This document shows, one piece after another, positions 1 through 60,090 of a stretch of DNA of 60,090 nt. The DNA is taken from positions 1 to 60,090 of the IMG/VR virus record IMGVR_UViG_3300002053_000022. One strand, written 5' to 3'. This DNA is from a virus. A program made the translations under genes and the position numbers. Numbering within the stretch: the first letter of the stretch is position 1; the number at the start of each line of letters is the position of its first letter. Below the pieces are notes generated by a model. That model did no database searches and was not told the DNA's origin. It worked only from the letters and a program-made list of their open reading frames with translations.

Positions 1-1
1 A

Positions 2-1447
2 CCAAGAGTTATTAAACAAGCTACAACAATAGCTGGTTCTTCAACAACACAAATAAGAACAGATTTAACAGAAGCATCAAACTTTTGGAACGGACACATA
101 GTTAAAATATTTGGAGTTTCTGGAACAATAAGTAGAATTATTAATTCATATTCACAAACGAATGGAGCTTTGAATGTAGATACAATGCCTTATGCACCTG
201 GCACTGGCATTATTGTTCAAATTATAGATCAAAGAGCAGGATTGTTTGATGGTGCAATTACAGCTAATAAAATAGCTTCAAGTGCAATTACATCAGCCAA
301 ATTTGGTGCTGGAGCTGTCAATAATAATGTATTGGCTGACGGAGCTATTTCTGTTACAAAATTACAAACAGCTACTATAACAGCAGAAAAGATAGCTCCA
401 AGTGCAATAGGAGCTTCTCAAATTGCCACAGATGCTATAACAAGTTCGGAATTAGCTACAAGTGCAGTAAATGAAATAAGAGATGCTATATTAAATGATG
501 CGACTAAATTTAATGGAGCTGACATAGGATTAATTAAAGCTAAAACAGACAACTTACCAACAGATCCAACAAGCGAAACAAATGCAACAACTAACAAGAA
601 TGAAATAATTACAGAAATAGATGCCAACGAAACAAAATTGGATACAATTCAAGCTGATTTGGACAATCCAGACCAATATAAAGCAGATGTTAGTTCTTTG
701 GCTTTAGAAACAACAGCACAAGCGATAAAAGCTGAAACGGACAAGAAACATATAGTAATGGAACCATTGACATTATTTACTCCAATCACAAATTATAATG
801 CAATAGCTTCTTTAGTTGGTGCTGGTTTTCTTCTATTAAAAGCCAAAGACGAAAAAGGATATGTTGTTGTTAGTGGAGATTGGAATAATGTTGGAGTAAT
901 TGATATTTATAGACATAGAAATGGAGTTGAAACGGCTGTTGTGTCTGGTGCGACTCCAATTGCTTTCGGGTCTGTCTTAGCTTATAACTATACAACTTTT
1001 GAAACTGATTTTCAAGTTAATGACCAAATAAGTATTCAATGGAGCGGTTTTAATCTATTAATAGATGGAGTGTTATATGATAATTTAGAACCAGTGTTGA
1101 GCAGAGCACTATTAGTGGATGATGCCACTTATGATGATGTGCAATTAATTAAAGCTGAAACGGATAAGATACAAACAATAGATGATAATGTTGATTCTGT
1201 GATTTCTACATTATCTACAATGGCAACAAACTTGAGCAGAGTTTTAGGACTAATGCACGAAAATGTTGTATCGGAAGACACATTCGATCTTACTGGAGCA
1301 CATCAAGGATTTACATTATATTGTTATAACTCGAAAACAAATGCTCAAACACACGACAAAGTTACAGGATTATTAAATACTTATACAGCAACCGTCACTT
1401 ATGATATTAATAACAATCCAATTAAGTTTGAAATGGTGAAGAATTAA
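2..1447 (+). CDS. Tail fibre / adhesin-like protein, 5' end outside window
   Basis: The frame is open from base 2, so the gene is 5'-partial here; an internal TTG at 170 is not a convincing start. The product is a low-complexity, Ala/Thr/Ile-rich repeat protein with short units such as ITANKIASSAI, ADGAISVTKLQ and TATITAEKIA, followed by the segment RDAILNDATKFNGADIG and LIKAETDK repeats. Such quasi-periodic repeats are typical of trimeric tail fibres and baseplate adhesins. A globular, probably receptor-binding, C-terminal part follows (about 150 residues). It heads a group of adhesin-like genes on the strand opposite the main tail cluster. If the molecule is circular, the ATG at 60,077 would supply its start. 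Confidence 0.7.
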   Translation, partial: PRVIKQATTIAGSSTTQIRTDLTEASNFWNGHIVKIFGVSGTISRIINSYSQTNGALNVDTMPYAPGTGIIVQIIDQRAGLFDGAITANKIASSAITSAKFGAGAVNNNVLADGAISVTKLQTATITAEKIAPSAIGASQIATDAITSSELATSAVNEIRDAILNDATKFNGADIGLIKAKTDNLPTDPTSETNATTNKNEIITEIDANETKLDTIQADLDNPDQYKADVSSLALETTAQAIKAETDKKHIVMEPLTLFTPITNYNAIASLVGAGFLLLKAKDEKGYVVVSGDWNNVGVIDIYRHRNGVETAVVSGATPIAFGSVLAYNYTTFETDFQVNDQISIQWSGFNLLIDGVLYDNLEPVLSRALLVDDATYDDVQLIKAETDKIQTIDDNVDSVISTLSTMATNLSRVLGLMHENVVSEDTFDLTGAHQGFTLYCYNSKTNAQTHDKVTGLLNTYTATVTYDINNNPIKFEMVKN

Positions 1448-1629
1448 TGGTAGATCACAGAACAGTTGGGAGAGGGAGAGTAGGGCATTATTTACCAGTT
1501 GATGATGTTACTATAATTAGAAATGAATTCGTTCCTACAATAATTGGAACTATCGTTGATGATGATGTATTAACTGGAACACTTACAGATGAAATAACAT
1601 TAATAGGGACATTAACTTGTCCTCCTTAA
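1447..1629 (+). CDS. Small hypothetical protein next to tail fibre
   Basis: 60 residues; overlaps the end of the fibre gene by one base (TAATG). No domain recognised. The C-terminal half carries a short internal repeat (GTIVDDDVLTGTL, EITLIGTL), suggesting a small beta-rich structural protein. Position between two adhesin-like genes suggests a virion role, by inference only. Confidence 0.55.
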   Translation: MVDHRTVGRGRVGHYLPVDDVTIIRNEFVPTIIGTIVDDDVLTGTLTDEITLIGTLTCPP

Positions 1630-1639
1630 AGGTGATATT

Positions 1640-2005
1640 ATGGGAAATAATGAATGGGAAATGTTTAAAGGAGATAATAAAGACCCTAAAGTGGTTGTTA
1701 CTCGAAGTAGTGATGGAGCAACTGTAGATATTACAAATGCTCAAGTTGTTTTTACTGTAAAGGAAAATGCTACATCTTCAGCAACAATCATTCAAAAGAA
1801 AAATCTTTTAGCTGGTGGAGATGCCACTCAAATAGAGATGACAAACCCAACAAGTGGAGAATGTAAAGTACATATTTTACCAGCTGACACATCAAGTATA
1901 AGAGCAAGCAAATATATTTATGATGTACAAGTAGTTTTGTCTCCTTATGGAACACAAACAATAATGAAGGATAACCTTATTATTAAACAAGATGTGACTA
2001 ACTAA
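1640..2005 (+). CDS. Baseplate upper protein (BppU N-domain)-like
   Basis: 121 residues with a good GGTGAT ribosome site just before the ATG. The pattern (MFKGDN, an Asp/Thr-rich strand, VVFTVKENA, then GECKVHILPADT and YIYDVQVV) resembles the N-terminal beta-domain of phage baseplate upper proteins that attach receptor-binding proteins to the tail. It follows the fibre gene and overlaps the next gene by one base. Family assignment is from pattern, not a search. Confidence 0.55.
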   Translation: MGNNEWEMFKGDNKDPKVVVTRSSDGATVDITNAQVVFTVKENATSSATIIQKKNLLAGGDATQIEMTNPTSGECKVHILPADTSSIRASKYIYDVQVVLSPYGTQTIMKDNLIIKQDVTN

Positions 2006-2619
2006 TGTTAATTGGTTTAGTTGGATTAAAAAGAAGTGGTAAAGACACCACTGCCGATTATTTAACAAAACATTATGATTTTGCTAAATACTCACTCGCA
2101 GATCCAATGAAGAAAGCATGTAAAGAGATTTTCTTATTTTCTGATGAGCAACTTTGGGGAAATGATAAAGAAAGAATTGATCATAGGTATGGTTGCTCTG
2201 CAAGAAGAATTCTGCAAATATTTGGAACGGAATTGTTCCAATATAATATATATCATCATATACCAGAATTTAAAATCCCTTCGAGAAAATTGTGGATTTA
2301 TAGATTTGAACAATGGTATCACAACCTTATGAGTGATTACGCAGCAGATTATGAAATGACTGGAAAATATATCGTTCCTAATGTTGTAATTGCTGATGTA
2401 AGATTTGAACATGAGGCAGAAGATATAAGAAAATTGGATGGAATAATAGTGAGAGTTGTGAGGTATCCGTTACCAGATAATAGTGATCAGCATGCGAGTG
2501 AAACGGAATTATTAGAAATAGAAGAAGATTATACTCTTTATGGAATGGATAATATACCGACATTGTATAAAGAGATAGACAAATTAATGGAAAAATTAAA
2601 TATAATAAAGGTGGATTAA
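2005..2619 (+). CDS. Deoxynucleoside monophosphate kinase-like P-loop protein
   Basis: 204 residues beginning with a P-loop GLKRSGKDT (residues 7-15). The overall pattern is that of T4 gp1-type dNMP kinases: KDTTADYL, a LADPMKKA segment, QIFGTE, and the late VIADVRFEHEAE strand. These enzymes phosphorylate dNMPs to feed viral DNA synthesis. The next gene follows with no gap and an AAGGTGG ribosome site. Other P-loop nucleotide kinases are possible, but the ADVRFEHEAE motif favours this family. Confidence 0.8.
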   Translation: MLIGLVGLKRSGKDTTADYLTKHYDFAKYSLADPMKKACKEIFLFSDEQLWGNDKERIDHRYGCSARRILQIFGTELFQYNIYHHIPEFKIPSRKLWIYRFEQWYHNLMSDYAADYEMTGKYIVPNVVIADVRFEHEAEDIRKLDGIIVRVVRYPLPDNSDQHASETELLEIEEDYTLYGMDNIPTLYKEIDKLMEKLNIIKVD

Positions 2620-3435
2620 ATGGGATATATATACAGATTTGTGACACCACAGGCAATATTGATAGCAGCAAGAGAAAAAGCCATTCTCGAAAAAAGGGAA
2701 CAAGGATATAGAGGGCCAGTTGGAGCAATTCAATTAGGTACTAAAGAAACTATAAAAGCATTTTTGGAATACTTTGATAAGTTAGGAGAAGAAGGTTGGC
2801 TTTATTGTGGAACTGCAGAATACCCAGACCTTCCTTATGGTGGATGTTATGTCTTTAGAAAAGAAAAGCAACCAAAAGCTAAAATTTCTAAAATAGGAAG
2901 AATAACAAAAGTTGAAAGAATAGATGAACTTCCAGTAACAGAAACTTCTACCATTACAGAAGACGAAGATATTTATGCAGAAGACGAAATATTAGATTTG
3001 ACTAGCGAAGAGCCAGAAGAATATAAACCAGAAGAATTAATAAATGCTCCAGCAGATGTCGTTAATGATATTTTGTTTAAAAGACAACTAATTGCTTCCG
3101 AACAAGATCCAGATTTAGAAAGTGATATTATAGATGAACTAGAAACTGCACAAAGTTCAAGTAGCGAAACTGTTGAACAACCAGAACAAGATTTAAAAAT
3201 CATAAGACACCAATTGTATGAATTGTTTAAAGTTGAAAATCAAGGCAAGAAAGCAATTTGGTTAGGAAAAGAAACAAAACAATTTCTTGATTGGTTAGAT
3301 GAAAAAAAATCTAAATACGATCCTTTTTACCAAGCTTATATAGAAGAAACCGACAAACTTCCTATTCACAGAGAAAAGGAAACTGCAGAATATAAACAAT
3401 GGTTAAAAGATAAGCAAGCTGGTAACAATGCCTAA
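2620..3435 (+). CDS. Acidic hypothetical protein
   Basis: 271 residues, not recognised. A basic/aromatic N-terminal domain of about 85 residues contains GWLYCGTAEYPDLPYGG. A long Glu/Asp-rich, probably disordered, linker follows (residues 100-200). A Lys-rich helical C-terminus ends the protein. It sits between the dNMP kinase and the clamp loader and overlaps the latter by 8 bases, so a replication-related role is plausible but unproven. Confidence 0.6.
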   Translation: MGYIYRFVTPQAILIAAREKAILEKREQGYRGPVGAIQLGTKETIKAFLEYFDKLGEEGWLYCGTAEYPDLPYGGCYVFRKEKQPKAKISKIGRITKVERIDELPVTETSTITEDEDIYAEDEILDLTSEEPEEYKPEELINAPADVVNDILFKRQLIASEQDPDLESDIIDELETAQSSSSETVEQPEQDLKIIRHQLYELFKVENQGKKAIWLGKETKQFLDWLDEKKSKYDPFYQAYIEETDKLPIHREKETAEYKQWLKDKQAGNNA

Positions 3436-4411
3436 TCTTGAAAGAATTTATAGACCTACAAAATTAAGTCAATTCAAAGGAAACGAAAACATCATCAAGG
3501 ATATAGAAGCTTTTTTTAAACTTGGTGATATTCCTCATCTCATGTTTGTTGGGCCTCCAGGGTGTGGTAAAACAACACTAGCCATGATAATAGCTAGTCA
3601 TTTCTTAGGAAGACAAATAAGAATTAATACTCGTGATGGAGATCCAGATTATACTATTTTAAACGCTTCAAGTGAGAGAGGAATCGATGTAGTAAGAGAT
3701 GTTATAACAGAAAGAGCACGAACAAAGCCTATTGATGTTCCTTTTAGATTTATTCAATTAGAAGAATTTGATTCATCAACAGATGATTTTCAACACGCTC
3801 TTAGACCAGTCATGGAAGAAAATGAAGACAGATGTAAATTTATAGTCTGTTTAAATCATATTGAAGGTGTGAAAGAACCAGCCATTATTTCAAGATGTGC
3901 AACATTTTTCTTTAAAAGACCTTCAACAAAAGACGCAGCAGATTTATTATTAGAAATAGCTGAAAAAGAAGGAGTTAAATTTGAAGATCCTCAATTAGCT
4001 TTAGATATTGCAGAATATTATAAAGGAGATTTAAGACATATTCTAAATGATTGTTTAGAAGCACTAAGAGGATACGATGAAGTTATAACAAAAGAGCATT
4101 TGTATAAAGTATATGAAATGACTGGGAGAAGTGTTGCTGAAAGAGTTTTTAAATCCAGCGATCCTCGAAGAAAGTTTTTTGAAATATATAGAACAGAGGC
4201 TTTTGATGTTAGAAATTTCTTAGAAGAATATTATGATTTGTTAAATGATCATAGGTTAGCAAGAGCTTTTGCTAAAATTGATGCTCGTCTTAGAATGTAT
4301 GCAAGTGAAATAGTACAAATTAATTATTTATTTACTATGATAGAACAACACATAAAAGCAAGCACGGTGATAAAAAATGGAACTAGTCCTAAACCTAAAA
4401 GACCTTTCTAA
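3428..4411 (+). CDS. Clamp loader small subunit (RFC-S-like AAA+ ATPase)
   Basis: 327 residues with archaeal/eukaryotic RFC architecture: N-terminal RPTKLSQFKG box, Walker A GPPGCGKTT (42-50), NASSERGID segment, Walker B-like FIQLEEFD, and the SRC arginine-finger motif in ISRCATFFF, then the RFC helical lid and collar. It would load the sliding clamp encoded 4 kb downstream. Walker B has Glu-Glu where RFC normally has Asp-Glu. No large subunit is visible, so the complex is either built from this subunit alone or uses host RFC-L. Confidence 0.9.
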   Translation: MPNLERIYRPTKLSQFKGNENIIKDIEAFFKLGDIPHLMFVGPPGCGKTTLAMIIASHFLGRQIRINTRDGDPDYTILNASSERGIDVVRDVITERARTKPIDVPFRFIQLEEFDSSTDDFQHALRPVMEENEDRCKFIVCLNHIEGVKEPAIISRCATFFFKRPSTKDAADLLLEIAEKEGVKFEDPQLALDIAEYYKGDLRHILNDCLEALRGYDEVITKEHLYKVYEMTGRSVAERVFKSSDPRRKFFEIYRTEAFDVRNFLEEYYDLLNDHRLARAFAKIDARLRMYASEIVQINYLFTMIEQHIKASTVIKNGTSPKPKRPF

Positions 4412-4676
4412 TAGATTAAAAATAAAAAGAGTATCTAAAGCTCTTTGTGATTTAATGAGGTTAGAAATTATAAGTTTAATATCACAAGGAGATGAAAACT
4501 TAAATTATGGAGAGATTTCTAAGAAAGTTGGTAGAAGCCCAACATCAATAACAAACCACATGAATTGGATAAGAAATAGTGGTTTGATTGAAGATTTAGT
4601 TGTTGAGGGAAAAAGAGGCAAGATGCAAAAAATTCCCAAATTGAAGCTTAAAAAGATAACAATAAATCTGGTTTAA
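4377..4676 (+). CDS. Winged-helix DNA-binding protein (ArsR-like)
   Basis: 99 residues. A helix-turn-helix reads YGEISKKVGRSPTSITNHMN, followed by a wing (VVEGKRGKMQKI), as in ArsR/MarR-type winged-helix regulators. The start is supported by a perfect GGTGAT six bases before the ATG, inside the end of the clamp loader gene, giving a 35-base overlap. It is the only clear small transcription-factor-like protein in the replication block and may regulate viral transcription. Confidence 0.75.
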   Translation: MELVLNLKDLSNRLKIKRVSKALCDLMRLEIISLISQGDENLNYGEISKKVGRSPTSITNHMNWIRNSGLIEDLVVEGKRGKMQKIPKLKLKKITINLV

Positions 4677-5486
4677 ATGACAGTACGAGTAGCATCTCCA
4701 GTTCTTTTACCTTTTGGAAAGGATATTAATATAATAAAAGAATTGTCGGAAAAGAAAATTTACATTTGTCCTCAGTATAAGTTTTGGGGGAAGAATTTGG
4801 AAATTCTTATTAATAATACTCCAACTCAATACACAATAAGTTATATGAAAGAAAAGATAAATGATGATTTTTCTGGAATAGTGAAGCCAAGTCAATACTT
4901 TAATTTTTTGACAAAAACATTTAACCCATCAACAGCAATTTTCTTAGACAAATTATATCAAATTGAATTGGATAAAAATCATAAAGACATACTCGTTTTG
5001 TTATTAACAAAAGAATTTGAAAAATACATGGATGATGTTAATAAATGTAAGAAAATTCATTTTGGAATTGAAGAATTAAATTATATTCTTGATCATCCTA
5101 AATCTTATTTTAATATACCAAAAATAAAAAGAATGGATATTAATTTTATAAAACAAGATATAGGAAACAGTAAATTTGCTACTATATATGATTCTATACC
5201 TCGAGAATCTCGAATGTATGATGTATATTATTTAGGATTTGTAAGTCTGTTCTCTGGAGTAAAAGAAACTCTGACTTCATGGAGAGATGTGTTAATAAAA
5301 ACTGCGGACGAAAATTTAATACACGACGGTTTTCTAATTTTAAGAAGTTTTCCCAGAGAATATGAAACAAAAATAAAACACATTCTGGCTAAGAAAAAAT
5401 TCACAAAGATTTATAAAGAAAATGTTTGGAGAAAGCCAGATTTAACAGTCAAAAAAATATCAAAAGGAATAAAAAGATATTTTTAA
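4677..5486 (+). CDS. Hypothetical protein, C-terminus vaguely methyltransferase-like
   Basis: 269 Lys-rich residues, starting directly after the regulator. No family recognised. The C-terminal third (SLFSGVKETLTSWRDVLI, then DGFLILRSFPREYE) has the strand-helix rhythm of the end of a Rossmann methyltransferase. I see no SAM-binding glycine loop, so I do not call it one. Confidence 0.55.
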   Translation: MTVRVASPVLLPFGKDINIIKELSEKKIYICPQYKFWGKNLEILINNTPTQYTISYMKEKINDDFSGIVKPSQYFNFLTKTFNPSTAIFLDKLYQIELDKNHKDILVLLLTKEFEKYMDDVNKCKKIHFGIEELNYILDHPKSYFNIPKIKRMDINFIKQDIGNSKFATIYDSIPRESRMYDVYYLGFVSLFSGVKETLTSWRDVLIKTADENLIHDGFLILRSFPREYETKIKHILAKKKFTKIYKENVWRKPDLTVKKISKGIKRYF

Positions 5487-5498
5487 AAAGGGTTTATT

Positions 5499-6827
5499 AT
5501 GAACGCACATATAAAAAAATTACTAGAAAATTTAGCTAAATCTTTTGAAAAGGATTTGGAGAAAGTAGAGGCATTATTTGAATATGCCAAAAGAAAAATT
5601 AGCGAAGAGACAAACAAGAAAGAACCTGCATTAAGTGTTTCGGCTTTACATGCAGTTAGAGCACACTTAACAACAGAACAAGGAAAAGTAGGAAAAGAAA
5701 TTAATGTAGTCTTTTTTGGTAAAGATCCAAGCAGAGATACTAACGCCTCTTCAATTAAAGAAATTTTAGCTGACTTTTGGAATAATCCAGAATCACGAAA
5801 AAAGGTAATTGAAGAAGGAAAAATAATTGTTTTAAAAGTTGCTGATGGAGATCCAAAGAAAGATTTTCACAAAATGTATAAACCACTCGTCACACTTGAC
5901 GAATATGTGGAAGTTGATGGAGAAGTTGTTCCAACTAAAGGAAAACTCTGGGATCCAACAACAAATGAAGATCCTCTTCCAAGAGACAATAGAACACATT
6001 TAGACGAAGAAGGAGAAACAACAAATTGGAACTACACACATCCTTTAAAACCAAATTGGAAAACAACTCTGTTCGGAATAGGATATTTTGAAGACACACC
6101 AAATATTATTAAGAAAATTCAAGTAAGATTTTATGGGGATATTGGAGACCCACAATCTGGGCAATTTGTTTGTAAGCATATCTCATTCTTTAAGTCTTAT
6201 AAATTAAAGGTTCAAGTGGCTGAAAACATGAGCACAGAAGAATGTTATGTTTTAACAGCAAAATCAAAACCAGTATTAGCAGAAGAACCTGGCGCAGACT
6301 TAGATGTTGTAACTCTTATGGATGGAATTAATACAAATTGGATGATTCAACAAGAAGCCAAAGGAAATGAACCTAAACCATTAATTCCAATTATTGAATT
6401 ATCTGATTTAAAAGAATGGCATGTTGAAAGAAGAGCAAGAAAAGACGAAAACGGAGAAATTCTTAAAGCTCCAAGTGGATGGGATTTAACAAATTGGGAT
6501 GAATATTGTTTAATAGATCAAGTCACATATTTAGGAAAACGACAATTTACTGAAACATACGCTCCAGCAGTAATCCAACATGATTCAACTGGAAGAGAAA
6601 CAATGTTTGTTAATTATGATGACAATTTAGATTTAGATATTCCAATTCCATCAGATATTTTAATCTGCGTAAAAACTGGAAGAGGAACGACTAAATATGA
6701 TAGAGAAGCGAAAGCTAAAATCGAAAACTCTGACGATCCAGATTTAAGTATTAGCATTTGTGGTACTAAGACATTAATGAGTTACGAAAAGATTGAGTTT
6801 CCAAAAGAATTAACTGGAGATTTGTAA
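5499..6827 (+). CDS. Possible ssDNA-binding (OB-fold) replication protein
   Basis: 442 residues. A Lys/Glu helical N-terminus is followed by a beta-rich body. In the body, ISFFKSYKLKVQVAE and YVLTAKSKPVL look like OB-fold strands; the C-terminal part (WDEYCLIDQVTYLG) continues that pattern, with a terminal acidic segment. Its place between clamp loader and RecA-like ATPase fits a replication protein A-type function. This is inference from context; no diagnostic motif is present. AAAAGGG precedes the ATG as ribosome site. Confidence 0.5.
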   Translation: MNAHIKKLLENLAKSFEKDLEKVEALFEYAKRKISEETNKKEPALSVSALHAVRAHLTTEQGKVGKEINVVFFGKDPSRDTNASSIKEILADFWNNPESRKKVIEEGKIIVLKVADGDPKKDFHKMYKPLVTLDEYVEVDGEVVPTKGKLWDPTTNEDPLPRDNRTHLDEEGETTNWNYTHPLKPNWKTTLFGIGYFEDTPNIIKKIQVRFYGDIGDPQSGQFVCKHISFFKSYKLKVQVAENMSTEECYVLTAKSKPVLAEEPGADLDVVTLMDGINTNWMIQQEAKGNEPKPLIPIIELSDLKEWHVERRARKDENGEILKAPSGWDLTNWDEYCLIDQVTYLGKRQFTETYAPAVIQHDSTGRETMFVNYDDNLDLDIPIPSDILICVKTGRGTTKYDREAKAKIENSDDPDLSISICGTKTLMSYEKIEFPKELTGDL

Positions 6828-6852
6828 TCTCCTTTTATTTTAGGTGATTTAA

Positions 6853-7839
6853 ATGTTTAAACAATTTCAAAAACCAGTAGAAGAAGCCGTTGCTAACGAC
6901 ACTATTAAAGAAACAATAAACTATCGACCACTATCCAAAGCAAAGTTCGGCTTAAATATCGCTGTTTTAGGACAAGATATGTTAGGAAAAAGTTTATTAT
7001 CTTATATGTTTGGATATTTTAACAGCAAATATATTTCAAAATTAGATCCAGAAGAATTTCCTAATACTATTGAACTCCTAAAAGGAGGATATATGCCAGA
7101 AGTAGAAAGGATAGTTGTCTTAGATTTGGATAACTCATTTGAAAAAAATTCAAGTAGAGGAACTTTCTACGACTTAACTCATCCTTTAAGAGAGATAACT
7201 TATATTGACACTATTTATATTCCAAAAAGACAAAGCAAAGCTAAGGAAGGGACAGTTGTTAATGTAAGATCAGAAGAACTCTTCAAGGCAAAGAGAAAAG
7301 TTGAAGACGCTATTGATGTGGCAATGGAAGATTATGGAGAAGGAACATTATTCATAATCGATTCAATGTCTTCTTATTATGAATGTTTGAATGACATGTT
7401 CTCAATTGTTTATGAGGCAGCTTTTGGTAAATCAGCATACTCGAAAGTAGATCAGCAAAACCAATATCAAATAAGAAACGCTTGGTGGGCTGAAACCATG
7501 AAGAAAAAGCGTAATTTTCCAGGTTGGCAAATAGATACAATTAAAGTGATTGAAAAACCAGACCACTGGAAAAAGAAAGGGCAATCTGATTTCAACTTCA
7601 AATGGGCAGAAGGATCTGGAAATAACCAATTTAATTTAGACCAAATCTATTGGATAAAAAGAGATAGTGATGGCTTAGCTTATTTTGATATAGTAAATGC
7701 ACGATACAAAAGTTTGATTGAAGCAGAAAATATGGGAATTTATTATCCTTTAAAGAAAAGAACTGCTCCATTTGTGTTCATTGAACAAATGGCACCTTAC
7801 TTAATAAGCGGACAAGTTAATGATGAAGAACTATGGTAG
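6853..7839 (+). CDS. RecA-like recombination ATPase
   Basis: 328 residues. Walker A is GQDMLGKS (40-47) and a Walker B-like strand is LFIIDSMSS (166-174), the arrangement of small phage/archaeal RecA-family ATPases (Sak4/RadA-like). A GGTGAT site precedes the ATG. Such proteins promote annealing or strand exchange with an SSB partner, and the gene before it is a candidate SSB. The sequence is too diverged to choose between RadA-like and packaging-type P-loop subfamilies. Confidence 0.65.
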   Translation: MFKQFQKPVEEAVANDTIKETINYRPLSKAKFGLNIAVLGQDMLGKSLLSYMFGYFNSKYISKLDPEEFPNTIELLKGGYMPEVERIVVLDLDNSFEKNSSRGTFYDLTHPLREITYIDTIYIPKRQSKAKEGTVVNVRSEELFKAKRKVEDAIDVAMEDYGEGTLFIIDSMSSYYECLNDMFSIVYEAAFGKSAYSKVDQQNQYQIRNAWWAETMKKKRNFPGWQIDTIKVIEKPDHWKKKGQSDFNFKWAEGSGNNQFNLDQIYWIKRDSDGLAYFDIVNARYKSLIEAENMGIYYPLKKRTAPFVFIEQMAPYLISGQVNDEELW

Positions 7840-7985
7840 ATTGGGAAAAGGACTTAGTTACCAGAATAGATTTAACTATTGAACTTTTAGGTATAGAAGA
7901 CAAGGAAAGTGTTTTCGTAAATAGAAATGGAGTAATCCAAATAATACCAAGATTCTGTCGTTGTTGTGGTGAAAAAATATGGTAA
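7833..7985 (+). CDS. Mini-protein with C-terminal Cys cluster
   Basis: 50 residues, overlapping the previous gene by 7 bases and the clamp gene by 7. The end FCRCCGEKIW looks like half of a zinc site. Function unknown; the tight overlaps on both sides argue that it is translated. Confidence 0.55.
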   Translation: MVDWEKDLVTRIDLTIELLGIEDKESVFVNRNGVIQIIPRFCRCCGEKIW

Positions 7986-8890
7986 AATTCTATATTAAAG
8001 CAAAGGATTTAAAAAATTTAATTGATGGAGTTTCATGTAAAGGAACTCTTCAATTTAAATCAAAAGGTAAAACAGAAGCTCCACTTTTTGGAGCTTTTTT
8101 TATTGATGTAGATAAAGCAAATAATAAGATTAGCGTTCTAACTATTGATACTTTCTTCTCACAAATTAAACAATATGCCGAAGCAAATGCAAAGGTAGAA
8201 GAAGAAGGAGTTATCGAAGTTACAGATAAAAAATATTTCGATAAATTATTTTCCTCAATTGATTTAGAAAAACCAGTCTCAGTTGAATCTGATGGCAATG
8301 TTATAATTGTAGAAAATCAAGATGGAGATTGGTATAGACGAAGAATTGTTGGAGATAAAAACTTAGATGAAGTTAATGAGAAAATGAACCAATTGTTTGA
8401 TTGGATGAAATCACACGAACTAGTCGAAGTTATAGCAGAAGATGAATTAGGAAATGCTGTAAAAAGAAAAGTTTGGAAATTTACAGTTCCACAAGGTTCT
8501 GCTACATATCCTATGAGAATAAAAACAAATAAGAAAAATCTCCAAAAGTTTGTAGGAGATGCGATTAATTTAACAAAAGACAATGATACTATTATAATTT
8601 CTAAAGATGGAGAAATAACAATCCATAGTGGAAAGCCAAACTCAACTAATCAATCAAGACACAGATTAGAATATGAGAATATTGGAGAAGAAATAATAGA
8701 TTTTGCTGTAAAATTCTCGGCACTCCAAGCAATTGTTCCAAATCTTCAAGACGAAGTTATTCTTAATTTTAGAATGACTGGAGGAAAAACAATCGTCTTA
8801 AGAATAGAATCAATGAATAAAACATTTTATCAAATAATTTCAATAGGTTCTCAAGATAAAGACGGCGTATTGTACGATAACGAAGAGTGA
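7979..8890 (+). CDS. Sliding clamp (PCNA-like)
   Basis: 303 residues, somewhat longer than usual PCNA (about 250). The N-terminus FYIKAKDLKNLIDGVS and the C-terminal segment FSALQAIVPNLQDEVIL followed by FRMTGGKTIVLRIE match the repeating clamp fold, where a helix is followed by paired strands ending in a ligand-responsive tail. It encircles DNA and tethers the polymerase. The extra length lies between residues 115 and 175. Clamp loader and polymerase genes flank it. Confidence 0.75.
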   Translation: MVKFYIKAKDLKNLIDGVSCKGTLQFKSKGKTEAPLFGAFFIDVDKANNKISVLTIDTFFSQIKQYAEANAKVEEEGVIEVTDKKYFDKLFSSIDLEKPVSVESDGNVIIVENQDGDWYRRRIVGDKNLDEVNEKMNQLFDWMKSHELVEVIAEDELGNAVKRKVWKFTVPQGSATYPMRIKTNKKNLQKFVGDAINLTKDNDTIIISKDGEITIHSGKPNSTNQSRHRLEYENIGEEIIDFAVKFSALQAIVPNLQDEVILNFRMTGGKTIVLRIESMNKTFYQIISIGSQDKDGVLYDNEE

Positions 8891-8895
8891 TTTAT

Positions 8896-9081
8896 ATGTT
8901 AATGAAATTTGTACCTAAAAAGTGTCCAAATTGTGATGGCAAAGGTTTTATACCTTGGACAGAAGAAGGAGATATGGGGACTGGTGGTTCTTATAAAACA
9001 ACCATCCAAACCATGTGTCATTCTTGTTATGGTACTGGAATAGTTTATGAAATGGTGTATGAAGAATGGGACGGAAATTAA
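8896..9081 (+). CDS. DnaJ-type zinc-finger mini-protein
   Basis: 61 residues with two CxxCxGxG units, CPNCDGKG and CHSCYGTG, the DnaJ/HSP40 cysteine-rich signature, forming one zinc-binding hairpin. No J-domain is present. The ATG is chosen because GTGAT lies just upstream, overlapping the clamp stop codon. It may act as a small chaperone or nucleic-acid-binding adaptor. Confidence 0.7.
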   Translation: MLMKFVPKKCPNCDGKGFIPWTEEGDMGTGGSYKTTIQTMCHSCYGTGIVYEMVYEEWDGN

Positions 9082-9251
9082 GTGAAATATTTTTAGGAAA
9101 TGTGTTAATTGTTTTAGCTCTTATACCTATGGTTATATGCTTAAACAGTCTAACTGAAATGTTTCCTTATCCAATTTTTTGGACAATAGTTTCGATTTTG
9201 CTATTGTTAGCAATTTCTTACTTAACATACAAGTATGAGAATAAAAAATGA
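9066..9251 (+). CDS. Small membrane protein, two transmembrane helices
   Basis: 61 residues with hydrophobic spans at about 8-25 (IFLGNVLIVLALIPMVI) and 36-54 (FWTIVSILLLLAISYL), and a basic tail YKYENKK. No family recognised. It overlaps the preceding gene by 16 bases and the following one by 4. Confidence 0.55.
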   Translation: MGRKLSEIFLGNVLIVLALIPMVICLNSLTEMFPYPIFWTIVSILLLLAISYLTYKYENKK

Positions 9252-9397
9252 AATGTCCTCGATGTAGTGAAGGAGAAATTAAAGGAGGCACTGGTGTTTT
9301 ATTTTGTCCAGCTTGCCACTCTATTTTTAGCACACAAATGGATTATTTGTATTCATATAAAGAGTATAGATGGGACGAGCAAGGAAACGAATTATGA
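9248..9397 (+). CDS. Zinc-ribbon mini-protein
   Basis: 49 residues, starting within ATGA at the preceding stop. Cys pairs CPRC and CPAC, 14 residues apart, form a classic short zinc ribbon. Its TGA overlaps the polymerase ATG, so the pair is probably translationally coupled. Confidence 0.65.
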   Translation: MKCPRCSEGEIKGGTGVLFCPACHSIFSTQMDYLYSYKEYRWDEQGNEL

Positions 9398-10674
9398 AGC
9401 TAAAAATAATGAACTACACATATTATAATAACAAATCGGAGAATAAAAATTACAATGCTCCGATATTAATTTTTCTTTGTAGAGATGAGAATAGAAACTT
9501 TCACATGGTTTTTGTCTGTGATAAAGAGAATCTTGCTCCAGAGATGTATATTCCTTTTGAGGAAAAATTCATTGCTGAAAGTGAAGAGATTATTACAAAG
9601 ATAGAAGATTCTCCAGCATCCAACTATGGAGAAAAGGTTGTCAGATTAGAAACAACTTTTCCATGGGAAGTTAAAAAATTAAGAAAGAATTTCACACATA
9701 CCTATTTGAGTGATATTAAATGGGAAAAAATGTGTGTAGAAAAAATGGGATTACAAACTCCTTATATTAAAGTTCCAGATGACTTTAATGAAAGATGGTT
9801 AAAAGTAGAAGATGTTGAAGAATTACCAGACGATGAACACTTCTATGTTCCAATTAGATGGATAGGATGGGACATAGAAACAAATGTTGAAATAATTTGG
9901 CCGACATTCAATGGTTGGCAAGATGCTGAGAAATGTGAGATAATAAGTATAACAGCTTATGATTCTTATGATAAAGTTTATGATATATTTTTCTGGCACA
10001 AAGATGTTATCAATGGAAGAGTTTTGTTATGGAAAAATTGGGAAAGAAAAGGACAATACTATGTTCCAGCCTTAAAAAAAATAAGAGAATATGCCAGAAA
10101 AAATGATGTTTATATTCACGAATTCAATAACGAAGTTGATATGTTAAAGGGATATTTTGATTATTATGCGTCTAAAAGACCAGATGCGCAATTCGGTTTT
10201 AATTCTGAAGGAGGATATAGAATTTCAACAAGAAAAGGATTGTCTCGTAAATATTGGTTTGATGGATTTGATATGCCTTATTTATATCAACGCTGTAAAA
10301 AATTAGGATTATTAGAAGATATTAAAAAGATGTCTCCATTGCCAAAATTTGTAAATGGAGTTAAGTGGAGAGCAGATGGAGACAGACACTCCGTTCAAAT
10401 AGAAGGAGTTTGTCAAATTGATTTTATATTCACAAATGAAATTTTTCAATATCACAAGAAATTTGATGAGTTTAGAGAAGGAAATCTTCAAGGATATATG
10501 AGTTATTTCTTAGGATTTGGAAAGGTTGAACATCAAGAACAGATCTGGGAAATGTGGAAAAATAAAACAGAATCTGATTACGATCCAACTAATCCAGAAT
10601 TGGTTGGAGTAAAGAAAAGAAGAAATTATGTTATGGAGATGTTTGAAGATGGGAAAAAAATGGAACAAATTTAA
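9394..10674 (+). CDS. DNA polymerase B, N-terminal/exonuclease fragment (Exo I and Exo II)
   Basis: 426 residues from the ATG that overlaps the previous stop. It holds the polymerase N-terminal domain and the first part of the 3'-5' exonuclease: Exo I DIET (Asp160, Glu162) and Exo II within FGFNSEGG to FDGFDMPYL, the latter lengthened by about 12 residues. It continues through YFLGFGKVEHQEQIWEMW and stops at GKKMEQI, exactly where the Exo III motif should follow. Exo III and the whole polymerase domain are in a separate gene 1.6 kb downstream. The two proteins presumably associate. Confidence 0.85.
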   Translation: MKLKIMNYTYYNNKSENKNYNAPILIFLCRDENRNFHMVFVCDKENLAPEMYIPFEEKFIAESEEIITKIEDSPASNYGEKVVRLETTFPWEVKKLRKNFTHTYLSDIKWEKMCVEKMGLQTPYIKVPDDFNERWLKVEDVEELPDDEHFYVPIRWIGWDIETNVEIIWPTFNGWQDAEKCEIISITAYDSYDKVYDIFFWHKDVINGRVLLWKNWERKGQYYVPALKKIREYARKNDVYIHEFNNEVDMLKGYFDYYASKRPDAQFGFNSEGGYRISTRKGLSRKYWFDGFDMPYLYQRCKKLGLLEDIKKMSPLPKFVNGVKWRADGDRHSVQIEGVCQIDFIFTNEIFQYHKKFDEFREGNLQGYMSYFLGFGKVEHQEQIWEMWKNKTESDYDPTNPELVGVKKRRNYVMEMFEDGKKMEQI

Positions 10675-11008
10675 AGACAAATGTGAAGATTTTTGGTGGG
10701 ATCACGACGACGATGTGAAAACAGCATGCAAAGTAATTGCTGGTTTTTTCGTATTAATTATGATAGTTGTTGGATTTATAGGTGTAATGAATGCCACCAT
10801 AGAACAAACAGAAGCACTAGATAACACTCTTCTTATAGAAGGATATGTTGATGGCAAGAGATTAGGTGGAGATACTAATACACAATATATTTTATCTATA
10901 AATGGGACTGAAGTAGAAGTCGATAAAGAATATTACTTTCTAGTGAATATTGGAGATTATGTTAAGGTTTACGAAAGCGGACGAGTAGAAATAATCGAGG
11001 AACCATAA
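10649..11008 (+). CDS. Single-pass membrane protein in the polymerase gap
   Basis: 119 residues; starts inside the end of the polymerase fragment in another frame. An acidic/aromatic N-terminus (DFWWDHDDD) precedes one transmembrane helix (VIAGFFVLIMIVVGFIGVM, about 29-47), then an 80-residue beta-rich domain (EGYVDGKR, YILSINGTEV, DYVKVYESG). Function unknown. Confidence 0.6.
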   Translation: MGKKWNKFKDKCEDFWWDHDDDVKTACKVIAGFFVLIMIVVGFIGVMNATIEQTEALDNTLLIEGYVDGKRLGGDTNTQYILSINGTEVEVDKEYYFLVNIGDYVKVYESGRVEIIEEP

Positions 11009-11212
11009 ATGTGGGAACTTTGTTATATGGGTGGAAGATGGGTGTTAAGATGGAGAAGTGGTATTACAAAAGATACTCCAAAATGTCCAAATTGTGGTGT
11101 TTATTTGGAAGTCTTAAAAGAAGGTGTTTATCGCAAACAATCACATGAAAATACTTTTAAATGCCCACAATGTTATTATATGTTAAATATATACAAACCA
11201 GAAGAAAAATGA
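11009..11212 (+). CDS. Zinc-ribbon mini-protein
   Basis: 67 residues with CPNC and CPQC pairs 25 residues apart, and an aromatic N-terminus (MWELCYMGGRWVLRW). It starts directly after the previous stop and overlaps the next start by 4 bases. Probably metal binding; role unknown. Confidence 0.6.
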   Translation: MWELCYMGGRWVLRWRSGITKDTPKCPNCGVYLEVLKEGVYRKQSHENTFKCPQCYYMLNIYKPEEK

Positions 11213-11613
11213 TAATCGGTATAATTGGTAGTAGACGAAGAGATTCGCGTGAAGATTATTGGACACTCCGTAACAAAATTACTGATTTAGAAATAAAAGA
11301 CAAAGACCTTGTAACAAAAATAATAACTGGAGACTGTAAAACTGGAGGAGACAAATTTGCGAGAGATTATGCTAACCAGTTTTGGACACTAAAAGTAGAA
11401 TTAATTGTCAAAAAAGTAGATTTTCCTGCGTTTGGTGCTCCTTATTATGATTATGTTAAGGCTTATTATAAGCGCAATGAAGAAATAGCTAAAGAGGAAA
11501 TGGATTATCTTATCGCATTAGTCGCACCAGATAGAACTGGTGGAACAGAAAATACAATAAAACATTTCAAAAAACATCATAAAGATTGGGAAAAGAAGTT
11601 GATTTTAATATGA
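11209..11613 (+). CDS. SLOG / YspA-type Rossmann nucleotide-binding protein
   Basis: 134 residues. The N-terminal strand-turn IIGIIGSRR, the central IITGDCKTGGDKFA and late ALVAPDRTGGTENT give the pattern of SLOG superfamily proteins (DprA/LOG fold, DUF2493/YspA group), proposed to bind nucleotide-derived ligands. The ATG at the previous gene's TGA is preferred over upstream alternatives. It lies in the block that interrupts the polymerase; it is not a homing endonuclease. Confidence 0.65.
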   Translation: MIIGIIGSRRRDSREDYWTLRNKITDLEIKDKDLVTKIITGDCKTGGDKFARDYANQFWTLKVELIVKKVDFPAFGAPYYDYVKAYYKRNEEIAKEEMDYLIALVAPDRTGGTENTIKHFKKHHKDWEKKLILI

Positions 11614-11792
11614 AAGAGTGTTTTATTTGTAAAAAAAGTAGTTTTGATGATAATAACATACAAGTTAATGTATGTTTAAAATGCTTTGTGGAAGATTTCC
11701 TAAAATTAGTTTTGGAAGACCCTCCAAGAAGTGTTAAGGAAGCAACAAGTATTTACGAACTTCTTCTGAAAAAAATTGGTGAGTTTAAATGA
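11610..11792 (+). CDS. Cys-rich mini-protein
   Basis: 60 residues. CFIC and CLKC pairs 16 residues apart suggest a zinc knuckle, followed by a helical tail. ATGA overlaps on both sides suggest coupled translation. Function unknown. Confidence 0.55.
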   Translation: MKECFICKKSSFDDNNIQVNVCLKCFVEDFLKLVLEDPPRSVKEATSIYELLLKKIGEFK

Positions 11793-11965
11793 ATTTAATA
11801 ACTAGAATTGCAACAAAAATAGTAGTAAAATTACAACATCCGAGATATATTGGTTGGTGTTATGCCGCATACAAATTTTATAGATATGTATTAGGTTATC
11901 ACAAATATAAAGCTTGGAAAGGCGCATTTTTGTTAAATAATTTACGAACTACTTTTAAAAGGTGA
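11789..11965 (+). CDS. Small basic aromatic protein
   Basis: 58 residues, rich in Lys, Arg and Tyr (YKFYRYVLGYHKYKAWKG), with no acidic residues that I can see. Could bind nucleic acid or membrane. Starts in ATGA overlap with the preceding gene; its TGA lies in the next gene's ribosome site (AAAAGGTGAG). Confidence 0.5.
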   Translation: MNLITRIATKIVVKLQHPRYIGWCYAAYKFYRYVLGYHKYKAWKGAFLLNNLRTTFKR

Positions 11966-11971
11966 GTTTAA

Positions 11972-12169
11972 ATGAAGATAAAGGCAAAAGTTATAAGTGA
12001 TGATAAATTTCTCACACTTAGAGAATTGGATGAAGCATTTATGAAAGGAACATTGTTTTATCTTGAAACAATGAAATGGAAAGAAAAGGATGATGGTTTA
12101 GAAATAATAATTTTATTGAGGGATTATCCAAATGCTGGAATTTACGATTCCTTTCAAGCAGAAAAATAA
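11972..12169 (+). CDS. Small hypothetical protein
   Basis: 65 residues, mixed charge, no family recognised. Start supported by AAGGTGAG six bases upstream. Its 3' end overlaps the next gene by 38 bases. Confidence 0.5.
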   Translation: MKIKAKVISDDKFLTLRELDEAFMKGTLFYLETMKWKEKDDGLEIIILLRDYPNAGIYDSFQAEK

Positions 12170-12320
12170 AAGGTTTAGAAAATGTGAAGAATGTGGTAAA
12201 AAGAAATTCACATCTAAACTATATGATGTTTATGATACTGGATTAAATTACTATCAACAGATAATTTGTTGTAATAAATGTTTAAAGGAAGCAAAAGAGC
12301 GTTGTAAAAATGATTTGTGA
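12132..12320 (+). CDS. Zinc-binding mini-protein
   Basis: 62 residues with CEEC and CCNKC clusters separated by about 25 residues, in a basic background (KQKNKRFRK). Resembles a treble-clef or ribbon zinc finger. Overlaps both neighbours, including the start of the polymerase C-terminal fragment. Confidence 0.5.
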   Translation: MLEFTIPFKQKNKRFRKCEECGKKKFTSKLYDVYDTGLNYYQQIICCNKCLKEAKERCKNDL

Positions 12321-13998
12321 GAAACTATTAGATTATAACTTAGTTGATGTTGAAGGATTAGTTCTTTTGAATGAAGAATTTGGTCTTATAGAAGATCAAT
12401 TTGAACAAGCTCAACTAGTTGTAGCTCCTCCAGAAGATGGTATTTACACTTCTAAAATGCACGACCACGACATGATTAAAGACTTCCGAAACGAAATGGT
12501 TTTTGATACTAAATATCAAAATTGGAAGAGAGAGCCATTAAAAGGAAAGAAACAAATCGGGGAAAAATTCTTAATTACTCTAAAAGAATTAGAAGACCAA
12601 GCAAAAAGAAGAGGATTGGTAGTAGAATATAATTCTCTTGAAGATATTCATAAAGTTGGAGGATATGTACCTCCTCCATTGAGAGCTGGAACATTTGTTT
12701 GGGTATGTGTCATAGATTTCAATAAACAATATCCAAATGCTATAATGAGCTCGAATGCGGGAGTGAGAACTCTCGTCGAATTTGTTGAGGATTTAGGAGA
12801 TAAAATTCTCGGCTATAGTATAAATGAGAAAGGAGAAAAGTTTTTAGGAGAATGGGACAAAAAAGATTTAATAGAAACTCCTATTGCATATTTTAGAAAA
12901 GATGTTCTTTCAGTTAATAGAAAGAAATTTCAAAAATGGTTAAGGTTTAGAGTTGAGGCTCAAAAGAGAGCAAAGGAATACCTTAAGAAAGTTCAAGATC
13001 AAGATGATCCTTTATATAAATTATTAGATGGAAAGCAGTTTAGAATAAAAATATTCACAAATGGTGGATTTGGAATAATGGGCTATCCTAAGGATAGAAA
13101 TTATTCTCAAATTATTTTTAATTCTTGTACTCTTATGTGTCAAGATTTAACAATGAATATGATTAAAATTATAAACGATTTAGGTTATGATACTGTAGGA
13201 GGAGATACAGACTCGTGCTTTCCTATATTACATGCTGACAATTTAGAAGATGCCATAAAAGAAGCTAAGTGGCTTGCCTCTGAAGTTAATAAGAGAATTG
13301 ATAAATATTTGGACGAAGTTTATAACATTCAAGAGCACACCATGACTGTTGATGTTGAAACAATTTCGGATAAATTTATAGTTAAAGCGGCAAAAAATTA
13401 TGTTAAAAGAAATCTTTACAGAGATGGGGTTATTTTAGAAGAGCCACAATTAGAAGTCAAAGGCATCGAAATGAAGAAAAGTAATACATCACGATTGGCT
13501 TCTGATATGCAACAAACTATATTAAATATTCTATTAGATTCACAAACAATTAAAGAAGACTTTGAATTGTTAATGAATGTGTTAGATAAGAATATTCATA
13601 AACTTCCTTGGGATTATGTAGCACCAAAAGGAGCTATAAATAATGATATGGATCATTATAAAGAGGGACATTATAATTCAAGAGGAGCAAAGAATGCCAG
13701 AAAATATTTCAACAAACATATTTTGCCTGGAGAAAATCCTTTTATTCTCCCATTTAAAGAATTTCCAAAGAAGTTAAACGGTCACTTTGTTTCTCCTTAT
13801 AAGAGAGGAGAAAGTTTTGTTTTATCATTTGACAAAGAAGACATCCAAAAAATACAAGAAGCTGGATTTATTCCAGACTGGGAAGATTTAAAGAGAAGTC
13901 AATTAAAAATGAAGTCAGATCCTTTTCTTAGTTTATTAGATACTGATTTCTATAAAGCAGTAGCGCAAACAAAAGTTAGTGATGATATGCAATTATGA
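12310..13998 (+). CDS. DNA polymerase B, C-terminal fragment (Exo III plus polymerase domain)
   Basis: 562 residues. It begins almost directly with Exo III (YNLVD, Tyr9/Asp13). It then carries palm motif A DFNKQYPNAIM (from Asp136), motif B with Lys247 and Asn251 (RIKIFTNGGFGIMGY), motif C GGDTDS (Asp299, Asp301), and a KxY-like KNYVKR. All catalytic polymerase residues are present. Joined after GKKMEQI of the upstream fragment, it gives the normal family B spacing, so the break looks clean and the two halves are probably both used. The C-terminus ends SDDMQL with no canonical PIP box. Confidence 0.9.
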   Translation: MICEKLLDYNLVDVEGLVLLNEEFGLIEDQFEQAQLVVAPPEDGIYTSKMHDHDMIKDFRNEMVFDTKYQNWKREPLKGKKQIGEKFLITLKELEDQAKRRGLVVEYNSLEDIHKVGGYVPPPLRAGTFVWVCVIDFNKQYPNAIMSSNAGVRTLVEFVEDLGDKILGYSINEKGEKFLGEWDKKDLIETPIAYFRKDVLSVNRKKFQKWLRFRVEAQKRAKEYLKKVQDQDDPLYKLLDGKQFRIKIFTNGGFGIMGYPKDRNYSQIIFNSCTLMCQDLTMNMIKIINDLGYDTVGGDTDSCFPILHADNLEDAIKEAKWLASEVNKRIDKYLDEVYNIQEHTMTVDVETISDKFIVKAAKNYVKRNLYRDGVILEEPQLEVKGIEMKKSNTSRLASDMQQTILNILLDSQTIKEDFELLMNVLDKNIHKLPWDYVAPKGAINNDMDHYKEGHYNSRGAKNARKYFNKHILPGENPFILPFKEFPKKLNGHFVSPYKRGESFVLSFDKEDIQKIQEAGFIPDWEDLKRSQLKMKSDPFLSLLDTDFYKAVAQTKVSDDMQL

Positions 13999-14135
13999 GT
14001 GGAATTATGGAAGATGTAGAAAAATTCTACAACGACATGAAAGAAATACTTATGAATATTATTGATGTCTATTATGGACAAGACATTATTGATATAGATA
14101 ATGTAATGGAAAAATTTGAAATGTATTTTGAATGA
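13995..14135 (+). CDS. Small acidic hypothetical protein
   Basis: 46 residues, helical and acidic (DIIDIDNVMEKFEMYFE). Start overlaps the polymerase stop (ATGA) with GTGATGAT upstream in the polymerase end. No family. Confidence 0.5.
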   Translation: MSGIMEDVEKFYNDMKEILMNIIDVYYGQDIIDIDNVMEKFEMYFE

Positions 14136-14287
14136 ATATAGATAAAGACGATATAGGCGGACTTAAACCATATTTCTTTTTATTGAAAATAAAAGAAGAT
14201 TTGGAAAAAATGAATTGGTTTTGTCGTTATTGTTATAAATTAAAAAAGATACTCGAAACTTATTTTGATGATTATGAGGACATTTAG
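14132..14287 (+). CDS. Small hypothetical protein
   Basis: 51 residues, Lys-rich with FCRYCYKL and an acidic end. ATGA overlap at the start. No function assigned. Confidence 0.45.
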   Translation: MNIDKDDIGGLKPYFFLLKIKEDLEKMNWFCRYCYKLKKILETYFDDYEDI

Positions 14288-14453
14288 AATAAAAATGGTA
14301 ATAGAAGAGTTTGATGAAACATTTGGATTTACAACAATCCATGAAACAATAAATACCGCTATTGGGGTACAAAAATTAAAACACTATATAATATCTGCAA
14401 AAGTTTGGGCAGAAAATTTTATGGAGAAGGAGATAGAAAATGGACAAGTGTAA
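14274..14453 (+). CDS. Small hypothetical protein
   Basis: 59 residues from the ATG at MRTFRIK; a start at 14,268 is equally possible. The pattern FRIKMVIEEFDETFGFTTIHE suggests a small beta-hairpin followed by a helix. No family. Confidence 0.45.
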   Translation: MRTFRIKMVIEEFDETFGFTTIHETINTAIGVQKLKHYIISAKVWAENFMEKEIENGQV

Positions 14454-14919
14454 AGGATGTATGTGTCATTATCACGATGAAGAACTTGGATGGTATTGTG
14501 TAGCTCCTGTGTGTATAAAAGATTATAGCTACGATCCAGAAACAAGAATATATACTCTCATTGATAAATCTGAGTGGAAAACAGAAAATCCAAAATTATT
14601 TGAATATGATTCCAAAAATAAAATAGTGGATGTATTTGTTAGAAAGGATGATAGTTGTCCATTTCCATTTCATAGTGAGAATTGGTATCATCAAGGATTT
14701 TATCTTGGTGATTTTTTAAATAGATTAAGAGAACTCCTTAAGAATTTTAAAGGAGAAGATGGTAAATGCCCTGTTTGCACACATTCTACCGAAAAGGTTT
14801 ATTGGTATGATTCCGATTTTTGGGGGAATGGCGAGGCTACTAAGACTGGTGAATGTGTGCTTTGCGGGGCAAAAATATATAAAGTATTTAAATTTGTAGG
14901 AATTGAGTTGCTTGAATAA
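14440..14919 (+). CDS. Cys-rich protein with C-terminal zinc ribbon
   Basis: 159 residues. The N-terminus has CKGCMCHYH, CVAPVC and a later DDSCPFPFH; the C-terminal third has a separate ribbon (CPVC and CVLC). Two metal sites are likely. Directly upstream of the first methyltransferase by a one-base overlap. Function unknown. Confidence 0.6.
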   Translation: MDKCKGCMCHYHDEELGWYCVAPVCIKDYSYDPETRIYTLIDKSEWKTENPKLFEYDSKNKIVDVFVRKDDSCPFPFHSENWYHQGFYLGDFLNRLRELLKNFKGEDGKCPVCTHSTEKVYWYDSDFWGNGEATKTGECVLCGAKIYKVFKFVGIELLE

Positions 14920-15422
14920 TGTGGAATGTTGGAGATCAAAACACTCCAAGAATTTACCTCTCAAGAGGAGTTAACGCAAGAGATGATTGGGAAACTCCAA
15001 AATATTTTTTTGATTTATTAAATGAAATATTTGGATTTACTCTTGATGCTGCGGCTTCTCACAGTAACCACAAATGTGACAAATATTATACAATCCAAGA
15101 AGATGGAATATTACAAGACTGGGAAGGAGAAACAGCGTTTTGCAATCCTCCTTTTAACGAAATCTCTATGTGGGTTAAGAAGTGTTATTCAGAAGGACAG
15201 AAAAAAGACACAACAGTTGTTATGATTTGTCCAGTAAGAAGTGACACTGATTATTGGCACGAATATATTATGAAAGCTCACGAGGTTTGGTTTGTAAATA
15301 AAAGAGTTAACTTTCTTAGAGATGGCAAAGAGGTTAAAGGTTCTACATTCCCATTATGTGTAATAGTTTTTAAAAGAACATTAAATAAAACACCGAAAAT
15401 TAGGAGCTTTGATCATAAATGA
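14919..15422 (+). CDS. Phage-type DNA N6-adenine methyltransferase (Dam, NPPF motif)
   Basis: 167 residues. Segments RDDWETPKYFFDLLNE, TLDAAAS, the catalytic NPPF (76-79) and VKGSTFPLCVIVFK match the phage Dam family of adenine methyltransferases. It probably methylates viral DNA against restriction or for regulation. A second, unrelated adenine methyltransferase is encoded 1.1 kb downstream. Length is usual for the family. Confidence 0.85.
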   Translation: MWNVGDQNTPRIYLSRGVNARDDWETPKYFFDLLNEIFGFTLDAAASHSNHKCDKYYTIQEDGILQDWEGETAFCNPPFNEISMWVKKCYSEGQKKDTTVVMICPVRSDTDYWHEYIMKAHEVWFVNKRVNFLRDGKEVKGSTFPLCVIVFKRTLNKTPKIRSFDHK

Positions 15423-15661
15423 GTGAAGAAGAATTAATACATTCTATTGCCGACCATTTAGCGAATCCCCCAAACTATGAACAGAAAATAATGGAAGTTT
15501 GTGGGTGTGGTTGTTCAGAACAGTGTTCATGTTATCAAAAAATGATAGAACTTGTTGATATATATGGTTGGACAATTAAAATGAAAAAAACAAAATCAAC
15601 CACAATAGATGTTAAAGATATTAAATTTACAATTACAGCAGAATGGTATGAATATGTATGA
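15419..15661 (+). CDS. Small Cys-rich hypothetical protein
   Basis: 80 residues, with a dense cysteine run (VCGCGCSEQCSCYQK, about 30-43) and a beta-rich C-terminus. Metal binding is likely. ATGA overlap on both sides. No family recognised. Confidence 0.5.
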   Translation: MSEEELIHSIADHLANPPNYEQKIMEVCGCGCSEQCSCYQKMIELVDIYGWTIKMKKTKSTTIDVKDIKFTITAEWYEYV

Positions 15662-15852
15662 AAAAATATAGAATAACTTTTAAGAAAATGCCTCATTCTG
15701 AATTTATACCAACTGATGATCCATTAACTAATGGACATTTAAGAGAAGTAGCAATAGAATGTTTGAGAAATCATTTACATTATTTAGCTGATTTACCAGA
15801 AAAAGAATTTTCAAAACTTACAACTGAGTATGAGTATGATGACGGGTTATAA
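15658..15852 (+). CDS. Small hypothetical protein
   Basis: 64 residues, basic N-terminus then acidic end. Overlaps the radical-SAM gene by 23 bases. No function assigned. Confidence 0.45.
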   Translation: MKKYRITFKKMPHSEFIPTDDPLTNGHLREVAIECLRNHLHYLADLPEKEFSKLTTEYEYDDGL

Positions 15853-16570
15853 AGAAAATCCAAAAACAAAAGGTAGTGGTATTGTTTGTGCGATTCCACA
15901 AACGGGTCGTTGTCCAAACGAATGCGAAGATTGCTTTTTCCAATCTGGAAGAAGTTATTTAGAACCATTAGACGAAAATTTACCTAATATGCCAATGAAT
16001 CTTATGGATAGAATTGTTCGCGTAAACGATGGGAACGATAGTAATGTAGATAGAGAAGAAGTATTAAGAGCTACTCAGCACTATATATTCAAATTTTATA
16101 ATACAGCTATACCAAATAATTTAGAAGGATTTGAAGAGCCAGTAGTTTTAACAATTAATCCTGGCAAAATGACTAATAAAGGATTTTATACGCTGTATGA
16201 TATACCAAAGAATTTAATGTTTGTAAGAATTAGAACTAATATGTGGAATTTGCATTTGGTTTTATCAGCAGTAAAGCATTATACGGAGAGAGAAGTTCCA
16301 GTAGTTCTAACATTTATGGCATATTTTGACACAGCCGATAACATACCAGAATCTTGTAGGCAATATTATACTTTTAGAAAGAGAACAACAAATTCTTACT
16401 GGGCTATTACAACTGAAGGATGGGAGATTATTATGAACTATTTTAAATATAATAAATGGGTTCATAGTTGTGGTAAAATTGAGGGAGAAAAAGGAGACAC
16501 TCATTGTAGATTTTGTGGAAACTGTCTAAGAGAATATTATGCGACATTGGAGAGAATGAAATGCGAATAG
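15830..16570 (+). CDS. Radical SAM superfamily protein
   Basis: 246 residues. A Cx3Cx2C motif (Cys28, 32, 35 in CPNECEDCFF) near the N-terminus marks the 4Fe-4S/SAM site. The barrel-like middle is short, with FVRIRTNMW and PVVLTFMAYFD strands. Three more Cys near the end (CRFCGNC, 226-232) could hold a second cluster. It lies between two adenine methyltransferases, so a DNA or nucleotide modification role is possible; the substrate cannot be read from sequence. ATGs at 15,836 and 15,839 are alternative starts. Confidence 0.75.
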   Translation: MSMMTGYKENPKTKGSGIVCAIPQTGRCPNECEDCFFQSGRSYLEPLDENLPNMPMNLMDRIVRVNDGNDSNVDREEVLRATQHYIFKFYNTAIPNNLEGFEEPVVLTINPGKMTNKGFYTLYDIPKNLMFVRIRTNMWNLHLVLSAVKHYTEREVPVVLTFMAYFDTADNIPESCRQYYTFRKRTTNSYWAITTEGWEIIMNYFKYNKWVHSCGKIEGEKGDTHCRFCGNCLREYYATLERMKCE

Positions 16571-17424
16571 GACAATCATTAATAGGTTGGTATGGAGGAA
16601 AGTTTAATTTATTAAAACATTTCTTGCCGTTTCCAGCTCACACAACATTTATAGAAGTATTTGGAGGATCTGGAGTTGTTTTATTCAACAAAATTCCTTC
16701 GGAAATAGAAGTCTATAATGATATTAATTCCAGATTAATTAACATGTGGCAAGCCATCAAGATAGACAGAAGAAAGTTTATAGATTTTGCCGCTAATGAA
16801 TATGGAATAGATAGCAGAGCGCTATTTGATTACGCTAAGAACAATATTGCTGATGATAAGATAGAAGACGCAGCAAGATTTTATTATATAAATCGCCACT
16901 CGTTTTCTCAAATGAATGAATCTTATCACGGAATTTCATTTAATGGAAAAGAACATTGGCATACTCCTTATCTCAATAAATTAAAACAAATAGAAAAATA
17001 TTACGAAAGAATTAAATTTGTTCAACTTGAAAACCAAGATTTTAGAACTATTATGAAGAGATGTGATAGAGATGGAGTATTGCTTTTTGTAGATCCTCCT
17101 TATTTTAAAGGTGGAGAAGTTTATGAGCTTATGGTTGGAATGGATAAAGAAGAAAATTCTTGGTCTTTAAAAGAATTTGAAGATTTAAAAGAACTATTAT
17201 TAGGTTATAAGAAAGCCAAATTTGTTTTAACTGTTGATAACAAGGAATTCTTTCATAGCGAAGATTGGTTTTATCAAGAGGTTGAAAGAATTAATGCAGC
17301 ATCCTTTTGTGTAGGTAAAGAGAAATCAAAGGATATTGAATATGTCATAAGGAATTTTGATCCAGCAACCACTCCAACAATGGAAATTTACGAGAATAAA
17401 GTTACAGATGATATGGAATTATGA
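16561..17424 (+). CDS. D12-class DNA adenine methyltransferase
   Basis: 287 residues from the ATG overlapping the previous gene by 10 bases. SAM-binding segment IGWYGGK and FIEVFGGSG (30-38), YNDINSRL, and catalytic DPPY (178-181) are those of the D12 class, which includes Dam; many members methylate GATC. The end VTDDMEL sits over a GATGAT ribosome signal for the next gene. Likely partner in self-methylation of viral DNA. Confidence 0.9.
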   Translation: MRIGQSLIGWYGGKFNLLKHFLPFPAHTTFIEVFGGSGVVLFNKIPSEIEVYNDINSRLINMWQAIKIDRRKFIDFAANEYGIDSRALFDYAKNNIADDKIEDAARFYYINRHSFSQMNESYHGISFNGKEHWHTPYLNKLKQIEKYYERIKFVQLENQDFRTIMKRCDRDGVLLFVDPPYFKGGEVYELMVGMDKEENSWSLKEFEDLKELLLGYKKAKFVLTVDNKEFFHSEDWFYQEVERINAASFCVGKEKSKDIEYVIRNFDPATTPTMEIYENKVTDDMEL

Positions 17425-17849
17425 GTGTTAAGAAAAAAATATATTTTGCTCATCCGTTCTCAAAAATGGGAACGAAGAGAGAAGAAATGATTATAAAAAT
17501 TCTGGAAGAAAGAGGGTTTGAAGTCATAGATCCTTTTATAGGAGAAGATGAACTGTGCAGAAAATATGGAGTTTCTTATTACTATCAAAAACCGATGTTA
17601 CAATTTGCTAATGAAATAGTATATAGAGATTTCAAAATGGTAGATGATTGCGACGCATTGTTTGCTTGGCTTCCAAAGACATCTGTTTGTTTAGGAACGG
17701 TCAGAGAACTCGATAGAGCATTAAGAAAAGGCAAAGAAACAATTGTCATTCATCATAAGCCAAATCCTTTCTTAATAGATGTAGATATTTTGTATTTAAA
17801 CTATAACGATTTTAAATGGGATGTACCCTATAAGTGGAAAGAGAAATGA
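17421..17849 (+). CDS. Nucleoside 2-deoxyribosyltransferase-like protein
   Basis: 142 residues with the family pattern: IYFAHPFS strand, paired Asp in MVDDCDALFAWLP, and GTVRELDRALRKGK carrying the putative nucleophile Glu96. These enzymes exchange bases on deoxyribose or hydrolyse nucleotides. In a virus this could adjust nucleotide pools or prepare a modified base, which fits the adjacent modification genes. Confidence 0.75.
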   Translation: MSVKKKIYFAHPFSKMGTKREEMIIKILEERGFEVIDPFIGEDELCRKYGVSYYYQKPMLQFANEIVYRDFKMVDDCDALFAWLPKTSVCLGTVRELDRALRKGKETIVIHHKPNPFLIDVDILYLNYNDFKWDVPYKWKEK

Positions 17850-18295
17850 ATATTATTACAGAATTTGTTAAAGAATTTGGAGAAGCAGTAGAAGAAACAA
17901 GTGATAAAATTATTGTGGCTTCCTCTACTAGAATCGAGGCATTAGTCGATAATGATAAATTCTTTAATGAATATGATAATAATCTTCATAATTATCTAAA
18001 AAACCTTCCTAAGAAAGAGCAAGGAAAATTTCAAACAGTTAAGATAAATTCTTCCTATTTTGATATAGACAGAATTAAAAAAATACTTGAAATGTTCGTT
18101 GGTTCAAATTCATTTGAAGGCAAAGTTTATAGAGTAAATAAACATAATTTTTTATATATAAAAATTGATTCTTCATACGGAATTATTATAGCCGAAAAGA
18201 AGAAAAAATATGTGGGAGATTCTCCTCACGAAATTATTTATAATTGGCACGAGATATTTTTAGAACAAACATTTAGTAGTGATATGATATTATGA
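17846..18295 (+). CDS. Hypothetical protein
   Basis: 149 residues from the ATGA overlap, no family recognised. Helical N-terminus, then beta-rich C-terminus (FLYIKIDSSYGIIIAEK). Ends SSDMIL, similar to the ends of the polymerase and D12 methyltransferase. Confidence 0.5.
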   Translation: MNIITEFVKEFGEAVEETSDKIIVASSTRIEALVDNDKFFNEYDNNLHNYLKNLPKKEQGKFQTVKINSSYFDIDRIKKILEMFVGSNSFEGKVYRVNKHNFLYIKIDSSYGIIIAEKKKKYVGDSPHEIIYNWHEIFLEQTFSSDMIL

Positions 18296-19065
18296 AAATA
18301 CCAAAAGAATTACAACAAAGAGCTGGAAGAGGTAAAAAACAAAAACCGCCATTAGCAAAACAATTTAAAGATTATGTTCCAGTACAATGGAGATTTCAAT
18401 GGGGATTTGTTAAAAACAAGTATGGAACTCTTTTAGTTTATGAGCCGAAAAAATTCATACCTAAATATGCTGATTTGTCTTATCAACATAACATAGTTAA
18501 GTTATTAGAAAATGGAAAATATGAATGTTTTGTTGATGTTGGAGCAGCATTTGGTTTGTTTCCTTTGATAGCTTCACATTATTGTAAAAAGATAATAGCT
18601 TATGAAGCATTACCATTTAGATTTGGATTACTACTCCAAAATATGGCTCATCTTCCAAAAGTTGAATGTAGATACGCTTATGTTTCACAAAAAGAAGATA
18701 CTCCTAAGATGGGAGATCCTTTTCAAATGGTTAAAAGAACGGATGAAGAAAGTTATAATATTCCTCTCGTCACATTAGACGAAGAATTAAATTTCTTAAT
18801 TCCAATAAAAGCTCCTCCAGAAGATTGTGGATGTAAATTAAAGTTACCAAAACCTATGAGAACCTTAATTAAAATTGATGTTGAAGGAAACGAATTAAAA
18901 GTTTTGAATGGTGCGACAGAATTATTAAAACAACCACATATTCATTGGACAATAGATGTTCATCCATACCAAAATGTTGAAATAAAAGATGTAAAGAAAT
19001 ATTTCATTGGAAGAGCAATGGAAGCAGCAGGAAATAATAATGTAACATTTAAGAGGTTTAAATAA
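18292..19065 (+). CDS. FkbM-family methyltransferase
   Basis: 257 residues. SAM-binding motif CFVDVGAAFG (79-88), acidic loop AYEALP, and the late signature IKIDVEGNELKVLNG (193-207) are diagnostic of FkbM methyltransferases. These typically O-methylate sugars or small molecules. With the sulfotransferase, APS kinase and glycosyltransferases nearby it suggests glycan decoration of virion or host surface. Confidence 0.85.
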   Translation: MKIPKELQQRAGRGKKQKPPLAKQFKDYVPVQWRFQWGFVKNKYGTLLVYEPKKFIPKYADLSYQHNIVKLLENGKYECFVDVGAAFGLFPLIASHYCKKIIAYEALPFRFGLLLQNMAHLPKVECRYAYVSQKEDTPKMGDPFQMVKRTDEESYNIPLVTLDEELNFLIPIKAPPEDCGCKLKLPKPMRTLIKIDVEGNELKVLNGATELLKQPHIHWTIDVHPYQNVEIKDVKKYFIGRAMEAAGNNNVTFKRFK

Positions 19066-19229
19066 TGGGATTTCCAACAAAAGAAAGCCAAGCAAGATAC
19101 AAAATATATAAGGCGGCATGGGATTTGTATTTAATGGCTACAAAGGTTGATAAAGATGCCGCAAAAAAATTAAGAGAAGAAATAGATTCTGCTTTAAAAG
19201 TATTAGAAGAGAGTGATCCATTTGGTTAA
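19065..19229 (+). CDS. Small helical hypothetical protein
   Basis: 54 residues, strongly helical (KAAWDLYLMATKVDKDAAKK). Starts at the stop of the FkbM gene and overlaps the sulfotransferase. No family. Confidence 0.5.
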   Translation: MGFPTKESQARYKIYKAAWDLYLMATKVDKDAAKKLREEIDSALKVLEESDPFG

Positions 19230-19977
19230 TATAATTATAACAAGCGAAATGAGAGTAGGTAGTAGATGGTTACACTATCTGCTATCAGAATTACTCCACA
19301 TGAAAGTAAGTCCAGAATTAGATGTATCAACATTACCAAAATCTGCTTCTATTGTTAAATTTAGATTTAAAGATAACACAATTGTAAAATTTCACCATGC
19401 ACTACCATCAGATATTTTTAGTGCTATACCTACAAAAGATTGTGTTGTTATAGCTGTTGTTAGAAATCCAAGAGATAGAATAGTATCTTGGACATTTCAT
19501 CAAAGATTTAAGCCACAAGGACAAGGATGGTTACCATTAAAGAACGCAAAGACAGACGAAGAAGCTGTTAAAACTGCATTTTATTCACATTTTAGAACTG
19601 ATGCTGATAAAAATCAAGAGATATTAATGCAACCTAAATTCAGTACTAAATTTGTAGAAGGTAAAAAAGCTGTGGGTAGTTATATTTGGACAAGTTATCA
19701 CTGGCTTAAAAACAATTTATTTAGGGAAATTAAAACGATTGTTAGATACTTAGGATTAAACATAAAAGATAGTGAAATAAAAAGGGTTTGTTTAAAACAT
19801 AGCTTCCAAAGAAGAGCAGGAAGAGCACCAGGTGAAGAAGTTAGAACAAACGAATGGTTTAGAAAAGGAGAAGAAGGCGATTGGGAAAATTGGTTTGATG
19901 AAAAAATGGTTGCAGAAAGCGCAGATAGCGATAAAAAATACTGGGATGCGATAAAAAGTGAGGAGGGAAACACTTAA
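19213..19977 (+). CDS. Sulfotransferase-like protein
   Basis: 254 residues. The N-terminal loop RVGSRWLHYLL stands where the PAPS 5'-phosphosulfate loop lies. VVRNPRDRIVSW has the Arg84/Ser92 pair of the 3'-phosphate-binding motif of PAPS-dependent sulfotransferases. The APS kinase 2.7 kb downstream could supply PAPS. Start is GTG or the TTG three codons later. Acceptor unknown; a glycan is plausible. Confidence 0.75.
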   Translation: MIHLVNIIITSEMRVGSRWLHYLLSELLHMKVSPELDVSTLPKSASIVKFRFKDNTIVKFHHALPSDIFSAIPTKDCVVIAVVRNPRDRIVSWTFHQRFKPQGQGWLPLKNAKTDEEAVKTAFYSHFRTDADKNQEILMQPKFSTKFVEGKKAVGSYIWTSYHWLKNNLFREIKTIVRYLGLNIKDSEIKRVCLKHSFQRRAGRAPGEEVRTNEWFRKGEEGDWENWFDEKMVAESADSDKKYWDAIKSEEGNT

Positions 19978-20158
19978 AAAGACTATGGTGTATAGAGTAA
20001 CATCATTTGTTGTAGCAATGTTTATTACATTTTTATTTACTGGTAGTCTTGAAATATCAATAGGATTAACAATCGTATTGGAAACAACAAAATTTATACA
20101 ATATTATTTATTTGAAAAGAAGTGGAACAAATGGAAGAAGTCAAAGGAGAATATATAA
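19958..20158 (+). CDS. DUF2061-like membrane protein
   Basis: 66 residues (GTG start). The pattern LKKTMVYRVTSF, two membrane spans with a TGSLEISIGL turn, and KFIQYYLFEKKWNKW fits DUF2061, a short membrane protein common in bacteria and sometimes found with sulfate-metabolism genes. It overlaps the sulfotransferase. Exact function unknown. Confidence 0.65.
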   Translation: MRRETLKKTMVYRVTSFVVAMFITFLFTGSLEISIGLTIVLETTKFIQYYLFEKKWNKWKKSKENI

Positions 20159-21291
20159 GTAAGGATTTTCCATATATATCTAAAAGTAAAATAAAAACAC
20201 ATCTTTATTATTGTCCTTATCTGAGTTGGACTAAATATTTCCTTAAAGAAGAGAAAGGAGTAATGGGTATTAGATGTGATGTTGGTACTGATACACATTT
20301 AATATTTTCTGAATTTTGGAAATATGTTGATGGAGATTATATATTTGATAATTTAAAAATAAACCCAGCAATAGAATTAGATAATAATCCTGTAACTCAT
20401 TATTTTTATAGTATTTGTATGACACTTACTCCAGAATACGACAGAGAAGTACATGTCTTACAAAGAATATTCTGGAAATTTTCTCTATTACACGCAGCAA
20501 GATTCTTATATCTACATTCTCTTTTTAATGGAAACAAGTTTAAAGTTTGGGAATATTTCAAACCATTAGAAATAGAAGAATTTTATATTGATGATCTTTT
20601 TGAAATATTTGGAACTCTTGATATTGTTTTTAGAGAAATAGATGAACAACTTAACGAAGGAATATTTGTTGCAGATTATAAAACTGGTAATATTCCAGCT
20701 TCTGTTAAAAGAGGGCCTAAAAATATATCAGATGATACTTCTGTTAAATTACCTCCTAAGTTTATGTTTGAAATACATTTCTATGGTTTATGTTTTCTAT
20801 TAAAAAGAGGATGGCGCTTTACAGACGAAAGAATTAAAAGATTTGTTATTGATGATGAATATAAGGACGAACACGGATGGCATAAGTTTGGTTTAGGAAA
20901 AACAAAAGAAGAACAACAAGACATTGATGACGCTAAAAGAAAATATCTTACAACAATAGATCATAAATTAAAAAGAAAAGATATAAAAACAAACAAACTT
21001 GTAACATTTAAACACGGAGGAATCACACTTGGAATAATATTTCTTAGTGGAGATCCAAACATAGATGTTCCAGTCGTTGCTAAAAAGAAATTTACTTATT
21101 CTTCATTCAAAACAGTGTTGTATAAAATAAATGCAATGAGACAAATTTATTTCAATAGAGATAATGATGAATATTATTTAATAAGAGAAATGAAGACAAG
21201 ACCAGAATATAATGAATATAGATGTGTTCATTGTTCTCGAAATGAAAGATGTTTAAAAGAAATAGAAGAGGCGTTTGCTCGTGGCGAATAG
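20131..21291 (+). CDS. Cas4/RecB-like PD-(D/E)XK nuclease with Fe-S cysteines
   Basis: 386 residues. The nuclease core is GTLDIVF (Asp164) and VADYKTG (Asp182, Lys184). Cys28 in YYCPYLSW, together with a C-terminal Cx2Cx5C (365-374), matches the four-cysteine 4Fe-4S clamp of Cas4/AddB nucleases. It likely processes DNA ends during replication or recombination beside the primase. No CRISPR genes accompany it. A GTG nine bases upstream is a possible alternative start. Confidence 0.85.
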   Translation: MEEVKGEYISKDFPYISKSKIKTHLYYCPYLSWTKYFLKEEKGVMGIRCDVGTDTHLIFSEFWKYVDGDYIFDNLKINPAIELDNNPVTHYFYSICMTLTPEYDREVHVLQRIFWKFSLLHAARFLYLHSLFNGNKFKVWEYFKPLEIEEFYIDDLFEIFGTLDIVFREIDEQLNEGIFVADYKTGNIPASVKRGPKNISDDTSVKLPPKFMFEIHFYGLCFLLKRGWRFTDERIKRFVIDDEYKDEHGWHKFGLGKTKEEQQDIDDAKRKYLTTIDHKLKRKDIKTNKLVTFKHGGITLGIIFLSGDPNIDVPVVAKKKFTYSSFKTVLYKINAMRQIYFNRDNDEYYLIREMKTRPEYNEYRCVHCSRNERCLKEIEEAFARGE

Positions 21292-21427
21292 ATGTCCAAA
21301 ATGTAAAAAGAAAAACCCAAAATTCATACAATGTTTTGCAAGAGAAAATGGTATAATAAGATTTGGTTTTCAATGCAAAAAATGTGGTCACAAGTTTGAA
21401 ACGACAAGTTACGAGAGGGAGTTATAG
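21281..21427 (+). CDS. Zinc-ribbon mini-protein (GTG start)
   Basis: 48 residues: RCPKCKKKNP and FQCKKCGHKFE form a textbook zinc ribbon. It overlaps the nuclease end by 11 bases and ends one base before the proposed primase GTG, so it may pair with either. Confidence 0.6.
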   Translation: MANRCPKCKKKNPKFIQCFARENGIIRFGFQCKKCGHKFETTSYEREL

Positions 21428-21428
21428 T

Positions 21429-22469
21429 GTGTTCATCGAAACAGGAGTCTCACAACGAGTTCCTTTTAGAAGGATGTTTGACAGTGAGCGACTTGCAATT
21501 CAAGATTTCAACAAATACAAACATTACTCGAATGTTTATCACAGTGTTTATTGGTTCAGGGAAAGAGAAGAAAAATTTGATACACATGGAAATTTCATTA
21601 GATGGGGGCCTGACTATAATACAGCAGTTATTACAAGAATTAATCTTGACCTCGATTCCTTCAAAACGATTAGGCTTAATGGGTCGACTATTGAAGTCTA
21701 TACTGACGAGGGAGTAGAATCAATATTGAGGTTTGCTGATTGGTGTGATAAACATAATTATATGAGACAATATATTTTTAGTGGAGGAGGATTCTATGGT
21801 CAAGTTAAAGCCAGTGGACATCCTTTAAAGCTAAGAGATGGAATGCTACATCTTGGAGCAGAACTAGGACTAGAAATCGATCCAGCGACTGTTGGAGATA
21901 CATCAAGAATGATGAGAGTTCTTAATTCTTTTAACTTTGGAGAACATAGAAAATGTTTTTGTATTCCACTCTCAGAAGACGAAATTCACCTCTCTTATAA
22001 CAAAATTCATTCTCTTGCTCAATCTCCAAGATTTAGACAAAGATACATCTATGGAGAAGAAACATTTAGTTTAGATAGATTTAAAATAGATGAATATAAA
22101 ATCGAAAAGAAACAATTGTTTATAAGTATAAAACAAAATCCTAATGCAGAAAAAATATTAGAAAAATATGGTTGGCAAACAAATGATTTTTGTGACACCA
22201 TTAAACATATTATAAGTAAAGAGTATGTAGGTCATTATTTAAGATATGAACTACTTAAATATTTAAGGAGTGTAGTTTTTATGGAAATAGAAGACGCTGT
22301 TAATCTAATAGCCGCATTATTAAAAGAAGAAGGAATACACTCTTTAGCAGAAGGACAAGCAAGATATGTTTATACATATAACAGAGTTTTTAATCCTAAA
22401 AAATTAAAAGCTATGGGAATTTGTCCTCCTAATTGCCATAAATGTATGAGGTTGAGAAATATATTATGA
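21429..22469 (+). CDS. Archaeo-eukaryotic primase (small-subunit core with PriL-like tail)
   Basis: 346 residues if the GTG right after the ribbon gene is used; an ATG at 21,363 would lengthen it. Catalytic INLDLDSF (Asp74, Asp76), FSGGGFYGQV (SGxxG-type nucleotide motif) and DTSRMMRVLNSF are the AEP primase/primpol motifs. The last 100 residues (HYLRYELLKYLRSVVF, then CPPNCHKC) resemble the PriL C-terminal domain with part of its Fe-S cysteine set, so both subunits appear fused. It would prime viral DNA synthesis. Confidence 0.75.
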   Translation: MFIETGVSQRVPFRRMFDSERLAIQDFNKYKHYSNVYHSVYWFREREEKFDTHGNFIRWGPDYNTAVITRINLDLDSFKTIRLNGSTIEVYTDEGVESILRFADWCDKHNYMRQYIFSGGGFYGQVKASGHPLKLRDGMLHLGAELGLEIDPATVGDTSRMMRVLNSFNFGEHRKCFCIPLSEDEIHLSYNKIHSLAQSPRFRQRYIYGEETFSLDRFKIDEYKIEKKQLFISIKQNPNAEKILEKYGWQTNDFCDTIKHIISKEYVGHYLRYELLKYLRSVVFMEIEDAVNLIAALLKEEGIHSLAEGQARYVYTYNRVFNPKKLKAMGICPPNCHKCMRLRNIL

Positions 22470-22642
22470 GTATAGATTTTGAAAAAATGTGGGAAAAACT
22501 ACAAAAACTTGCGTCTTTAATAAGAGAAAAGGATGGTTGGAGTTGTGATCTATCCAGAATAGAAGACGATGAAAAAAATGGAATATTTCTCAATATTTAC
22601 CAAAAAAAGGAACAAAAATTAAAAGGCGATTATTTTGCTTGA
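22466..22642 (+). CDS. Small hypothetical protein
   Basis: 58 residues from the ATGA overlap with the primase. Amphipathic helix then a short acidic beta part. No family. Confidence 0.5.
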   Translation: MSIDFEKMWEKLQKLASLIREKDGWSCDLSRIEDDEKNGIFLNIYQKKEQKLKGDYFA

Positions 22643-23219
22643 AGGAAAAATTATATGGTTTTGGGGTTTGTCTGGAAGTGGAAAAACTACTTTAGCCGAC
22701 AAACTCTGTAATAAATTGATGTATAAATTAAGAACTGCAGAACAAGAAGGACAAATTGGTGTAGTTTCTGACATCCAAAGATTAGATGGAGATATTGTAA
22801 GACAATCTCTCACAAAAGATTTAGGCTTCTCAATAGAAGACAGATTTGAACATATAAGAAGAGTGGCATTTGTGGCTGATTTGCTTTCAAGACACGAGGT
22901 TTTGGTTATTTGTTCTTTTATAACTCCTCTTAAAGCAATGAGAATGTTTCTTAGAGAATATCTAGGAGACAGATTAATTCTTATTGAGTGTAGATGTCCT
23001 CTCGAAGAGTGTATGAGAAGAGACCCTAAAAAATTATACAGAGCTGCGCTTTATGGTAAAATAAATAATATGACTGGATTAACTTCTCCTTTTGAAGCAG
23101 GCCCAACAAATTATCCAGCAGGCACTACTGGAGAAACAATTGTTAGTACATATTATTGGAACGAAGAACAGTGTTTAGAACAAATAATAAATTATTTAAA
23201 AGAGAAGAAATATTTATGA
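22635..23219 (+). CDS. Adenylylsulfate (APS) kinase-like protein
   Basis: 194 residues, TTG start. P-loop WGLSGSGKTT, LDGDIVRQSL, the GFSIEDRFEHIRRVAFVADL helix, ICSFITP, and CPLEECMRRDPKKLYRAAL are the complete CysC signature. It would convert APS + ATP to PAPS, the sulfate donor for the nearby sulfotransferase. No ATP sulfurylase is visible, so APS would come from the host. The end of the protein is somewhat diverged. Confidence 0.9.
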   Translation: MLEGKIIWFWGLSGSGKTTLADKLCNKLMYKLRTAEQEGQIGVVSDIQRLDGDIVRQSLTKDLGFSIEDRFEHIRRVAFVADLLSRHEVLVICSFITPLKAMRMFLREYLGDRLILIECRCPLEECMRRDPKKLYRAALYGKINNMTGLTSPFEAGPTNYPAGTTGETIVSTYYWNEEQCLEQIINYLKEKKYL

Positions 23220-23440
23220 GCGAAAAATATTATGCTTTGAAAATTGAAAATTCAGATCACGCCTTGCTTTTTCATTTTACATTTACTCCAGAAGAAGCAA
23301 AAAATACTAAAGTAAGTATCGGAACAATAGAAAGCGTGTTGCCTCATGGTCTTTTAGGAGAGGAACACCACATAGAATGTAAAACAATATCAATAATTGG
23401 TATGCACAGGCAGGCGTATAAAGATGATCAAGCTTTGTAA
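23216..23440 (+). CDS. Small hypothetical protein
   Basis: 74 residues from the ATGA at the APS kinase stop. Beta-rich with LFHFTFTPEEAKNTKV. No family recognised. Confidence 0.5.
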   Translation: MSEKYYALKIENSDHALLFHFTFTPEEAKNTKVSIGTIESVLPHGLLGEEHHIECKTISIIGMHRQAYKDDQAL

Positions 23441-23624
23441 TCTTATAAATGATATAAGAGAAGGCATAGACGATATTCAACTTATGCCAGATTCAGAATT
23501 ACACTATGAATATGTAAGAGACAAATTAAATCAATTAGAAAAAACTTTAGTTCAACAAGGAGAAATTTTAAAAGAAATAGCAAAATTTCTAACTTGGGAT
23601 GATATGGAAAAGTGGTATGAATGA
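23424..23624 (+). CDS. Small coiled-coil protein
   Basis: 66 residues, helical (NQLEKTLVQQGEILKEIAKF), starting inside the previous gene and overlapping the nuclease gene by 4 bases. Role unknown. Confidence 0.5.
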   Translation: MIKLCNLINDIREGIDDIQLMPDSELHYEYVRDKLNQLEKTLVQQGEILKEIAKFLTWDDMEKWYE

Positions 23625-24400
23625 TTGTTATAGATAGCAGAGAGCCTTCAGAAGTTTTTGAGGCTTTTGAAGAAAAAGGAGTGCCTTATATTAAGGCGGC
23701 ACTAAACTTCTACTCTTGCAAAGAATGTAAGAAAGTGGATTTTGTAAAATTTGAAGTTTGCCCAGAATGTGGAAGTAAAGATATAATGGTAGAAGACGCT
23801 GGAGACTTCACAAACACAACAAGATCATTCTTAGTTGAAAGAAAGACAGAAGGAGATTTCATTGGTTCAATGTTAGATAAATCCCTTCAACAACAAGCGG
23901 CAAGAATGGCTAAATATTTTGGTGGATGGAAGTTTGTCTTCTTAGAAGGATTTATTACAGTTATGGTTGATAATCCTTATAATCAAAAAATTAGACCTTG
24001 GATAAAATCAATGCGTGTTTATCTTAGACAATTCGATATTTGTATGTGGCAAATGGATGACATATATATGTTGATTGATGAACTTGTCAGATTAGATAAG
24101 AATGCTGGTGAAGATCCAAAAGTTTATGATAAAGTAGATGATAAATATTCTGGATGGTCAGATAGCAAGAAAATTGTTTGTAAATTAGTTGATGTTTCTG
24201 ATAAAAAGGCAGATGTTTTATTAGAAGAGTTTAAAACTCCTTGGGATATATTTAATGCAATTATGAGCTCAAAAATTCTCTATACCAGAACTGGTAATCC
24301 TAAAGGAGTTTCTGGGCCGTTAGCAAAAGTAAAAGGATTTGGGCATAAATTTGTAACAAAAAATCAAGACATGTTGTTAAATAAAGATGGAAATAAGTGA
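23621..24400 (+). CDS. ERCC4/XPF-type nuclease with inserted zinc ribbon
   Basis: 259 residues. Catalytic IDSRE (Asp5, Arg7, Glu8) and VERK (72-75), then GDFIGSMLDKSLQQQA, define the XPF/Mus81/Hef ERCC4 nuclease. A zinc ribbon (Cys33, 36, 47, 50) is inserted between the two catalytic motifs. The C-terminal 70 residues look like a helix-hairpin-helix DNA-binding region. It would cut branched DNA; the helicase gene overlaps it by 14 bases, so the pair may act like a split Hef. Confidence 0.85.
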   Translation: MIVIDSREPSEVFEAFEEKGVPYIKAALNFYSCKECKKVDFVKFEVCPECGSKDIMVEDAGDFTNTTRSFLVERKTEGDFIGSMLDKSLQQQAARMAKYFGGWKFVFLEGFITVMVDNPYNQKIRPWIKSMRVYLRQFDICMWQMDDIYMLIDELVRLDKNAGEDPKVYDKVDDKYSGWSDSKKIVCKLVDVSDKKADVLLEEFKTPWDIFNAIMSSKILYTRTGNPKGVSGPLAKVKGFGHKFVTKNQDMLLNKDGNK

Positions 24401-26195
24401 TGTTAGAAATTATATTGCACAGGAATGCCTTCAGTTTGTCAGATATGGCAAAGGTAATTTAATTTTTAACACATTTACTGGTTCTGGAAAAACAACAACA
24501 ATTTTAAAAACACTTTATGAAAGTGAAGATGGATTCACATGGATGTATTTTGCGCCTTACCACAAAGTTATAGAAGAAAACATAGAGCTTTCGAGCGTTA
24601 TAGACTTTTATAATTTAGTACATTTACAAGCGAGAAAACATGTTTGTTTATCAAAAGAATTTAGAACATTAGCAGAAAATAAAATAAATATAGCTCCATT
24701 TTGTGAAAATTTTTGTACTAAGAGAGATGATGGTTGTCCTTATTATGAAAACTTAAGAATATTGAGAGAGATGCCAACCTGTTTTGCTGGAGTTCATTCA
24801 CATATACCAACTCTTTTACAAACTCTTTTGTATGAAAAATGGTCTAATAAATGTTTATTTAATTATTATGATGTTATTATAATTGATGAATTTCCATTAA
24901 GCACTATTTATAATCAAATTTCGATAACAAAAAGAGATATAGATTATTGTAGAGATGTGTTAGAATTAACACAAATTCAATCTAATGAATCAGCTGTTTT
25001 AATGATGATGTTAGACCAGCTCTCATTGGCTACCGATGCTATTGAAATAAACTATGAAAAAATATATCACATTGTAGAGGGTATAAGAGGATTAAACTTC
25101 GATAAATTTAAAGAACAATATGATATTGAAATATTAAATCTTATAAGAAAAAAGAGAATTTTATCACCTCCACAAGAAATATTACATTATTTATCGGAGA
25201 TACACAAAGTAAAACCTTCTGTTGAAAAATTGAGATGGATGATATATAAAACAAAGAACAATCAATGGCATAGAGGAATGATACATTTAACAATATCAAA
25301 TCTCCCATCATTTCTTAGTTTGCCGATAAAAGTTATTGCTCTTGATGGAACAGCAGATTTAGAAACTTGGAAAAATGTGTTAGGAGATGATTGCACATCT
25401 ATAAGTTTTGATATTGAATATAAAAATACATATCAATTAATTGGAGCAAGAAACCCTGTAAGTACTATAATAAAAAATGGTAAATTGTCTGGCTCTGGAA
25501 AGAGGTTATTTGATTTATTAGCAACAATTTGTGAAAACAAAGAAGGAAAAGTTCTTATTTGTTGTACTAAACGAGTTCAAACATTATTAGCAAAAGAGTT
25601 TAAAAAGAGATACATAGATAATTATGTATTTGCTACATATTTTAATTTAAGATCCAGAAATTCCTACTATGAAGAATGTGATACTTGTGTAGTGTTTCAC
25701 GAACCAAATATTCCACCATTTCAAGTTGAAATAATTAGAGAATTATTGCGTTGGCCTGAGGATGTTGTTATTAAAGTTCACAGAGAAGATGAAATGAAAC
25801 AAGGTATAGGAAGAGAAAGACAAAATATTCCTATAACACCAAGAGGAAGAAAAAGAGGTTTGAGAGAAATTTACATATTCTCATCTACTGGTTATAACAG
25901 ACTAGTGCCAGAAGCAAAATATATGATTAGCAATGATATGTATGCTTATATAAAAGGTGGAAAGAAAAGATTATTTTTTGAGAAACTTAGAGAAATTCTC
26001 GGAAAATATTGTCCCGCATCTAAGACAAAATTAAAAACATTATTAGGATTGCCAACAACAAAATTTAATCATATTTTAAGAATTTTAGAAGAAGAAGGAG
26101 TTGTGAAAGTTTCATGGGGAAAGGTGGAATATTTAGAAGAATTAAGAGAAGAAGACGAAGAAAAATATTTGATAAGGATTGGAAGAGCTTGGTAG
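24387..26195 (+). CDS. SF2 helicase with XPD-like four-cysteine cluster
   Basis: 602 residues. Walker A TGSGKTT (31-37), DEFP box (167-170), and a late QGIGRERQ motif VI. Four Cys (87, 106, 110, 117; ending CPYY) lie between motifs Ia and II in the place and rough spacing of the Fe-S domain of XPD/DinG helicases. The last 70 residues form a winged helix. Probably a 5'-3' DNA helicase in replication or repair with the ERCC4 nuclease. Confidence 0.8.
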   Translation: MEISDVRNYIAQECLQFVRYGKGNLIFNTFTGSGKTTTILKTLYESEDGFTWMYFAPYHKVIEENIELSSVIDFYNLVHLQARKHVCLSKEFRTLAENKINIAPFCENFCTKRDDGCPYYENLRILREMPTCFAGVHSHIPTLLQTLLYEKWSNKCLFNYYDVIIIDEFPLSTIYNQISITKRDIDYCRDVLELTQIQSNESAVLMMMLDQLSLATDAIEINYEKIYHIVEGIRGLNFDKFKEQYDIEILNLIRKKRILSPPQEILHYLSEIHKVKPSVEKLRWMIYKTKNNQWHRGMIHLTISNLPSFLSLPIKVIALDGTADLETWKNVLGDDCTSISFDIEYKNTYQLIGARNPVSTIIKNGKLSGSGKRLFDLLATICENKEGKVLICCTKRVQTLLAKEFKKRYIDNYVFATYFNLRSRNSYYEECDTCVVFHEPNIPPFQVEIIRELLRWPEDVVIKVHREDEMKQGIGRERQNIPITPRGRKRGLREIYIFSSTGYNRLVPEAKYMISNDMYAYIKGGKKRLFFEKLREILGKYCPASKTKLKTLLGLPTTKFNHILRILEEEGVVKVSWGKVEYLEELREEDEEKYLIRIGRAW

Positions 26196-26197
26196 GA

Positions 26198-26449
26198 ATG
26201 CCTTTAAATGAACAAACTCTTCAATATGCAAAGGAATTAGCAAAAAGCAAGTTTCAAATACCAGTATCTACAATATATACAATGGGAGTAGATTATGGAA
26301 AAAGAGAAATTGCTGCTATTACTATTGAATTTCCGTGGGCAACGCAAACTGAGTGCATAATAATAGAAATACCAAAACAATCTCCTAAACCAGAAATTCC
26401 AGACATGCTACACAACATAAGAGAATTGTTTGAACTATGGTCGAGATAA
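26198..26449 (+). CDS. Small hypothetical protein
   Basis: 83 residues from the ATG just after the helicase stop; an upstream in-frame start is possible but would add an Arg-rich stretch that mirrors the helicase in another frame. Contains TMGVDYGKREIAAITIEFP, resembling a short beta-hairpin. No family. Confidence 0.45.
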   Translation: MPLNEQTLQYAKELAKSKFQIPVSTIYTMGVDYGKREIAAITIEFPWATQTECIIIEIPKQSPKPEIPDMLHNIRELFELWSR

Positions 26450-26820
26450 GCGAAGAAGAATACAGAGAATACATGTATTTAAAAAGGAAAGAAGCGGAGA
26501 GAATCAGAGCAATAGAAGAGACTTTGAAGAAGGGAATTCCTCAATTTAAAAAATGGAGAGAAGATCTTAACAGCGTAAGAGGTTATGCTGCTGTTTTTGT
26601 TAAGATTTTAAATGAAGAATGGGAGAAGAGAGGACAACCAGACTCGTTTGTCTTAGACAGACTTAGAGTTGTGTTTCAATATCTTCCAGATTTCTTATTA
26701 ACTAAAAAAAAAGGAAAAATATATATAAAAAAATACTTCAGAGAATGTCTTAGACAATATGGATGGTCAGTTAGAATTGATCATAAATATGGTTTATTTG
26801 AAGTTTTTAAAAACATTTAA
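26437..26820 (+). CDS. Hypothetical helical protein
   Basis: 127 residues; coiled-coil N-terminus then a basic globular part (LLTKKKGKIYIKKYFREC). Last gene before a promoter-like gap. No family recognised. Confidence 0.5.
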   Translation: MVEISEEEYREYMYLKRKEAERIRAIEETLKKGIPQFKKWREDLNSVRGYAAVFVKILNEEWEKRGQPDSFVLDRLRVVFQYLPDFLLTKKKGKIYIKKYFRECLRQYGWSVRIDHKYGLFEVFKNI

Positions 26821-26823
26821 CAA

Positions 26824-26836
26824 GTTTATAAATTAT
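26824..26836 (+). promoter_or_regulatory. Archaeal TATA-box promoter for the glycosyltransferase operon
   Basis: GTTTATAAATTAT lies about 45 bases upstream of the glycosyltransferase ATG in a 54-base gap, the only such gap in the late + arm apart from 30,404-30,462. Expected TSS near 26,855. A GTGAT ribosome site sits 5 bases before the ATG. Confidence 0.55.
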
Positions 26837-26874
26837 TAAAACACATTATAATATAGAAAAATGAGTGATATTAA

Positions 26875-28104
26875 ATGCTGATAGATCACGAACGACAAAG
26901 GATAGTATGTTTATCACAAGATCCAAAAACAATCTTTTCTTATGGATTACAAGTAAATGAACTAATAAAAGGGCTTACTGATTATCAGTTCCATATAATT
27001 AGTTCTCAATATGCTTATGGAAGACCTTATGAAAGTGATGGTTATATCACTTGGGCTTTTGAAGGAGAACAACAAAGAACAACGACAACTCTAAAAAAGA
27101 TTGTTGATTATACTAATCCTGTGTGTGTTTTTTCTATGGGAGACATACACCACCATCCAAATGTGAGTATGGGAAAACCTCTACAAGTTCCATGGGTTTC
27201 ATGGTTTCCTTGGGATAACCACGATATGCCAGGATTGTTAAGAGCAAAACAACATATAGAAGAGCCAGATATAAAAGTTACAATGAGTGATTTTGCTTTT
27301 GATTTAATGAAACAATGTGGAATAGAGGTTGATGAAGTAATATACAATATTGTTAATACTGATACTTTTTATCCTATGTCGAGAGAAGAAATGGATAGAG
27401 AGACATTGGTGAAAATGAATCCAGCAATAGCTGATAAAAAAATATTATTGTTTGTTGGAAGACCATCTTGGAGAAAAAATCTTGAATTTTTAATGGGCGC
27501 ATTTAAAGAAATTTGTCGACAAAGAGATGATGTTCTGCTTTATTTACATGTTGATTTTGATGATGAAGGAGCAGAAGAAAGACCTAATATGGATAAACTA
27601 ACACATGCCTTACAATTAAATGATAAAATAATCAACACAGAGAAAAATAAATGGACTACTGGAATAGGAGCTAATTATCTTAATAGGCTTTATAATCTGT
27701 GTGATTTATATGTTACTCCTCATGGAGGAGAAGGGTTTGGGTTACCTATTTGCGAAGCTATGGCAACGGGAATTCCATTCGTAGCTACAAATTGTACTAC
27801 AATGCCAGAATTCGCAGGTGACGAAGAGAGAGGATTGTTAGCAAATGTTAGATTAAATCATCTCGAAAGAGGAATATATAGACCTTGGGTTGATATAAAA
27901 GATTTTACTGATAAGATTCTTTATTTGCTCGACAATGACGACGAACGAAATAAAATGGGAAGAGCAGGAATGAAATGGGTTCACGAAAATTGTTCACACA
28001 AAGTTATAGTTCCTCAATGGAAAAATCTATTTGAAAAATTAAATGTTCCTTTGTGTAATGTAGATAGAAATTCTATGATAATTGATTGGAGGGATAATTT
28101 ATGA
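26875..28104 (+). CDS. Glycosyltransferase (GT4-like)
   Basis: 409 residues. The second Rossmann half shows LLFVGRPSWRKNL, then EGFGLPICEAMATG with the E-x7-E motif typical of GT4/GT-B retaining enzymes, and PFVATNCTTMPEFAG. It would transfer a sugar from a nucleotide donor. First gene of its own operon; the second glycosyltransferase starts in its ATGA. Confidence 0.9.
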   Translation: MLIDHERQRIVCLSQDPKTIFSYGLQVNELIKGLTDYQFHIISSQYAYGRPYESDGYITWAFEGEQQRTTTTLKKIVDYTNPVCVFSMGDIHHHPNVSMGKPLQVPWVSWFPWDNHDMPGLLRAKQHIEEPDIKVTMSDFAFDLMKQCGIEVDEVIYNIVNTDTFYPMSREEMDRETLVKMNPAIADKKILLFVGRPSWRKNLEFLMGAFKEICRQRDDVLLYLHVDFDDEGAEERPNMDKLTHALQLNDKIINTEKNKWTTGIGANYLNRLYNLCDLYVTPHGGEGFGLPICEAMATGIPFVATNCTTMPEFAGDEERGLLANVRLNHLERGIYRPWVDIKDFTDKILYLLDNDDERNKMGRAGMKWVHENCSHKVIVPQWKNLFEKLNVPLCNVDRNSMIIDWRDNL

Positions 28105-29183
28105 TACCAATAAATTGGATTAATAACTTTGGCCCAAATGGATATGGAATTTGTGGTAGAAGATATGTAGAAATACTACAAAAATTAGGTTATCCTCTTC
28201 AAATAACAGCTATTCCTTATATAGAACCAAAAGATCCTTTGTTTCCACTTTCTCAAGTAAAGCTTGAAAATCCATTAAATGTTTTTCACGCAATTCCAAC
28301 ACATCCACAAGACTGCTTTTATACTGTTACAGAAGTAAAAAGACCACCAGATTATATGGCTTACGCTCTTCAACAAGCAGATTTTATAATGACACAATCT
28401 GAATTTTGTAAAGATTCCTTTTCAAGAGTTGTTGATAGGAATAAGGTGCATGTTGTTAATTTCCCTTTCCCACCATATTTCAGTCCAATTGGCCCACAAT
28501 ATCCATTAACAATTGATGCTGAACACAAGTTCAAATTCTTTACTGTTGCGAGAGTGGATGTAAGAAAAAATCTGAGTCTTCTAATGAAAGCATTTGCAGA
28601 AGAATTTGGTGATAATAAAGATGTCTGTTTGATTATGAAAATGGGAAGTGACAGATATTGTATTCCGAAAATATTCTATGATTTAGATTTACCTAAGAAT
28701 ATATATTGGATGAGAAGTTTTGTTAGAGATACTTCAACACTTTATAGAAGCATGGATTCATATATTACAACAGACAACGGAGAGGGGTGGGGAGCACCAA
28801 CAACAGAAGCAATGTTATGTGGATTGCCAACAATAGCTCCAAGACACAGCGGACATTTAGATTATATGAACGATAATAATTCTTATTTATGTGAAGTAGG
28901 AGATTGGGAATTTATTGGATACGATAATGAACATAAAGACAGATTGCCAAACTATTATCCAGAATTACTTTGTCCTCAATTAGAATGGAAAGTTCCTAAA
29001 ATTGAGAGTGTAAAGAAACAAATGGCTAAGGTTTATGAAACATTTAAAGATGTTCCAAAAAGGGAGAGAATAAATCATCCAACAATAAAAAACTCAATTG
29101 ATGTTAAGAAAATAGTTAGTGAAAAATATGTAGCACAACAACTAGTGGAGGCTTTAAACTGGTATGAAAACGAGTATAGATAA
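28101..29183 (+). CDS. Glycosyltransferase (GT4-like)
   Basis: 360 residues. The N-terminus NNFGPNGYGICGRRYVEIL is the GT-B sugar-acceptor loop. VARVDVRKNL and NGEGWGAPTTEAMLCG (E-x7-E) complete the fold. Paired with the preceding enzyme it likely extends or decorates a glycan on virion proteins or the host surface. Confidence 0.88.
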   Translation: MIPINWINNFGPNGYGICGRRYVEILQKLGYPLQITAIPYIEPKDPLFPLSQVKLENPLNVFHAIPTHPQDCFYTVTEVKRPPDYMAYALQQADFIMTQSEFCKDSFSRVVDRNKVHVVNFPFPPYFSPIGPQYPLTIDAEHKFKFFTVARVDVRKNLSLLMKAFAEEFGDNKDVCLIMKMGSDRYCIPKIFYDLDLPKNIYWMRSFVRDTSTLYRSMDSYITTDNGEGWGAPTTEAMLCGLPTIAPRHSGHLDYMNDNNSYLCEVGDWEFIGYDNEHKDRLPNYYPELLCPQLEWKVPKIESVKKQMAKVYETFKDVPKRERINHPTIKNSIDVKKIVSEKYVAQQLVEALNWYENEYR

Positions 29184-29454
29184 AGCTAATATATGGGTAG
29201 AAATAGAAAAAACCATATTTCATATCCAAAAGATTGAAAAGCTTAGAAAAAATTTGGTTGAAGAAATGACTGTTGGTCAAATCTATCTTCCAAAAGAAGA
29301 GTATGAAGAAGCAGAAACATATTTTATTGAACTAGTTAATATATTTGGTCGTAAAATAGAACACATGTTTAAATATTTACATAAAGTATTAGGTGAATAT
29401 CTTGCCGAGAAAAAAGATAGAACTGACAAGAGAACAGGTATTGAAGTCTGTTGA
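29164..29454 (+). CDS. Hypothetical helical protein
   Basis: 96 residues, mostly helical (FHIQKIEKLRKNLVEEM). Overlaps the glycosyltransferase by 20 bases and the phosphoesterase by 62. No family. Confidence 0.5.
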   Translation: MKTSIDKANIWVEIEKTIFHIQKIEKLRKNLVEEMTVGQIYLPKEEYEEAETYFIELVNIFGRKIEHMFKYLHKVLGEYLAEKKDRTDKRTGIEVC

Positions 29455-30403
29455 ATACTGTAATAGTTGGCAAGAGGTTGCTGACGAATTAGGAATAAGT
29501 ACAGATATTCTAAGAAGAGAGAGGAGAAAACTTAATTTGCCAAAAGAAATTTCTGATATTAAAATACAATTTTATAAATATATCCCAGAAGATTATCTTG
29601 ATGACATTCTTCCTTTGGAAGACAAAGGAGATCTTCCATTAAATTATATCACAATAGAAGTTCCAGAAGGTACTAAAGAAGTTATGATAGTTCCTTTTGG
29701 GGATATACATTGGGGAAACGAAGATTGTGATAAAAGAATGTTAAGGATAGTACTTGACTGGCTTTACAAAAACAAACATGTTTATATAATTTGTATGGGA
29801 GACATGGTTGAATCAAGCATAATTGGAAGTCCAGGATTGTTCGATCAAGAAAAATTCTTGGATAGTCAAGTATATGATATAATTAAGATGTTAAAACCTT
29901 TGGCAGATGAAGGAAGAATAATTGGTATGCATATAGGTAATCACGAAAGAAGGACTGTAAAAAATACAAGCTTCAACTTAACAAGATTAATGTGTGAAGT
30001 GTTAGATGTTAAGTATTTAGGAGAAGGTATTCTTCATTTAATAGAAGTTACAGATGGTAATAATAGTGAAGAATATACAATGTATACTACGCATGGTGCA
30101 AGCGGTGCGTTATATCCTTATACAAAAATGAGTGCTTGTATGAAATTGGATAGGATAGCTAATGCAGAAGTATATTGCATGGGGCATGTTCACTCACTAG
30201 GACACCAAAAAATGGACACTTGTGAGGTAGATTTTGAAAATAAAAAGACAGTAAAAAAGCCGAGACATTATGTTTTGACTGGAAGCTATCTTAAATATTG
30301 GGGTTCTTATGCCCAAGCAAAATCATATATCCCATCTGGAGAATCAGGCAGTCCGAAAATCAAACTTCATATTGACACGCATAGAATTAGCGTATCACTA
30401 TGA
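29393..30403 (+). CDS. Metallophosphoesterase with N-terminal helix-turn-helix
   Basis: 336 residues. Calcineurin-like motifs in order: GDIHWGNED (103-111), GDMVES (136-141), GNHERR, and GHVH. They give the usual two-metal site (Asp, His, Asn). Residues 14-50 (SWQEVADELGISTDILRRERR) form a helix-turn-helix, which would bring the phosphoesterase to nucleic acid. Substrate may be DNA ends, as in SbcD/Mre11, or a nucleotide; not resolved. Confidence 0.85.
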   Translation: MNILPRKKIELTREQVLKSVEYCNSWQEVADELGISTDILRRERRKLNLPKEISDIKIQFYKYIPEDYLDDILPLEDKGDLPLNYITIEVPEGTKEVMIVPFGDIHWGNEDCDKRMLRIVLDWLYKNKHVYIICMGDMVESSIIGSPGLFDQEKFLDSQVYDIIKMLKPLADEGRIIGMHIGNHERRTVKNTSFNLTRLMCEVLDVKYLGEGILHLIEVTDGNNSEEYTMYTTHGASGALYPYTKMSACMKLDRIANAEVYCMGHVHSLGHQKMDTCEVDFENKKTVKKPRHYVLTGSYLKYWGSYAQAKSYIPSGESGSPKIKLHIDTHRISVSL

Positions 30404-30462
30404 TTTATTCTTTTTTTTATTAATGAATTCTCCTTTAAAAATGTTCAAAACATTTTTATGGT

Positions 30463-30726
30463 ATGATTCACAATTACAAAAAATTACAAGGAGAAGAAAT
30501 CCTTCTATTCAAACAATTTCTTGATGAATATAAGGAATACGACAGAGTTGATCTTTTGATCGAACTCTTTTTACAGAGAACTGGCACATCATCTTTAGAC
30601 TTTAGAAACAGAGATGTAAAAATAAAAAATGAGAAAAGAGATGAAATAGTAATTGAAGCCATCCCAGACAGTTTAAAATACTGTGATGGAGGAAAATGTA
30701 CTATTGATATTTTCAAGACATGCTAA
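30463..30726 (+). CDS. Small hypothetical protein, last gene of plus arm
   Basis: 87 residues, acidic helical N-terminus, then beta-rich C-terminus with Cys. A short gap (30,404-30,462) separates it from the phosphoesterase. Terminates inside the base of a terminator hairpin. No family. Confidence 0.5.
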   Translation: MIHNYKKLQGEEILLFKQFLDEYKEYDRVDLLIELFLQRTGTSSLDFRNRDVKIKNEKRDEIVIEAIPDSLKYCDGGKCTIDIFKTC

Positions 30727-30761
30727 CACCTACATATAAGGTGTTATATAAAATTTTTTAG
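30725..30761 (+). terminator. Hairpin plus T-run at the end of the plus arm
   Basis: AACACCT and AGGTGTT (30,725-30,731 and 30,739-30,745) form a 7-bp stem with a 7-base loop, followed by ATATAAAATTTTTTAG. It overlaps the last stop codon. Consistent with transcription end of the + arm. Confidence 0.6.
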
Positions 30762-30969
30762 AATTTTATTTGATCCGATATTGGATCACGATCTCGATAC
30801 GAGAAGAAGCTCCCAAATAATATAAAAAAAAGAGATGGGAGTTAAAAAATAAACTTTTTCTTTCAACCTATATCGTATCGTAAAAAGATCATATAAAAAA
30901 TTATCACGAAACTATATTTACTTTCTTATTCTGTGATAGTTTGGTTTAAATTAAAAAAGATGAATTTTT
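30762..30969. other. Convergent intergenic region with inverted repeats and GATC sites
   Basis: No gene. Contents: three GATC sites close together (30,771-30,793) plus one at about 30,886. A CTCCCA/TGGGAG stem lies at 30,810-30,841 with a 20-base A-rich loop. An AAACTAT/ATAGTTT inverted repeat lies at 30,909-30,942. The ends of both arms meet here, so mutual termination is the simplest role. Confidence 0.5.
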
Positions 30970-31266
30970 TTATTGTCCATCTGGTTTTGGTTCTTCGCTT
31001 CCATTTCCATTATTTCCGTTTGTTTTTTCGTTTCCAAATAAAACACCAATAAACAAAGCCATGAAAATGATGAAGAATTCATATCCTTTTGAAAGGAACT
31101 GTCCCCAAATATCAGGTAAAGCACCCAAATAAAAGCTTACTACCGATATTGAAGCCCATAAAAGACTTATTAAGAAAATTCCAAAAGCAATACTTATTTT
31201 CCTATAGTTCTTTTCCATATTTCCTTGCCAAAATGCTTTCATTTTTTCCCATGTATTCTTAAACAT
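30970..31266 (-). CDS. Small membrane protein, holin-like
   Basis: 98 residues, two transmembrane helices (about 25-47 and 60-80) and a charged, Gly/Asn-rich C-terminal tail (NGNNGNGSEEPKPDG). Size, topology and position at the end of the late operon fit a holin, but the sequence alone does not prove lysis. Overlaps the metalloprotease gene by 28 bases. Confidence 0.5.
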   Translation of the reverse strand: MFKNTWEKMKAFWQGNMEKNYRKISIAFGIFLISLLWASISVVSFYLGALPDIWGQFLSKGYEFFIIFMALFIGVLFGNEKTNGNNGNGSEEPKPDGQ

Positions 31267-31739
31267 TTATAATCCACCAATTGTTTGTATTTGTAAAATA
31301 TTATAATTTCAATCATTACAAAAATTATAATCATAATTATAGAGCATAATACTAAATCTGCTCCAAAACTTCTTAAAAATTTGAACATGTCACCATATTC
31401 TATTAATGGAGAACCAGCCATATAAAAAAATTCTCCACCAGAAATACATATTCCAGAAACATATATTATTTCTTTTTTAAATTTATATCCTAATATTAGA
31501 AATGGTAAAGCATATAACAGAACTGCTATATGACCAGATATTGCAACAATTCTATAAGCTTCTATTGAATAAATACAACATCTTGTTACTGGATTTCCAT
31601 CAGTAAATCCAAATTCCACGAATTCTGCGTCATTTAACAAGTAGCAAGCTACTGCATGTCCGCATTCGTGAATTACTATCCACAATCCTAACAAAAGCAA
31701 AAATATAAAAATATTTGCTAATATTCTATCTTTATCCAT
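31239..31739 (-). CDS. Intramembrane zinc metalloprotease-like protein (M50-type HExxH)
   Basis: 166 residues with about five hydrophobic spans. HECGH (24-28) sits inside the first membrane helix (LWIVIHECGHAVACYLL), as in site-2 protease (M50). The third zinc ligand is not obvious. Located between the beta-helix fibre and the holin-like gene, it might process a structural, lysis or host membrane protein. Unusual for a tailed virus. Confidence 0.65.
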   Translation of the reverse strand: MDKDRILANIFIFLLLLGLWIVIHECGHAVACYLLNDAEFVEFGFTDGNPVTRCCIYSIEAYRIVAISGHIAVLLYALPFLILGYKFKKEIIYVSGICISGGEFFYMAGSPLIEYGDMFKFLRSFGADLVLCSIIMIIIFVMIEIIIFYKYKQLVDYKCLRIHGKK

Positions 31740-31740
31740 T

Positions 31741-33681
31741 TTATGTCAAGTTGTTTGCTTCTACATTATTTGCTCCAGTTAATGCTTCTCCTTCTCCTCT
31801 GAAGTTGTTTGAAGTCCAAATATTCCAGTTTGCAGTTCCAGCATCTGCTAAACCAACTGCTGTTGTTCCTGGAGATCCTCCTCCACTTCCTGCTGCTCCT
31901 ACATCAATATCTGTTCCAACATTTCCGTTTATTACTCCATCTGTGCAATTATTATATTGAATTCCCCAAGAGTCTCCTCCATTTCCTCCTACTGTAATGC
32001 CACAATCTCCGCCATCACCACCATCAAGAGTTTCTATATTGTTATTGTTTGTGTTTGTGAAATTTGCTTCATTATATATACCATAAGCGTCTCCACCATC
32101 TCCACCATCTCCAGTACCATATCCATATCCGCCTTCTCCTCCAGCTATTGTTTTAATATTATTTCCATCTATAATCGTGTTTGGTTGTGTGTTGTATATA
32201 CCATAGCCATTTCCGCCAATTCCTAATTCTCCATTTCCAGAATCTGCTATAGTTCCTCCAATAATTGATTCGATCATATTATGCTTAATCGAAATATTAC
32301 TTGCCGCTCCATAAATACAATAACAATGTCCACCGTCTCCAGAATCTTCATTATTGGCTAATCCACCTAACCCACCATTACAATCATGGATATTGTTTCC
32401 TAAAGCTTGACTGTATAGAGAACCTATATAAATACAATAACAATGTCCACCATCTCCGCCTTCTCCAGAATTTTGAGCAGAGCCACCTTGACCACCTTTT
32501 ATAGAGAATAAATGATTATTTGAAATTATATTATTACTTCCAGTAGCGGTATATATTGCGTAACAATCTCCACCACTAGCAGCTTTTGTTATAGGAACAC
32601 TGTTTGTCCCTCCTTGACCAGCTTCAATTGATTCTATAATATTATTTGTTATTTTATTATCAGAACCAGAAATATTAATGGCGTAACAATCTGTTCCATC
32701 AACATCTGCTGTTCCGTTTGGAGCATCTATATTATAAATATGACATTTATCAATAATATTATTATTTCCAGTAATTTCTAATGCTCTCCTTACTTCAAGA
32801 ATAATACAATTTTTAACAATATTGTTGTCTGATGTGAGGATTATAGCATACGCATCTTCACCATTACCAGTTCCATCCACAGCTACATTATCAACAACAA
32901 CTTTATTATCAGAACCTTCATTAATAATTATTGCTCCAGTTGTATCAGTTATGTCATCACATAATATCTTAAAATCTCTTAAAATACAACTTGCAGCAGA
33001 TGTTATATTAAATGCTGTTCTATTTCCATTACAATCAATAATAGTATCAAATCCTTGACCTATTATTAAATAACTTCCTCCTCCACTTATATTTATTGTT
33101 CCAGTGAGAGAAATTGAACCAGACTCAATAATTATTGTTCCTCCATTAGATCCTATTGCAGTTAATGCATTATTTATATCAGTTTCAGTAGAACAATAAT
33201 AAATATTATTATCAATATCATTTATATTATCAATTGAATTTCCATTCCAGTCTATAGTTGTTGTAGCTTGACCACTTGAATTAAATATATTATTTATTGC
33301 CGCTCTTGCTTCTGTATCTGTATATCTGCTATGATGAGCATCAGATGTTGCAACATGTACTGGTAAACCATGAACTCCAGTTACTGTCGAATGTGCTGCT
33401 ATTTTAGCATCTATCTGACTATCTATACCGTGTACACCAGTTAAAGTTGAGTGTGTAGTAATTTTAGCATCTATTTGAGTTCCTATGCCATGTACACCCG
33501 TAAGAGTGGCATGTGCTGGTATTATAGTATTATTAACATGATTTCTCATAGCTTTTTGTAAGCCAGGAAAACCATCTCCAGCATCATCTGTATTTTGTAA
33601 TGTAATTGGGTCAAAACGACCTGGAAATCGTAGCTTTATTGAACCAGATATAAAATCTCTTTCTTCATTGTTTGTTGTCAT
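31741..33681 (-). CDS. Tail fibre with right-handed beta-helix
   Basis: 646 residues. N-terminal repeats of the form TGVHGIxxxIDAKIxxHST (about 55-120) precede a beta-helix of pectate-lyase/NosD type (ITGNNNIIDKCHIYNI, GSDNKITNNIIESI). The distal part has about six 40-45-residue units with GGxGG and a GGDCYAIY/GGHCYCIY/GGNGYGIY core. This is a receptor-binding or glycan-degrading fibre candidate. Confidence 0.8.
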   Translation of the reverse strand: MTTNNEERDFISGSIKLRFPGRFDPITLQNTDDAGDGFPGLQKAMRNHVNNTIIPAHATLTGVHGIGTQIDAKITTHSTLTGVHGIDSQIDAKIAAHSTVTGVHGLPVHVATSDAHHSRYTDTEARAAINNIFNSSGQATTTIDWNGNSIDNINDIDNNIYYCSTETDINNALTAIGSNGGTIIIESGSISLTGTINISGGGSYLIIGQGFDTIIDCNGNRTAFNITSAASCILRDFKILCDDITDTTGAIIINEGSDNKVVVDNVAVDGTGNGEDAYAIILTSDNNIVKNCIILEVRRALEITGNNNIIDKCHIYNIDAPNGTADVDGTDCYAINISGSDNKITNNIIESIEAGQGGTNSVPITKAASGGDCYAIYTATGSNNIISNNHLFSIKGGQGGSAQNSGEGGDGGHCYCIYIGSLYSQALGNNIHDCNGGLGGLANNEDSGDGGHCYCIYGAASNISIKHNMIESIIGGTIADSGNGELGIGGNGYGIYNTQPNTIIDGNNIKTIAGGEGGYGYGTGDGGDGGDAYGIYNEANFTNTNNNNIETLDGGDGGDCGITVGGNGGDSWGIQYNNCTDGVINGNVGTDIDVGAAGSGGGSPGTTAVGLADAGTANWNIWTSNNFRGEGEALTGANNVEANNLT

Positions 33682-33683
33682 AA

Positions 33684-34067
33684 TTATTTCCTCTTTGCTA
33701 ATTTTCTTAATGTTTTTGCTAATGCTGCTCTTTTTCTTGTTTTTGGATCATCTGAAGCCATTCCTCTTCTTATACATTCAGAAGTTACACCATCAAAACC
33801 TTGTCTTTTACACCATTCTGTAAATGCCCCTGGTTTTTTAATGGCTTTTTGAATGAATTTTTCAGCTTCAGCGTATAGAACATCAATCATTTCTTTTATT
33901 TCTTTTCTTTCTTCTAAAATCTTTTGTTTGATTTGTTCTATTTCCATTTTCTTTTCGTGTTTTGCTTTTAAACTACCACAGACTTTAGCTCTTGTTTCTG
34001 CGTCTGGGTATCTTTTGGCATTTTTAGCCATGCAATCAGCAAAATCTTTATATCCTGCGAATGGCAT
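33684..34067 (-). CDS. Small tail-associated protein
   Basis: 127 residues. The start MPFAGYKDFADCMAKNAKRY and Cys pair (CMAK, VCGSLKAKH), a coiled coil, then a basic end with TRKRAALAKTLRKLAKRK. The opening resembles short conserved phage proteins of unknown role. Between fibre and a tail protein. Confidence 0.6.
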   Translation of the reverse strand: MPFAGYKDFADCMAKNAKRYPDAETRAKVCGSLKAKHEKKMEIEQIKQKILEERKEIKEMIDVLYAEAEKFIQKAIKKPGAFTEWCKRQGFDGVTSECIRRGMASDDPKTRKRAALAKTLRKLAKRK

Positions 34068-34709
34068 TTACAATTCACCAAATTTCCATCTAATTTCTAT
34101 ATCATCTAACGCTGTTAGTGGATTATCAGTATATACGCCAGTTCCTCCAACGACTCCACTTCCCCATAATACTGTTCTGCATAACATTGTGTTAGGCTTA
34201 CTTAAATCACTAAAAGATGGATCGTTTACAGGCCCTGTAGATCGGAGAAACAACCCGAATTCTCTTACTTGTGTTCCACTTGGAATATCACCAGGAACAA
34301 GAAATCTACCTACGAATTCAAGCGTCTGATCTCTTCTTGTTACAGTTAATTGGACTCTGTTTCCTATTTCTGAACTTAAGAATGAGTCTTCTGGACTAAC
34401 TAATTGTGTATCCACAATAGGATAATCTTCTTGTGCTCCAGTCGGAATTCCTTTTAAACCTTGTGCTCTTTGAACTGAAGAGTTATGAAACATACTATCT
34501 CCTAGTGCTCCATATCTTTTAAATGTCATTAATCCCGCAGTTCCGCTTGCTGTTGCTGATGGATTATGCCAAGATTTAAGTCCTCCAAAGAAATCTAAGA
34601 TATATTCTTTTCCATCATCTACTAATAGATTCGGATAATGTCCTATATTTTCCCTTCTTCCATCTTTATGTATTGTATTTACTTCTACTAATCCTTTTAA
34701 TTTTAACAT
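34068..34709 (-). CDS. Tail/baseplate structural protein
   Basis: 213 residues from the ATG preceded by AAGTGATAAAT, chosen over a longer frame that would overlap the previous gene. Beta-rich protein (NRVQLTVTRRDQTLEFVGRF, VREFGLFLRS), typical of phage baseplate or fibre-connector proteins. No named family. Confidence 0.6.
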   Translation of the reverse strand: MLKLKGLVEVNTIHKDGRRENIGHYPNLLVDDGKEYILDFFGGLKSWHNPSATASGTAGLMTFKRYGALGDSMFHNSSVQRAQGLKGIPTGAQEDYPIVDTQLVSPEDSFLSSEIGNRVQLTVTRRDQTLEFVGRFLVPGDIPSGTQVREFGLFLRSTGPVNDPSFSDLSKPNTMLCRTVLWGSGVVGGTGVYTDNPLTALDDIEIRWKFGEL

Positions 34710-34714
34710 ATTTA

Positions 34715-37168
34715 TCACTTTGTTTGTTGTGCGCAAGAGTAACCGCTTGCATTAAAAAATTTATCTTTCCTAAAAATTCCATTGTACAAATTAGATTGAC
34801 CAGGTACTGGATATTTATTTTGTCCTGTGTGATATTTTTCATCCCATCCATATCCGATAGCATCTGACCATACAGTTCCACCAAACCTTACTATTTTTAG
34901 AAGTTTATCAACATAAGGTGTCGATGCTGGTGGAGAAATATCTCCTCCATATTGTATTCCATTTATCTTAATTCTTCCATATCCTTCTGGTATATTAAAA
35001 TATATTTTAACATGATACCATGTGTTTGCGGAATAAGCAACCAAATTTGTCCCATTCCAGTCTCTTATATATCCATTATTATAAAAATATACAAAAAATC
35101 CTCTACCATTCCACCAATTGTCTTTATATGCTCCAAAACGAGCTTCTCTACCAAATACATTATTATCAAAACTTGTTTTTGCCCAAAATTCAACAGTTCC
35201 AACTGTTTTACTTGAAGGCCATATTTGTTGTGCTCCTCCTCCTTGACCTCCACAAGATATTTGAAATACTAATTCATGGTTATCAAGATTTTGTACAATA
35301 CTTGTAGTTGGTGTTGCATATGTATCTTCTATAATAAAACCACTTGGTAATCCAGAACCAGCTGTATCACAAGTAAAGCTATATGTTGCTTTGTAATGTT
35401 CTGGATCTGAAGGCAATAAGAAATTATCATGTTGTTGTCCCCATCCAAAAGGATATAATCTTTGCCAATTATCACCGACAGCATAACCAGACATCCAGTT
35501 TCCTCCAAAACAATCAAAGAAACCGTATCCAGTTCCTGCTGATGCTATTCTCATTTCAAAATTACTTGTCAATGGATTAAGAAATGATACTCCACTTGCA
35601 ACTAATTCTCTATTAATATAAATCTCATTGACTACAGTTGAGCCAATATCAAATCTCATTTTTAAATGATAATCACAATCTCTACTCGCCGCTCTTATCA
35701 ATGTTCCATAATGATCATAGAAACCACTATCTCTAAATTCAGTATAAAATCCCCAACTTCCTTCATATCCACCATATTTCATGTTAGTTCCTTGTGGGTG
35801 AACCCACATTTCTACATATCCAGAATCTGATGGACTAAAACCGCTTGTTGTTTCTATATGAGAATTTCCACTTAATCTACACCAATGTCTTCCTTGGTCA
35901 TTTACATTTAAAACATCTACTACTCCAGTTGTATTCCAATTACTTCCTATTACACCACTTTCAAAAGAATCAACTGCTTCGTTCCAACCATTCCAAACCC
36001 TATATCTTTGTCTCCACATAGAGCCAACATAATCTCCCATAGAGCTATATAGAATTTTGTTGGTTATTAAATTATTTCCTTGCTGACTTTCTATACATCT
36101 ACAATCTAAACCTTCAAAATCCCCAGCTTCTATAAATTTATAGAAACCAACAAACACATTAACACCAGCAGGAGTTACGCTTTGTGCTATGAATTTAAAT
36201 AATTTTCTATCATCAAGAGTTACAGTTCCAAATGGAGATCCTTTTGCTCCAGCTACTGGTAATCTAATATCCCAATGAGGCATGGAGAAATGAAATCTTT
36301 CTTCAAGAATAATATCTTCTTCATCTACATTATAGAAATGTGCGAATAATCTTTTTATTTCACTTGGAGTTGGTGTAACCCACCATTTTTGTGTCCAAGC
36401 TTTATTAACGAATTTCCAAACAACATCATTTTGAGCGTCAGTAAGAGGATAAGTTGAATATTTTTCTCTTGTTATTCTAACATCATATCCTTTATCAATT
36501 TGAATTCCTTTTTCAGCGTTATATCCACTATATCCATAAGTATCACATTGAGGACAATCGCTTCCATTTACATATCCTGTTCCATTACAACAAGGACATT
36601 GTGTTGGTGCTATCCAAATAGAATTTACTATTTGTTTAATCATATTATGGATTTTATCCATTCCGAGATAATACAAAATTTTACTTCCTTCACTAGCTAA
36701 TCCATAGAAGCTTATTTTTCCTCCACAAGGTTCGTCTTCAGTCACATTAGAAGTTATATCAGTTATTTCATAAACTTGATTTCCTAATCCGCTTACTAAG
36801 AAAGTTGCATATTGTCTTGTAAATCTTGGAACTTCCCAAGTTGTTTGAACAGTTGTAGAACCTGGTTCATATCTTTGTTTAGTTATTTCTCTTCCAATTT
36901 GATTGAATGTTTCTGTATCTTTAGTATCAACATTTTTAGCAGTTATAGTTAATGTCAGATTAGATTCCCTTATTTTAGTATCAACTATTGCTATAACTGG
37001 GCAAGGAACTGCCAATGTTTCAAAAGAAACTGCGTCTTGTTTAACAAAACCAGTTTTTCTTGACCATTCTCCAAATTTAACTAGACTGTGTCCAGTATAA
37101 GGACTTTCTTGAATGTGTTTCTTAAAAGATGTATTCAAATACACTCTTAATTGGTCTCTAAAATCCAT
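34715..37168 (-). CDS. Large tail protein with zinc hairpin and lectin-like domains
   Basis: 817 residues. An N-terminal baseplate-type beta region is followed near residue 190 by a DnaJ-like Cys unit (CPCCNGTGY, CPQCDTYG). Two regions then resemble concanavalin/LamG sandwich folds (YVEMWVHPQGTNM; NTWYHVKIYFNIPEGYG). It likely forms a baseplate arm or adhesin. Starts within the stop of the baseplate J gene. Confidence 0.65.
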   Translation of the reverse strand: MDFRDQLRVYLNTSFKKHIQESPYTGHSLVKFGEWSRKTGFVKQDAVSFETLAVPCPVIAIVDTKIRESNLTLTITAKNVDTKDTETFNQIGREITKQRYEPGSTTVQTTWEVPRFTRQYATFLVSGLGNQVYEITDITSNVTEDEPCGGKISFYGLASEGSKILYYLGMDKIHNMIKQIVNSIWIAPTQCPCCNGTGYVNGSDCPQCDTYGYSGYNAEKGIQIDKGYDVRITREKYSTYPLTDAQNDVVWKFVNKAWTQKWWVTPTPSEIKRLFAHFYNVDEEDIILEERFHFSMPHWDIRLPVAGAKGSPFGTVTLDDRKLFKFIAQSVTPAGVNVFVGFYKFIEAGDFEGLDCRCIESQQGNNLITNKILYSSMGDYVGSMWRQRYRVWNGWNEAVDSFESGVIGSNWNTTGVVDVLNVNDQGRHWCRLSGNSHIETTSGFSPSDSGYVEMWVHPQGTNMKYGGYEGSWGFYTEFRDSGFYDHYGTLIRAASRDCDYHLKMRFDIGSTVVNEIYINRELVASGVSFLNPLTSNFEMRIASAGTGYGFFDCFGGNWMSGYAVGDNWQRLYPFGWGQQHDNFLLPSDPEHYKATYSFTCDTAGSGLPSGFIIEDTYATPTTSIVQNLDNHELVFQISCGGQGGGAQQIWPSSKTVGTVEFWAKTSFDNNVFGREARFGAYKDNWWNGRGFFVYFYNNGYIRDWNGTNLVAYSANTWYHVKIYFNIPEGYGRIKINGIQYGGDISPPASTPYVDKLLKIVRFGGTVWSDAIGYGWDEKYHTGQNKYPVPGQSNLYNGIFRKDKFFNASGYSCAQQTK

Positions 37169-39009
37169 TATGCTACTCCTCTTTGAAAGCTTCTAGTTCC
37201 TAAATCTGGTATTTCATCATCTAATATATTAATATCATCTTGTGCCCAAATACTTGTGTCAGATCTTTTAATATAAACTTCTTTTTGATTTACAACGCTT
37301 GGATGTTTCATAATTTGATGTTCTATTTCAGCATAAATAACATTTTCTCCAGTTTCTAATGATTCTAAATATGTTTCAATGTTTGCTATGACATCATCCC
37401 TTATTGTTATAAAATCAGCTAAAGGATCAATATATATAATTCCTTTTACATCTATATCAATTTCTGTTGCTTCGTTTATAACAAATTGAATTCCTATTGG
37501 AGACAATCCTCCACCATCTATATAATCTAAAGCCTCTTCTAATTCAGCAGCAAGATTAACAAAACCGAATCCATCTTCTGTTGCTAAAACAACTGTATAT
37601 GCTGCTCCATTATATAATGTTTTAAACATCATATCTCTATCTTCTTCTCCAGTCCAAACTACACCAGAACGAGTGTAAAGTTGGTATCTTGGGCCTGAAC
37701 CATATTGAGCACCACTAACAGTATAAAATTCCCAATAGTGTGTTGATGCGTCAAATCCAGTTATTCCGTCTTCTGAAGGATGTAAATAAATATCAAATCT
37801 ATATGTCTTTGTTTTATCTAATCCATTATATTTCATATCAAAATTAATATCTTGAAATCCAGTTATAGTAGGATCTAAATCAATTTCTCTCATTATTTTT
37901 GTTGCGTCTGGCAAATAATATCCAGTTGGGCTTGTATTTAATCTTACACCACATGTCACTGCTGGAGGATTGTTTACTGCTCTTCCTTTTAATGTAACTC
38001 TACCCATTGATAATACTAAATCACCAGGAACAAAAGATTGACTTATCTTTGTATCATAAGTATCTGCTCTTATAATACCTAAATTTGTTGGGTTATCCCA
38101 GTCTGTAACTGCTGTTTGATCAACACCTTTATCTTGTGTCACTTTTACTGCTCTAACACCATCAATTCCAGCCGCAATATCTCTAACCTTTTCAAGTGTA
38201 AATTGTCTTCTTTGAGCTTGTAATAGCCTTTCTCTATATCTATCATCGGCTTCACGATCTGCCCCTCCAGATATTCCTCTACTATTAGCTACACTCAAAT
38301 AAGGATATGTGACAGAGGTTGTAACTTCTCCTATTTTTGCATTGCTCACAACTCCAGATGTTAATGCTGTGACTTCTATTTGTTTTGTCACAGTTCCTTG
38401 AACTTGAACATAATATTGTTCATTTTCTAATAAGTATCCAGAACTACCAGCAAGCCAAATAATATTGTTTTTATATGTAGGATCTAAAGAATACAAAGAT
38501 GATGGTATTGTTACATCTTTTTCATCAAATATATTAACAATTTGATTTACATAAATATATCCATTTGTGAAATAATCTGTTGATTCTCCAGTTCTTCCTT
38601 TTGACATTAAAATTTTAAATTCTATTGTGTCAGCTTCGTCTGTTGCATAAGCATTTAATGATGACGAAAATTGTGTTCCTTCTGGAATACCAATTGATGC
38701 TCCAGTTATATTTGTAGAAACATCAACATATCCTTGTGCATGTCTTGCTCCTCTTCTTCTTAATCCCGCTTCTATTCCATGTCTATCTAACCATTCACCA
38801 ACGGCGTTTCTTATAGACATTTGTTCAGAAGCTGTTTCTAACATTGTTTCATAATAAAATTCATCAATGGCATGTACTTTCATTTGTTGCCATAAAATAG
38901 AACTAGGTGAAAAATTAACAACAGTAAAGATATTTTTTGCTTTTTCTTCGTAATCTTCAACTATTTCTCTTGCGCTTCTTGGTGTAAATCCTTCATCTGT
39001 AAATGGCAT
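37168..39009 (-). CDS. Baseplate J-like protein
   Basis: 613 residues, longer than P2 gpJ but with the family pattern: N-terminal FTPRSAREIVEDYEEKA, IRNAVGEWLDRHG, the central ADDRYRERLLQAQRR, and IAAGIDGVRAVKVTQD. Forms the baseplate wedge of contractile tails. An insertion of 150-200 residues after the conserved core carries a beta-sandwich-like region. Confidence 0.88.
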   Translation of the reverse strand: MPFTDEGFTPRSAREIVEDYEEKAKNIFTVVNFSPSSILWQQMKVHAIDEFYYETMLETASEQMSIRNAVGEWLDRHGIEAGLRRRGARHAQGYVDVSTNITGASIGIPEGTQFSSSLNAYATDEADTIEFKILMSKGRTGESTDYFTNGYIYVNQIVNIFDEKDVTIPSSLYSLDPTYKNNIIWLAGSSGYLLENEQYYVQVQGTVTKQIEVTALTSGVVSNAKIGEVTTSVTYPYLSVANSRGISGGADREADDRYRERLLQAQRRQFTLEKVRDIAAGIDGVRAVKVTQDKGVDQTAVTDWDNPTNLGIIRADTYDTKISQSFVPGDLVLSMGRVTLKGRAVNNPPAVTCGVRLNTSPTGYYLPDATKIMREIDLDPTITGFQDINFDMKYNGLDKTKTYRFDIYLHPSEDGITGFDASTHYWEFYTVSGAQYGSGPRYQLYTRSGVVWTGEEDRDMMFKTLYNGAAYTVVLATEDGFGFVNLAAELEEALDYIDGGGLSPIGIQFVINEATEIDIDVKGIIYIDPLADFITIRDDVIANIETYLESLETGENVIYAEIEHQIMKHPSVVNQKEVYIKRSDTSIWAQDDINILDDEIPDLGTRSFQRGVA

Positions 39010-39398
39010 TATACTCCTTCTCCTAATGTTTCTTGTAATGATATAATAGATCCAAATCTACTTTGAACTGATATTGTTACTTTCAATTCTTGTCCAACTC
39101 TTTTTACATTTAAATAATCAACTTGAGCTATTAATATTTCCTTTTCTTGACTTAGAGCATCAGCTAATAGGCTTTCAACCAGTTGTGATGGAGCACCTTG
39201 ACTGTGAAGTCTTATTGCTTGTTCTAAATCAAAACCATAGTATATGTTCCATATTTCAGAACCAGTTTGACAATTTAATAAATTGTCGACTATTTGATAA
39301 AACGCATAGTTATCATTGACTTGTATATAGTCTCCATTGCTTCCCAAAATTGGGTCTCCCGTTCTTAAGTCTAATAAAACTCCTACCATTTTAATCAC
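39009..39398 (-). CDS. Baseplate wedge protein (gp25/W-like)
   Basis: 129 residues. The pattern NLLNCQTGSEIWNIYYGFDL and a C-terminal strand pair match T4 gp25/P2 gpW, a lysozyme-fold wedge protein found directly before gpJ in contractile-tail gene orders. One-base overlap with gpJ. Confidence 0.8.
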   Translation of the reverse strand: MIKMVGVLLDLRTGDPILGSNGDYIQVNDNYAFYQIVDNLLNCQTGSEIWNIYYGFDLEQAIRLHSQGAPSQLVESLLADALSQEKEILIAQVDYLNVKRVGQELKVTISVQSRFGSIISLQETLGEGV

Positions 39399-39404
39399 TT
39401 CTAT

Positions 39405-39435
39405 ACATATAAGTATTTTTTAAATATATAAATCT
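39405..39435 (-). promoter_or_regulatory. Possible promoter before baseplate genes
   Basis: On the minus strand TTTATATATTTAAAA lies about 25-35 bases upstream of the gpW-like ATG, partly inside the end of the preceding small gene. Could be a TATA box, but the AT-rich background makes chance likely. Confidence 0.3.
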
Positions 39436-39593
39436 AAATGTTTTTTAATTTTTGATTTGCTTTTCTTACTTGCGGTATCCAATATTTTTCTTAGAACGAA
39501 ACTTATAATTTTAATTCCCTCATCTAAGTCTATTTTACCGTTTTCAATTTCCTCTAATTTTTCAATTAATTCTTCAAGATTTTTAAACTTCAT
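39420..39593 (-). CDS. Small basic helical protein
   Basis: 57 residues, starting in the ATGA of the preceding gene's stop. Two Lys/Glu-rich helices (LEELIEKLEEIENGKIDL; SKKSKSKIKKHLDL). Too short for routine ORF thresholds, but the overlap and codon pattern support it. Function unknown. Confidence 0.5.
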   Translation of the reverse strand: MKFKNLEELIEKLEEIENGKIDLDEGIKIISFVLRKILDTASKKSKSKIKKHLDLYI

Positions 39594-40054
39594 TTTTCTA
39601 ATTCATTTATTCTTTCTTCCAAAGAAATAATTATTGTGTGTAGTTCATTAATTTGAGTTTGTAATAATTCTACAATATTAGAATGTTCGTCTTCTAATGG
39701 ATCTGGGATATTTTCATTCCATTTACCATTTTCATAATATGTTCTATATTCTGATTCTGGTGGCGGTTCTTCTATCCATATTTCTTTATTAAATTTATTC
39801 TTTGCTACCATTACTGGAGAACCATTGTCTTTATGATAAACTGTTATAATTTCCTCTATTATCCAATTTCCATCAACAAATCGTGCTATCTCTCCTTTTT
39901 TTGTTTTTGGTGGCTCTATTAATGTTGATCTCGCAGGCATTAAAAACATTTTCTTACCAGTTTTTTTAGATGCTACTGGATTTTTTTGTCTTTTTACTAT
40001 ACCAGCATAATAACCGTTCCAATCATATTTATAACATTCATTTTCTTTTAACAT
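39590..40054 (-). CDS. Tail fibre assembly-like protein
   Basis: 154 residues. An aromatic/proline N-terminus (YKYDWNGYYAGIVKRQ) is followed by PARSTLIEPP, GEIARFVDGNWI and a C-terminal coiled coil. This matches the general layout of Tfa-type chaperones, which lie just after a collar/fibre gene as here. Assignment by pattern. Confidence 0.55.
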   Translation of the reverse strand: MLKENECYKYDWNGYYAGIVKRQKNPVASKKTGKKMFLMPARSTLIEPPKTKKGEIARFVDGNWIIEEIITVYHKDNGSPVMVAKNKFNKEIWIEEPPPESEYRTYYENGKWNENIPDPLEDEHSNIVELLQTQINELHTIIISLEERINELEK

Positions 40055-40062
40055 AAAATCCC

Positions 40063-40848
40063 CTATAATTTAATTATAAAATTTATATAAGCATTTTTTG
40101 GTCTTGTTTCTGTACTTCCTCCAGCGTTTTGGTTTGTTGGAGTTTCATAAGATGTATATGTACCAGCATTTTGTATGTTAAATGGTGCTGGAAAATATTG
40201 TGACATATTTAAAGAACTACTGTAATAACAAGTATGTCTATGTTGGTTTTGTATATGTGTGTGTGTTTCAAATTCATCGTCTTGAATAGAACCTACAGCA
40301 TCGCCAGTATTACCACCGAGATTCATAGCAAGTCTACCAGCGGCATCTGGGTCTCTTCCAGCACCATTATCAATGCCTCTGAGAAATCTTCCTTCAAAGT
40401 CTGGAATATTAAACCAACTTACGCCAGAAGAACCGAACGCAGTACTAATTGCATTAAATAATCTTGGGTAATCCGTTCTTTTTAATGAAGATCCATCACA
40501 CATTAAATATCCGCTTGGTGCAGATGATCCTCCATAAGAAAATATTAAACCAGCAGGTAAAACTTCTGCTGGAACTATACTAGCCCATTTACTTTCATTA
40601 TCATCCCAAATTTCGAGATTTGTTCTACTTGCTTTTAATCTGTAACTATTCCATAATCCAACTTCAAATTCTTCTGCTCCACTAACACCAACCATTCTAA
40701 AATATGAGTCTCCTTTCTTAATGTATCCTCCATCAGTAATATCTACTGGTTCGTATCCACTTGGAATGGTTCCTTTATATGTAGATAAAAATAATATAAC
40801 ACCGCTTGTTGTGGGTGGTGTTCCTCCTCCTTTATAATACCAAACCAT
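40063..40848 (-). CDS. Tail collar fibre protein
   Basis: 261 residues. The tail-collar domain is clear: PAGLIFSYGGSSAPSGYLMC DGS, DYPRLFNAISTAFG, FNIPDFEGRFLRG, then the His-rich THTHIQNQHRH and RPKNAYINFIIKL. Such proteins form fibre tips with metal-bound histidines. An aspartate-rich loop lies in between. Confidence 0.9.
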   Translation of the reverse strand: MVWYYKGGGTPPTTSGVILFLSTYKGTIPSGYEPVDITDGGYIKKGDSYFRMVGVSGAEEFEVGLWNSYRLKASRTNLEIWDDNESKWASIVPAEVLPAGLIFSYGGSSAPSGYLMCDGSSLKRTDYPRLFNAISTAFGSSGVSWFNIPDFEGRFLRGIDNGAGRDPDAAGRLAMNLGGNTGDAVGSIQDDEFETHTHIQNQHRHTCYYSSSLNMSQYFPAPFNIQNAGTYTSYETPTNQNAGGSTETRPKNAYINFIIKL

Positions 40849-40849
40849 T

Positions 40850-42646
40850 TTAATCAGCCTTTGTTTTTGTTGTATTATCCGTACATGGATTTGTATTAGA
40901 TGGTGTTGCTGGCCCAGTTACACTTGGCCCTGGCATAACACCACTATGGGTGTGTGAGAAAACATGGTCGTGATTTGCGTGTGCTAGTGCTTTTGCTCCA
41001 CCAGCAAGATTTACAGCAGAAGCATCCGCACCTATATTTACTACTCCAGTTGTATTAACTGTTATAGTTCCACCACTTGTACCATTTTCTATTGTTATTT
41101 CATTACCAGATATTATTATAACTTTTCCCTGAACATTAATTTTAAACTCACTATTAGAATCGCCAGTCATTTCAAAATAATTGTTACCATTCTTGCTAAT
41201 AATGAAATGTCCAGAAGTTTCAAACCTTAAATAAGGTTCATTAAAGTCTGGAATACTGTCGTCTATTGGAAATTTAAGAGGTTGATAAGTAAAATCTCCT
41301 AATTGTGTTATATATAATGTTGGGCCTGAATCACCGAGAAACTCTGGCATTGTAAATCTAAAATCTTCCTTTTCTTTATAAGGAATTCCAAAGTTTGGGT
41401 CTCCGTTTCCATAAACAAAAGGCCCCATTACGGCTTCTTCTACTCTATCGTGAACATAAAATATTATTGAGTTAGGTGCGTTCTTTGGATCACTTATAGA
41501 AGGAAAAAATAATCCAGCATTATTATCTACATATTGAGATGTTCTACCAACCCTTAACAATTCATAATATGCTTCGTCTGTTTCTATAACAACATTTCTC
41601 GGAACTTTTTTCTCCCATTGTTCTAAATCCTTTTGAATACTAACAACATCCACATAAGGATGTGTTCCAGTATCATCTAAAATTCTACCTACTCTTATTT
41701 GATTGAAAAGTGTTGTTTTAGAAAATAACATTAATGCCTCTTCTCTTTCTTCGGCATTTTCCAATGATCTATGATATAAATCGTGATTTATACTTTCTCC
41801 TCTTTCTATGAAACATGCTTTAGTTGTATCACCATCAGCTCCAGCCCAATGTACAAACCAAATACATCTAAGAGGAATTAATTCTTCTCCTTGTAATAAA
41901 TCATAATTATAAGAAATTCCCATTGATGTGGCTTCAAATGCTACTTTTGTGAAAAATAAACTTTTTGTAATTGTATTAACTGTTTTCTTTTTAAAAGGAT
42001 CGTTAGCAACCAATTCTTTATATGCGTGTAATTCTGGCCCTATAAATAATATTCCGTGATGTATAGCCCATTCAAATCCTTGTTCTTTTGCTATATAATC
42101 AATAAAATCATAGACAGTCCATGTTGGTTCGCAAGTAAATGTTGGATATTCAAATTGAATTGATTTTTTGTCTTTGTCGTCATGTTCCTCAAATTTAAGA
42201 CCGAATATTCCTTTCTTTTCTATAACTTCTCTTAATAATCCTTCTACTGTTCTTTTTTCATCATAAGGAAGAGTTCCTACATCATAATCAATTAATCTTG
42301 TTTGTAATGTTGCCCAATCCTCAGAAACAGCAAACACTTTTACTTTATCTTCTGAAAAATCTGTATCTACATGTAAAACTCTAAATTGTTCTCTATAATA
42401 TGCTGATTTTGTATCTCCAGCAATATACAGTTTTAAATCTAATGAATATCTATCAAAATTATAAGATTCTAAATCTTTATGAACATACCAAATTAAATAA
42501 GAAGGTAATCCGAACATTCCTTGAAATACTTTTATTTTATCCAAATATCTCGAACCAATAGACGGAAAACTACCTATCATTGAAATACTTTCTCCTGGTT
42601 CATCAAATGGAACATATTGTCTTATAGCCCAACCCGCATTGGTCAT
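40850..42646 (-). CDS. Baseplate hub / spike protein (gpD/VgrG-like)
   Basis: 598 residues. The large N-terminal part (VFAVSEDWATLQTRLIDYDVG, TVEGLLREVIE) resembles the late control D/gp27 hub. The C-terminus carries a short beta-prism (EITIENGTSGGTITV) ending with a HANHDHVFSHTHSG His motif like phage spike tips that bind metal. Hub and spike therefore seem fused. Confidence 0.7.
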   Translation of the reverse strand: MTNAGWAIRQYVPFDEPGESISMIGSFPSIGSRYLDKIKVFQGMFGLPSYLIWYVHKDLESYNFDRYSLDLKLYIAGDTKSAYYREQFRVLHVDTDFSEDKVKVFAVSEDWATLQTRLIDYDVGTLPYDEKRTVEGLLREVIEKKGIFGLKFEEHDDKDKKSIQFEYPTFTCEPTWTVYDFIDYIAKEQGFEWAIHHGILFIGPELHAYKELVANDPFKKKTVNTITKSLFFTKVAFEATSMGISYNYDLLQGEELIPLRCIWFVHWAGADGDTTKACFIERGESINHDLYHRSLENAEEREEALMLFSKTTLFNQIRVGRILDDTGTHPYVDVVSIQKDLEQWEKKVPRNVVIETDEAYYELLRVGRTSQYVDNNAGLFFPSISDPKNAPNSIIFYVHDRVEEAVMGPFVYGNGDPNFGIPYKEKEDFRFTMPEFLGDSGPTLYITQLGDFTYQPLKFPIDDSIPDFNEPYLRFETSGHFIISKNGNNYFEMTGDSNSEFKINVQGKVIIISGNEITIENGTSGGTITVNTTGVVNIGADASAVNLAGGAKALAHANHDHVFSHTHSGVMPGPSVTGPATPSNTNPCTDNTTKTKAD

Positions 42647-43710
42647 CCGAAAAATCTCCTCTCTATTAATCCTGGTATTCTTGTTCTTACAGTTGTTGTT
42701 ACTATTTCTCCCGTTGTTGGATCTCTAATTCTTTTTTCTTTAACTTGTTCTGTTCCGAAAAAGTTTTTCCACATTTGGTTTCCAAATCCTGCTACTTCAT
42801 CAGCTTGAAATCCTGGACTTAATACTTGTAACAACATTGATGGCATTATTTCAGCTACTGCTTTGTAATAAAAATTCTTTGTTCTTGGGTGAATTTCTTG
42901 TGATTGTGAAGATTCTGGAACTTTATATACTACGATTTCTTCTCCTTCTTCTCCTTCTTTTTTAGATGGTAATCTAACCTTAGCAAATTCATAAGGAGGT
43001 TCTGGTTCATATTTTCTAAAGAAAATTGTATATGTTACTGCTTGTCTTCCATCTTCTTCTATTTCTTGTCTCCAACTATAAGTTTCTATATACATAGACA
43101 TATAAATACGATTTCTTGTTATAATTGGAAATGTAGCATGATGTTCTCTGAATCCTTCGTCGTTTGCGTTTAATTCAAATTCTTGCCATGGGTCAACTGT
43201 TGTTGAAGCAGTTGTTAAAGCACTTAAACTTGGATAACGAGGAATACTTAAACTTTCTATATAATCTGCTGCTTCTCTAAAAACATCAATCATTGTTGAA
43301 GATCCATACAAAAATAAAAAGTCTAACATATTTAAAAATAAAAATCTGTTTGGGCCCCAAGCCTTTCCCACAATTCTTAATGATTCGTTTCCTCCGTCTT
43401 GGTGTGCTAAGAAAACTCCTCCATTAGCACGATACTTAACTTCTCTATCTGAAATACCGTGACTTAATTCTGATACTGTTCCTAATGGAATTCCACCAAT
43501 TACGGCCGCTGGTTGTATATCACCAAGATTTCCAAAATAATATCTTGCTAACATATAACTTAATGTAACAGCTGTTGTCATTCCTTGCATTGCGCTTTGA
43601 CCCAATATTTGAGTTACCGCTGGAAATAATACTGCTCCAGAAAAAAATCCAGCTATAACACTACCAGCTGCACCAATACCAGGATCTTCTCCACTATTTA
43701 TAATTGTCAT
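42643..43710 (-). CDS. Tail protein, paralogue A
   Basis: 355 residues. Hydrophobic Ala/Gly-rich N-terminus (AGSVIAGFFSGAVLFPAV). The centre, IGGIPLGTVSELSHGISDRE, is clearly similar to the preceding gene's product: both share EVKxRAxGxxFLAHQxGG, a KxxG segment and a run of Phe/Leu. Probably an inner baseplate or tube-end protein. Confidence 0.65.
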   Translation of the reverse strand: MTIINSGEDPGIGAAGSVIAGFFSGAVLFPAVTQILGQSAMQGMTTAVTLSYMLARYYFGNLGDIQPAAVIGGIPLGTVSELSHGISDREVKYRANGGVFLAHQDGGNESLRIVGKAWGPNRFLFLNMLDFLFLYGSSTMIDVFREAADYIESLSIPRYPSLSALTTASTTVDPWQEFELNANDEGFREHHATFPIITRNRIYMSMYIETYSWRQEIEEDGRQAVTYTIFFRKYEPEPPYEFAKVRLPSKKEGEEGEEIVVYKVPESSQSQEIHPRTKNFYYKAVAEIMPSMLLQVLSPGFQADEVAGFGNQMWKNFFGTEQVKEKRIRDPTTGEIVTTTVRTRIPGLIERRFFG

Positions 43711-45017
43711 TATACACCACTCATAAATGCCATTGCGAATGCAAATCCCATATCAACCGCATCCACATCAAAATATTTTTCTGTTTTCCAACTATTGTGA
43801 TCAACTGCTATATATTCTTTTCCGTATTTTAGCATTCTCCAACTAAAATTAATGAAATATCTTAATACATGTTCTGTTTTTGTTCTTCTCTTAGCTCTGA
43901 AATAATTATTTTCAGCGTCAGAAATCCATTCTCTTGGTTCATCATAAGTTCTCAACAGAATATCATAATTAATTGTATCTTTTAATCCTTCAAGAGTTTC
44001 TTCAAAAGAGAATGTTTCTATATAACAATTTGGAATTATTTCGTGTGTTGTTACAACTGGAAATCTTAAATGTTTTATATATGATGGTGATTCAACTAAA
44101 ACATCTTCTATTCTTGCAGAAGGAGTTATTGGGCCTGTTCCTTCTCTAAATGCTCCACCAGTTATATCAGCATCACTTAAACTTGTTACATTTCCACTTT
44201 CTGGATCTATTTGTTGAACATATCCTCCACTCATTAATGTTAAAAGCCATAATAACGATAAAAATAGAAATTTTAATGAACCAGTTAGTTTACCAGTTAT
44301 TTTAACACTATCTCTTCCACCTAATTGGTGTGCTAAGAAAATACTTCCAACTGCTCTGAATTTTACTTCTTTATTTGAATGAGCAACTTCAATAAGTTGA
44401 ATAGATGTTGGAGAACCTACACCTAATCCTCCTAATGGAATTGGCCCTATTGTAACTTCATTATCAGTAATTAAATTAAATGCTACTTGTAACATTACTG
44501 TTATTGTTCGCATAGAAGCCTCAAATGTTCTTGCTGCTAATCTTTCCTTGACTTCTCTTAAACTTGTTCCAACTCTTGCGACAGCTCTTCTTATTTTATC
44601 AGTATGTAATATTATCTGTTCTTTTATGGATTCTTTATCATTCTTTAATTCAGTAAATGTGAATTCCCAATCACTAACTCTTTTTGTTAATCTAAATTCT
44701 TTATGTTTTTCAACAAACATATTAACTTTTCTGATTAACTTAGAGCCATTAAATTTTTTTATTAATCTTTGTAAATCTTTTTTTGAAATGCCAAAACTTT
44801 GATCGTTTATTGTCTCGGCAAATTCTGTTAATGTGTTGTAAGAACTAGTTAAAAAAGGTCTAACTTCTTCTATGTTTTTCCAACTACCTAATCTCGTTTC
44901 TACTTTATCCATTAATTCAGCAGCAAGATCTTTTGCTTCCGTAGCTGTAAATCCAATTTTATGTTCAAGTCTATAAAGTAATTTACTTCTGACTGCCGCT
45001 CTTGTAGTTGCACTCAT
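43710..45017 (-). CDS. Tail protein, paralogue B
   Basis: 435 residues. A coiled-coil N-terminal half of about 180 residues is joined to a domain homologous with the next gene's product (IGPIPLGGLGVGSP, EVKFRAVGSIFLAHQLGG, FLFLSLLWLLTL). Placement between tape-measure candidate and hub fits distal tail or baseplate. Confidence 0.65.
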   Translation of the reverse strand: MSATTRAAVRSKLLYRLEHKIGFTATEAKDLAAELMDKVETRLGSWKNIEEVRPFLTSSYNTLTEFAETINDQSFGISKKDLQRLIKKFNGSKLIRKVNMFVEKHKEFRLTKRVSDWEFTFTELKNDKESIKEQIILHTDKIRRAVARVGTSLREVKERLAARTFEASMRTITVMLQVAFNLITDNEVTIGPIPLGGLGVGSPTSIQLIEVAHSNKEVKFRAVGSIFLAHQLGGRDSVKITGKLTGSLKFLFLSLLWLLTLMSGGYVQQIDPESGNVTSLSDADITGGAFREGTGPITPSARIEDVLVESPSYIKHLRFPVVTTHEIIPNCYIETFSFEETLEGLKDTINYDILLRTYDEPREWISDAENNYFRAKRRTKTEHVLRYFINFSWRMLKYGKEYIAVDHNSWKTEKYFDVDAVDMGFAFAMAFMSGV

Positions 45018-46624
45018 GTTAATTTACCTTTTTCGTCTTTTTTAATATTCTTTTCTTCTGGAGATTCTGGCATTAACTTTGCTTTAATAAAATTAACAGA
45101 CGGCTTAATATCTTCTCTTAATAATTTCTCGCTTCTATTCATAGATGCCTTTGTTTCTATTGCAGTTTCTTTTATTCTGCCCAATTCTCCTATAACTTTA
45201 TTTAAATTGTCAATCATGTTTTTTTCTGCGTCAATTATAACCTCACGAATTTCTCGTGTATCGTTTTTAATCTTAAACAATTCTTTAAAATCAATATCTG
45301 TTTGAAACGCTTCAATTAATCTTCTAACAAGAGGATCGTCTTTACTTTCGGAAGCTCTTTCAATTTCTCCTAACCCAAATATTTCTGATAATTGCTCTAA
45401 TTCTTCTGGTTTAGAAACATTAATTAATTGTCTCAAAAATCCTAATCTTTCAAATTCTTCTGGTGTTTGTGGTGGTGCCGCTCCACCTAACATTCTCAAA
45501 GCCAAAGTTTTCATAAAAGCTGCTAATCCTTCTCCAGTTGCGCCAGTTGCACCAGGAAATACAATTCTTCCTTCTCTAATTCCTCTAAACAATGCAGATT
45601 TAGATAAACCTTCTGGAATATCCTCAAATTCTTTTCTTAAATCTTCTTCTTCTGCAACATCTTCTCTTAAATTATTTAAAAGAATTAAAACTTCGCCAAT
45701 TTTATCTCCCAAAAACATATCCATTCCTTTAAAACCATCTGACAATGCCGCAATTTCTTCTCTTAATTCTTGAATTGGTACTGTTAAATTTTCTCCTCTT
45801 AAATCTTCTGCCACTTGATCTAGTGTTGCTTGTAACACTTCGTCAAGTTCTCCAATTTTTTCGTCAAAAACTTTTCTCAAGTTGTCGTCGAGATCGTTTT
45901 TAAATTCTTTTAACTTCTCTATAATAACTTGTCCCATCGCAATCCTAAGTCCTTGGTTAGTAAATCTATTTTTTATTTCTCTCTCTGCTCCTTCTGCATA
46001 CAGATAAGCAGTATAAGCCCATGCAACCTCGCTCATAAGATCTTCTCCAACTCTTTCCAAAAGAATATTTAATTTTTCTTTTATATCTTCTGATTGCGAA
46101 AATGTTGCCATATCTTTATATATTAAATCTAAATTTATTTTTATTTTATTCCATAAATCATCAAGATCTTCTTTAAGAAAATCCGAAAATTGTTCTACTA
46201 AATCTCTTAATTGTTCATCACTTATTTCTATATTACCAAATGCTTTTATTAGCTCATCTATTTTATCAGACATTTGTTTTGAAGTTAATTCTATTCCTTC
46301 TATCTTTCCTTGAAGGCTCAAACTATCGGCTAATAATGCAGAAATAACTTCCATATCTAATTCGTGAAGCCAGTCTTTAAATAATTTGTTAAACTTTTCT
46401 TCCCATTCTGGAAATATTTGTTTTATTTCATCAAACTGCTTTTTTAGACTTTCAAAACTCATTAATAAACCAGTAAAATCGTTTTGTGTTACCATTTGTG
46501 GAAAAACGACTTCTATTCTTCCACCAGTTTGTTGAATACTACTTAATATATTGTATAAATCTTCTAAATCAGATCCTTCCTCAATTTTTACTGCAATTAT
46601 TAATTGATCTATTGGTTGTGACAT
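45014..46624 (-). CDS. Tape-measure protein candidate (coiled coil)
   Basis: 536 residues, almost entirely helical, Glu/Lys/Leu-rich, with one Gly/Pro-rich stretch (VFPGATGATGEG, about 353-364). It is the longest coiled coil in the tail cluster, directly after the chaperone-like gene where the tape measure belongs. No transmembrane segment is seen, and it is short for a tape measure. Confidence 0.55.
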   Translation of the reverse strand: MSQPIDQLIIAVKIEEGSDLEDLYNILSSIQQTGGRIEVVFPQMVTQNDFTGLLMSFESLKKQFDEIKQIFPEWEEKFNKLFKDWLHELDMEVISALLADSLSLQGKIEGIELTSKQMSDKIDELIKAFGNIEISDEQLRDLVEQFSDFLKEDLDDLWNKIKINLDLIYKDMATFSQSEDIKEKLNILLERVGEDLMSEVAWAYTAYLYAEGAEREIKNRFTNQGLRIAMGQVIIEKLKEFKNDLDDNLRKVFDEKIGELDEVLQATLDQVAEDLRGENLTVPIQELREEIAALSDGFKGMDMFLGDKIGEVLILLNNLREDVAEEEDLRKEFEDIPEGLSKSALFRGIREGRIVFPGATGATGEGLAAFMKTLALRMLGGAAPPQTPEEFERLGFLRQLINVSKPEELEQLSEIFGLGEIERASESKDDPLVRRLIEAFQTDIDFKELFKIKNDTREIREVIIDAEKNMIDNLNKVIGELGRIKETAIETKASMNRSEKLLREDIKPSVNFIKAKLMPESPEEKNIKKDEKGKLT

Positions 46625-47244
46625 TATACAACACCTCCTAATAATTCTCTAATATCCATTTTGTCCCCAGATTTTGAAATTGTGTGTTTTACTGGTTTCT
46701 TTCCTTTTGTTTTTGATAAAATAAGAAAATCTCTTTGAAGTTTAGTCATTCCAGCTAGTTCGGATAGAGGAACATTCAAATTAAAAACTATACTAGCAAC
46801 TATTTCTCCCTCTTCATCTCTAACTATTTCTTCGATGATTTCTTTAGGTTGATAAGAAAAAGTTAATATTTTAGTTGCCATTTTATGAATATGTTGCATT
46901 TGCTGAACTATCTTAATTCCTTTAGGAAACTCTCTTTCAAGTTTTTGAAAATCTAAGTCTTGGAAGTCTTTCATTCCATAATAAACGATCCAATAATCCA
47001 AACGATCAAAATATTTCTTAAGTTCAGCAAGTTTTTTATTGGATACTTCTATTTTATCTTGAGGTTTGATTAAAGATAATTTTAACTTGACGACTAAATC
47101 AGCTATTTCTTCGTCTGCACCAACAAGAGATTTATAAAAACAGTCGTCAAGTTCGTATGAAGAAATAGGTCGGAGAGGCAATTGCTCCCCATTATAATTA
47201 AAAAAAAATACTTCCTTAGTACCAAGAGTTATATGTTTGATCAT
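46624..47244 (-). CDS. Tail assembly chaperone-like protein
   Basis: 206 residues from MIKHITLG; a GTG three codons upstream is an alternative. Helical, with LGTKEVFFFNYNGEQLPLRPIS at the start. Lies between tube and tape-measure candidate, the classical place of gpG/gpGT-type chaperones. I saw no frameshift extension. Confidence 0.5.
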   Translation of the reverse strand: MIKHITLGTKEVFFFNYNGEQLPLRPISSYELDDCFYKSLVGADEEIADLVVKLKLSLIKPQDKIEVSNKKLAELKKYFDRLDYWIVYYGMKDFQDLDFQKLEREFPKGIKIVQQMQHIHKMATKILTFSYQPKEIIEEIVRDEEGEIVASIVFNLNVPLSELAGMTKLQRDFLILSKTKGKKPVKHTISKSGDKMDIRELLGGVV

Positions 47245-47259
47245 ATAAACCACGGTGTT

Positions 47260-47847
47260 CTACTTTTTTGGTAAAGTTGTGGCATAAGTACCGTCCCCTT
47301 CAATCATAATATCAAAGTCTGCTCCTAATGCTGCCGCTAATCCAGTTGAATCTAAAATTCTATGTCTTAATGCGACGCATTCAAATTCTCTAACAGGAAA
47401 TTCTGCGACATTATAATTAGTTCTTTCAGTTGTAACTCTACAACCTAAGAAATCTTCGTAACCATCAATCCAAATTCCTTCGTGTGGATTATTTTCTAAA
47501 TTTCCATCTAGTTCATCAGAAGCTAGTGTTAATTGAATATCAAAAGGAATTTTTGAAGCCGCAAGTCTTCTCATTTGTTCAAAAGAAGTTCCACTCTCTT
47601 TTGTGAAGATTGTTACTCTAATATCTGGCACACCATCTTGCCATCCTTGTCCGTAAACTTCTAGTGAATTTATCTTTGTTAATGGTCTGCTAATTGTTGC
47701 TGCGCTTCTATCAACACCATAAATTTCAAAATCTCCTTCATCAGCACCTTCTGCTTTAGCAAATAATGAAGACGGATAGATAACGCTCCACAATAATCTA
47801 ACATCCCAAGTCTTAAAATTATTGCTTAATAATGGATCTGTTGACAT
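47260..47847 (-). CDS. Tail tube protein
   Basis: 195 residues, beta-rich. Immediately downstream of the sheath in the conserved sheath-tube order. Strands such as LTKINSLEVYGQGWQDG and IRVTIFTKESG are consistent with a tube fold. Recognised mainly from position. Confidence 0.65.
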   Translation of the reverse strand: MSTDPLLSNNFKTWDVRLLWSVIYPSSLFAKAEGADEGDFEIYGVDRSAATISRPLTKINSLEVYGQGWQDGVPDIRVTIFTKESGTSFEQMRRLAASKIPFDIQLTLASDELDGNLENNPHEGIWIDGYEDFLGCRVTTERTNYNVAEFPVREFECVALRHRILDSTGLAAALGADFDIMIEGDGTYATTLPKK

Positions 47848-47849
47848 TT

Positions 47850-49286
47850 TTATACAGCCTCATTTCTAATTGATGTTATTGTAATTTTTTCTAAAGAACT
47901 AAACCAGTAAAATCCAATCTCTATTGATGGAATTTCCCTTGCTAGTCTTGCTGCTTTTCCAGCGTCAGTGTTATTTTTCAAATCAATTTCAACAGGTATT
48001 TTCACATAAGCTAACCCATCGTGAATACCTTGATCTTGTAATGTTTTGAAAATTCCTGCTATGGTACTTTTTACTACTTGCATCCCGTTGTAAGACATCC
48101 TTACTCTTCTTGAAGCTAATAGAGCCCATATTCCATTTATTAATTCTTGTGCAATTATGTATTTGCATCTCACATAATTTATTCTTGAAGACAATCCTGC
48201 TCCAAGAGTGAAACCGTGAGAAATTAAATATGGATTACCAGCCAATTCTCTTCTTATCATCGGAGATGCGATTTGCCCATCATCCCAGTAACTTCTTGCA
48301 ATTAGGCTTTCTTCTTGTTGAATTCCCATGTGTGGCATTGCAAAAGTCATTGTAGTGTGTGGATGAGTTCCAGCAGTCATACCCATATATCCTGCTGCCA
48401 TATCGTGATTTAATGAACTAGGCATTGCCTTTATAACTGCGATGTCTTCCCTTGCTCCTAAAATGTTTCTTATATTTGACCAGTTTGCGCTTAAACCACA
48501 ACCGCTTGTTGTTGGTGTTACTGCACCAGGTAATGCGAAAAACCATATACAATTTTTACCAGCTATTGAGTTTGAAAATCTTGATAAATCGTTAACTAAA
48601 CTTCCATAGTAAGTATTTGAACCACTATAACAAGATTTTGTTTTATCGTTTTCATAAGCAACAGCCATCATATTAATATTATATTGTTCAATTGCTTCAC
48701 CTACATCAGCCGTAGCTTTTCCAATTTTGAAATCAACAGTAATTTTACTGTTTGTTGCTGGAGGACTATCAATTTGTACTCCAGAAAGACCATTTTCAAA
48801 ATTTAATCTTCCAGTCCAATTTCCAAATCCGTCTGTTTCAACATCAAATGCCATTCCTACACTTCCATCAGCATTATTATACCAGTATCCAGTTAAATCT
48901 TTATTTGGAAAGTATTTTACTCTTTGGACACCAATAAATCCTAATGGAGGTTTAATAGCTGTTTCATATAAAGTGCTTGTTATTTTTAACAATTTTGAAT
49001 CATAATATTCTGATACCGCTCCACTAGCTAATGCTAGTACATATAATGTTGAACCTGGAGTTGGAGATGCTGCAAAAAATTGTGCTACTGATTCGTAAGC
49101 TTGATCGGTTTCAGCAAATCCTGCATTAACCATAATTGTGCTCCAATCGTCTGCTGTCATGGCGAGAGTTGTGGTTTCGGATAAACTAGCTTCACTTCCG
49201 TGTACTACTAACATCGTATTATCCCAAGGGACTTCAGCAGCACCTGGTGTTTCTGCGTCCCAGATAATTGTTAAATATTCACCCAT
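47850..49286 (-). CDS. Contractile tail sheath protein
   Basis: 478 residues. An N-terminal Rossmann-like part (VVHGSEASLSETTTLAMT, VAQFFAASPTPGSTLYVLAL) precedes the C-terminal domain YVKIPVEIDLKNNTDAGKAA and IEIGFYWFSSLEKITITSI, the typical interlocking strand end of sheath proteins. Shows the virus has a contractile (myovirus) tail. Confidence 0.8.
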   Translation of the reverse strand: MGEYLTIIWDAETPGAAEVPWDNTMLVVHGSEASLSETTTLAMTADDWSTIMVNAGFAETDQAYESVAQFFAASPTPGSTLYVLALASGAVSEYYDSKLLKITSTLYETAIKPPLGFIGVQRVKYFPNKDLTGYWYNNADGSVGMAFDVETDGFGNWTGRLNFENGLSGVQIDSPPATNSKITVDFKIGKATADVGEAIEQYNINMMAVAYENDKTKSCYSGSNTYYGSLVNDLSRFSNSIAGKNCIWFFALPGAVTPTTSGCGLSANWSNIRNILGAREDIAVIKAMPSSLNHDMAAGYMGMTAGTHPHTTMTFAMPHMGIQQEESLIARSYWDDGQIASPMIRRELAGNPYLISHGFTLGAGLSSRINYVRCKYIIAQELINGIWALLASRRVRMSYNGMQVVKSTIAGIFKTLQDQGIHDGLAYVKIPVEIDLKNNTDAGKAARLAREIPSIEIGFYWFSSLEKITITSIRNEAV

Positions 49287-49896
49287 TAAAAATCACTCTC
49301 AAATTATTTTTAATATTATCATCTACATTTTCTAATTCGATAAATGCTTTGTCAGCTTTTTCTTCTGCTTCTTGTCCTTGCTCTAAATCTTTATACCATC
49401 TCACATCAGTTCTAAGATATACGGAAAATTCGTATTCGTGAACTCTTGTTGTGACATCCATGTGCGCCATCGACAAATCTCTGATTGGCATATCAAAAGC
49501 TCGATCAATAGAAGCATTATAGTCTGCCAATTTAAATTTCCAATATGCAAGAATCCTGTTTCTTATTCTTTTTGCTACGATGTCGGCATAATCCCTTCCT
49601 CTTATTGTATCGCTGTTATGCATTTTATTTGCATAAACTGTAATTGAAACTTGTTCCAATTCACAATAAGCATGTTCATACCTACGGTCATCAATTCTTC
49701 CAACAATGTCTGCCATTGATGGAAACAATTTCCCTGAAGTAGATATAAAATCTACAGTGACATAAGGAAGAATCCTTTCATGTCCTTCACCTGCTCTCCA
49801 GACTTGTAGACTTGGATTCCAAGATTGATATTCAAAATCTACATTTTGTTGTAAATCTTCAATCAATTCTCCTCTTTGTGTTTCAGTCAAAGCCAA
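49279..49896 (-). CDS. Tail completion/terminator-like protein
   Basis: 205 residues. LPYVTVDFISTSGKLFPS and a helical middle (YADIVAKRIRNRILAYW) agree with neck or tail-terminator proteins placed before the sheath. Overlaps the sheath gene by 8 bases. Confidence 0.6.
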   Translation of the reverse strand: MALTETQRGELIEDLQQNVDFEYQSWNPSLQVWRAGEGHERILPYVTVDFISTSGKLFPSMADIVGRIDDRRYEHAYCELEQVSITVYANKMHNSDTIRGRDYADIVAKRIRNRILAYWKFKLADYNASIDRAFDMPIRDLSMAHMDVTTRVHEYEFSVYLRTDVRWYKDLEQGQEAEEKADKAFIELENVDDNIKNNLRVIFNG

Positions 49897-50242
49897 GTCT
49901 TCTTCTCAACTCTATTTCTGCATTTTGGAATAATTTTTTACTTGTGTAATCTAACATTTGATAGACAACATAAGTATATCCATTCCATTCTATTCTAGTT
50001 TTTCCAGGGATTATACTAACTCTATTAATTTCATCTTTTCTTACTTGAGCGAATACTCTTTCGTAAAAGAATTGTCCTTCCTTTCTGTTTTCTCTATAAA
50101 TGTTACTATCTGGTAACATAACAGCTTTCATTGTTGTAGAACTTGAAGTTGGAATAGTAGCTATTCCTCCAGAAGCTCTAACTGGTGTCAATTGATTATA
50201 AACTGTTACTGTTTCCTCGTAGGGTTTTTGTGTTTTAAACAT
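49883..50242 (-). CDS. Head closure (stopper)-like protein
   Basis: 119 residues, all-beta (TRIEWNGYTYVVYQMLDYT), like small head-completion proteins between connector and terminator. Position supports the call; sequence is not diagnostic. Confidence 0.55.
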   Translation of the reverse strand: MFKTQKPYEETVTVYNQLTPVRASGGIATIPTSSSTTMKAVMLPDSNIYRENRKEGQFFYERVFAQVRKDEINRVSIIPGKTRIEWNGYTYVVYQMLDYTSKKLFQNAEIELRRRLGFD

Positions 50243-50853
50243 TATAGAGGCCCCAAATCCAGATCTTGTGAAATTATAATTTCCTCAAGCTCGTCGTCTG
50301 AAAGATACAATCCATATCTACTAAGCTTATCGTGAGCTTTAGAAAATGTAGATTTTAAATTCCAAACAAATCCTCTTGAAGTATCATCCCTAACTACTCT
50401 TGGAATAGGATAGGGTGTGCCGTATTCCGCAAAAAAATCGTCACGGCAATATGCTTCTACATAAGCGTAAGCCATCATTCTGTATGTTTCGTGAGGTAGT
50501 AATCCTTTAAAAGGATCAGAGCTTCCCGTAGCGAAGAAAAACATTGGTTGCCACCTTTGAAATTGATAAGTTACTCTGTTTAGTCGTTGTAGAGCCACAT
50601 CTCCTGTGCTCCATTGTAGATCGCCAGTATAACACAAAAATTCAAGCGCAAAACAAACGACAGCCGACCATAAGAGATTGAATCTGTCTGTTATATTTTG
50701 TGGTCTCATTCCGTGCTCAATTATCCAAGCGTCTACTCTTGCATTTGAAATTTTTAATAACCTATCATCCACTTTTTCGGGTTCAAAATCTTCATTGAAC
50801 ATTTGCACAAAGAAGATTATATCATCTTTGGTGGCATATTTTTCTACACTCAT
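50242..50853 (-). CDS. Head-tail connector (adaptor)-like protein
   Basis: 203 residues, helical; NARVDAWIIEHG near the N-terminus resembles the gp6/gp15-type adaptor opening. Directly follows the major capsid gene as in many tailed viruses. Confidence 0.6.
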   Translation of the reverse strand: MSVEKYATKDDIIFFVQMFNEDFEPEKVDDRLLKISNARVDAWIIEHGMRPQNITDRFNLLWSAVVCFALEFLCYTGDLQWSTGDVALQRLNRVTYQFQRWQPMFFFATGSSDPFKGLLPHETYRMMAYAYVEAYCRDDFFAEYGTPYPIPRVVRDDTSRGFVWNLKSTFSKAHDKLSRYGLYLSDDELEEIIISQDLDLGPL

Positions 50854-50862
50854 CTAACCCAC

Positions 50863-51990
50863 TTACTGCATTGCTGTTTGATCTATTCTTAAAGCGTAAG
50901 CGAAATCATTTACCACTGGTGCAATTGAAATTGCTGCGCTGTTCTTTACTTCTAGTGGATCATGTTCTGTCCATTGTCTAACGAACATTTCAGTTGGATT
51001 TCCTCTTTGTTGTTGATGGAGCTTATGCGTCCAAGCGCATGCCGTATAACCTAAGCTTCTGCTTGCTATTAATCCCCATTCCCATCTTCCAGAGTTATAG
51101 AGAGTTGTCATCATGTCGATTTTATTTAATCGATCCCATGTTTGTCTTAGGTAGTCTCCTCTTCCAGGGTATCCTTCTCTATCAGTACTTATACCAGGAA
51201 CTTCTTTATAAGTTTGTCCAACTACTCTTGTTATTTTCAATCCTTGAATTGCAGCTCCTAAAACACCTTGAGTTGTATCTCTAATGTTAATAAGTCTGCT
51301 TAACAAGTTGTTGTTGTCTTCTAAAGATCTTGTGGTAACTCTACCGATTGCTAAGAATTCTGGTAATTCTCCTGCCATTAGCTCAAATCTATCTTTCAAA
51401 TAGTTTAAGTCTCTGAAAACATTAGCTGTAACATTTCCCCAGCCACCAGCTAGCCCACCTAAGTGAGTGTCTGCTGCGCCTCTAAATGTTCCAGTTCTGA
51501 CATTTGCGTATGCTTGTCTTTCTAATGTTTGGGTTGAGAATGAAGACATAACCACTGGGTCTCCGTACACATATCTTGTTAATGTGTATTCAATTAATCT
51601 GTTAATGAATCTTACTAAGTTTCTATCGATCATTAATCTTTTTGCTTGAATAACACCATTTTCAAAATCTTCTTCAAACTCTTCTAAATCTTCTGGGTAA
51701 CCATTTTTGATTGTACGAGTATTGACTGTGATTCCTTCAATGTGTGGTGCTCCCATCATGGGTGTTCTTTCTCTTGCATCTGTGAATCTAGCCATTCCTT
51801 GTGGATCAGCTAACCATGGGATGCTAAAGTGTTTGCCTGAACCTTTTCCTGGAGATCTTTTCTTTGGCATGAATCTTGTGAACATTGGTGCCCATTCTTG
51901 ATCAAAGAAGTCTATTGCTTGAATATATCTTCTATGTAACCAAGTTGGTATTAAAGAAGGTTCCGTTAAATTTGACCAATTTATTGACAT
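50863..51990 (-). CDS. Major capsid protein (HK97-fold candidate)
   Basis: 375 residues. Sits after the protease/scaffold and decoration genes, where the major capsid belongs. The N-terminal arm is rich in Lys/Gly (KKRSPGKGSGK); an E-loop-like segment, a long spine helix (FRDLNYLKDRFELMAGEL) and a final beta part follow. No signature motif exists for this fold, so context is the main support. Confidence 0.75.
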   Translation of the reverse strand: MSINWSNLTEPSLIPTWLHRRYIQAIDFFDQEWAPMFTRFMPKKRSPGKGSGKHFSIPWLADPQGMARFTDARERTPMMGAPHIEGITVNTRTIKNGYPEDLEEFEEDFENGVIQAKRLMIDRNLVRFINRLIEYTLTRYVYGDPVVMSSFSTQTLERQAYANVRTGTFRGAADTHLGGLAGGWGNVTANVFRDLNYLKDRFELMAGELPEFLAIGRVTTRSLEDNNNLLSRLINIRDTTQGVLGAAIQGLKITRVVGQTYKEVPGISTDREGYPGRGDYLRQTWDRLNKIDMMTTLYNSGRWEWGLIASRSLGYTACAWTHKLHQQQRGNPTEMFVRQWTEHDPLEVKNSAAISIAPVVNDFAYALRIDQTAMQ

Positions 51991-52001
51991 TTTTTAATCA
52001 C

Positions 52002-52538
52002 CTATGTTGATGGATATAATTCAAATGATTGTGGATTTACAAATAAAAGTCCTGGTCTAGTTGCTTCGGTACTTTGTAACCATTTTCCTAAAGTTGTTGC
52101 TGCCGCTCTAACACCAGTTGCTAATACTCTAATTGATTCAGCTCCTCCATTTGATGGAATTGCAGTATCATTAATTATAGCTTCGATACCAGTGTGAGTA
52201 TTTATAATCGGAGCAATACCTAGTTTCATAACAGTTATTTCCCTTGGCCAATATTTGTCAGGTCTTAATATTTTTTCATCGTTTGAAACTCCAGATGTGG
52301 AATATCTAATGTCTAAAGATACTCCAATTGCCATGTCAACACCAGGGCTGGCGTTGTCATAAGATTTAATTCTCCTTTTCTTAATTGGGTTTCCGACAAA
52401 TCCAGTTAAAGTGGGATGTAATATAACAGGTTCTCCTAGTTCAACATCAGAGTTTTCGTCTAACCAATAAATATCCCTTGACATTGATTGAACATGTTCT
52501 TTAAACCATGCTGTGTCCATTGCTTGTCTGTATGACAT
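52002..52538 (-). CDS. Capsid decoration-like protein
   Basis: 178 residues, beta-rich, with VELGEPVILHPTLTGFVG near residues 32-49. The location between protease and capsid fits a decoration protein. A GGTGAT site precedes the start. Confidence 0.6.
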   Translation of the reverse strand: MSYRQAMDTAWFKEHVQSMSRDIYWLDENSDVELGEPVILHPTLTGFVGNPIKKRRIKSYDNASPGVDMAIGVSLDIRYSTSGVSNDEKILRPDKYWPREITVMKLGIAPIINTHTGIEAIINDTAIPSNGGAESIRVLATGVRAAATTLGKWLQSTEATRPGLLFVNPQSFELYPST

Positions 52539-52549
52539 TTTATATCACC

Positions 52550-53074
52550 TTATTTAAAGAATGCTTCTGGCATGTTTTCAAATGCTTTAGCATCTCTTTG
52601 TTTCTTTAAATCTTCATCTTCTAATTCTTTTTCTTTGATACTATCTTGCGCTGTTGAACCCAAACTCTTTGTGTGAGCCATTGGCTTGCTTTCGAGTTCT
52701 TTATCTTTCTTTGCAATTCTATCTTTAAAGAATTTTTCTGCGTCATCTTGTTTTGCTTTCATAAGATAGAGATCTTTCATTTCTTCTCCATCATGTTCTA
52801 AAAGCTTTTCAATAAGAGGCATAAGTTTGTCCATTCTTCTTGATTCCTTTAATTCGTCAATTGTTTTTGATTGCTCATTCAATTTGTCCTTAAAGCTAAC
52901 AAGTTGTTCAGCAAATTTATCTTTTTCCTCTTTTGCCTTTTCTAGTTCGCTGTCCTTAACAGTAATGTCACTTTCTAAAGTATTAACTTTAGATTCAAGC
53001 TGTTCAAGAACCTTGTCCTTTTTTGTCAATTTCGCTTCTAACTCCTTTATTAGTTTTTCTAATTCTTCTGTCAT
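52550..53074 (-). CDS. Nested scaffold protein (internal start)
   Basis: The in-frame ATG at Met157 of the protease-scaffold is preceded by GAGGT seven bases upstream, an unusually good ribosome site inside a gene. Translation there would yield the 174-residue coiled-coil scaffold alone, as in lambda C/Nu3. Inferred from sequence; not proven. Confidence 0.55.
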   Translation of the reverse strand: MTEELEKLIKELEAKLTKKDKVLEQLESKVNTLESDITVKDSELEKAKEEKDKFAEQLVSFKDKLNEQSKTIDELKESRRMDKLMPLIEKLLEHDGEEMKDLYLMKAKQDDAEKFFKDRIAKKDKELESKPMAHTKSLGSTAQDSIKEKELEDEDLKKQRDAKAFENMPEAFFK

Positions 53075-53542
53075 ATTATTAACCTCGTTTTTTATATCTA
53101 ATATAACACATTCTTTACACGCAGGCGTAGGAGTTAAAGAATGTTCTATTACATCGTAATGTATCGGTACTCCTTCGTTATTTTCGTAATATCTAAATCG
53201 CATAGATACACTCAACGGTTTATTTATGAAATCTCTTGCTTTTAAATCTGTCGCCACACCTTTGTGTTCAAGTGTGTGATTGTATAGCTCGTATTTTGTC
53301 ATTAGTTGTCCGTTGATTACTTGGGATTCCAATACGCGACCGTAAATATGAGTGGTTTTGTACTTTGGTATCAGAGGGTGTTCGTGTCTCCAAACCAAAT
53401 GTTTGTTTTTAGAATCCTCTGCTAACCTTTGAAGTCCTTTTTCACAAACAAAATCTTTAGTTATAGATCTTGCCGTAAAAGTTAGTCTGTTGTTATCCTC
53501 AAAAACTTCTTCCAATGCTAAATCTACTTTTTGATCGACCAC
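52550..53542 (-). CDS. Prohead protease fused to scaffold
   Basis: 330 residues, GTG start with GGTGAT five bases before. The first 150 residues are a herpes/HK97-type prohead protease: His53 in WRHEHPL, Ser in PLSVSMRF (110-116), and EHSLTPTPACKEC. Residues 157-330 are a highly charged coiled coil, the scaffold. The protease removes scaffold and itself during head maturation. The scaffold may also be made alone from a nested start. Confidence 0.85.
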   Translation of the reverse strand: MVDQKVDLALEEVFEDNNRLTFTARSITKDFVCEKGLQRLAEDSKNKHLVWRHEHPLIPKYKTTHIYGRVLESQVINGQLMTKYELYNHTLEHKGVATDLKARDFINKPLSVSMRFRYYENNEGVPIHYDVIEHSLTPTPACKECVILDIKNEVNNMTEELEKLIKELEAKLTKKDKVLEQLESKVNTLESDITVKDSELEKAKEEKDKFAEQLVSFKDKLNEQSKTIDELKESRRMDKLMPLIEKLLEHDGEEMKDLYLMKAKQDDAEKFFKDRIAKKDKELESKPMAHTKSLGSTAQDSIKEKELEDEDLKKQRDAKAFENMPEAFFK

Positions 53543-53569
53543 TCGTAATCACCTTGTTAATTATGTATT

Positions 53570-53585
53570 TTTATCCTTTATAAAT
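53570..53585 (-). promoter_or_regulatory. TATA-box promoter for head operon
   Basis: On the minus strand TTTATAAAGGATAA, about 35 bases before the protease GTG, in a clear 51-base gap. The same 14 bases occur upstream of the terminase operon. Predicted TSS near 53,555; the short leader contains GGTGAT. Confidence 0.65.
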
Positions 53586-53593
53586 ATGTTTAT

Positions 53594-53932
53594 TTAAAAT
53601 TTCAATAGAGAATTGAATAGGTACTGATTAGTCATTTCTCTAATATCGTACTTACTAAAGTCGTGCTTCAACCATGCGTCGTGATCTATATTTCCTGGGC
53701 AAAGTGGTGTACGACAAGACATTGTAATCCAACCGTCTTTGTAATCAGCCGCATACATCTCTTTTGCACAAAACTTACAAAAGAAAACTCCCTCAAATGA
53801 TTTCAACCAATTTTTATCTGTTGCCCAAGCGTCATCATAACTTTCAGATAAACTTTTTTTAACAGCATTATTTCTTGCTTTTTGCCATTGTTCCTGTTTA
53901 CTAAATTTAAACATCCGTGTTGATCCGCCCAT
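53594..53932 (-). CDS. Small Cys-containing head protein
   Basis: 112 residues. CKFCAKEM and CRTPLCPG, 20 residues apart, form a probable zinc finger; the surrounding sequence is aromatic. A second Met six codons in is an alternative start. Last gene before the head promoter. Function unknown. Confidence 0.6.
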   Translation of the reverse strand: MGGSTRMFKFSKQEQWQKARNNAVKKSLSESYDDAWATDKNWLKSFEGVFFCKFCAKEMYAADYKDGWITMSCRTPLCPGNIDHDAWLKHDFSKYDIREMTNQYLFNSLLKF

Positions 53933-54046
53933 TTACAACTCCTCGTCTATAAGATAATCTCTTAATATTTCAATATTTTCATCCAATTTTTTAAATTCAA
54001 ATTTTTGTTTTTCACTTGTGTTTCCTTCACTATAATCTTCGCTCAT
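53933..54046 (-). CDS. Mini-protein, 37 residues
   Basis: Starts in the ATGA of the preceding gene's stop; its TAA lies directly against the next gene's ATG. Acidic and Lys-rich, helical. Supported only by the tight packing; function unknown. Confidence 0.45.
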   Translation of the reverse strand: MSEDYSEGNTSEKQKFEFKKLDENIEILRDYLIDEEL

Positions 54047-54606
54047 TTGTAATTCCCTCCTTCTGATAAAATTCCAAATATATAACTGTTTAAAATGCTA
54101 TCTTTCATGTCTGCCCAAGCAAACACGACTGTAGATTTTAGCACGGATTTTCTTTTTTCGTGAATTGGCCCAAAATTGAAAAAATGTGCTCTTTGAGACC
54201 ATGTTCCAGTTGTTGGGTCTAATCGTGGTTTTGTTAAAGAGAACCTTGATGTTGCATTTGATGGTATATAAAATAATAATGTTTCATTAATAATATCTAA
54301 AAATGTACTTCTTTTCATTACACCAGTCAGTTCATGTGGTGGTAATCCGTGCGCTTGTTTCCAAGCTTTATAACCAGGGTGATAACTTCCTCTCCTTGGT
54401 TTTCCACCAGTTCTCATCAAGTTTCTCATTTCATTAGCGTTATCAATTGAATATATGCTGTCAAGATTATAAACATACACATTATTTATTAATGATCTGG
54501 CTAAATCTATCCTCATATTCTTTAAGGCTTCTTTTCTAAATTCGCCAGTTTTCATCTTTGCAAAAAAATTTTTTGCTTGTTGTATGTTCATACTAAATTC
54601 AGGCAT
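54043..54606 (-). CDS. Minor head morphogenesis-like protein
   Basis: 187 residues from MPEFSM; an upstream ATG would add a very basic stretch overlapping the previous gene. Helical N-terminus (IQQAKNFFAKMKTGEFRKEAL) then a basic body. Follows the portal cluster, suggesting a minor capsid or neck role. No clear family. Confidence 0.5.
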   Translation of the reverse strand: MPEFSMNIQQAKNFFAKMKTGEFRKEALKNMRIDLARSLINNVYVYNLDSIYSIDNANEMRNLMRTGGKPRRGSYHPGYKAWKQAHGLPPHELTGVMKRSTFLDIINETLLFYIPSNATSRFSLTKPRLDPTTGTWSQRAHFFNFGPIHEKRKSVLKSTVVFAWADMKDSILNSYIFGILSEGGNYK

Positions 54607-54919
54607 ATAAATTATAATCCTCTTTTTCTTCCTCTTCTGCTTTTCCAAAGAGAGCTTCTTCCGAAACTTTTTTAATTCTGTTTGTCATTTCTTTCGCAAC
54701 AATGTTTCCAGAGTCTTCAATCATATCAGCAATAAAGTGACAAATTTGAAAAATGCATTCTTCGTGATAATTCATACAATATTTTAAATGCTCACATGTA
54801 TTACAATCTCTGTCATCCAATTCTAATCCTTTTTGACATCCCATTGCATTTTTAGCGGTTTTTCTCCATTTCTTAATTATCCGCTCTGTTTCGCTCAATT
54901 TCTTGGACTTTTTTCCCAT
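54599..54919 (-). CDS. Cys-rich hypothetical protein
   Basis: 106 residues with six Cys in the first half (GCQKG, DCNTCEHLKYC, ECIFQIC), a likely metal site. Glu-rich C-terminus. Overlaps both neighbours. No family recognised. Confidence 0.5.
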   Translation of the reverse strand: MGKKSKKLSETERIIKKWRKTAKNAMGCQKGLELDDRDCNTCEHLKYCMNYHEECIFQICHFIADMIEDSGNIVAKEMTNRIKKVSEEALFGKAEEEEKEDYNLYA

Positions 54920-55244
54920 TTTTCTTCATATCCTCAATCATATCAATAAAAATTTTAGCCCTACTACACAACAAATTTCTAGTATTGTTTATAACTCTTA
55001 TTACATCTCCCATAAAATTATGCTCTAACGCATCATAGAAATATGATAAAGCATAATCATATTCTGTTTCTATTTGTTTTGCTATCCACCAAGCCAGACC
55101 TAAATTTAAATATTTAACGCTAAGCAATTCATTCATTACTGCTTGAACAAAATCTATTTTAGAAATCTTGTTTCCGTCTATTATGTTCCAACAGTCTTCT
55201 CTCAGCGCTTGTTTTAGCTTGTCTATCAGCTGCAATTTGTTCAA
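54873..55244 (-). CDS. Hypothetical helical protein
   Basis: 123 residues. TTG start after AAAAAGG, giving an 86-base overlap with the portal end; an ATG at 55,136 would avoid the overlap but lacks a ribosome site. All helical (VIRVINNTRNLLCSRAKIFI). Function unknown. Confidence 0.45.
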   Translation of the reverse strand: MNKLQLIDKLKQALREDCWNIIDGNKISKIDFVQAVMNELLSVKYLNLGLAWWIAKQIETEYDYALSYFYDALEHNFMGDVIRVINNTRNLLCSRAKIFIDMIEDMKKNGKKVQEIERNRADN

Positions 55245-56610
55245 CCTTTTTATTATCTTCGTTTGTTTCCGTCAAAAATGAAAATGCTGCTTGTGCTGCT
55301 TTTCTCATTTCATTCCTGTCAACAAAAACACCAACAGAAGCTCCCATAGCAATTGCTTCCATTAATTCTCTTGTGTTTTCAAATCTTAATTCTGACCAAT
55401 CAACATCTATGTCAATTGGATTAACATTATTTATTCCATTATAAGGCAATAATACTTTAGCATAAAAATTTGTAAGCATTAATTCATATTCTCTTCTTAC
55501 ACCTTTTATAAATCTAAGCCATCCATGTTCTAATATTCTTGCTGTTGCTAATTCATTACCAGAAGCTTCTCTTTGTCCCATAGAACCGAATATGCTCATC
55601 ATTATTTGTTTATCTAATTCTCTAATATAAAGCACATAAATTTCAGAACTTCTTGCTGTTTGGGTTTCCAATGTCTTTAAATCCATTTCACCTGGAATTG
55701 AGACACCTCCCCAATTTGTTATTTGCTTTATAATTTCCCTTCCATTGTCAATTGCAGCTTGCATTTTAGGTGCATCTACTGGATAATTTGGTGACCTTGG
55801 ATCTCCAACTGATAAAACAACAAAAGGAGCCCAATGTTTTTGTGAATATTTTCGCATAAACCACATAACCCACCTCTTATAGATAATATAATGCAATGCG
55901 TTTGCAATAGGAGGCTTTTTAAATAAATCAGTAAATAATATTACATTTGGCTCATCTGGCAAATGTATCTCTTGCTCCTTAAGAGAATATCTGTCTTTTA
56001 AGTTTTCATTTGCTTCTCCGTAATTAATTTTTTGTTTGTCTTTGTCCCAATCAGTTATAAAAGAAGCGCCATGATTTTCTTTTTGTCTATAAAAGTTTTT
56101 CTTTGTTCTGAAATGCTTATAAACTGGAATATGTTGAACGAATTTCCTAAAACCCATTACTGGATCTTCTCTGATTTCAATTGTTTTTGGATCTAATCTT
56201 TGAATATCTACACTTTCATATTCTGGATTATTGTTGTCAACTCTCCAATATGATTTTCCATAAACAATAGAATCAAACCAACTTTCTCTGATATAGTCTT
56301 CTATTGTTTGTCTTTTGACATTTACATGTCTATTCCATTCTTCTATTACTTGAAGAGCCTTTTTATTATCCATTCTTATTCTTATTCCGTCTCCAACGAT
56401 AACTGCGGCTGTGATTTCTGTGAATGATGTTGATACAGAATCGTTCCAAAATGCCTCTTCCAAATTCTTGAAAGTGGGTTTTATCATAACTTTTCTTAAT
56501 CTTCTAATATCTTCATCCAAATCAAAATCTCCTTCGTCTATTGTAGCAATGACGGATCTTTTACTTGGTAGGAATTCTCGTTGCGTTTTTCTTTCTTTTC
56601 TAATAGGCAT
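55159..56610 (-). CDS. Portal protein
   Basis: 483 residues, the usual portal length. IEEWNRHVNVKRQTIEDYI, the YGKSYWRVD and LDPKTIEIREDP segments, and MMSIFGSMGQREASGNELA (C-terminal stem/crown) match phage portal proteins. Downstream of terminase, upstream of protease: the expected order for the DNA entry dodecamer. Confidence 0.85.
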   Translation of the reverse strand: MPIRKERKTQREFLPSKRSVIATIDEGDFDLDEDIRRLRKVMIKPTFKNLEEAFWNDSVSTSFTEITAAVIVGDGIRIRMDNKKALQVIEEWNRHVNVKRQTIEDYIRESWFDSIVYGKSYWRVDNNNPEYESVDIQRLDPKTIEIREDPVMGFRKFVQHIPVYKHFRTKKNFYRQKENHGASFITDWDKDKQKINYGEANENLKDRYSLKEQEIHLPDEPNVILFTDLFKKPPIANALHYIIYKRWVMWFMRKYSQKHWAPFVVLSVGDPRSPNYPVDAPKMQAAIDNGREIIKQITNWGGVSIPGEMDLKTLETQTARSSEIYVLYIRELDKQIMMSIFGSMGQREASGNELATARILEHGWLRFIKGVRREYELMLTNFYAKVLLPYNGINNVNPIDIDVDWSELRFENTRELMEAIAMGASVGVFVDRNEMRKAAQAAFSFLTETNEDNKKVEQIAADRQAKTSAERRLLEHNRRKQDF

Positions 56611-56805
56611 TTATATACCCCATCCCTTAAATAATTTTTCCATTTCCTTTATGCAGTCTTCTAAGAAGTTGCGAGTTTTTTCATCTTGAATTGAGGTAAA
56701 ATCACCAAATATAGCAAATTTACGACTTGGTGTTTGAGGCCCATCCAAGACTATACATGGAATTCCGTCAACTTCTTTAATCAAAATAGAGTCCTTCTCT
56801 TTCAT
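56611..56805 (-). CDS. Small hypothetical protein between terminase and portal
   Basis: 64 residues from MKEKDSILIKE, overlapping the terminase end by 29 bases. Start chosen because the longer frame would lie inside the terminase coding region. Beta-rich (GIPCIVLDGPQTP, FAIFGDF) then a helical end. Function unknown. Confidence 0.5.
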   Translation of the reverse strand: MKEKDSILIKEVDGIPCIVLDGPQTPSRKFAIFGDFTSIQDEKTRNFLEDCIKEMEKLFKGWGI

Positions 56806-58450
56806 CTTCAAACACTTCGTATTTAAATCCTCTAGGTTTAATCTTATCGAGGTAAGATGGTTTTTCTCTATGTCCCCAAACTGATAATGCAAGAGCAATA
56901 ACTCTGTCATCATGGAATGCTTGGGTTCCATATTTTATATAATCTGAACCAGGAATTATTTCACATTCAAATCTTAACAATTCTTCTCTAAGTTTATCAA
57001 TTTCTGGTTCCGAACTTGGTGGTATTTCTATCATTCCTTTAGCAAACATTTTTATAAGGTTTCCAATAAGTTCTGGTTTTGATGTTCTACTTATTATAAA
57101 TCCTTTGTTGTTGTTTCTGTTATTAAATAATTGCGCTTTAAGAGGAATTCCGTTCTTTCTCCATATTTTCAAATCTTCTTCAAGTTCTTCAACTAAAGGA
57201 TCTCCTAATCCTGTAGCATCAGCAACTACCCAATATGGATCGAATACTCTTAAAACATTTCCAAGTTTCTTTCTTATGTATCTGTATGTTCTTTGTTCAT
57301 CGAATTCTCCAGCGACACTTGTTCCAAAATCAAGAACAATTTTTCCAGTTCTTTCGTCTCTATGAGTTATATAAAAACAACTTGCGTCGTGTTTTCTTCC
57401 ATAGTCGACACCAGCTACATAATCTCTGTCTCGTCTGTATCTTAAAATGTTTTTTAAGTTTGGATTTGTGCAACTCTTTATCCATGCAGCTAAGAAAACC
57501 ATTGAAGCGTCTGTGATTATTTCTGCTAGGTATTCTTGTCTTGCTAAAGGTGTCCAATCATTTTCATCTAATAATTGTTTTACTAATTCTTTGGATCGTA
57601 TTCCATCATTCCATGGGTCAACCCAAGGAACTGAGAATATACCAACACCATATTTGTAATCATGTGCTCCACAGAGAGGACATGGGAACATTTCATCGAG
57701 AGGCATTCTTCCATTAGGGAAGTGTTCGACATTAAATATTCTTTGTGGGAATTTCTCTCCACAAGCTTTACAAATTATTGGTCGTGATTCTAATCCTCTG
57801 AAATAGTATTCTATAAATTTGCCTTTTGGGCCGTATGGAGTGGATAACATAATCCATCTTTTTCCGTGAGTTGTTGTAGGAAGTGCTGCACCGAAGAGAA
57901 TATCTTCTTCCATTTTTCCTGCTTCATCACAGAACAAGTATGTATATGTACTTCCTCTGATGTTTTCTGTGCAAGGCCAGACTTCTATAAAGTTTCCATT
58001 TGTCAATTCAATGTAATCTACACGAATTGTTTTTTGTACCACATAATTCCAAAGGATTGAATGTTCGAGTATTTTCTTAATAATCTTAAACATTTTCTTT
58101 GCTGCTTTTTCGGAAGCTGAAATGATTCCTATTGAACAGTTTGGAATTATGAATAGAAAAGCAATTGCCGCGTATGCGCAAGCAGTTGTTTTTCCTGTTT
58201 GTCTTGGCCAAACCATTACTGCCCCACGAGGGGACAAATCGACTTCACTAAAGTCGTATTGTGATAATGGGAAACCGAATTGAATGCTATCTATGGCATC
58301 TTTTTGCGGTTGTGTAAATTTTATTCTTTTATGAGGATGATCGTGATCTGGCAAGAAAGTCTCACAGAAGTCGACAGCTCTAAACAGACAGTCTTGTATA
58401 TTTTCAACTTCGTTAAATTCTGGTAACCATTGAAGATTACTTTCCATCAT
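56777..58450 (-). CDS. Terminase large subunit
   Basis: 557 residues. Walker A WPRQTGKTT (81-89), Walker B YLFCDEAG (171-178), STPYGPKG coupling motif. A four-Cys zinc site (227, 230, 257, 260) lies between ATPase and nuclease. The RNase-H-type nuclease begins with VAGVDYGRKHDASC (Asp349). It translocates and cuts viral DNA into the head. Overlaps the small subunit gene by 14 bases. Confidence 0.95.
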   Translation of the reverse strand: MMESNLQWLPEFNEVENIQDCLFRAVDFCETFLPDHDHPHKRIKFTQPQKDAIDSIQFGFPLSQYDFSEVDLSPRGAVMVWPRQTGKTTACAYAAIAFLFIIPNCSIGIISASEKAAKKMFKIIKKILEHSILWNYVVQKTIRVDYIELTNGNFIEVWPCTENIRGSTYTYLFCDEAGKMEEDILFGAALPTTTHGKRWIMLSTPYGPKGKFIEYYFRGLESRPIICKACGEKFPQRIFNVEHFPNGRMPLDEMFPCPLCGAHDYKYGVGIFSVPWVDPWNDGIRSKELVKQLLDENDWTPLARQEYLAEIITDASMVFLAAWIKSCTNPNLKNILRYRRDRDYVAGVDYGRKHDASCFYITHRDERTGKIVLDFGTSVAGEFDEQRTYRYIRKKLGNVLRVFDPYWVVADATGLGDPLVEELEEDLKIWRKNGIPLKAQLFNNRNNNKGFIISRTSKPELIGNLIKMFAKGMIEIPPSSEPEIDKLREELLRFECEIIPGSDYIKYGTQAFHDDRVIALALSVWGHREKPSYLDKIKPRGFKYEVFEDEREGLYFD

Positions 58451-58853
58451 CTTTAAAACTCCTTGATTTCATCCATTTTTCTTTTGCGGACTCAAATTCT
58501 TCTGGATTAGATCCTATGGCTTGCATTATAAGTTTAGCTTTTATCTCAAGTTTTTTCTTCTCAACCTCTTGAGCTATCTCTCCTCCAGTCATCTTCCAAA
58601 TATCGGCTCGGAGTAATCTGGCCTCACGAAGCCATTTTAATAATTGAGGATGAATGTGTGTTCTTTGTCCAACAAGATTACCTTCATCGTCTTTAAGGTC
58701 TTCGATTCTGGTATCACCGAGCAATTTGTCCACGATGTCCATGACTAGATCGTACCCATGACTCATCTCTGTTGCGACATCAATAGCAAGGGTTCGCTCA
58801 CCATCGAGCAGTACCATCGGATGTTTTTCTTGGTCTTTTACAATTTCATCCAT
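58437..58853 (-). CDS. Terminase small subunit-like protein
   Basis: 138 residues, helical: THIHPQLLKWLREARLLRADIWKM and a Lys/Glu C-terminus. First gene of the minus arm directly before the large subunit, so probably the DNA-recognising small terminase. A typical N-terminal HTH is not obvious. Confidence 0.65.
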   Translation of the reverse strand: MDEIVKDQEKHPMVLLDGERTLAIDVATEMSHGYDLVMDIVDKLLGDTRIEDLKDDEGNLVGQRTHIHPQLLKWLREARLLRADIWKMTGGEIAQEVEKKKLEIKAKLIMQAIGSNPEEFESAKEKWMKSRSFKDDGK

Positions 58854-58873
58854 ATCTATTGTAAAATATGTTC

Positions 58874-58891
58874 TTATCCTTTATAAATAAA
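58874..58891 (-). promoter_or_regulatory. TATA-box promoter of the terminase operon
   Basis: On the minus strand TTTATAAAGGATAA, centred about 32 bases before the small-terminase ATG. The expected TSS would leave a leader of only a few bases, so the mRNA may be leaderless. I see no ribosome site before this ATG. Same 14-mer as the head operon. Confidence 0.65.
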
Positions 58892-58920
58892 TAGTTTATT
58901 GTTTTTAAAAACATGAAAAT

Positions 58921-59109
58921 AAACATTGTTCAGAATTTTCTGGGAAAATTAAACATTATGCTAAAAAAAGCATTCTTTTTGCAAAAACGATCATCGTTTT
59001 GAACACTTTTGCAATGTTGCTGATCAAATGTTGAACATTGTTCATAGTTTTTGATCTAAAAGTGAAAAGTTTTCAAACATATAGTCGATTACGAGCTAAA
59101 CATTGTTCA
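58921..59109. repeat. ACATTGTTCA repeat cluster
   Basis: Three copies: AAACATTGTTCA at 58,921-58,932 and 59,098-59,109, and the perfect 13-base palindrome TGAACATTGTTCA at 59,032-59,044. Weaker partial copies lie between (for example AACATTATG near 58,952). Noncoding, upstream of the terminase promoter. Could be operators or origin iterons. Confidence 0.6.
58984..59000. repeat. Palindrome around a GATC site
   Basis: AAAACGAT-C-ATCGTTTT: an 8-bp inverted repeat with one central base. Contains GATC. A likely protein-binding site in the control region. Confidence 0.5.
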
Positions 59110-59196
59110 ACTGATCGTCCCAAATATTAAGAGGCGATGAGTAGAGAATTAGTTAATTATTTTTAAAAGGAACGGATGCTTTTCAAATTGATTGAA

Positions 59197-59220
59197 CCCC
59201 CATTATAATATAATGGGGTT
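59197..59220. terminator. GC-capped hairpin
   Basis: CCCCATTAT and ATAATGGGG, a 9-bp stem with a 3-base loop, then TTTT on the + strand. It is the strongest hairpin in the control region. Could end transcription of the minus-strand gene downstream of its stop, or be structural at an origin. Confidence 0.45.
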
Positions 59221-59405
59221 TTGACAAATTTAAAATTAATTTCAAATATCTAAAAATAATAAATTGTAAAATTTTTGTGTGGAGATAGAGCAGATCCCGT
59301 TGAAATGATCAAATAAAAAAAAAGAATTATTATTTTCAGAAATTTAGTTATTAAAAAAAAAAAAAGAATTTAGAATTTCGATCATTTTGATCAATCTTGA
59401 TCATT

Positions 59406-59843
59406 CTATTTCAATAATTCAGCAGCTAATTGAGGTTTTTCGACAACGAATTTGCGAAATTTGAACTTGATCTTTGCGTTTTCGCTAATCAATTGATCTT
59501 TTTTGATCGTTTTGAGTATTTCCGCGTATTTCGCGTCGAATTCCGAGTGAATTCTATATCGTAATTGATCAATTTTATAATTTTGAATCAATTTATTGCC
59601 GATCTTAGTAATTCCCGCGATCAAAAGCGATCCTAGTAATTCTGAATCTGATACTAGATCCGCTTGTTTTCGATCAAAATATTCGGAAATATCATTTTTC
59701 TTAGCGAATTCGATCAATTTAGCTACTGAAATTGATAAATAGAATACATCAGAAGCGAAATCTGATTCAAGAATTTGATCATTTTGATCATTTTCCGTAT
59801 CCTTATTATTATTTTCGACCATTTTTTTATCAATTCCGTACAT
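59406..59843 (-). CDS. Hypothetical protein in the GATC-rich control region
   Basis: 145 residues, acidic Asn/Asp-rich N-terminus (KDTENDQNDQILESDF) then a helical, finally basic, body (IKFKFRKFVVEK). No family recognised. Its codons contain 12 GATC sites and more CGA/GCG than neighbours, unlike the rest of the genome. May be a DNA-binding protein for the surrounding sites, or a foreign segment. Confidence 0.55.
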   Translation of the reverse strand: MYGIDKKMVENNNKDTENDQNDQILESDFASDVFYLSISVAKLIEFAKKNDISEYFDRKQADLVSDSELLGSLLIAGITKIGNKLIQNYKIDQLRYRIHSEFDAKYAEILKTIKKDQLISENAKIKFKFRKFVVEKPQLAAELLK

Positions 59844-60090
59844 TTTTTTTTAGATTTTTGAGCGCTGAATGATCATTTTCGATCACAGTATCAATAAAAT
59901 CATAGTAGGCGCTCTGTACTATATATAGAGACAAGGTTTATAAATTTTGCCAGATCTTTAAGAGTATGATTAGTATGATACAAGGCTGATCGACCTTGTG
60001 GTCTTAAAAATTGCACTCGCTTTATTGCGCCCGAGCTAAGCACTCCCTCCAGATCACTCCAGATCTCGATCATAGTATGTTCAATCTTGT
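59844..60090. promoter_or_regulatory. Divergent leader region with TATA-like site and hairpin
   Basis: No complete gene. GGTTTATAAATTTT at 59,935-59,948 could be a TATA box in either direction. A 6-bp hairpin ACAAGG/CCTTGT lies at 59,981-60,000. An ATG at 60,077 reads in frame to the window end. Seven GATC sites. Confidence 0.45.

Follow-up and report, generated by a model that had tools for sequence, protein, structure and literature searches.

The DNA analysed here (the window) is the whole of a metagenome-derived virus record, IMGVR_UViG_3300002053_000022, with a length of 60,090 nt. It was found that the window carries a family B DNA polymerase (PolB) as two genes, an upstream gene (N-half) and a downstream gene (C-half), with seven small ORFs between them. 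The features of the locus are as follows.

9394..10674, plus strand: PolB N-half, N-terminal domain and exonuclease core (PF03104, PHROG 262, homologues, Foldseek)
10570..10671, plus strand: 34-residue clade-specific C-terminal tail of the N-half, ESDYDPTNPE...GKKMEQI (joined alignment, purifying selection)
10649..11008, plus strand: spacer gene 1, one hydrophobic segment, no family; 26-nt overlap with the N-half end
11009..11212, plus strand: spacer gene 2, zinc-ribbon-like; weak zinc-ribbon matches, none over the cut-off
11209..11613, plus strand: spacer gene 3, 134 aa; phrog_16939 (unknown function), E 2.7e-4
11610..11792, plus strand: spacer gene 4, small CxxC protein
11789..11965, plus strand: spacer gene 5, small protein, no family match
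11972..12169, plus strand: spacer gene 6, small protein, no family match
12132..12320, plus strand: spacer gene 7, small CxxC protein; 11-nt overlap with the C-half start
12310..13998, plus strand: PolB C-half, Exo III, motifs A/B/C and thumb region (PF00136, PHROG 262, Foldseek)
13978..13995, plus strand: C-terminal peptide SDDMQL of the C-half, probable clamp-binding tail (recurrent ending in the clade)

The ORF of the N-half spans 9370-10674, and the homologues favour a start at the ATG at 9394. The PolB exonuclease family PF03104 matches this gene with an E-value of 9.6e-11. Exo I reads WDIET, with D168/E170 (P0001 numbering) at 9871-9879, and Exo II reads GFDMPYL, with D301 (same numbering) at 10270-10272. 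The C-terminus reads GKKMEQI. The C-half, matched by PF00136 (E 8.4e-23), starts with MICEKLLDYNLVD, and Exo III with Y9 and D13 lies at 12334-12348. It is followed by motif A (DFNKQYPN, with D136 at 12715), motif B (KIFTNGGFG, 13048-13074), and motif C (GGDTDS, with DTD at 13204-13212). Thus, the original prediction that Exo I and Exo II lie upstream and Exo III and all palm motifs downstream was borne out by the ORFs. In a profile search of solved structures the N-half hit T4 gp43, and its model hit RB69 and T4 gp43 in Foldseek. The profile of the C-half and a Foldseek search with its model led to archaeal and eukaryotic family B polymerases. Since both half models have a low confidence (mean pLDDT 59 for the N-half and 54 for the C-half), the fold matches merely confirm the sequence evidence.

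Where does the break fall? On PHROG 262 (DNA polymerase, 856 positions), the N-half covers positions 9-307 and the C-half positions 308-793. The two proteins thus cover the family exactly once, as expected for one polymerase cut once. The joined halves were aligned with the T4, RB69, HCTV-1, marine T4-like, 44RR, and Kimel polymerases. The break maps between residues 314/315 of T4 gp43 (after residue 317 in RB69), directly before the Exo III helix, which reads YNLVD in the window and YNIID in T4. The predicted break exactly before Exo III is supported. The enzyme is a family B polymerase with a DEDDy domain, and the acidic residues of Exo I-III and the tyrosine are all present across the two halves. 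From this conservation of residues, the halves would have to share one exonuclease site, if the site is active, as had been proposed. On the other hand, the halves do not give normal spacing when joined end to end, as had also been stated. The N-half ends with 34 extra residues, and the C-half begins with three residues beyond any aligned intact homologue. The 34-residue tail is absent in every aligned intact polymerase (T4, RB69, HCTV-1, marine T4-like, and others). It is conserved across the clade, with a core of S-[DN]-Y-D-P, and its dN/dS of about 0.20 (contigs L004 vs L006) indicates constraint.

IMG/VR was scanned with either half or parts of them. The same few contigs came up each time, and the split is shared by all related contigs that reach across the site, namely the window and seven others (L002-L008). 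A further contig, L135, stops just short of the junction and was left out of this count. The sequences form five lineages, 59-71% identical to the window proteins, with the exception of L002, which is nearly the same virus. Since the window derives from a metagenome virus record, a misassembled or chimeric contig has to be considered as the source of the split. The seven other contigs, split identically, contradict an assembly error. They are independent, come from several metagenomes, and include near-identical pairs from different samples (L004/L005 and L007/L008) as well as divergent lineages, which leaves a negligible chance for an artefact. Every record has a single N-half, a single C-half, and no further PolB. 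It is a genuine split that has persisted over a long evolutionary time.

Trees of the N-half and of the C-half both place the five lineages in one clade (100/100 support). The deepest forks differ slightly between the two trees (support 82-94); strict co-inheritance of the halves within the clade is thus unproven. Scans of viral sequences with various segments of the two halves yielded no intact close relative, and a scan of GTDB species genomes revealed neither a cellular nor a proviral copy. The next relatives are distant intact polymerases, about 22-29% identical. The carriers of the split PolB are a small group of uncultured tailed viruses. The window also encodes a large terminase subunit, a clamp-loader ATPase, and a deoxynucleoside monophosphate kinase. 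An archaeal host is a guess from the sequences, because of the replication gene set and because haloviral polymerases are among the nearer matches.

The C-half might be a working polymerase by itself, the N-half being a leftover or having another role, in a virus that would lack proofreading. The two halves are indeed separate genes, whose contact is presumed. However, both are under strong purifying selection, with a dN/dS (L004 vs L006) of about 0.10 for the N-half and 0.08 for the C-half. D168, E170, and D301 of the N-half are invariant in all lineages. So are Y9 and D13 of the C-half Exo III, which would no longer be constrained in a dead site. The catalytic residues of the palm (motifs A, B, and C) are also invariant across the clade. 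A polymerase without proofreading is thus an unlikely explanation. With the invariant DEDDy residues distributed over two proteins under purifying selection, a two-chain enzyme is the simplest explanation.

The gap in the window spans 10675-12309 (1635 nt), and its seven small ORFs mostly overlap end to start. A gap of about 1.6 kb with seven small genes and no homing endonuclease had been described, and this description holds; family and profile searches of the gap genes for a homing endonuclease gave no matches. The earlier view that a gene block was inserted into the polymerase fared less well. The spacer is 1635 nt in the window, 931 nt in L003, 612 nt in L004 (600 nt with a longer ORF start), 367 nt in L008, and only 154 nt in L006, and the small genes differ between lineages. 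Since the spacer varies in length and in gene content, the split is older than the present gene block. The block looks more like cargo that arrived later at a pre-existing gene boundary than like the insertion that broke the gene. All five lineages have an overlap of 4 to 32 nt between the N-half stop and the gene after it. Four of the five also have an overlap between the C-half start and the gene before it; the exception, L006, has GAGGTG just upstream of its ATG. The overlaps and the GAGGTG sequence point to the layout of independently translated operon genes.

CxxC pairs were more frequent in gap genes than in small genes nearby (10/18 vs 11/69, Fisher p 0.001), in a comparison chosen after the fact with counts made partly by hand. 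A zinc-ribbon protein as a third subunit was also considered, and this idea was dropped because the gap proteins differ between lineages.

Could the gap be removed, so that one full-length polymerase is made? It might be an intron (group I, group II, or archaeal bulge-helix-bulge) or reflect a split intein. The halves lie on the same strand in the same reading frame, inteins are known in the clade polymerase (L006 has one at motif C, and L135 has one in the exonuclease domain), and gene 43B of phage 25 contains a group I intron. At the gathering threshold, however, Rfam had no match in the window, L003, L004, L006, or L008, and at a relaxed threshold it had one unrelated chance match only. The spacer, different in length and content in each lineage, consists of coding genes rather than a constant removable sequence. 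Moreover, every C-half begins with a start codon of its own, and the tail of the N-half is conserved as protein up to its stop codon. Nor does an intein fit well. The N-half ends with the 34-residue tail instead of intein blocks, and the conserved Cys of the C-half comes after just 2-3 residues, which leaves no room for a C-intein. Splicing, named originally as an outcome that would overturn the two-gene reading, left no sign in the Rfam search or in the spacer comparison, and it is very improbable here.

Inteins have entered the clade polymerase at least twice, the one at motif C of L006 being 321 residues long. The C-half has its conserved Cys close to the start, as would fit the +1 residue of a former intein; this is only a hint that the split came about in that way.

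The best explanation, to which I assign a probability of roughly 0.78, is that the locus encodes one replicative PolB in the form of two subunits, which are translated separately from one operon and assemble. The N-half would supply the N-terminal domain together with the exonuclease core, where three of the four acidic metal ligands are found. The C-half would supply the Exo III helix with the fourth acidic residue (D13) and the DEDDy tyrosine (Y9), followed by the palm, fingers, thumb, and the probable clamp-binding C-terminal peptide. The halves would assemble without covalent joining, which would place the exonuclease site at the subunit interface, and the tail of the N-half probably aids docking. 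The assembly, the exonuclease activity, and the roles of the tail and the clamp peptide are what I infer. The split may have arisen once, before the divergence of the five lineages, and the new gene boundary may then have tolerated gain and loss of small operon genes. The fuller picture of a stably inherited two-subunit replicase, with a proofreading site across its interface and spacer genes free to vary, has about an even chance of being right. If it is true, proofreading would occur only in the assembled enzyme and might be tunable by the relative amounts of the halves. The split PolB could also function with the exonuclease half loosely bound or unbound.

Split family B polymerases are already known. 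The 43A/43B proteins of T4-like phages (Aeromonas phages 44RR and 25 and Acinetobacter phage Kimel) are likewise a PolB encoded as two genes in an operon, and Kimel has six small ORFs between its PolB halves. In phage 25, 43A co-purifies with 43B and the halves show polymerase activity (PMC2988022), a working precedent for the association of PolB halves. In 44RR and Kimel, the split PolBs checked here, the break is at T4 residue 510 in the polymerase part and leaves the exonuclease domain whole, whereas the break of the window clade at 314/315 is inside the exonuclease site. Aeromonas phage 25 has a GIY-YIG endonuclease between the halves and the group I intron inside 43B, neither of which was found in the window spacer. 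The break sites of split archaeal PolB3 lie in the polymerase part. In Methanobacteriales and Nanoarchaeum equitans, PolB3 is encoded by two genes, a split attributed to faulty intein excision (PMC4104785). The halves of the cellular N. equitans PolB3 bear split-intein parts for trans-splicing, while the window junction has no intein. The nearest sequences, the intact gp43 of T4/RB69 and the HCTV-1 PolB, are about 24% identical and have the same domain order and motifs, but they are encoded by one gene and lack the 34-residue tail before Exo III.

Kunpengvirus (Kunpengviridae, Dafengvirus linsing), a tailed virus of Bathyarchaeia, is reported to have a DEDDy 3'-5' exonuclease as gene 45 and a PolB as gene 42, with two genes between them, one for a DNA methyltransferase (PMC10848311). 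An exonuclease and a polymerase in two genes of a tailed virus are thus already published, and the window resembles Kunpengvirus in this respect. This comparison follows the published description of Kunpengvirus (PP467599), in which the side of Exo III is unstated. Kunpengvirus has MCM and bL19, neither of which was found in the five clade records, possibly incomplete ones. The original claim that no PolB split at this site was known has to be qualified by the two genes of Kunpengvirus (PMC10848311). Apparently new are the position of the break, within the exonuclease active site, and its conservation over five lineages, as well as the added tail and the variable spacer. The clade offers a natural experiment on two questions, whether two chains can form one proofreading site and whether proofreading can be uncoupled from the polymerase. 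The locus also shows that a boundary which has formed within a polymerase gene can turn into a site where small viral genes vary, with no homing endonuclease there now.

The polymerase C-terminus binds the clamp in T4. By analogy, the SDDMQL peptide at the end of the C-half is probably a clamp-binding tail. If it binds the clamp, the C-half alone would be tethered to the clamp, and the N-half would have to be held by the C-half. The gene at 7979-8890 is a candidate sliding clamp as a guess, its sequence search against the PDB having given no matches. In the clade viruses, 22 of 1128 ORFs have a DM[EIVQ]L-type ending, compared with 0.33 expected from internal occurrences. This ending was also found on D12 and C5 DNA methyltransferases, an AAA ATPase, a radical-SAM-like protein, and small proteins.

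It was found that small CxxC proteins, zinc-ribbon-like in character, are over-represented between the two halves of the family B DNA polymerase (PolB) in a count made post hoc. At least one of them lies in the gap of every lineage, namely the window and the related split-polymerase contigs L003, L004, L006, and L008.

Window 10649-12320, with matching gaps in L003, L004, L006, and L008: gap with small CxxC proteins

The T4-like Acinetobacter phage Kimel (L087 3752-8439) likewise has small ORFs (n=6) between its polymerase halves 43A and 43B. Kimel thereby parallels the window's clade in carrying cargo where its polymerase is split, at a site that differs from that of the clade.

Unrelated proteins of the window and of four virus records of the clade (G001-G004) share a C-terminal DM[EIVQ]L ending, which was observed in 22 of 1128 ORFs, while 0.33 were expected from internal occurrences of the peptide. 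The carriers are the PolB C-half, D12 and C5 DNA methyltransferases, an AAA ATPase, a radical-SAM-like protein, and small proteins.

Window 13978-13995, 17404-17421, and 18275-18292: DM[EIVQ]L-type C-terminal peptide

The ending is probably a sliding-clamp-binding tail. A 303-aa protein encoded a short way upstream of the polymerase (window 7979-8890) is conserved in all relatives covering that place, and its position suggests a candidate sliding clamp. A sequence search of this protein against the PDB gave no match.

Inteins or intein-like inserts were found in both halves of PolB among the relatives. The L006 C-half has a 321-residue intein at motif C (GGD|TDS), with a weak LAGLIDADG match. 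In L135, a further related contig, an intein-like insert lies within the exonuclease domain of the N-half, preceded by GFN and followed by SEGGY; the split site is just beyond the contig end.

L006 1327-3954: intein-bearing PolB C-half ORF (intein at about residues 292-612)
L135 5845-6834 (approximate): intein-like insert of the N-half

A different ORF of the L006 record, a 704-aa frame, has a LAGLIDADG match over the cut-off (G003:C1:22471-22617) and is perhaps a second intein in that record.
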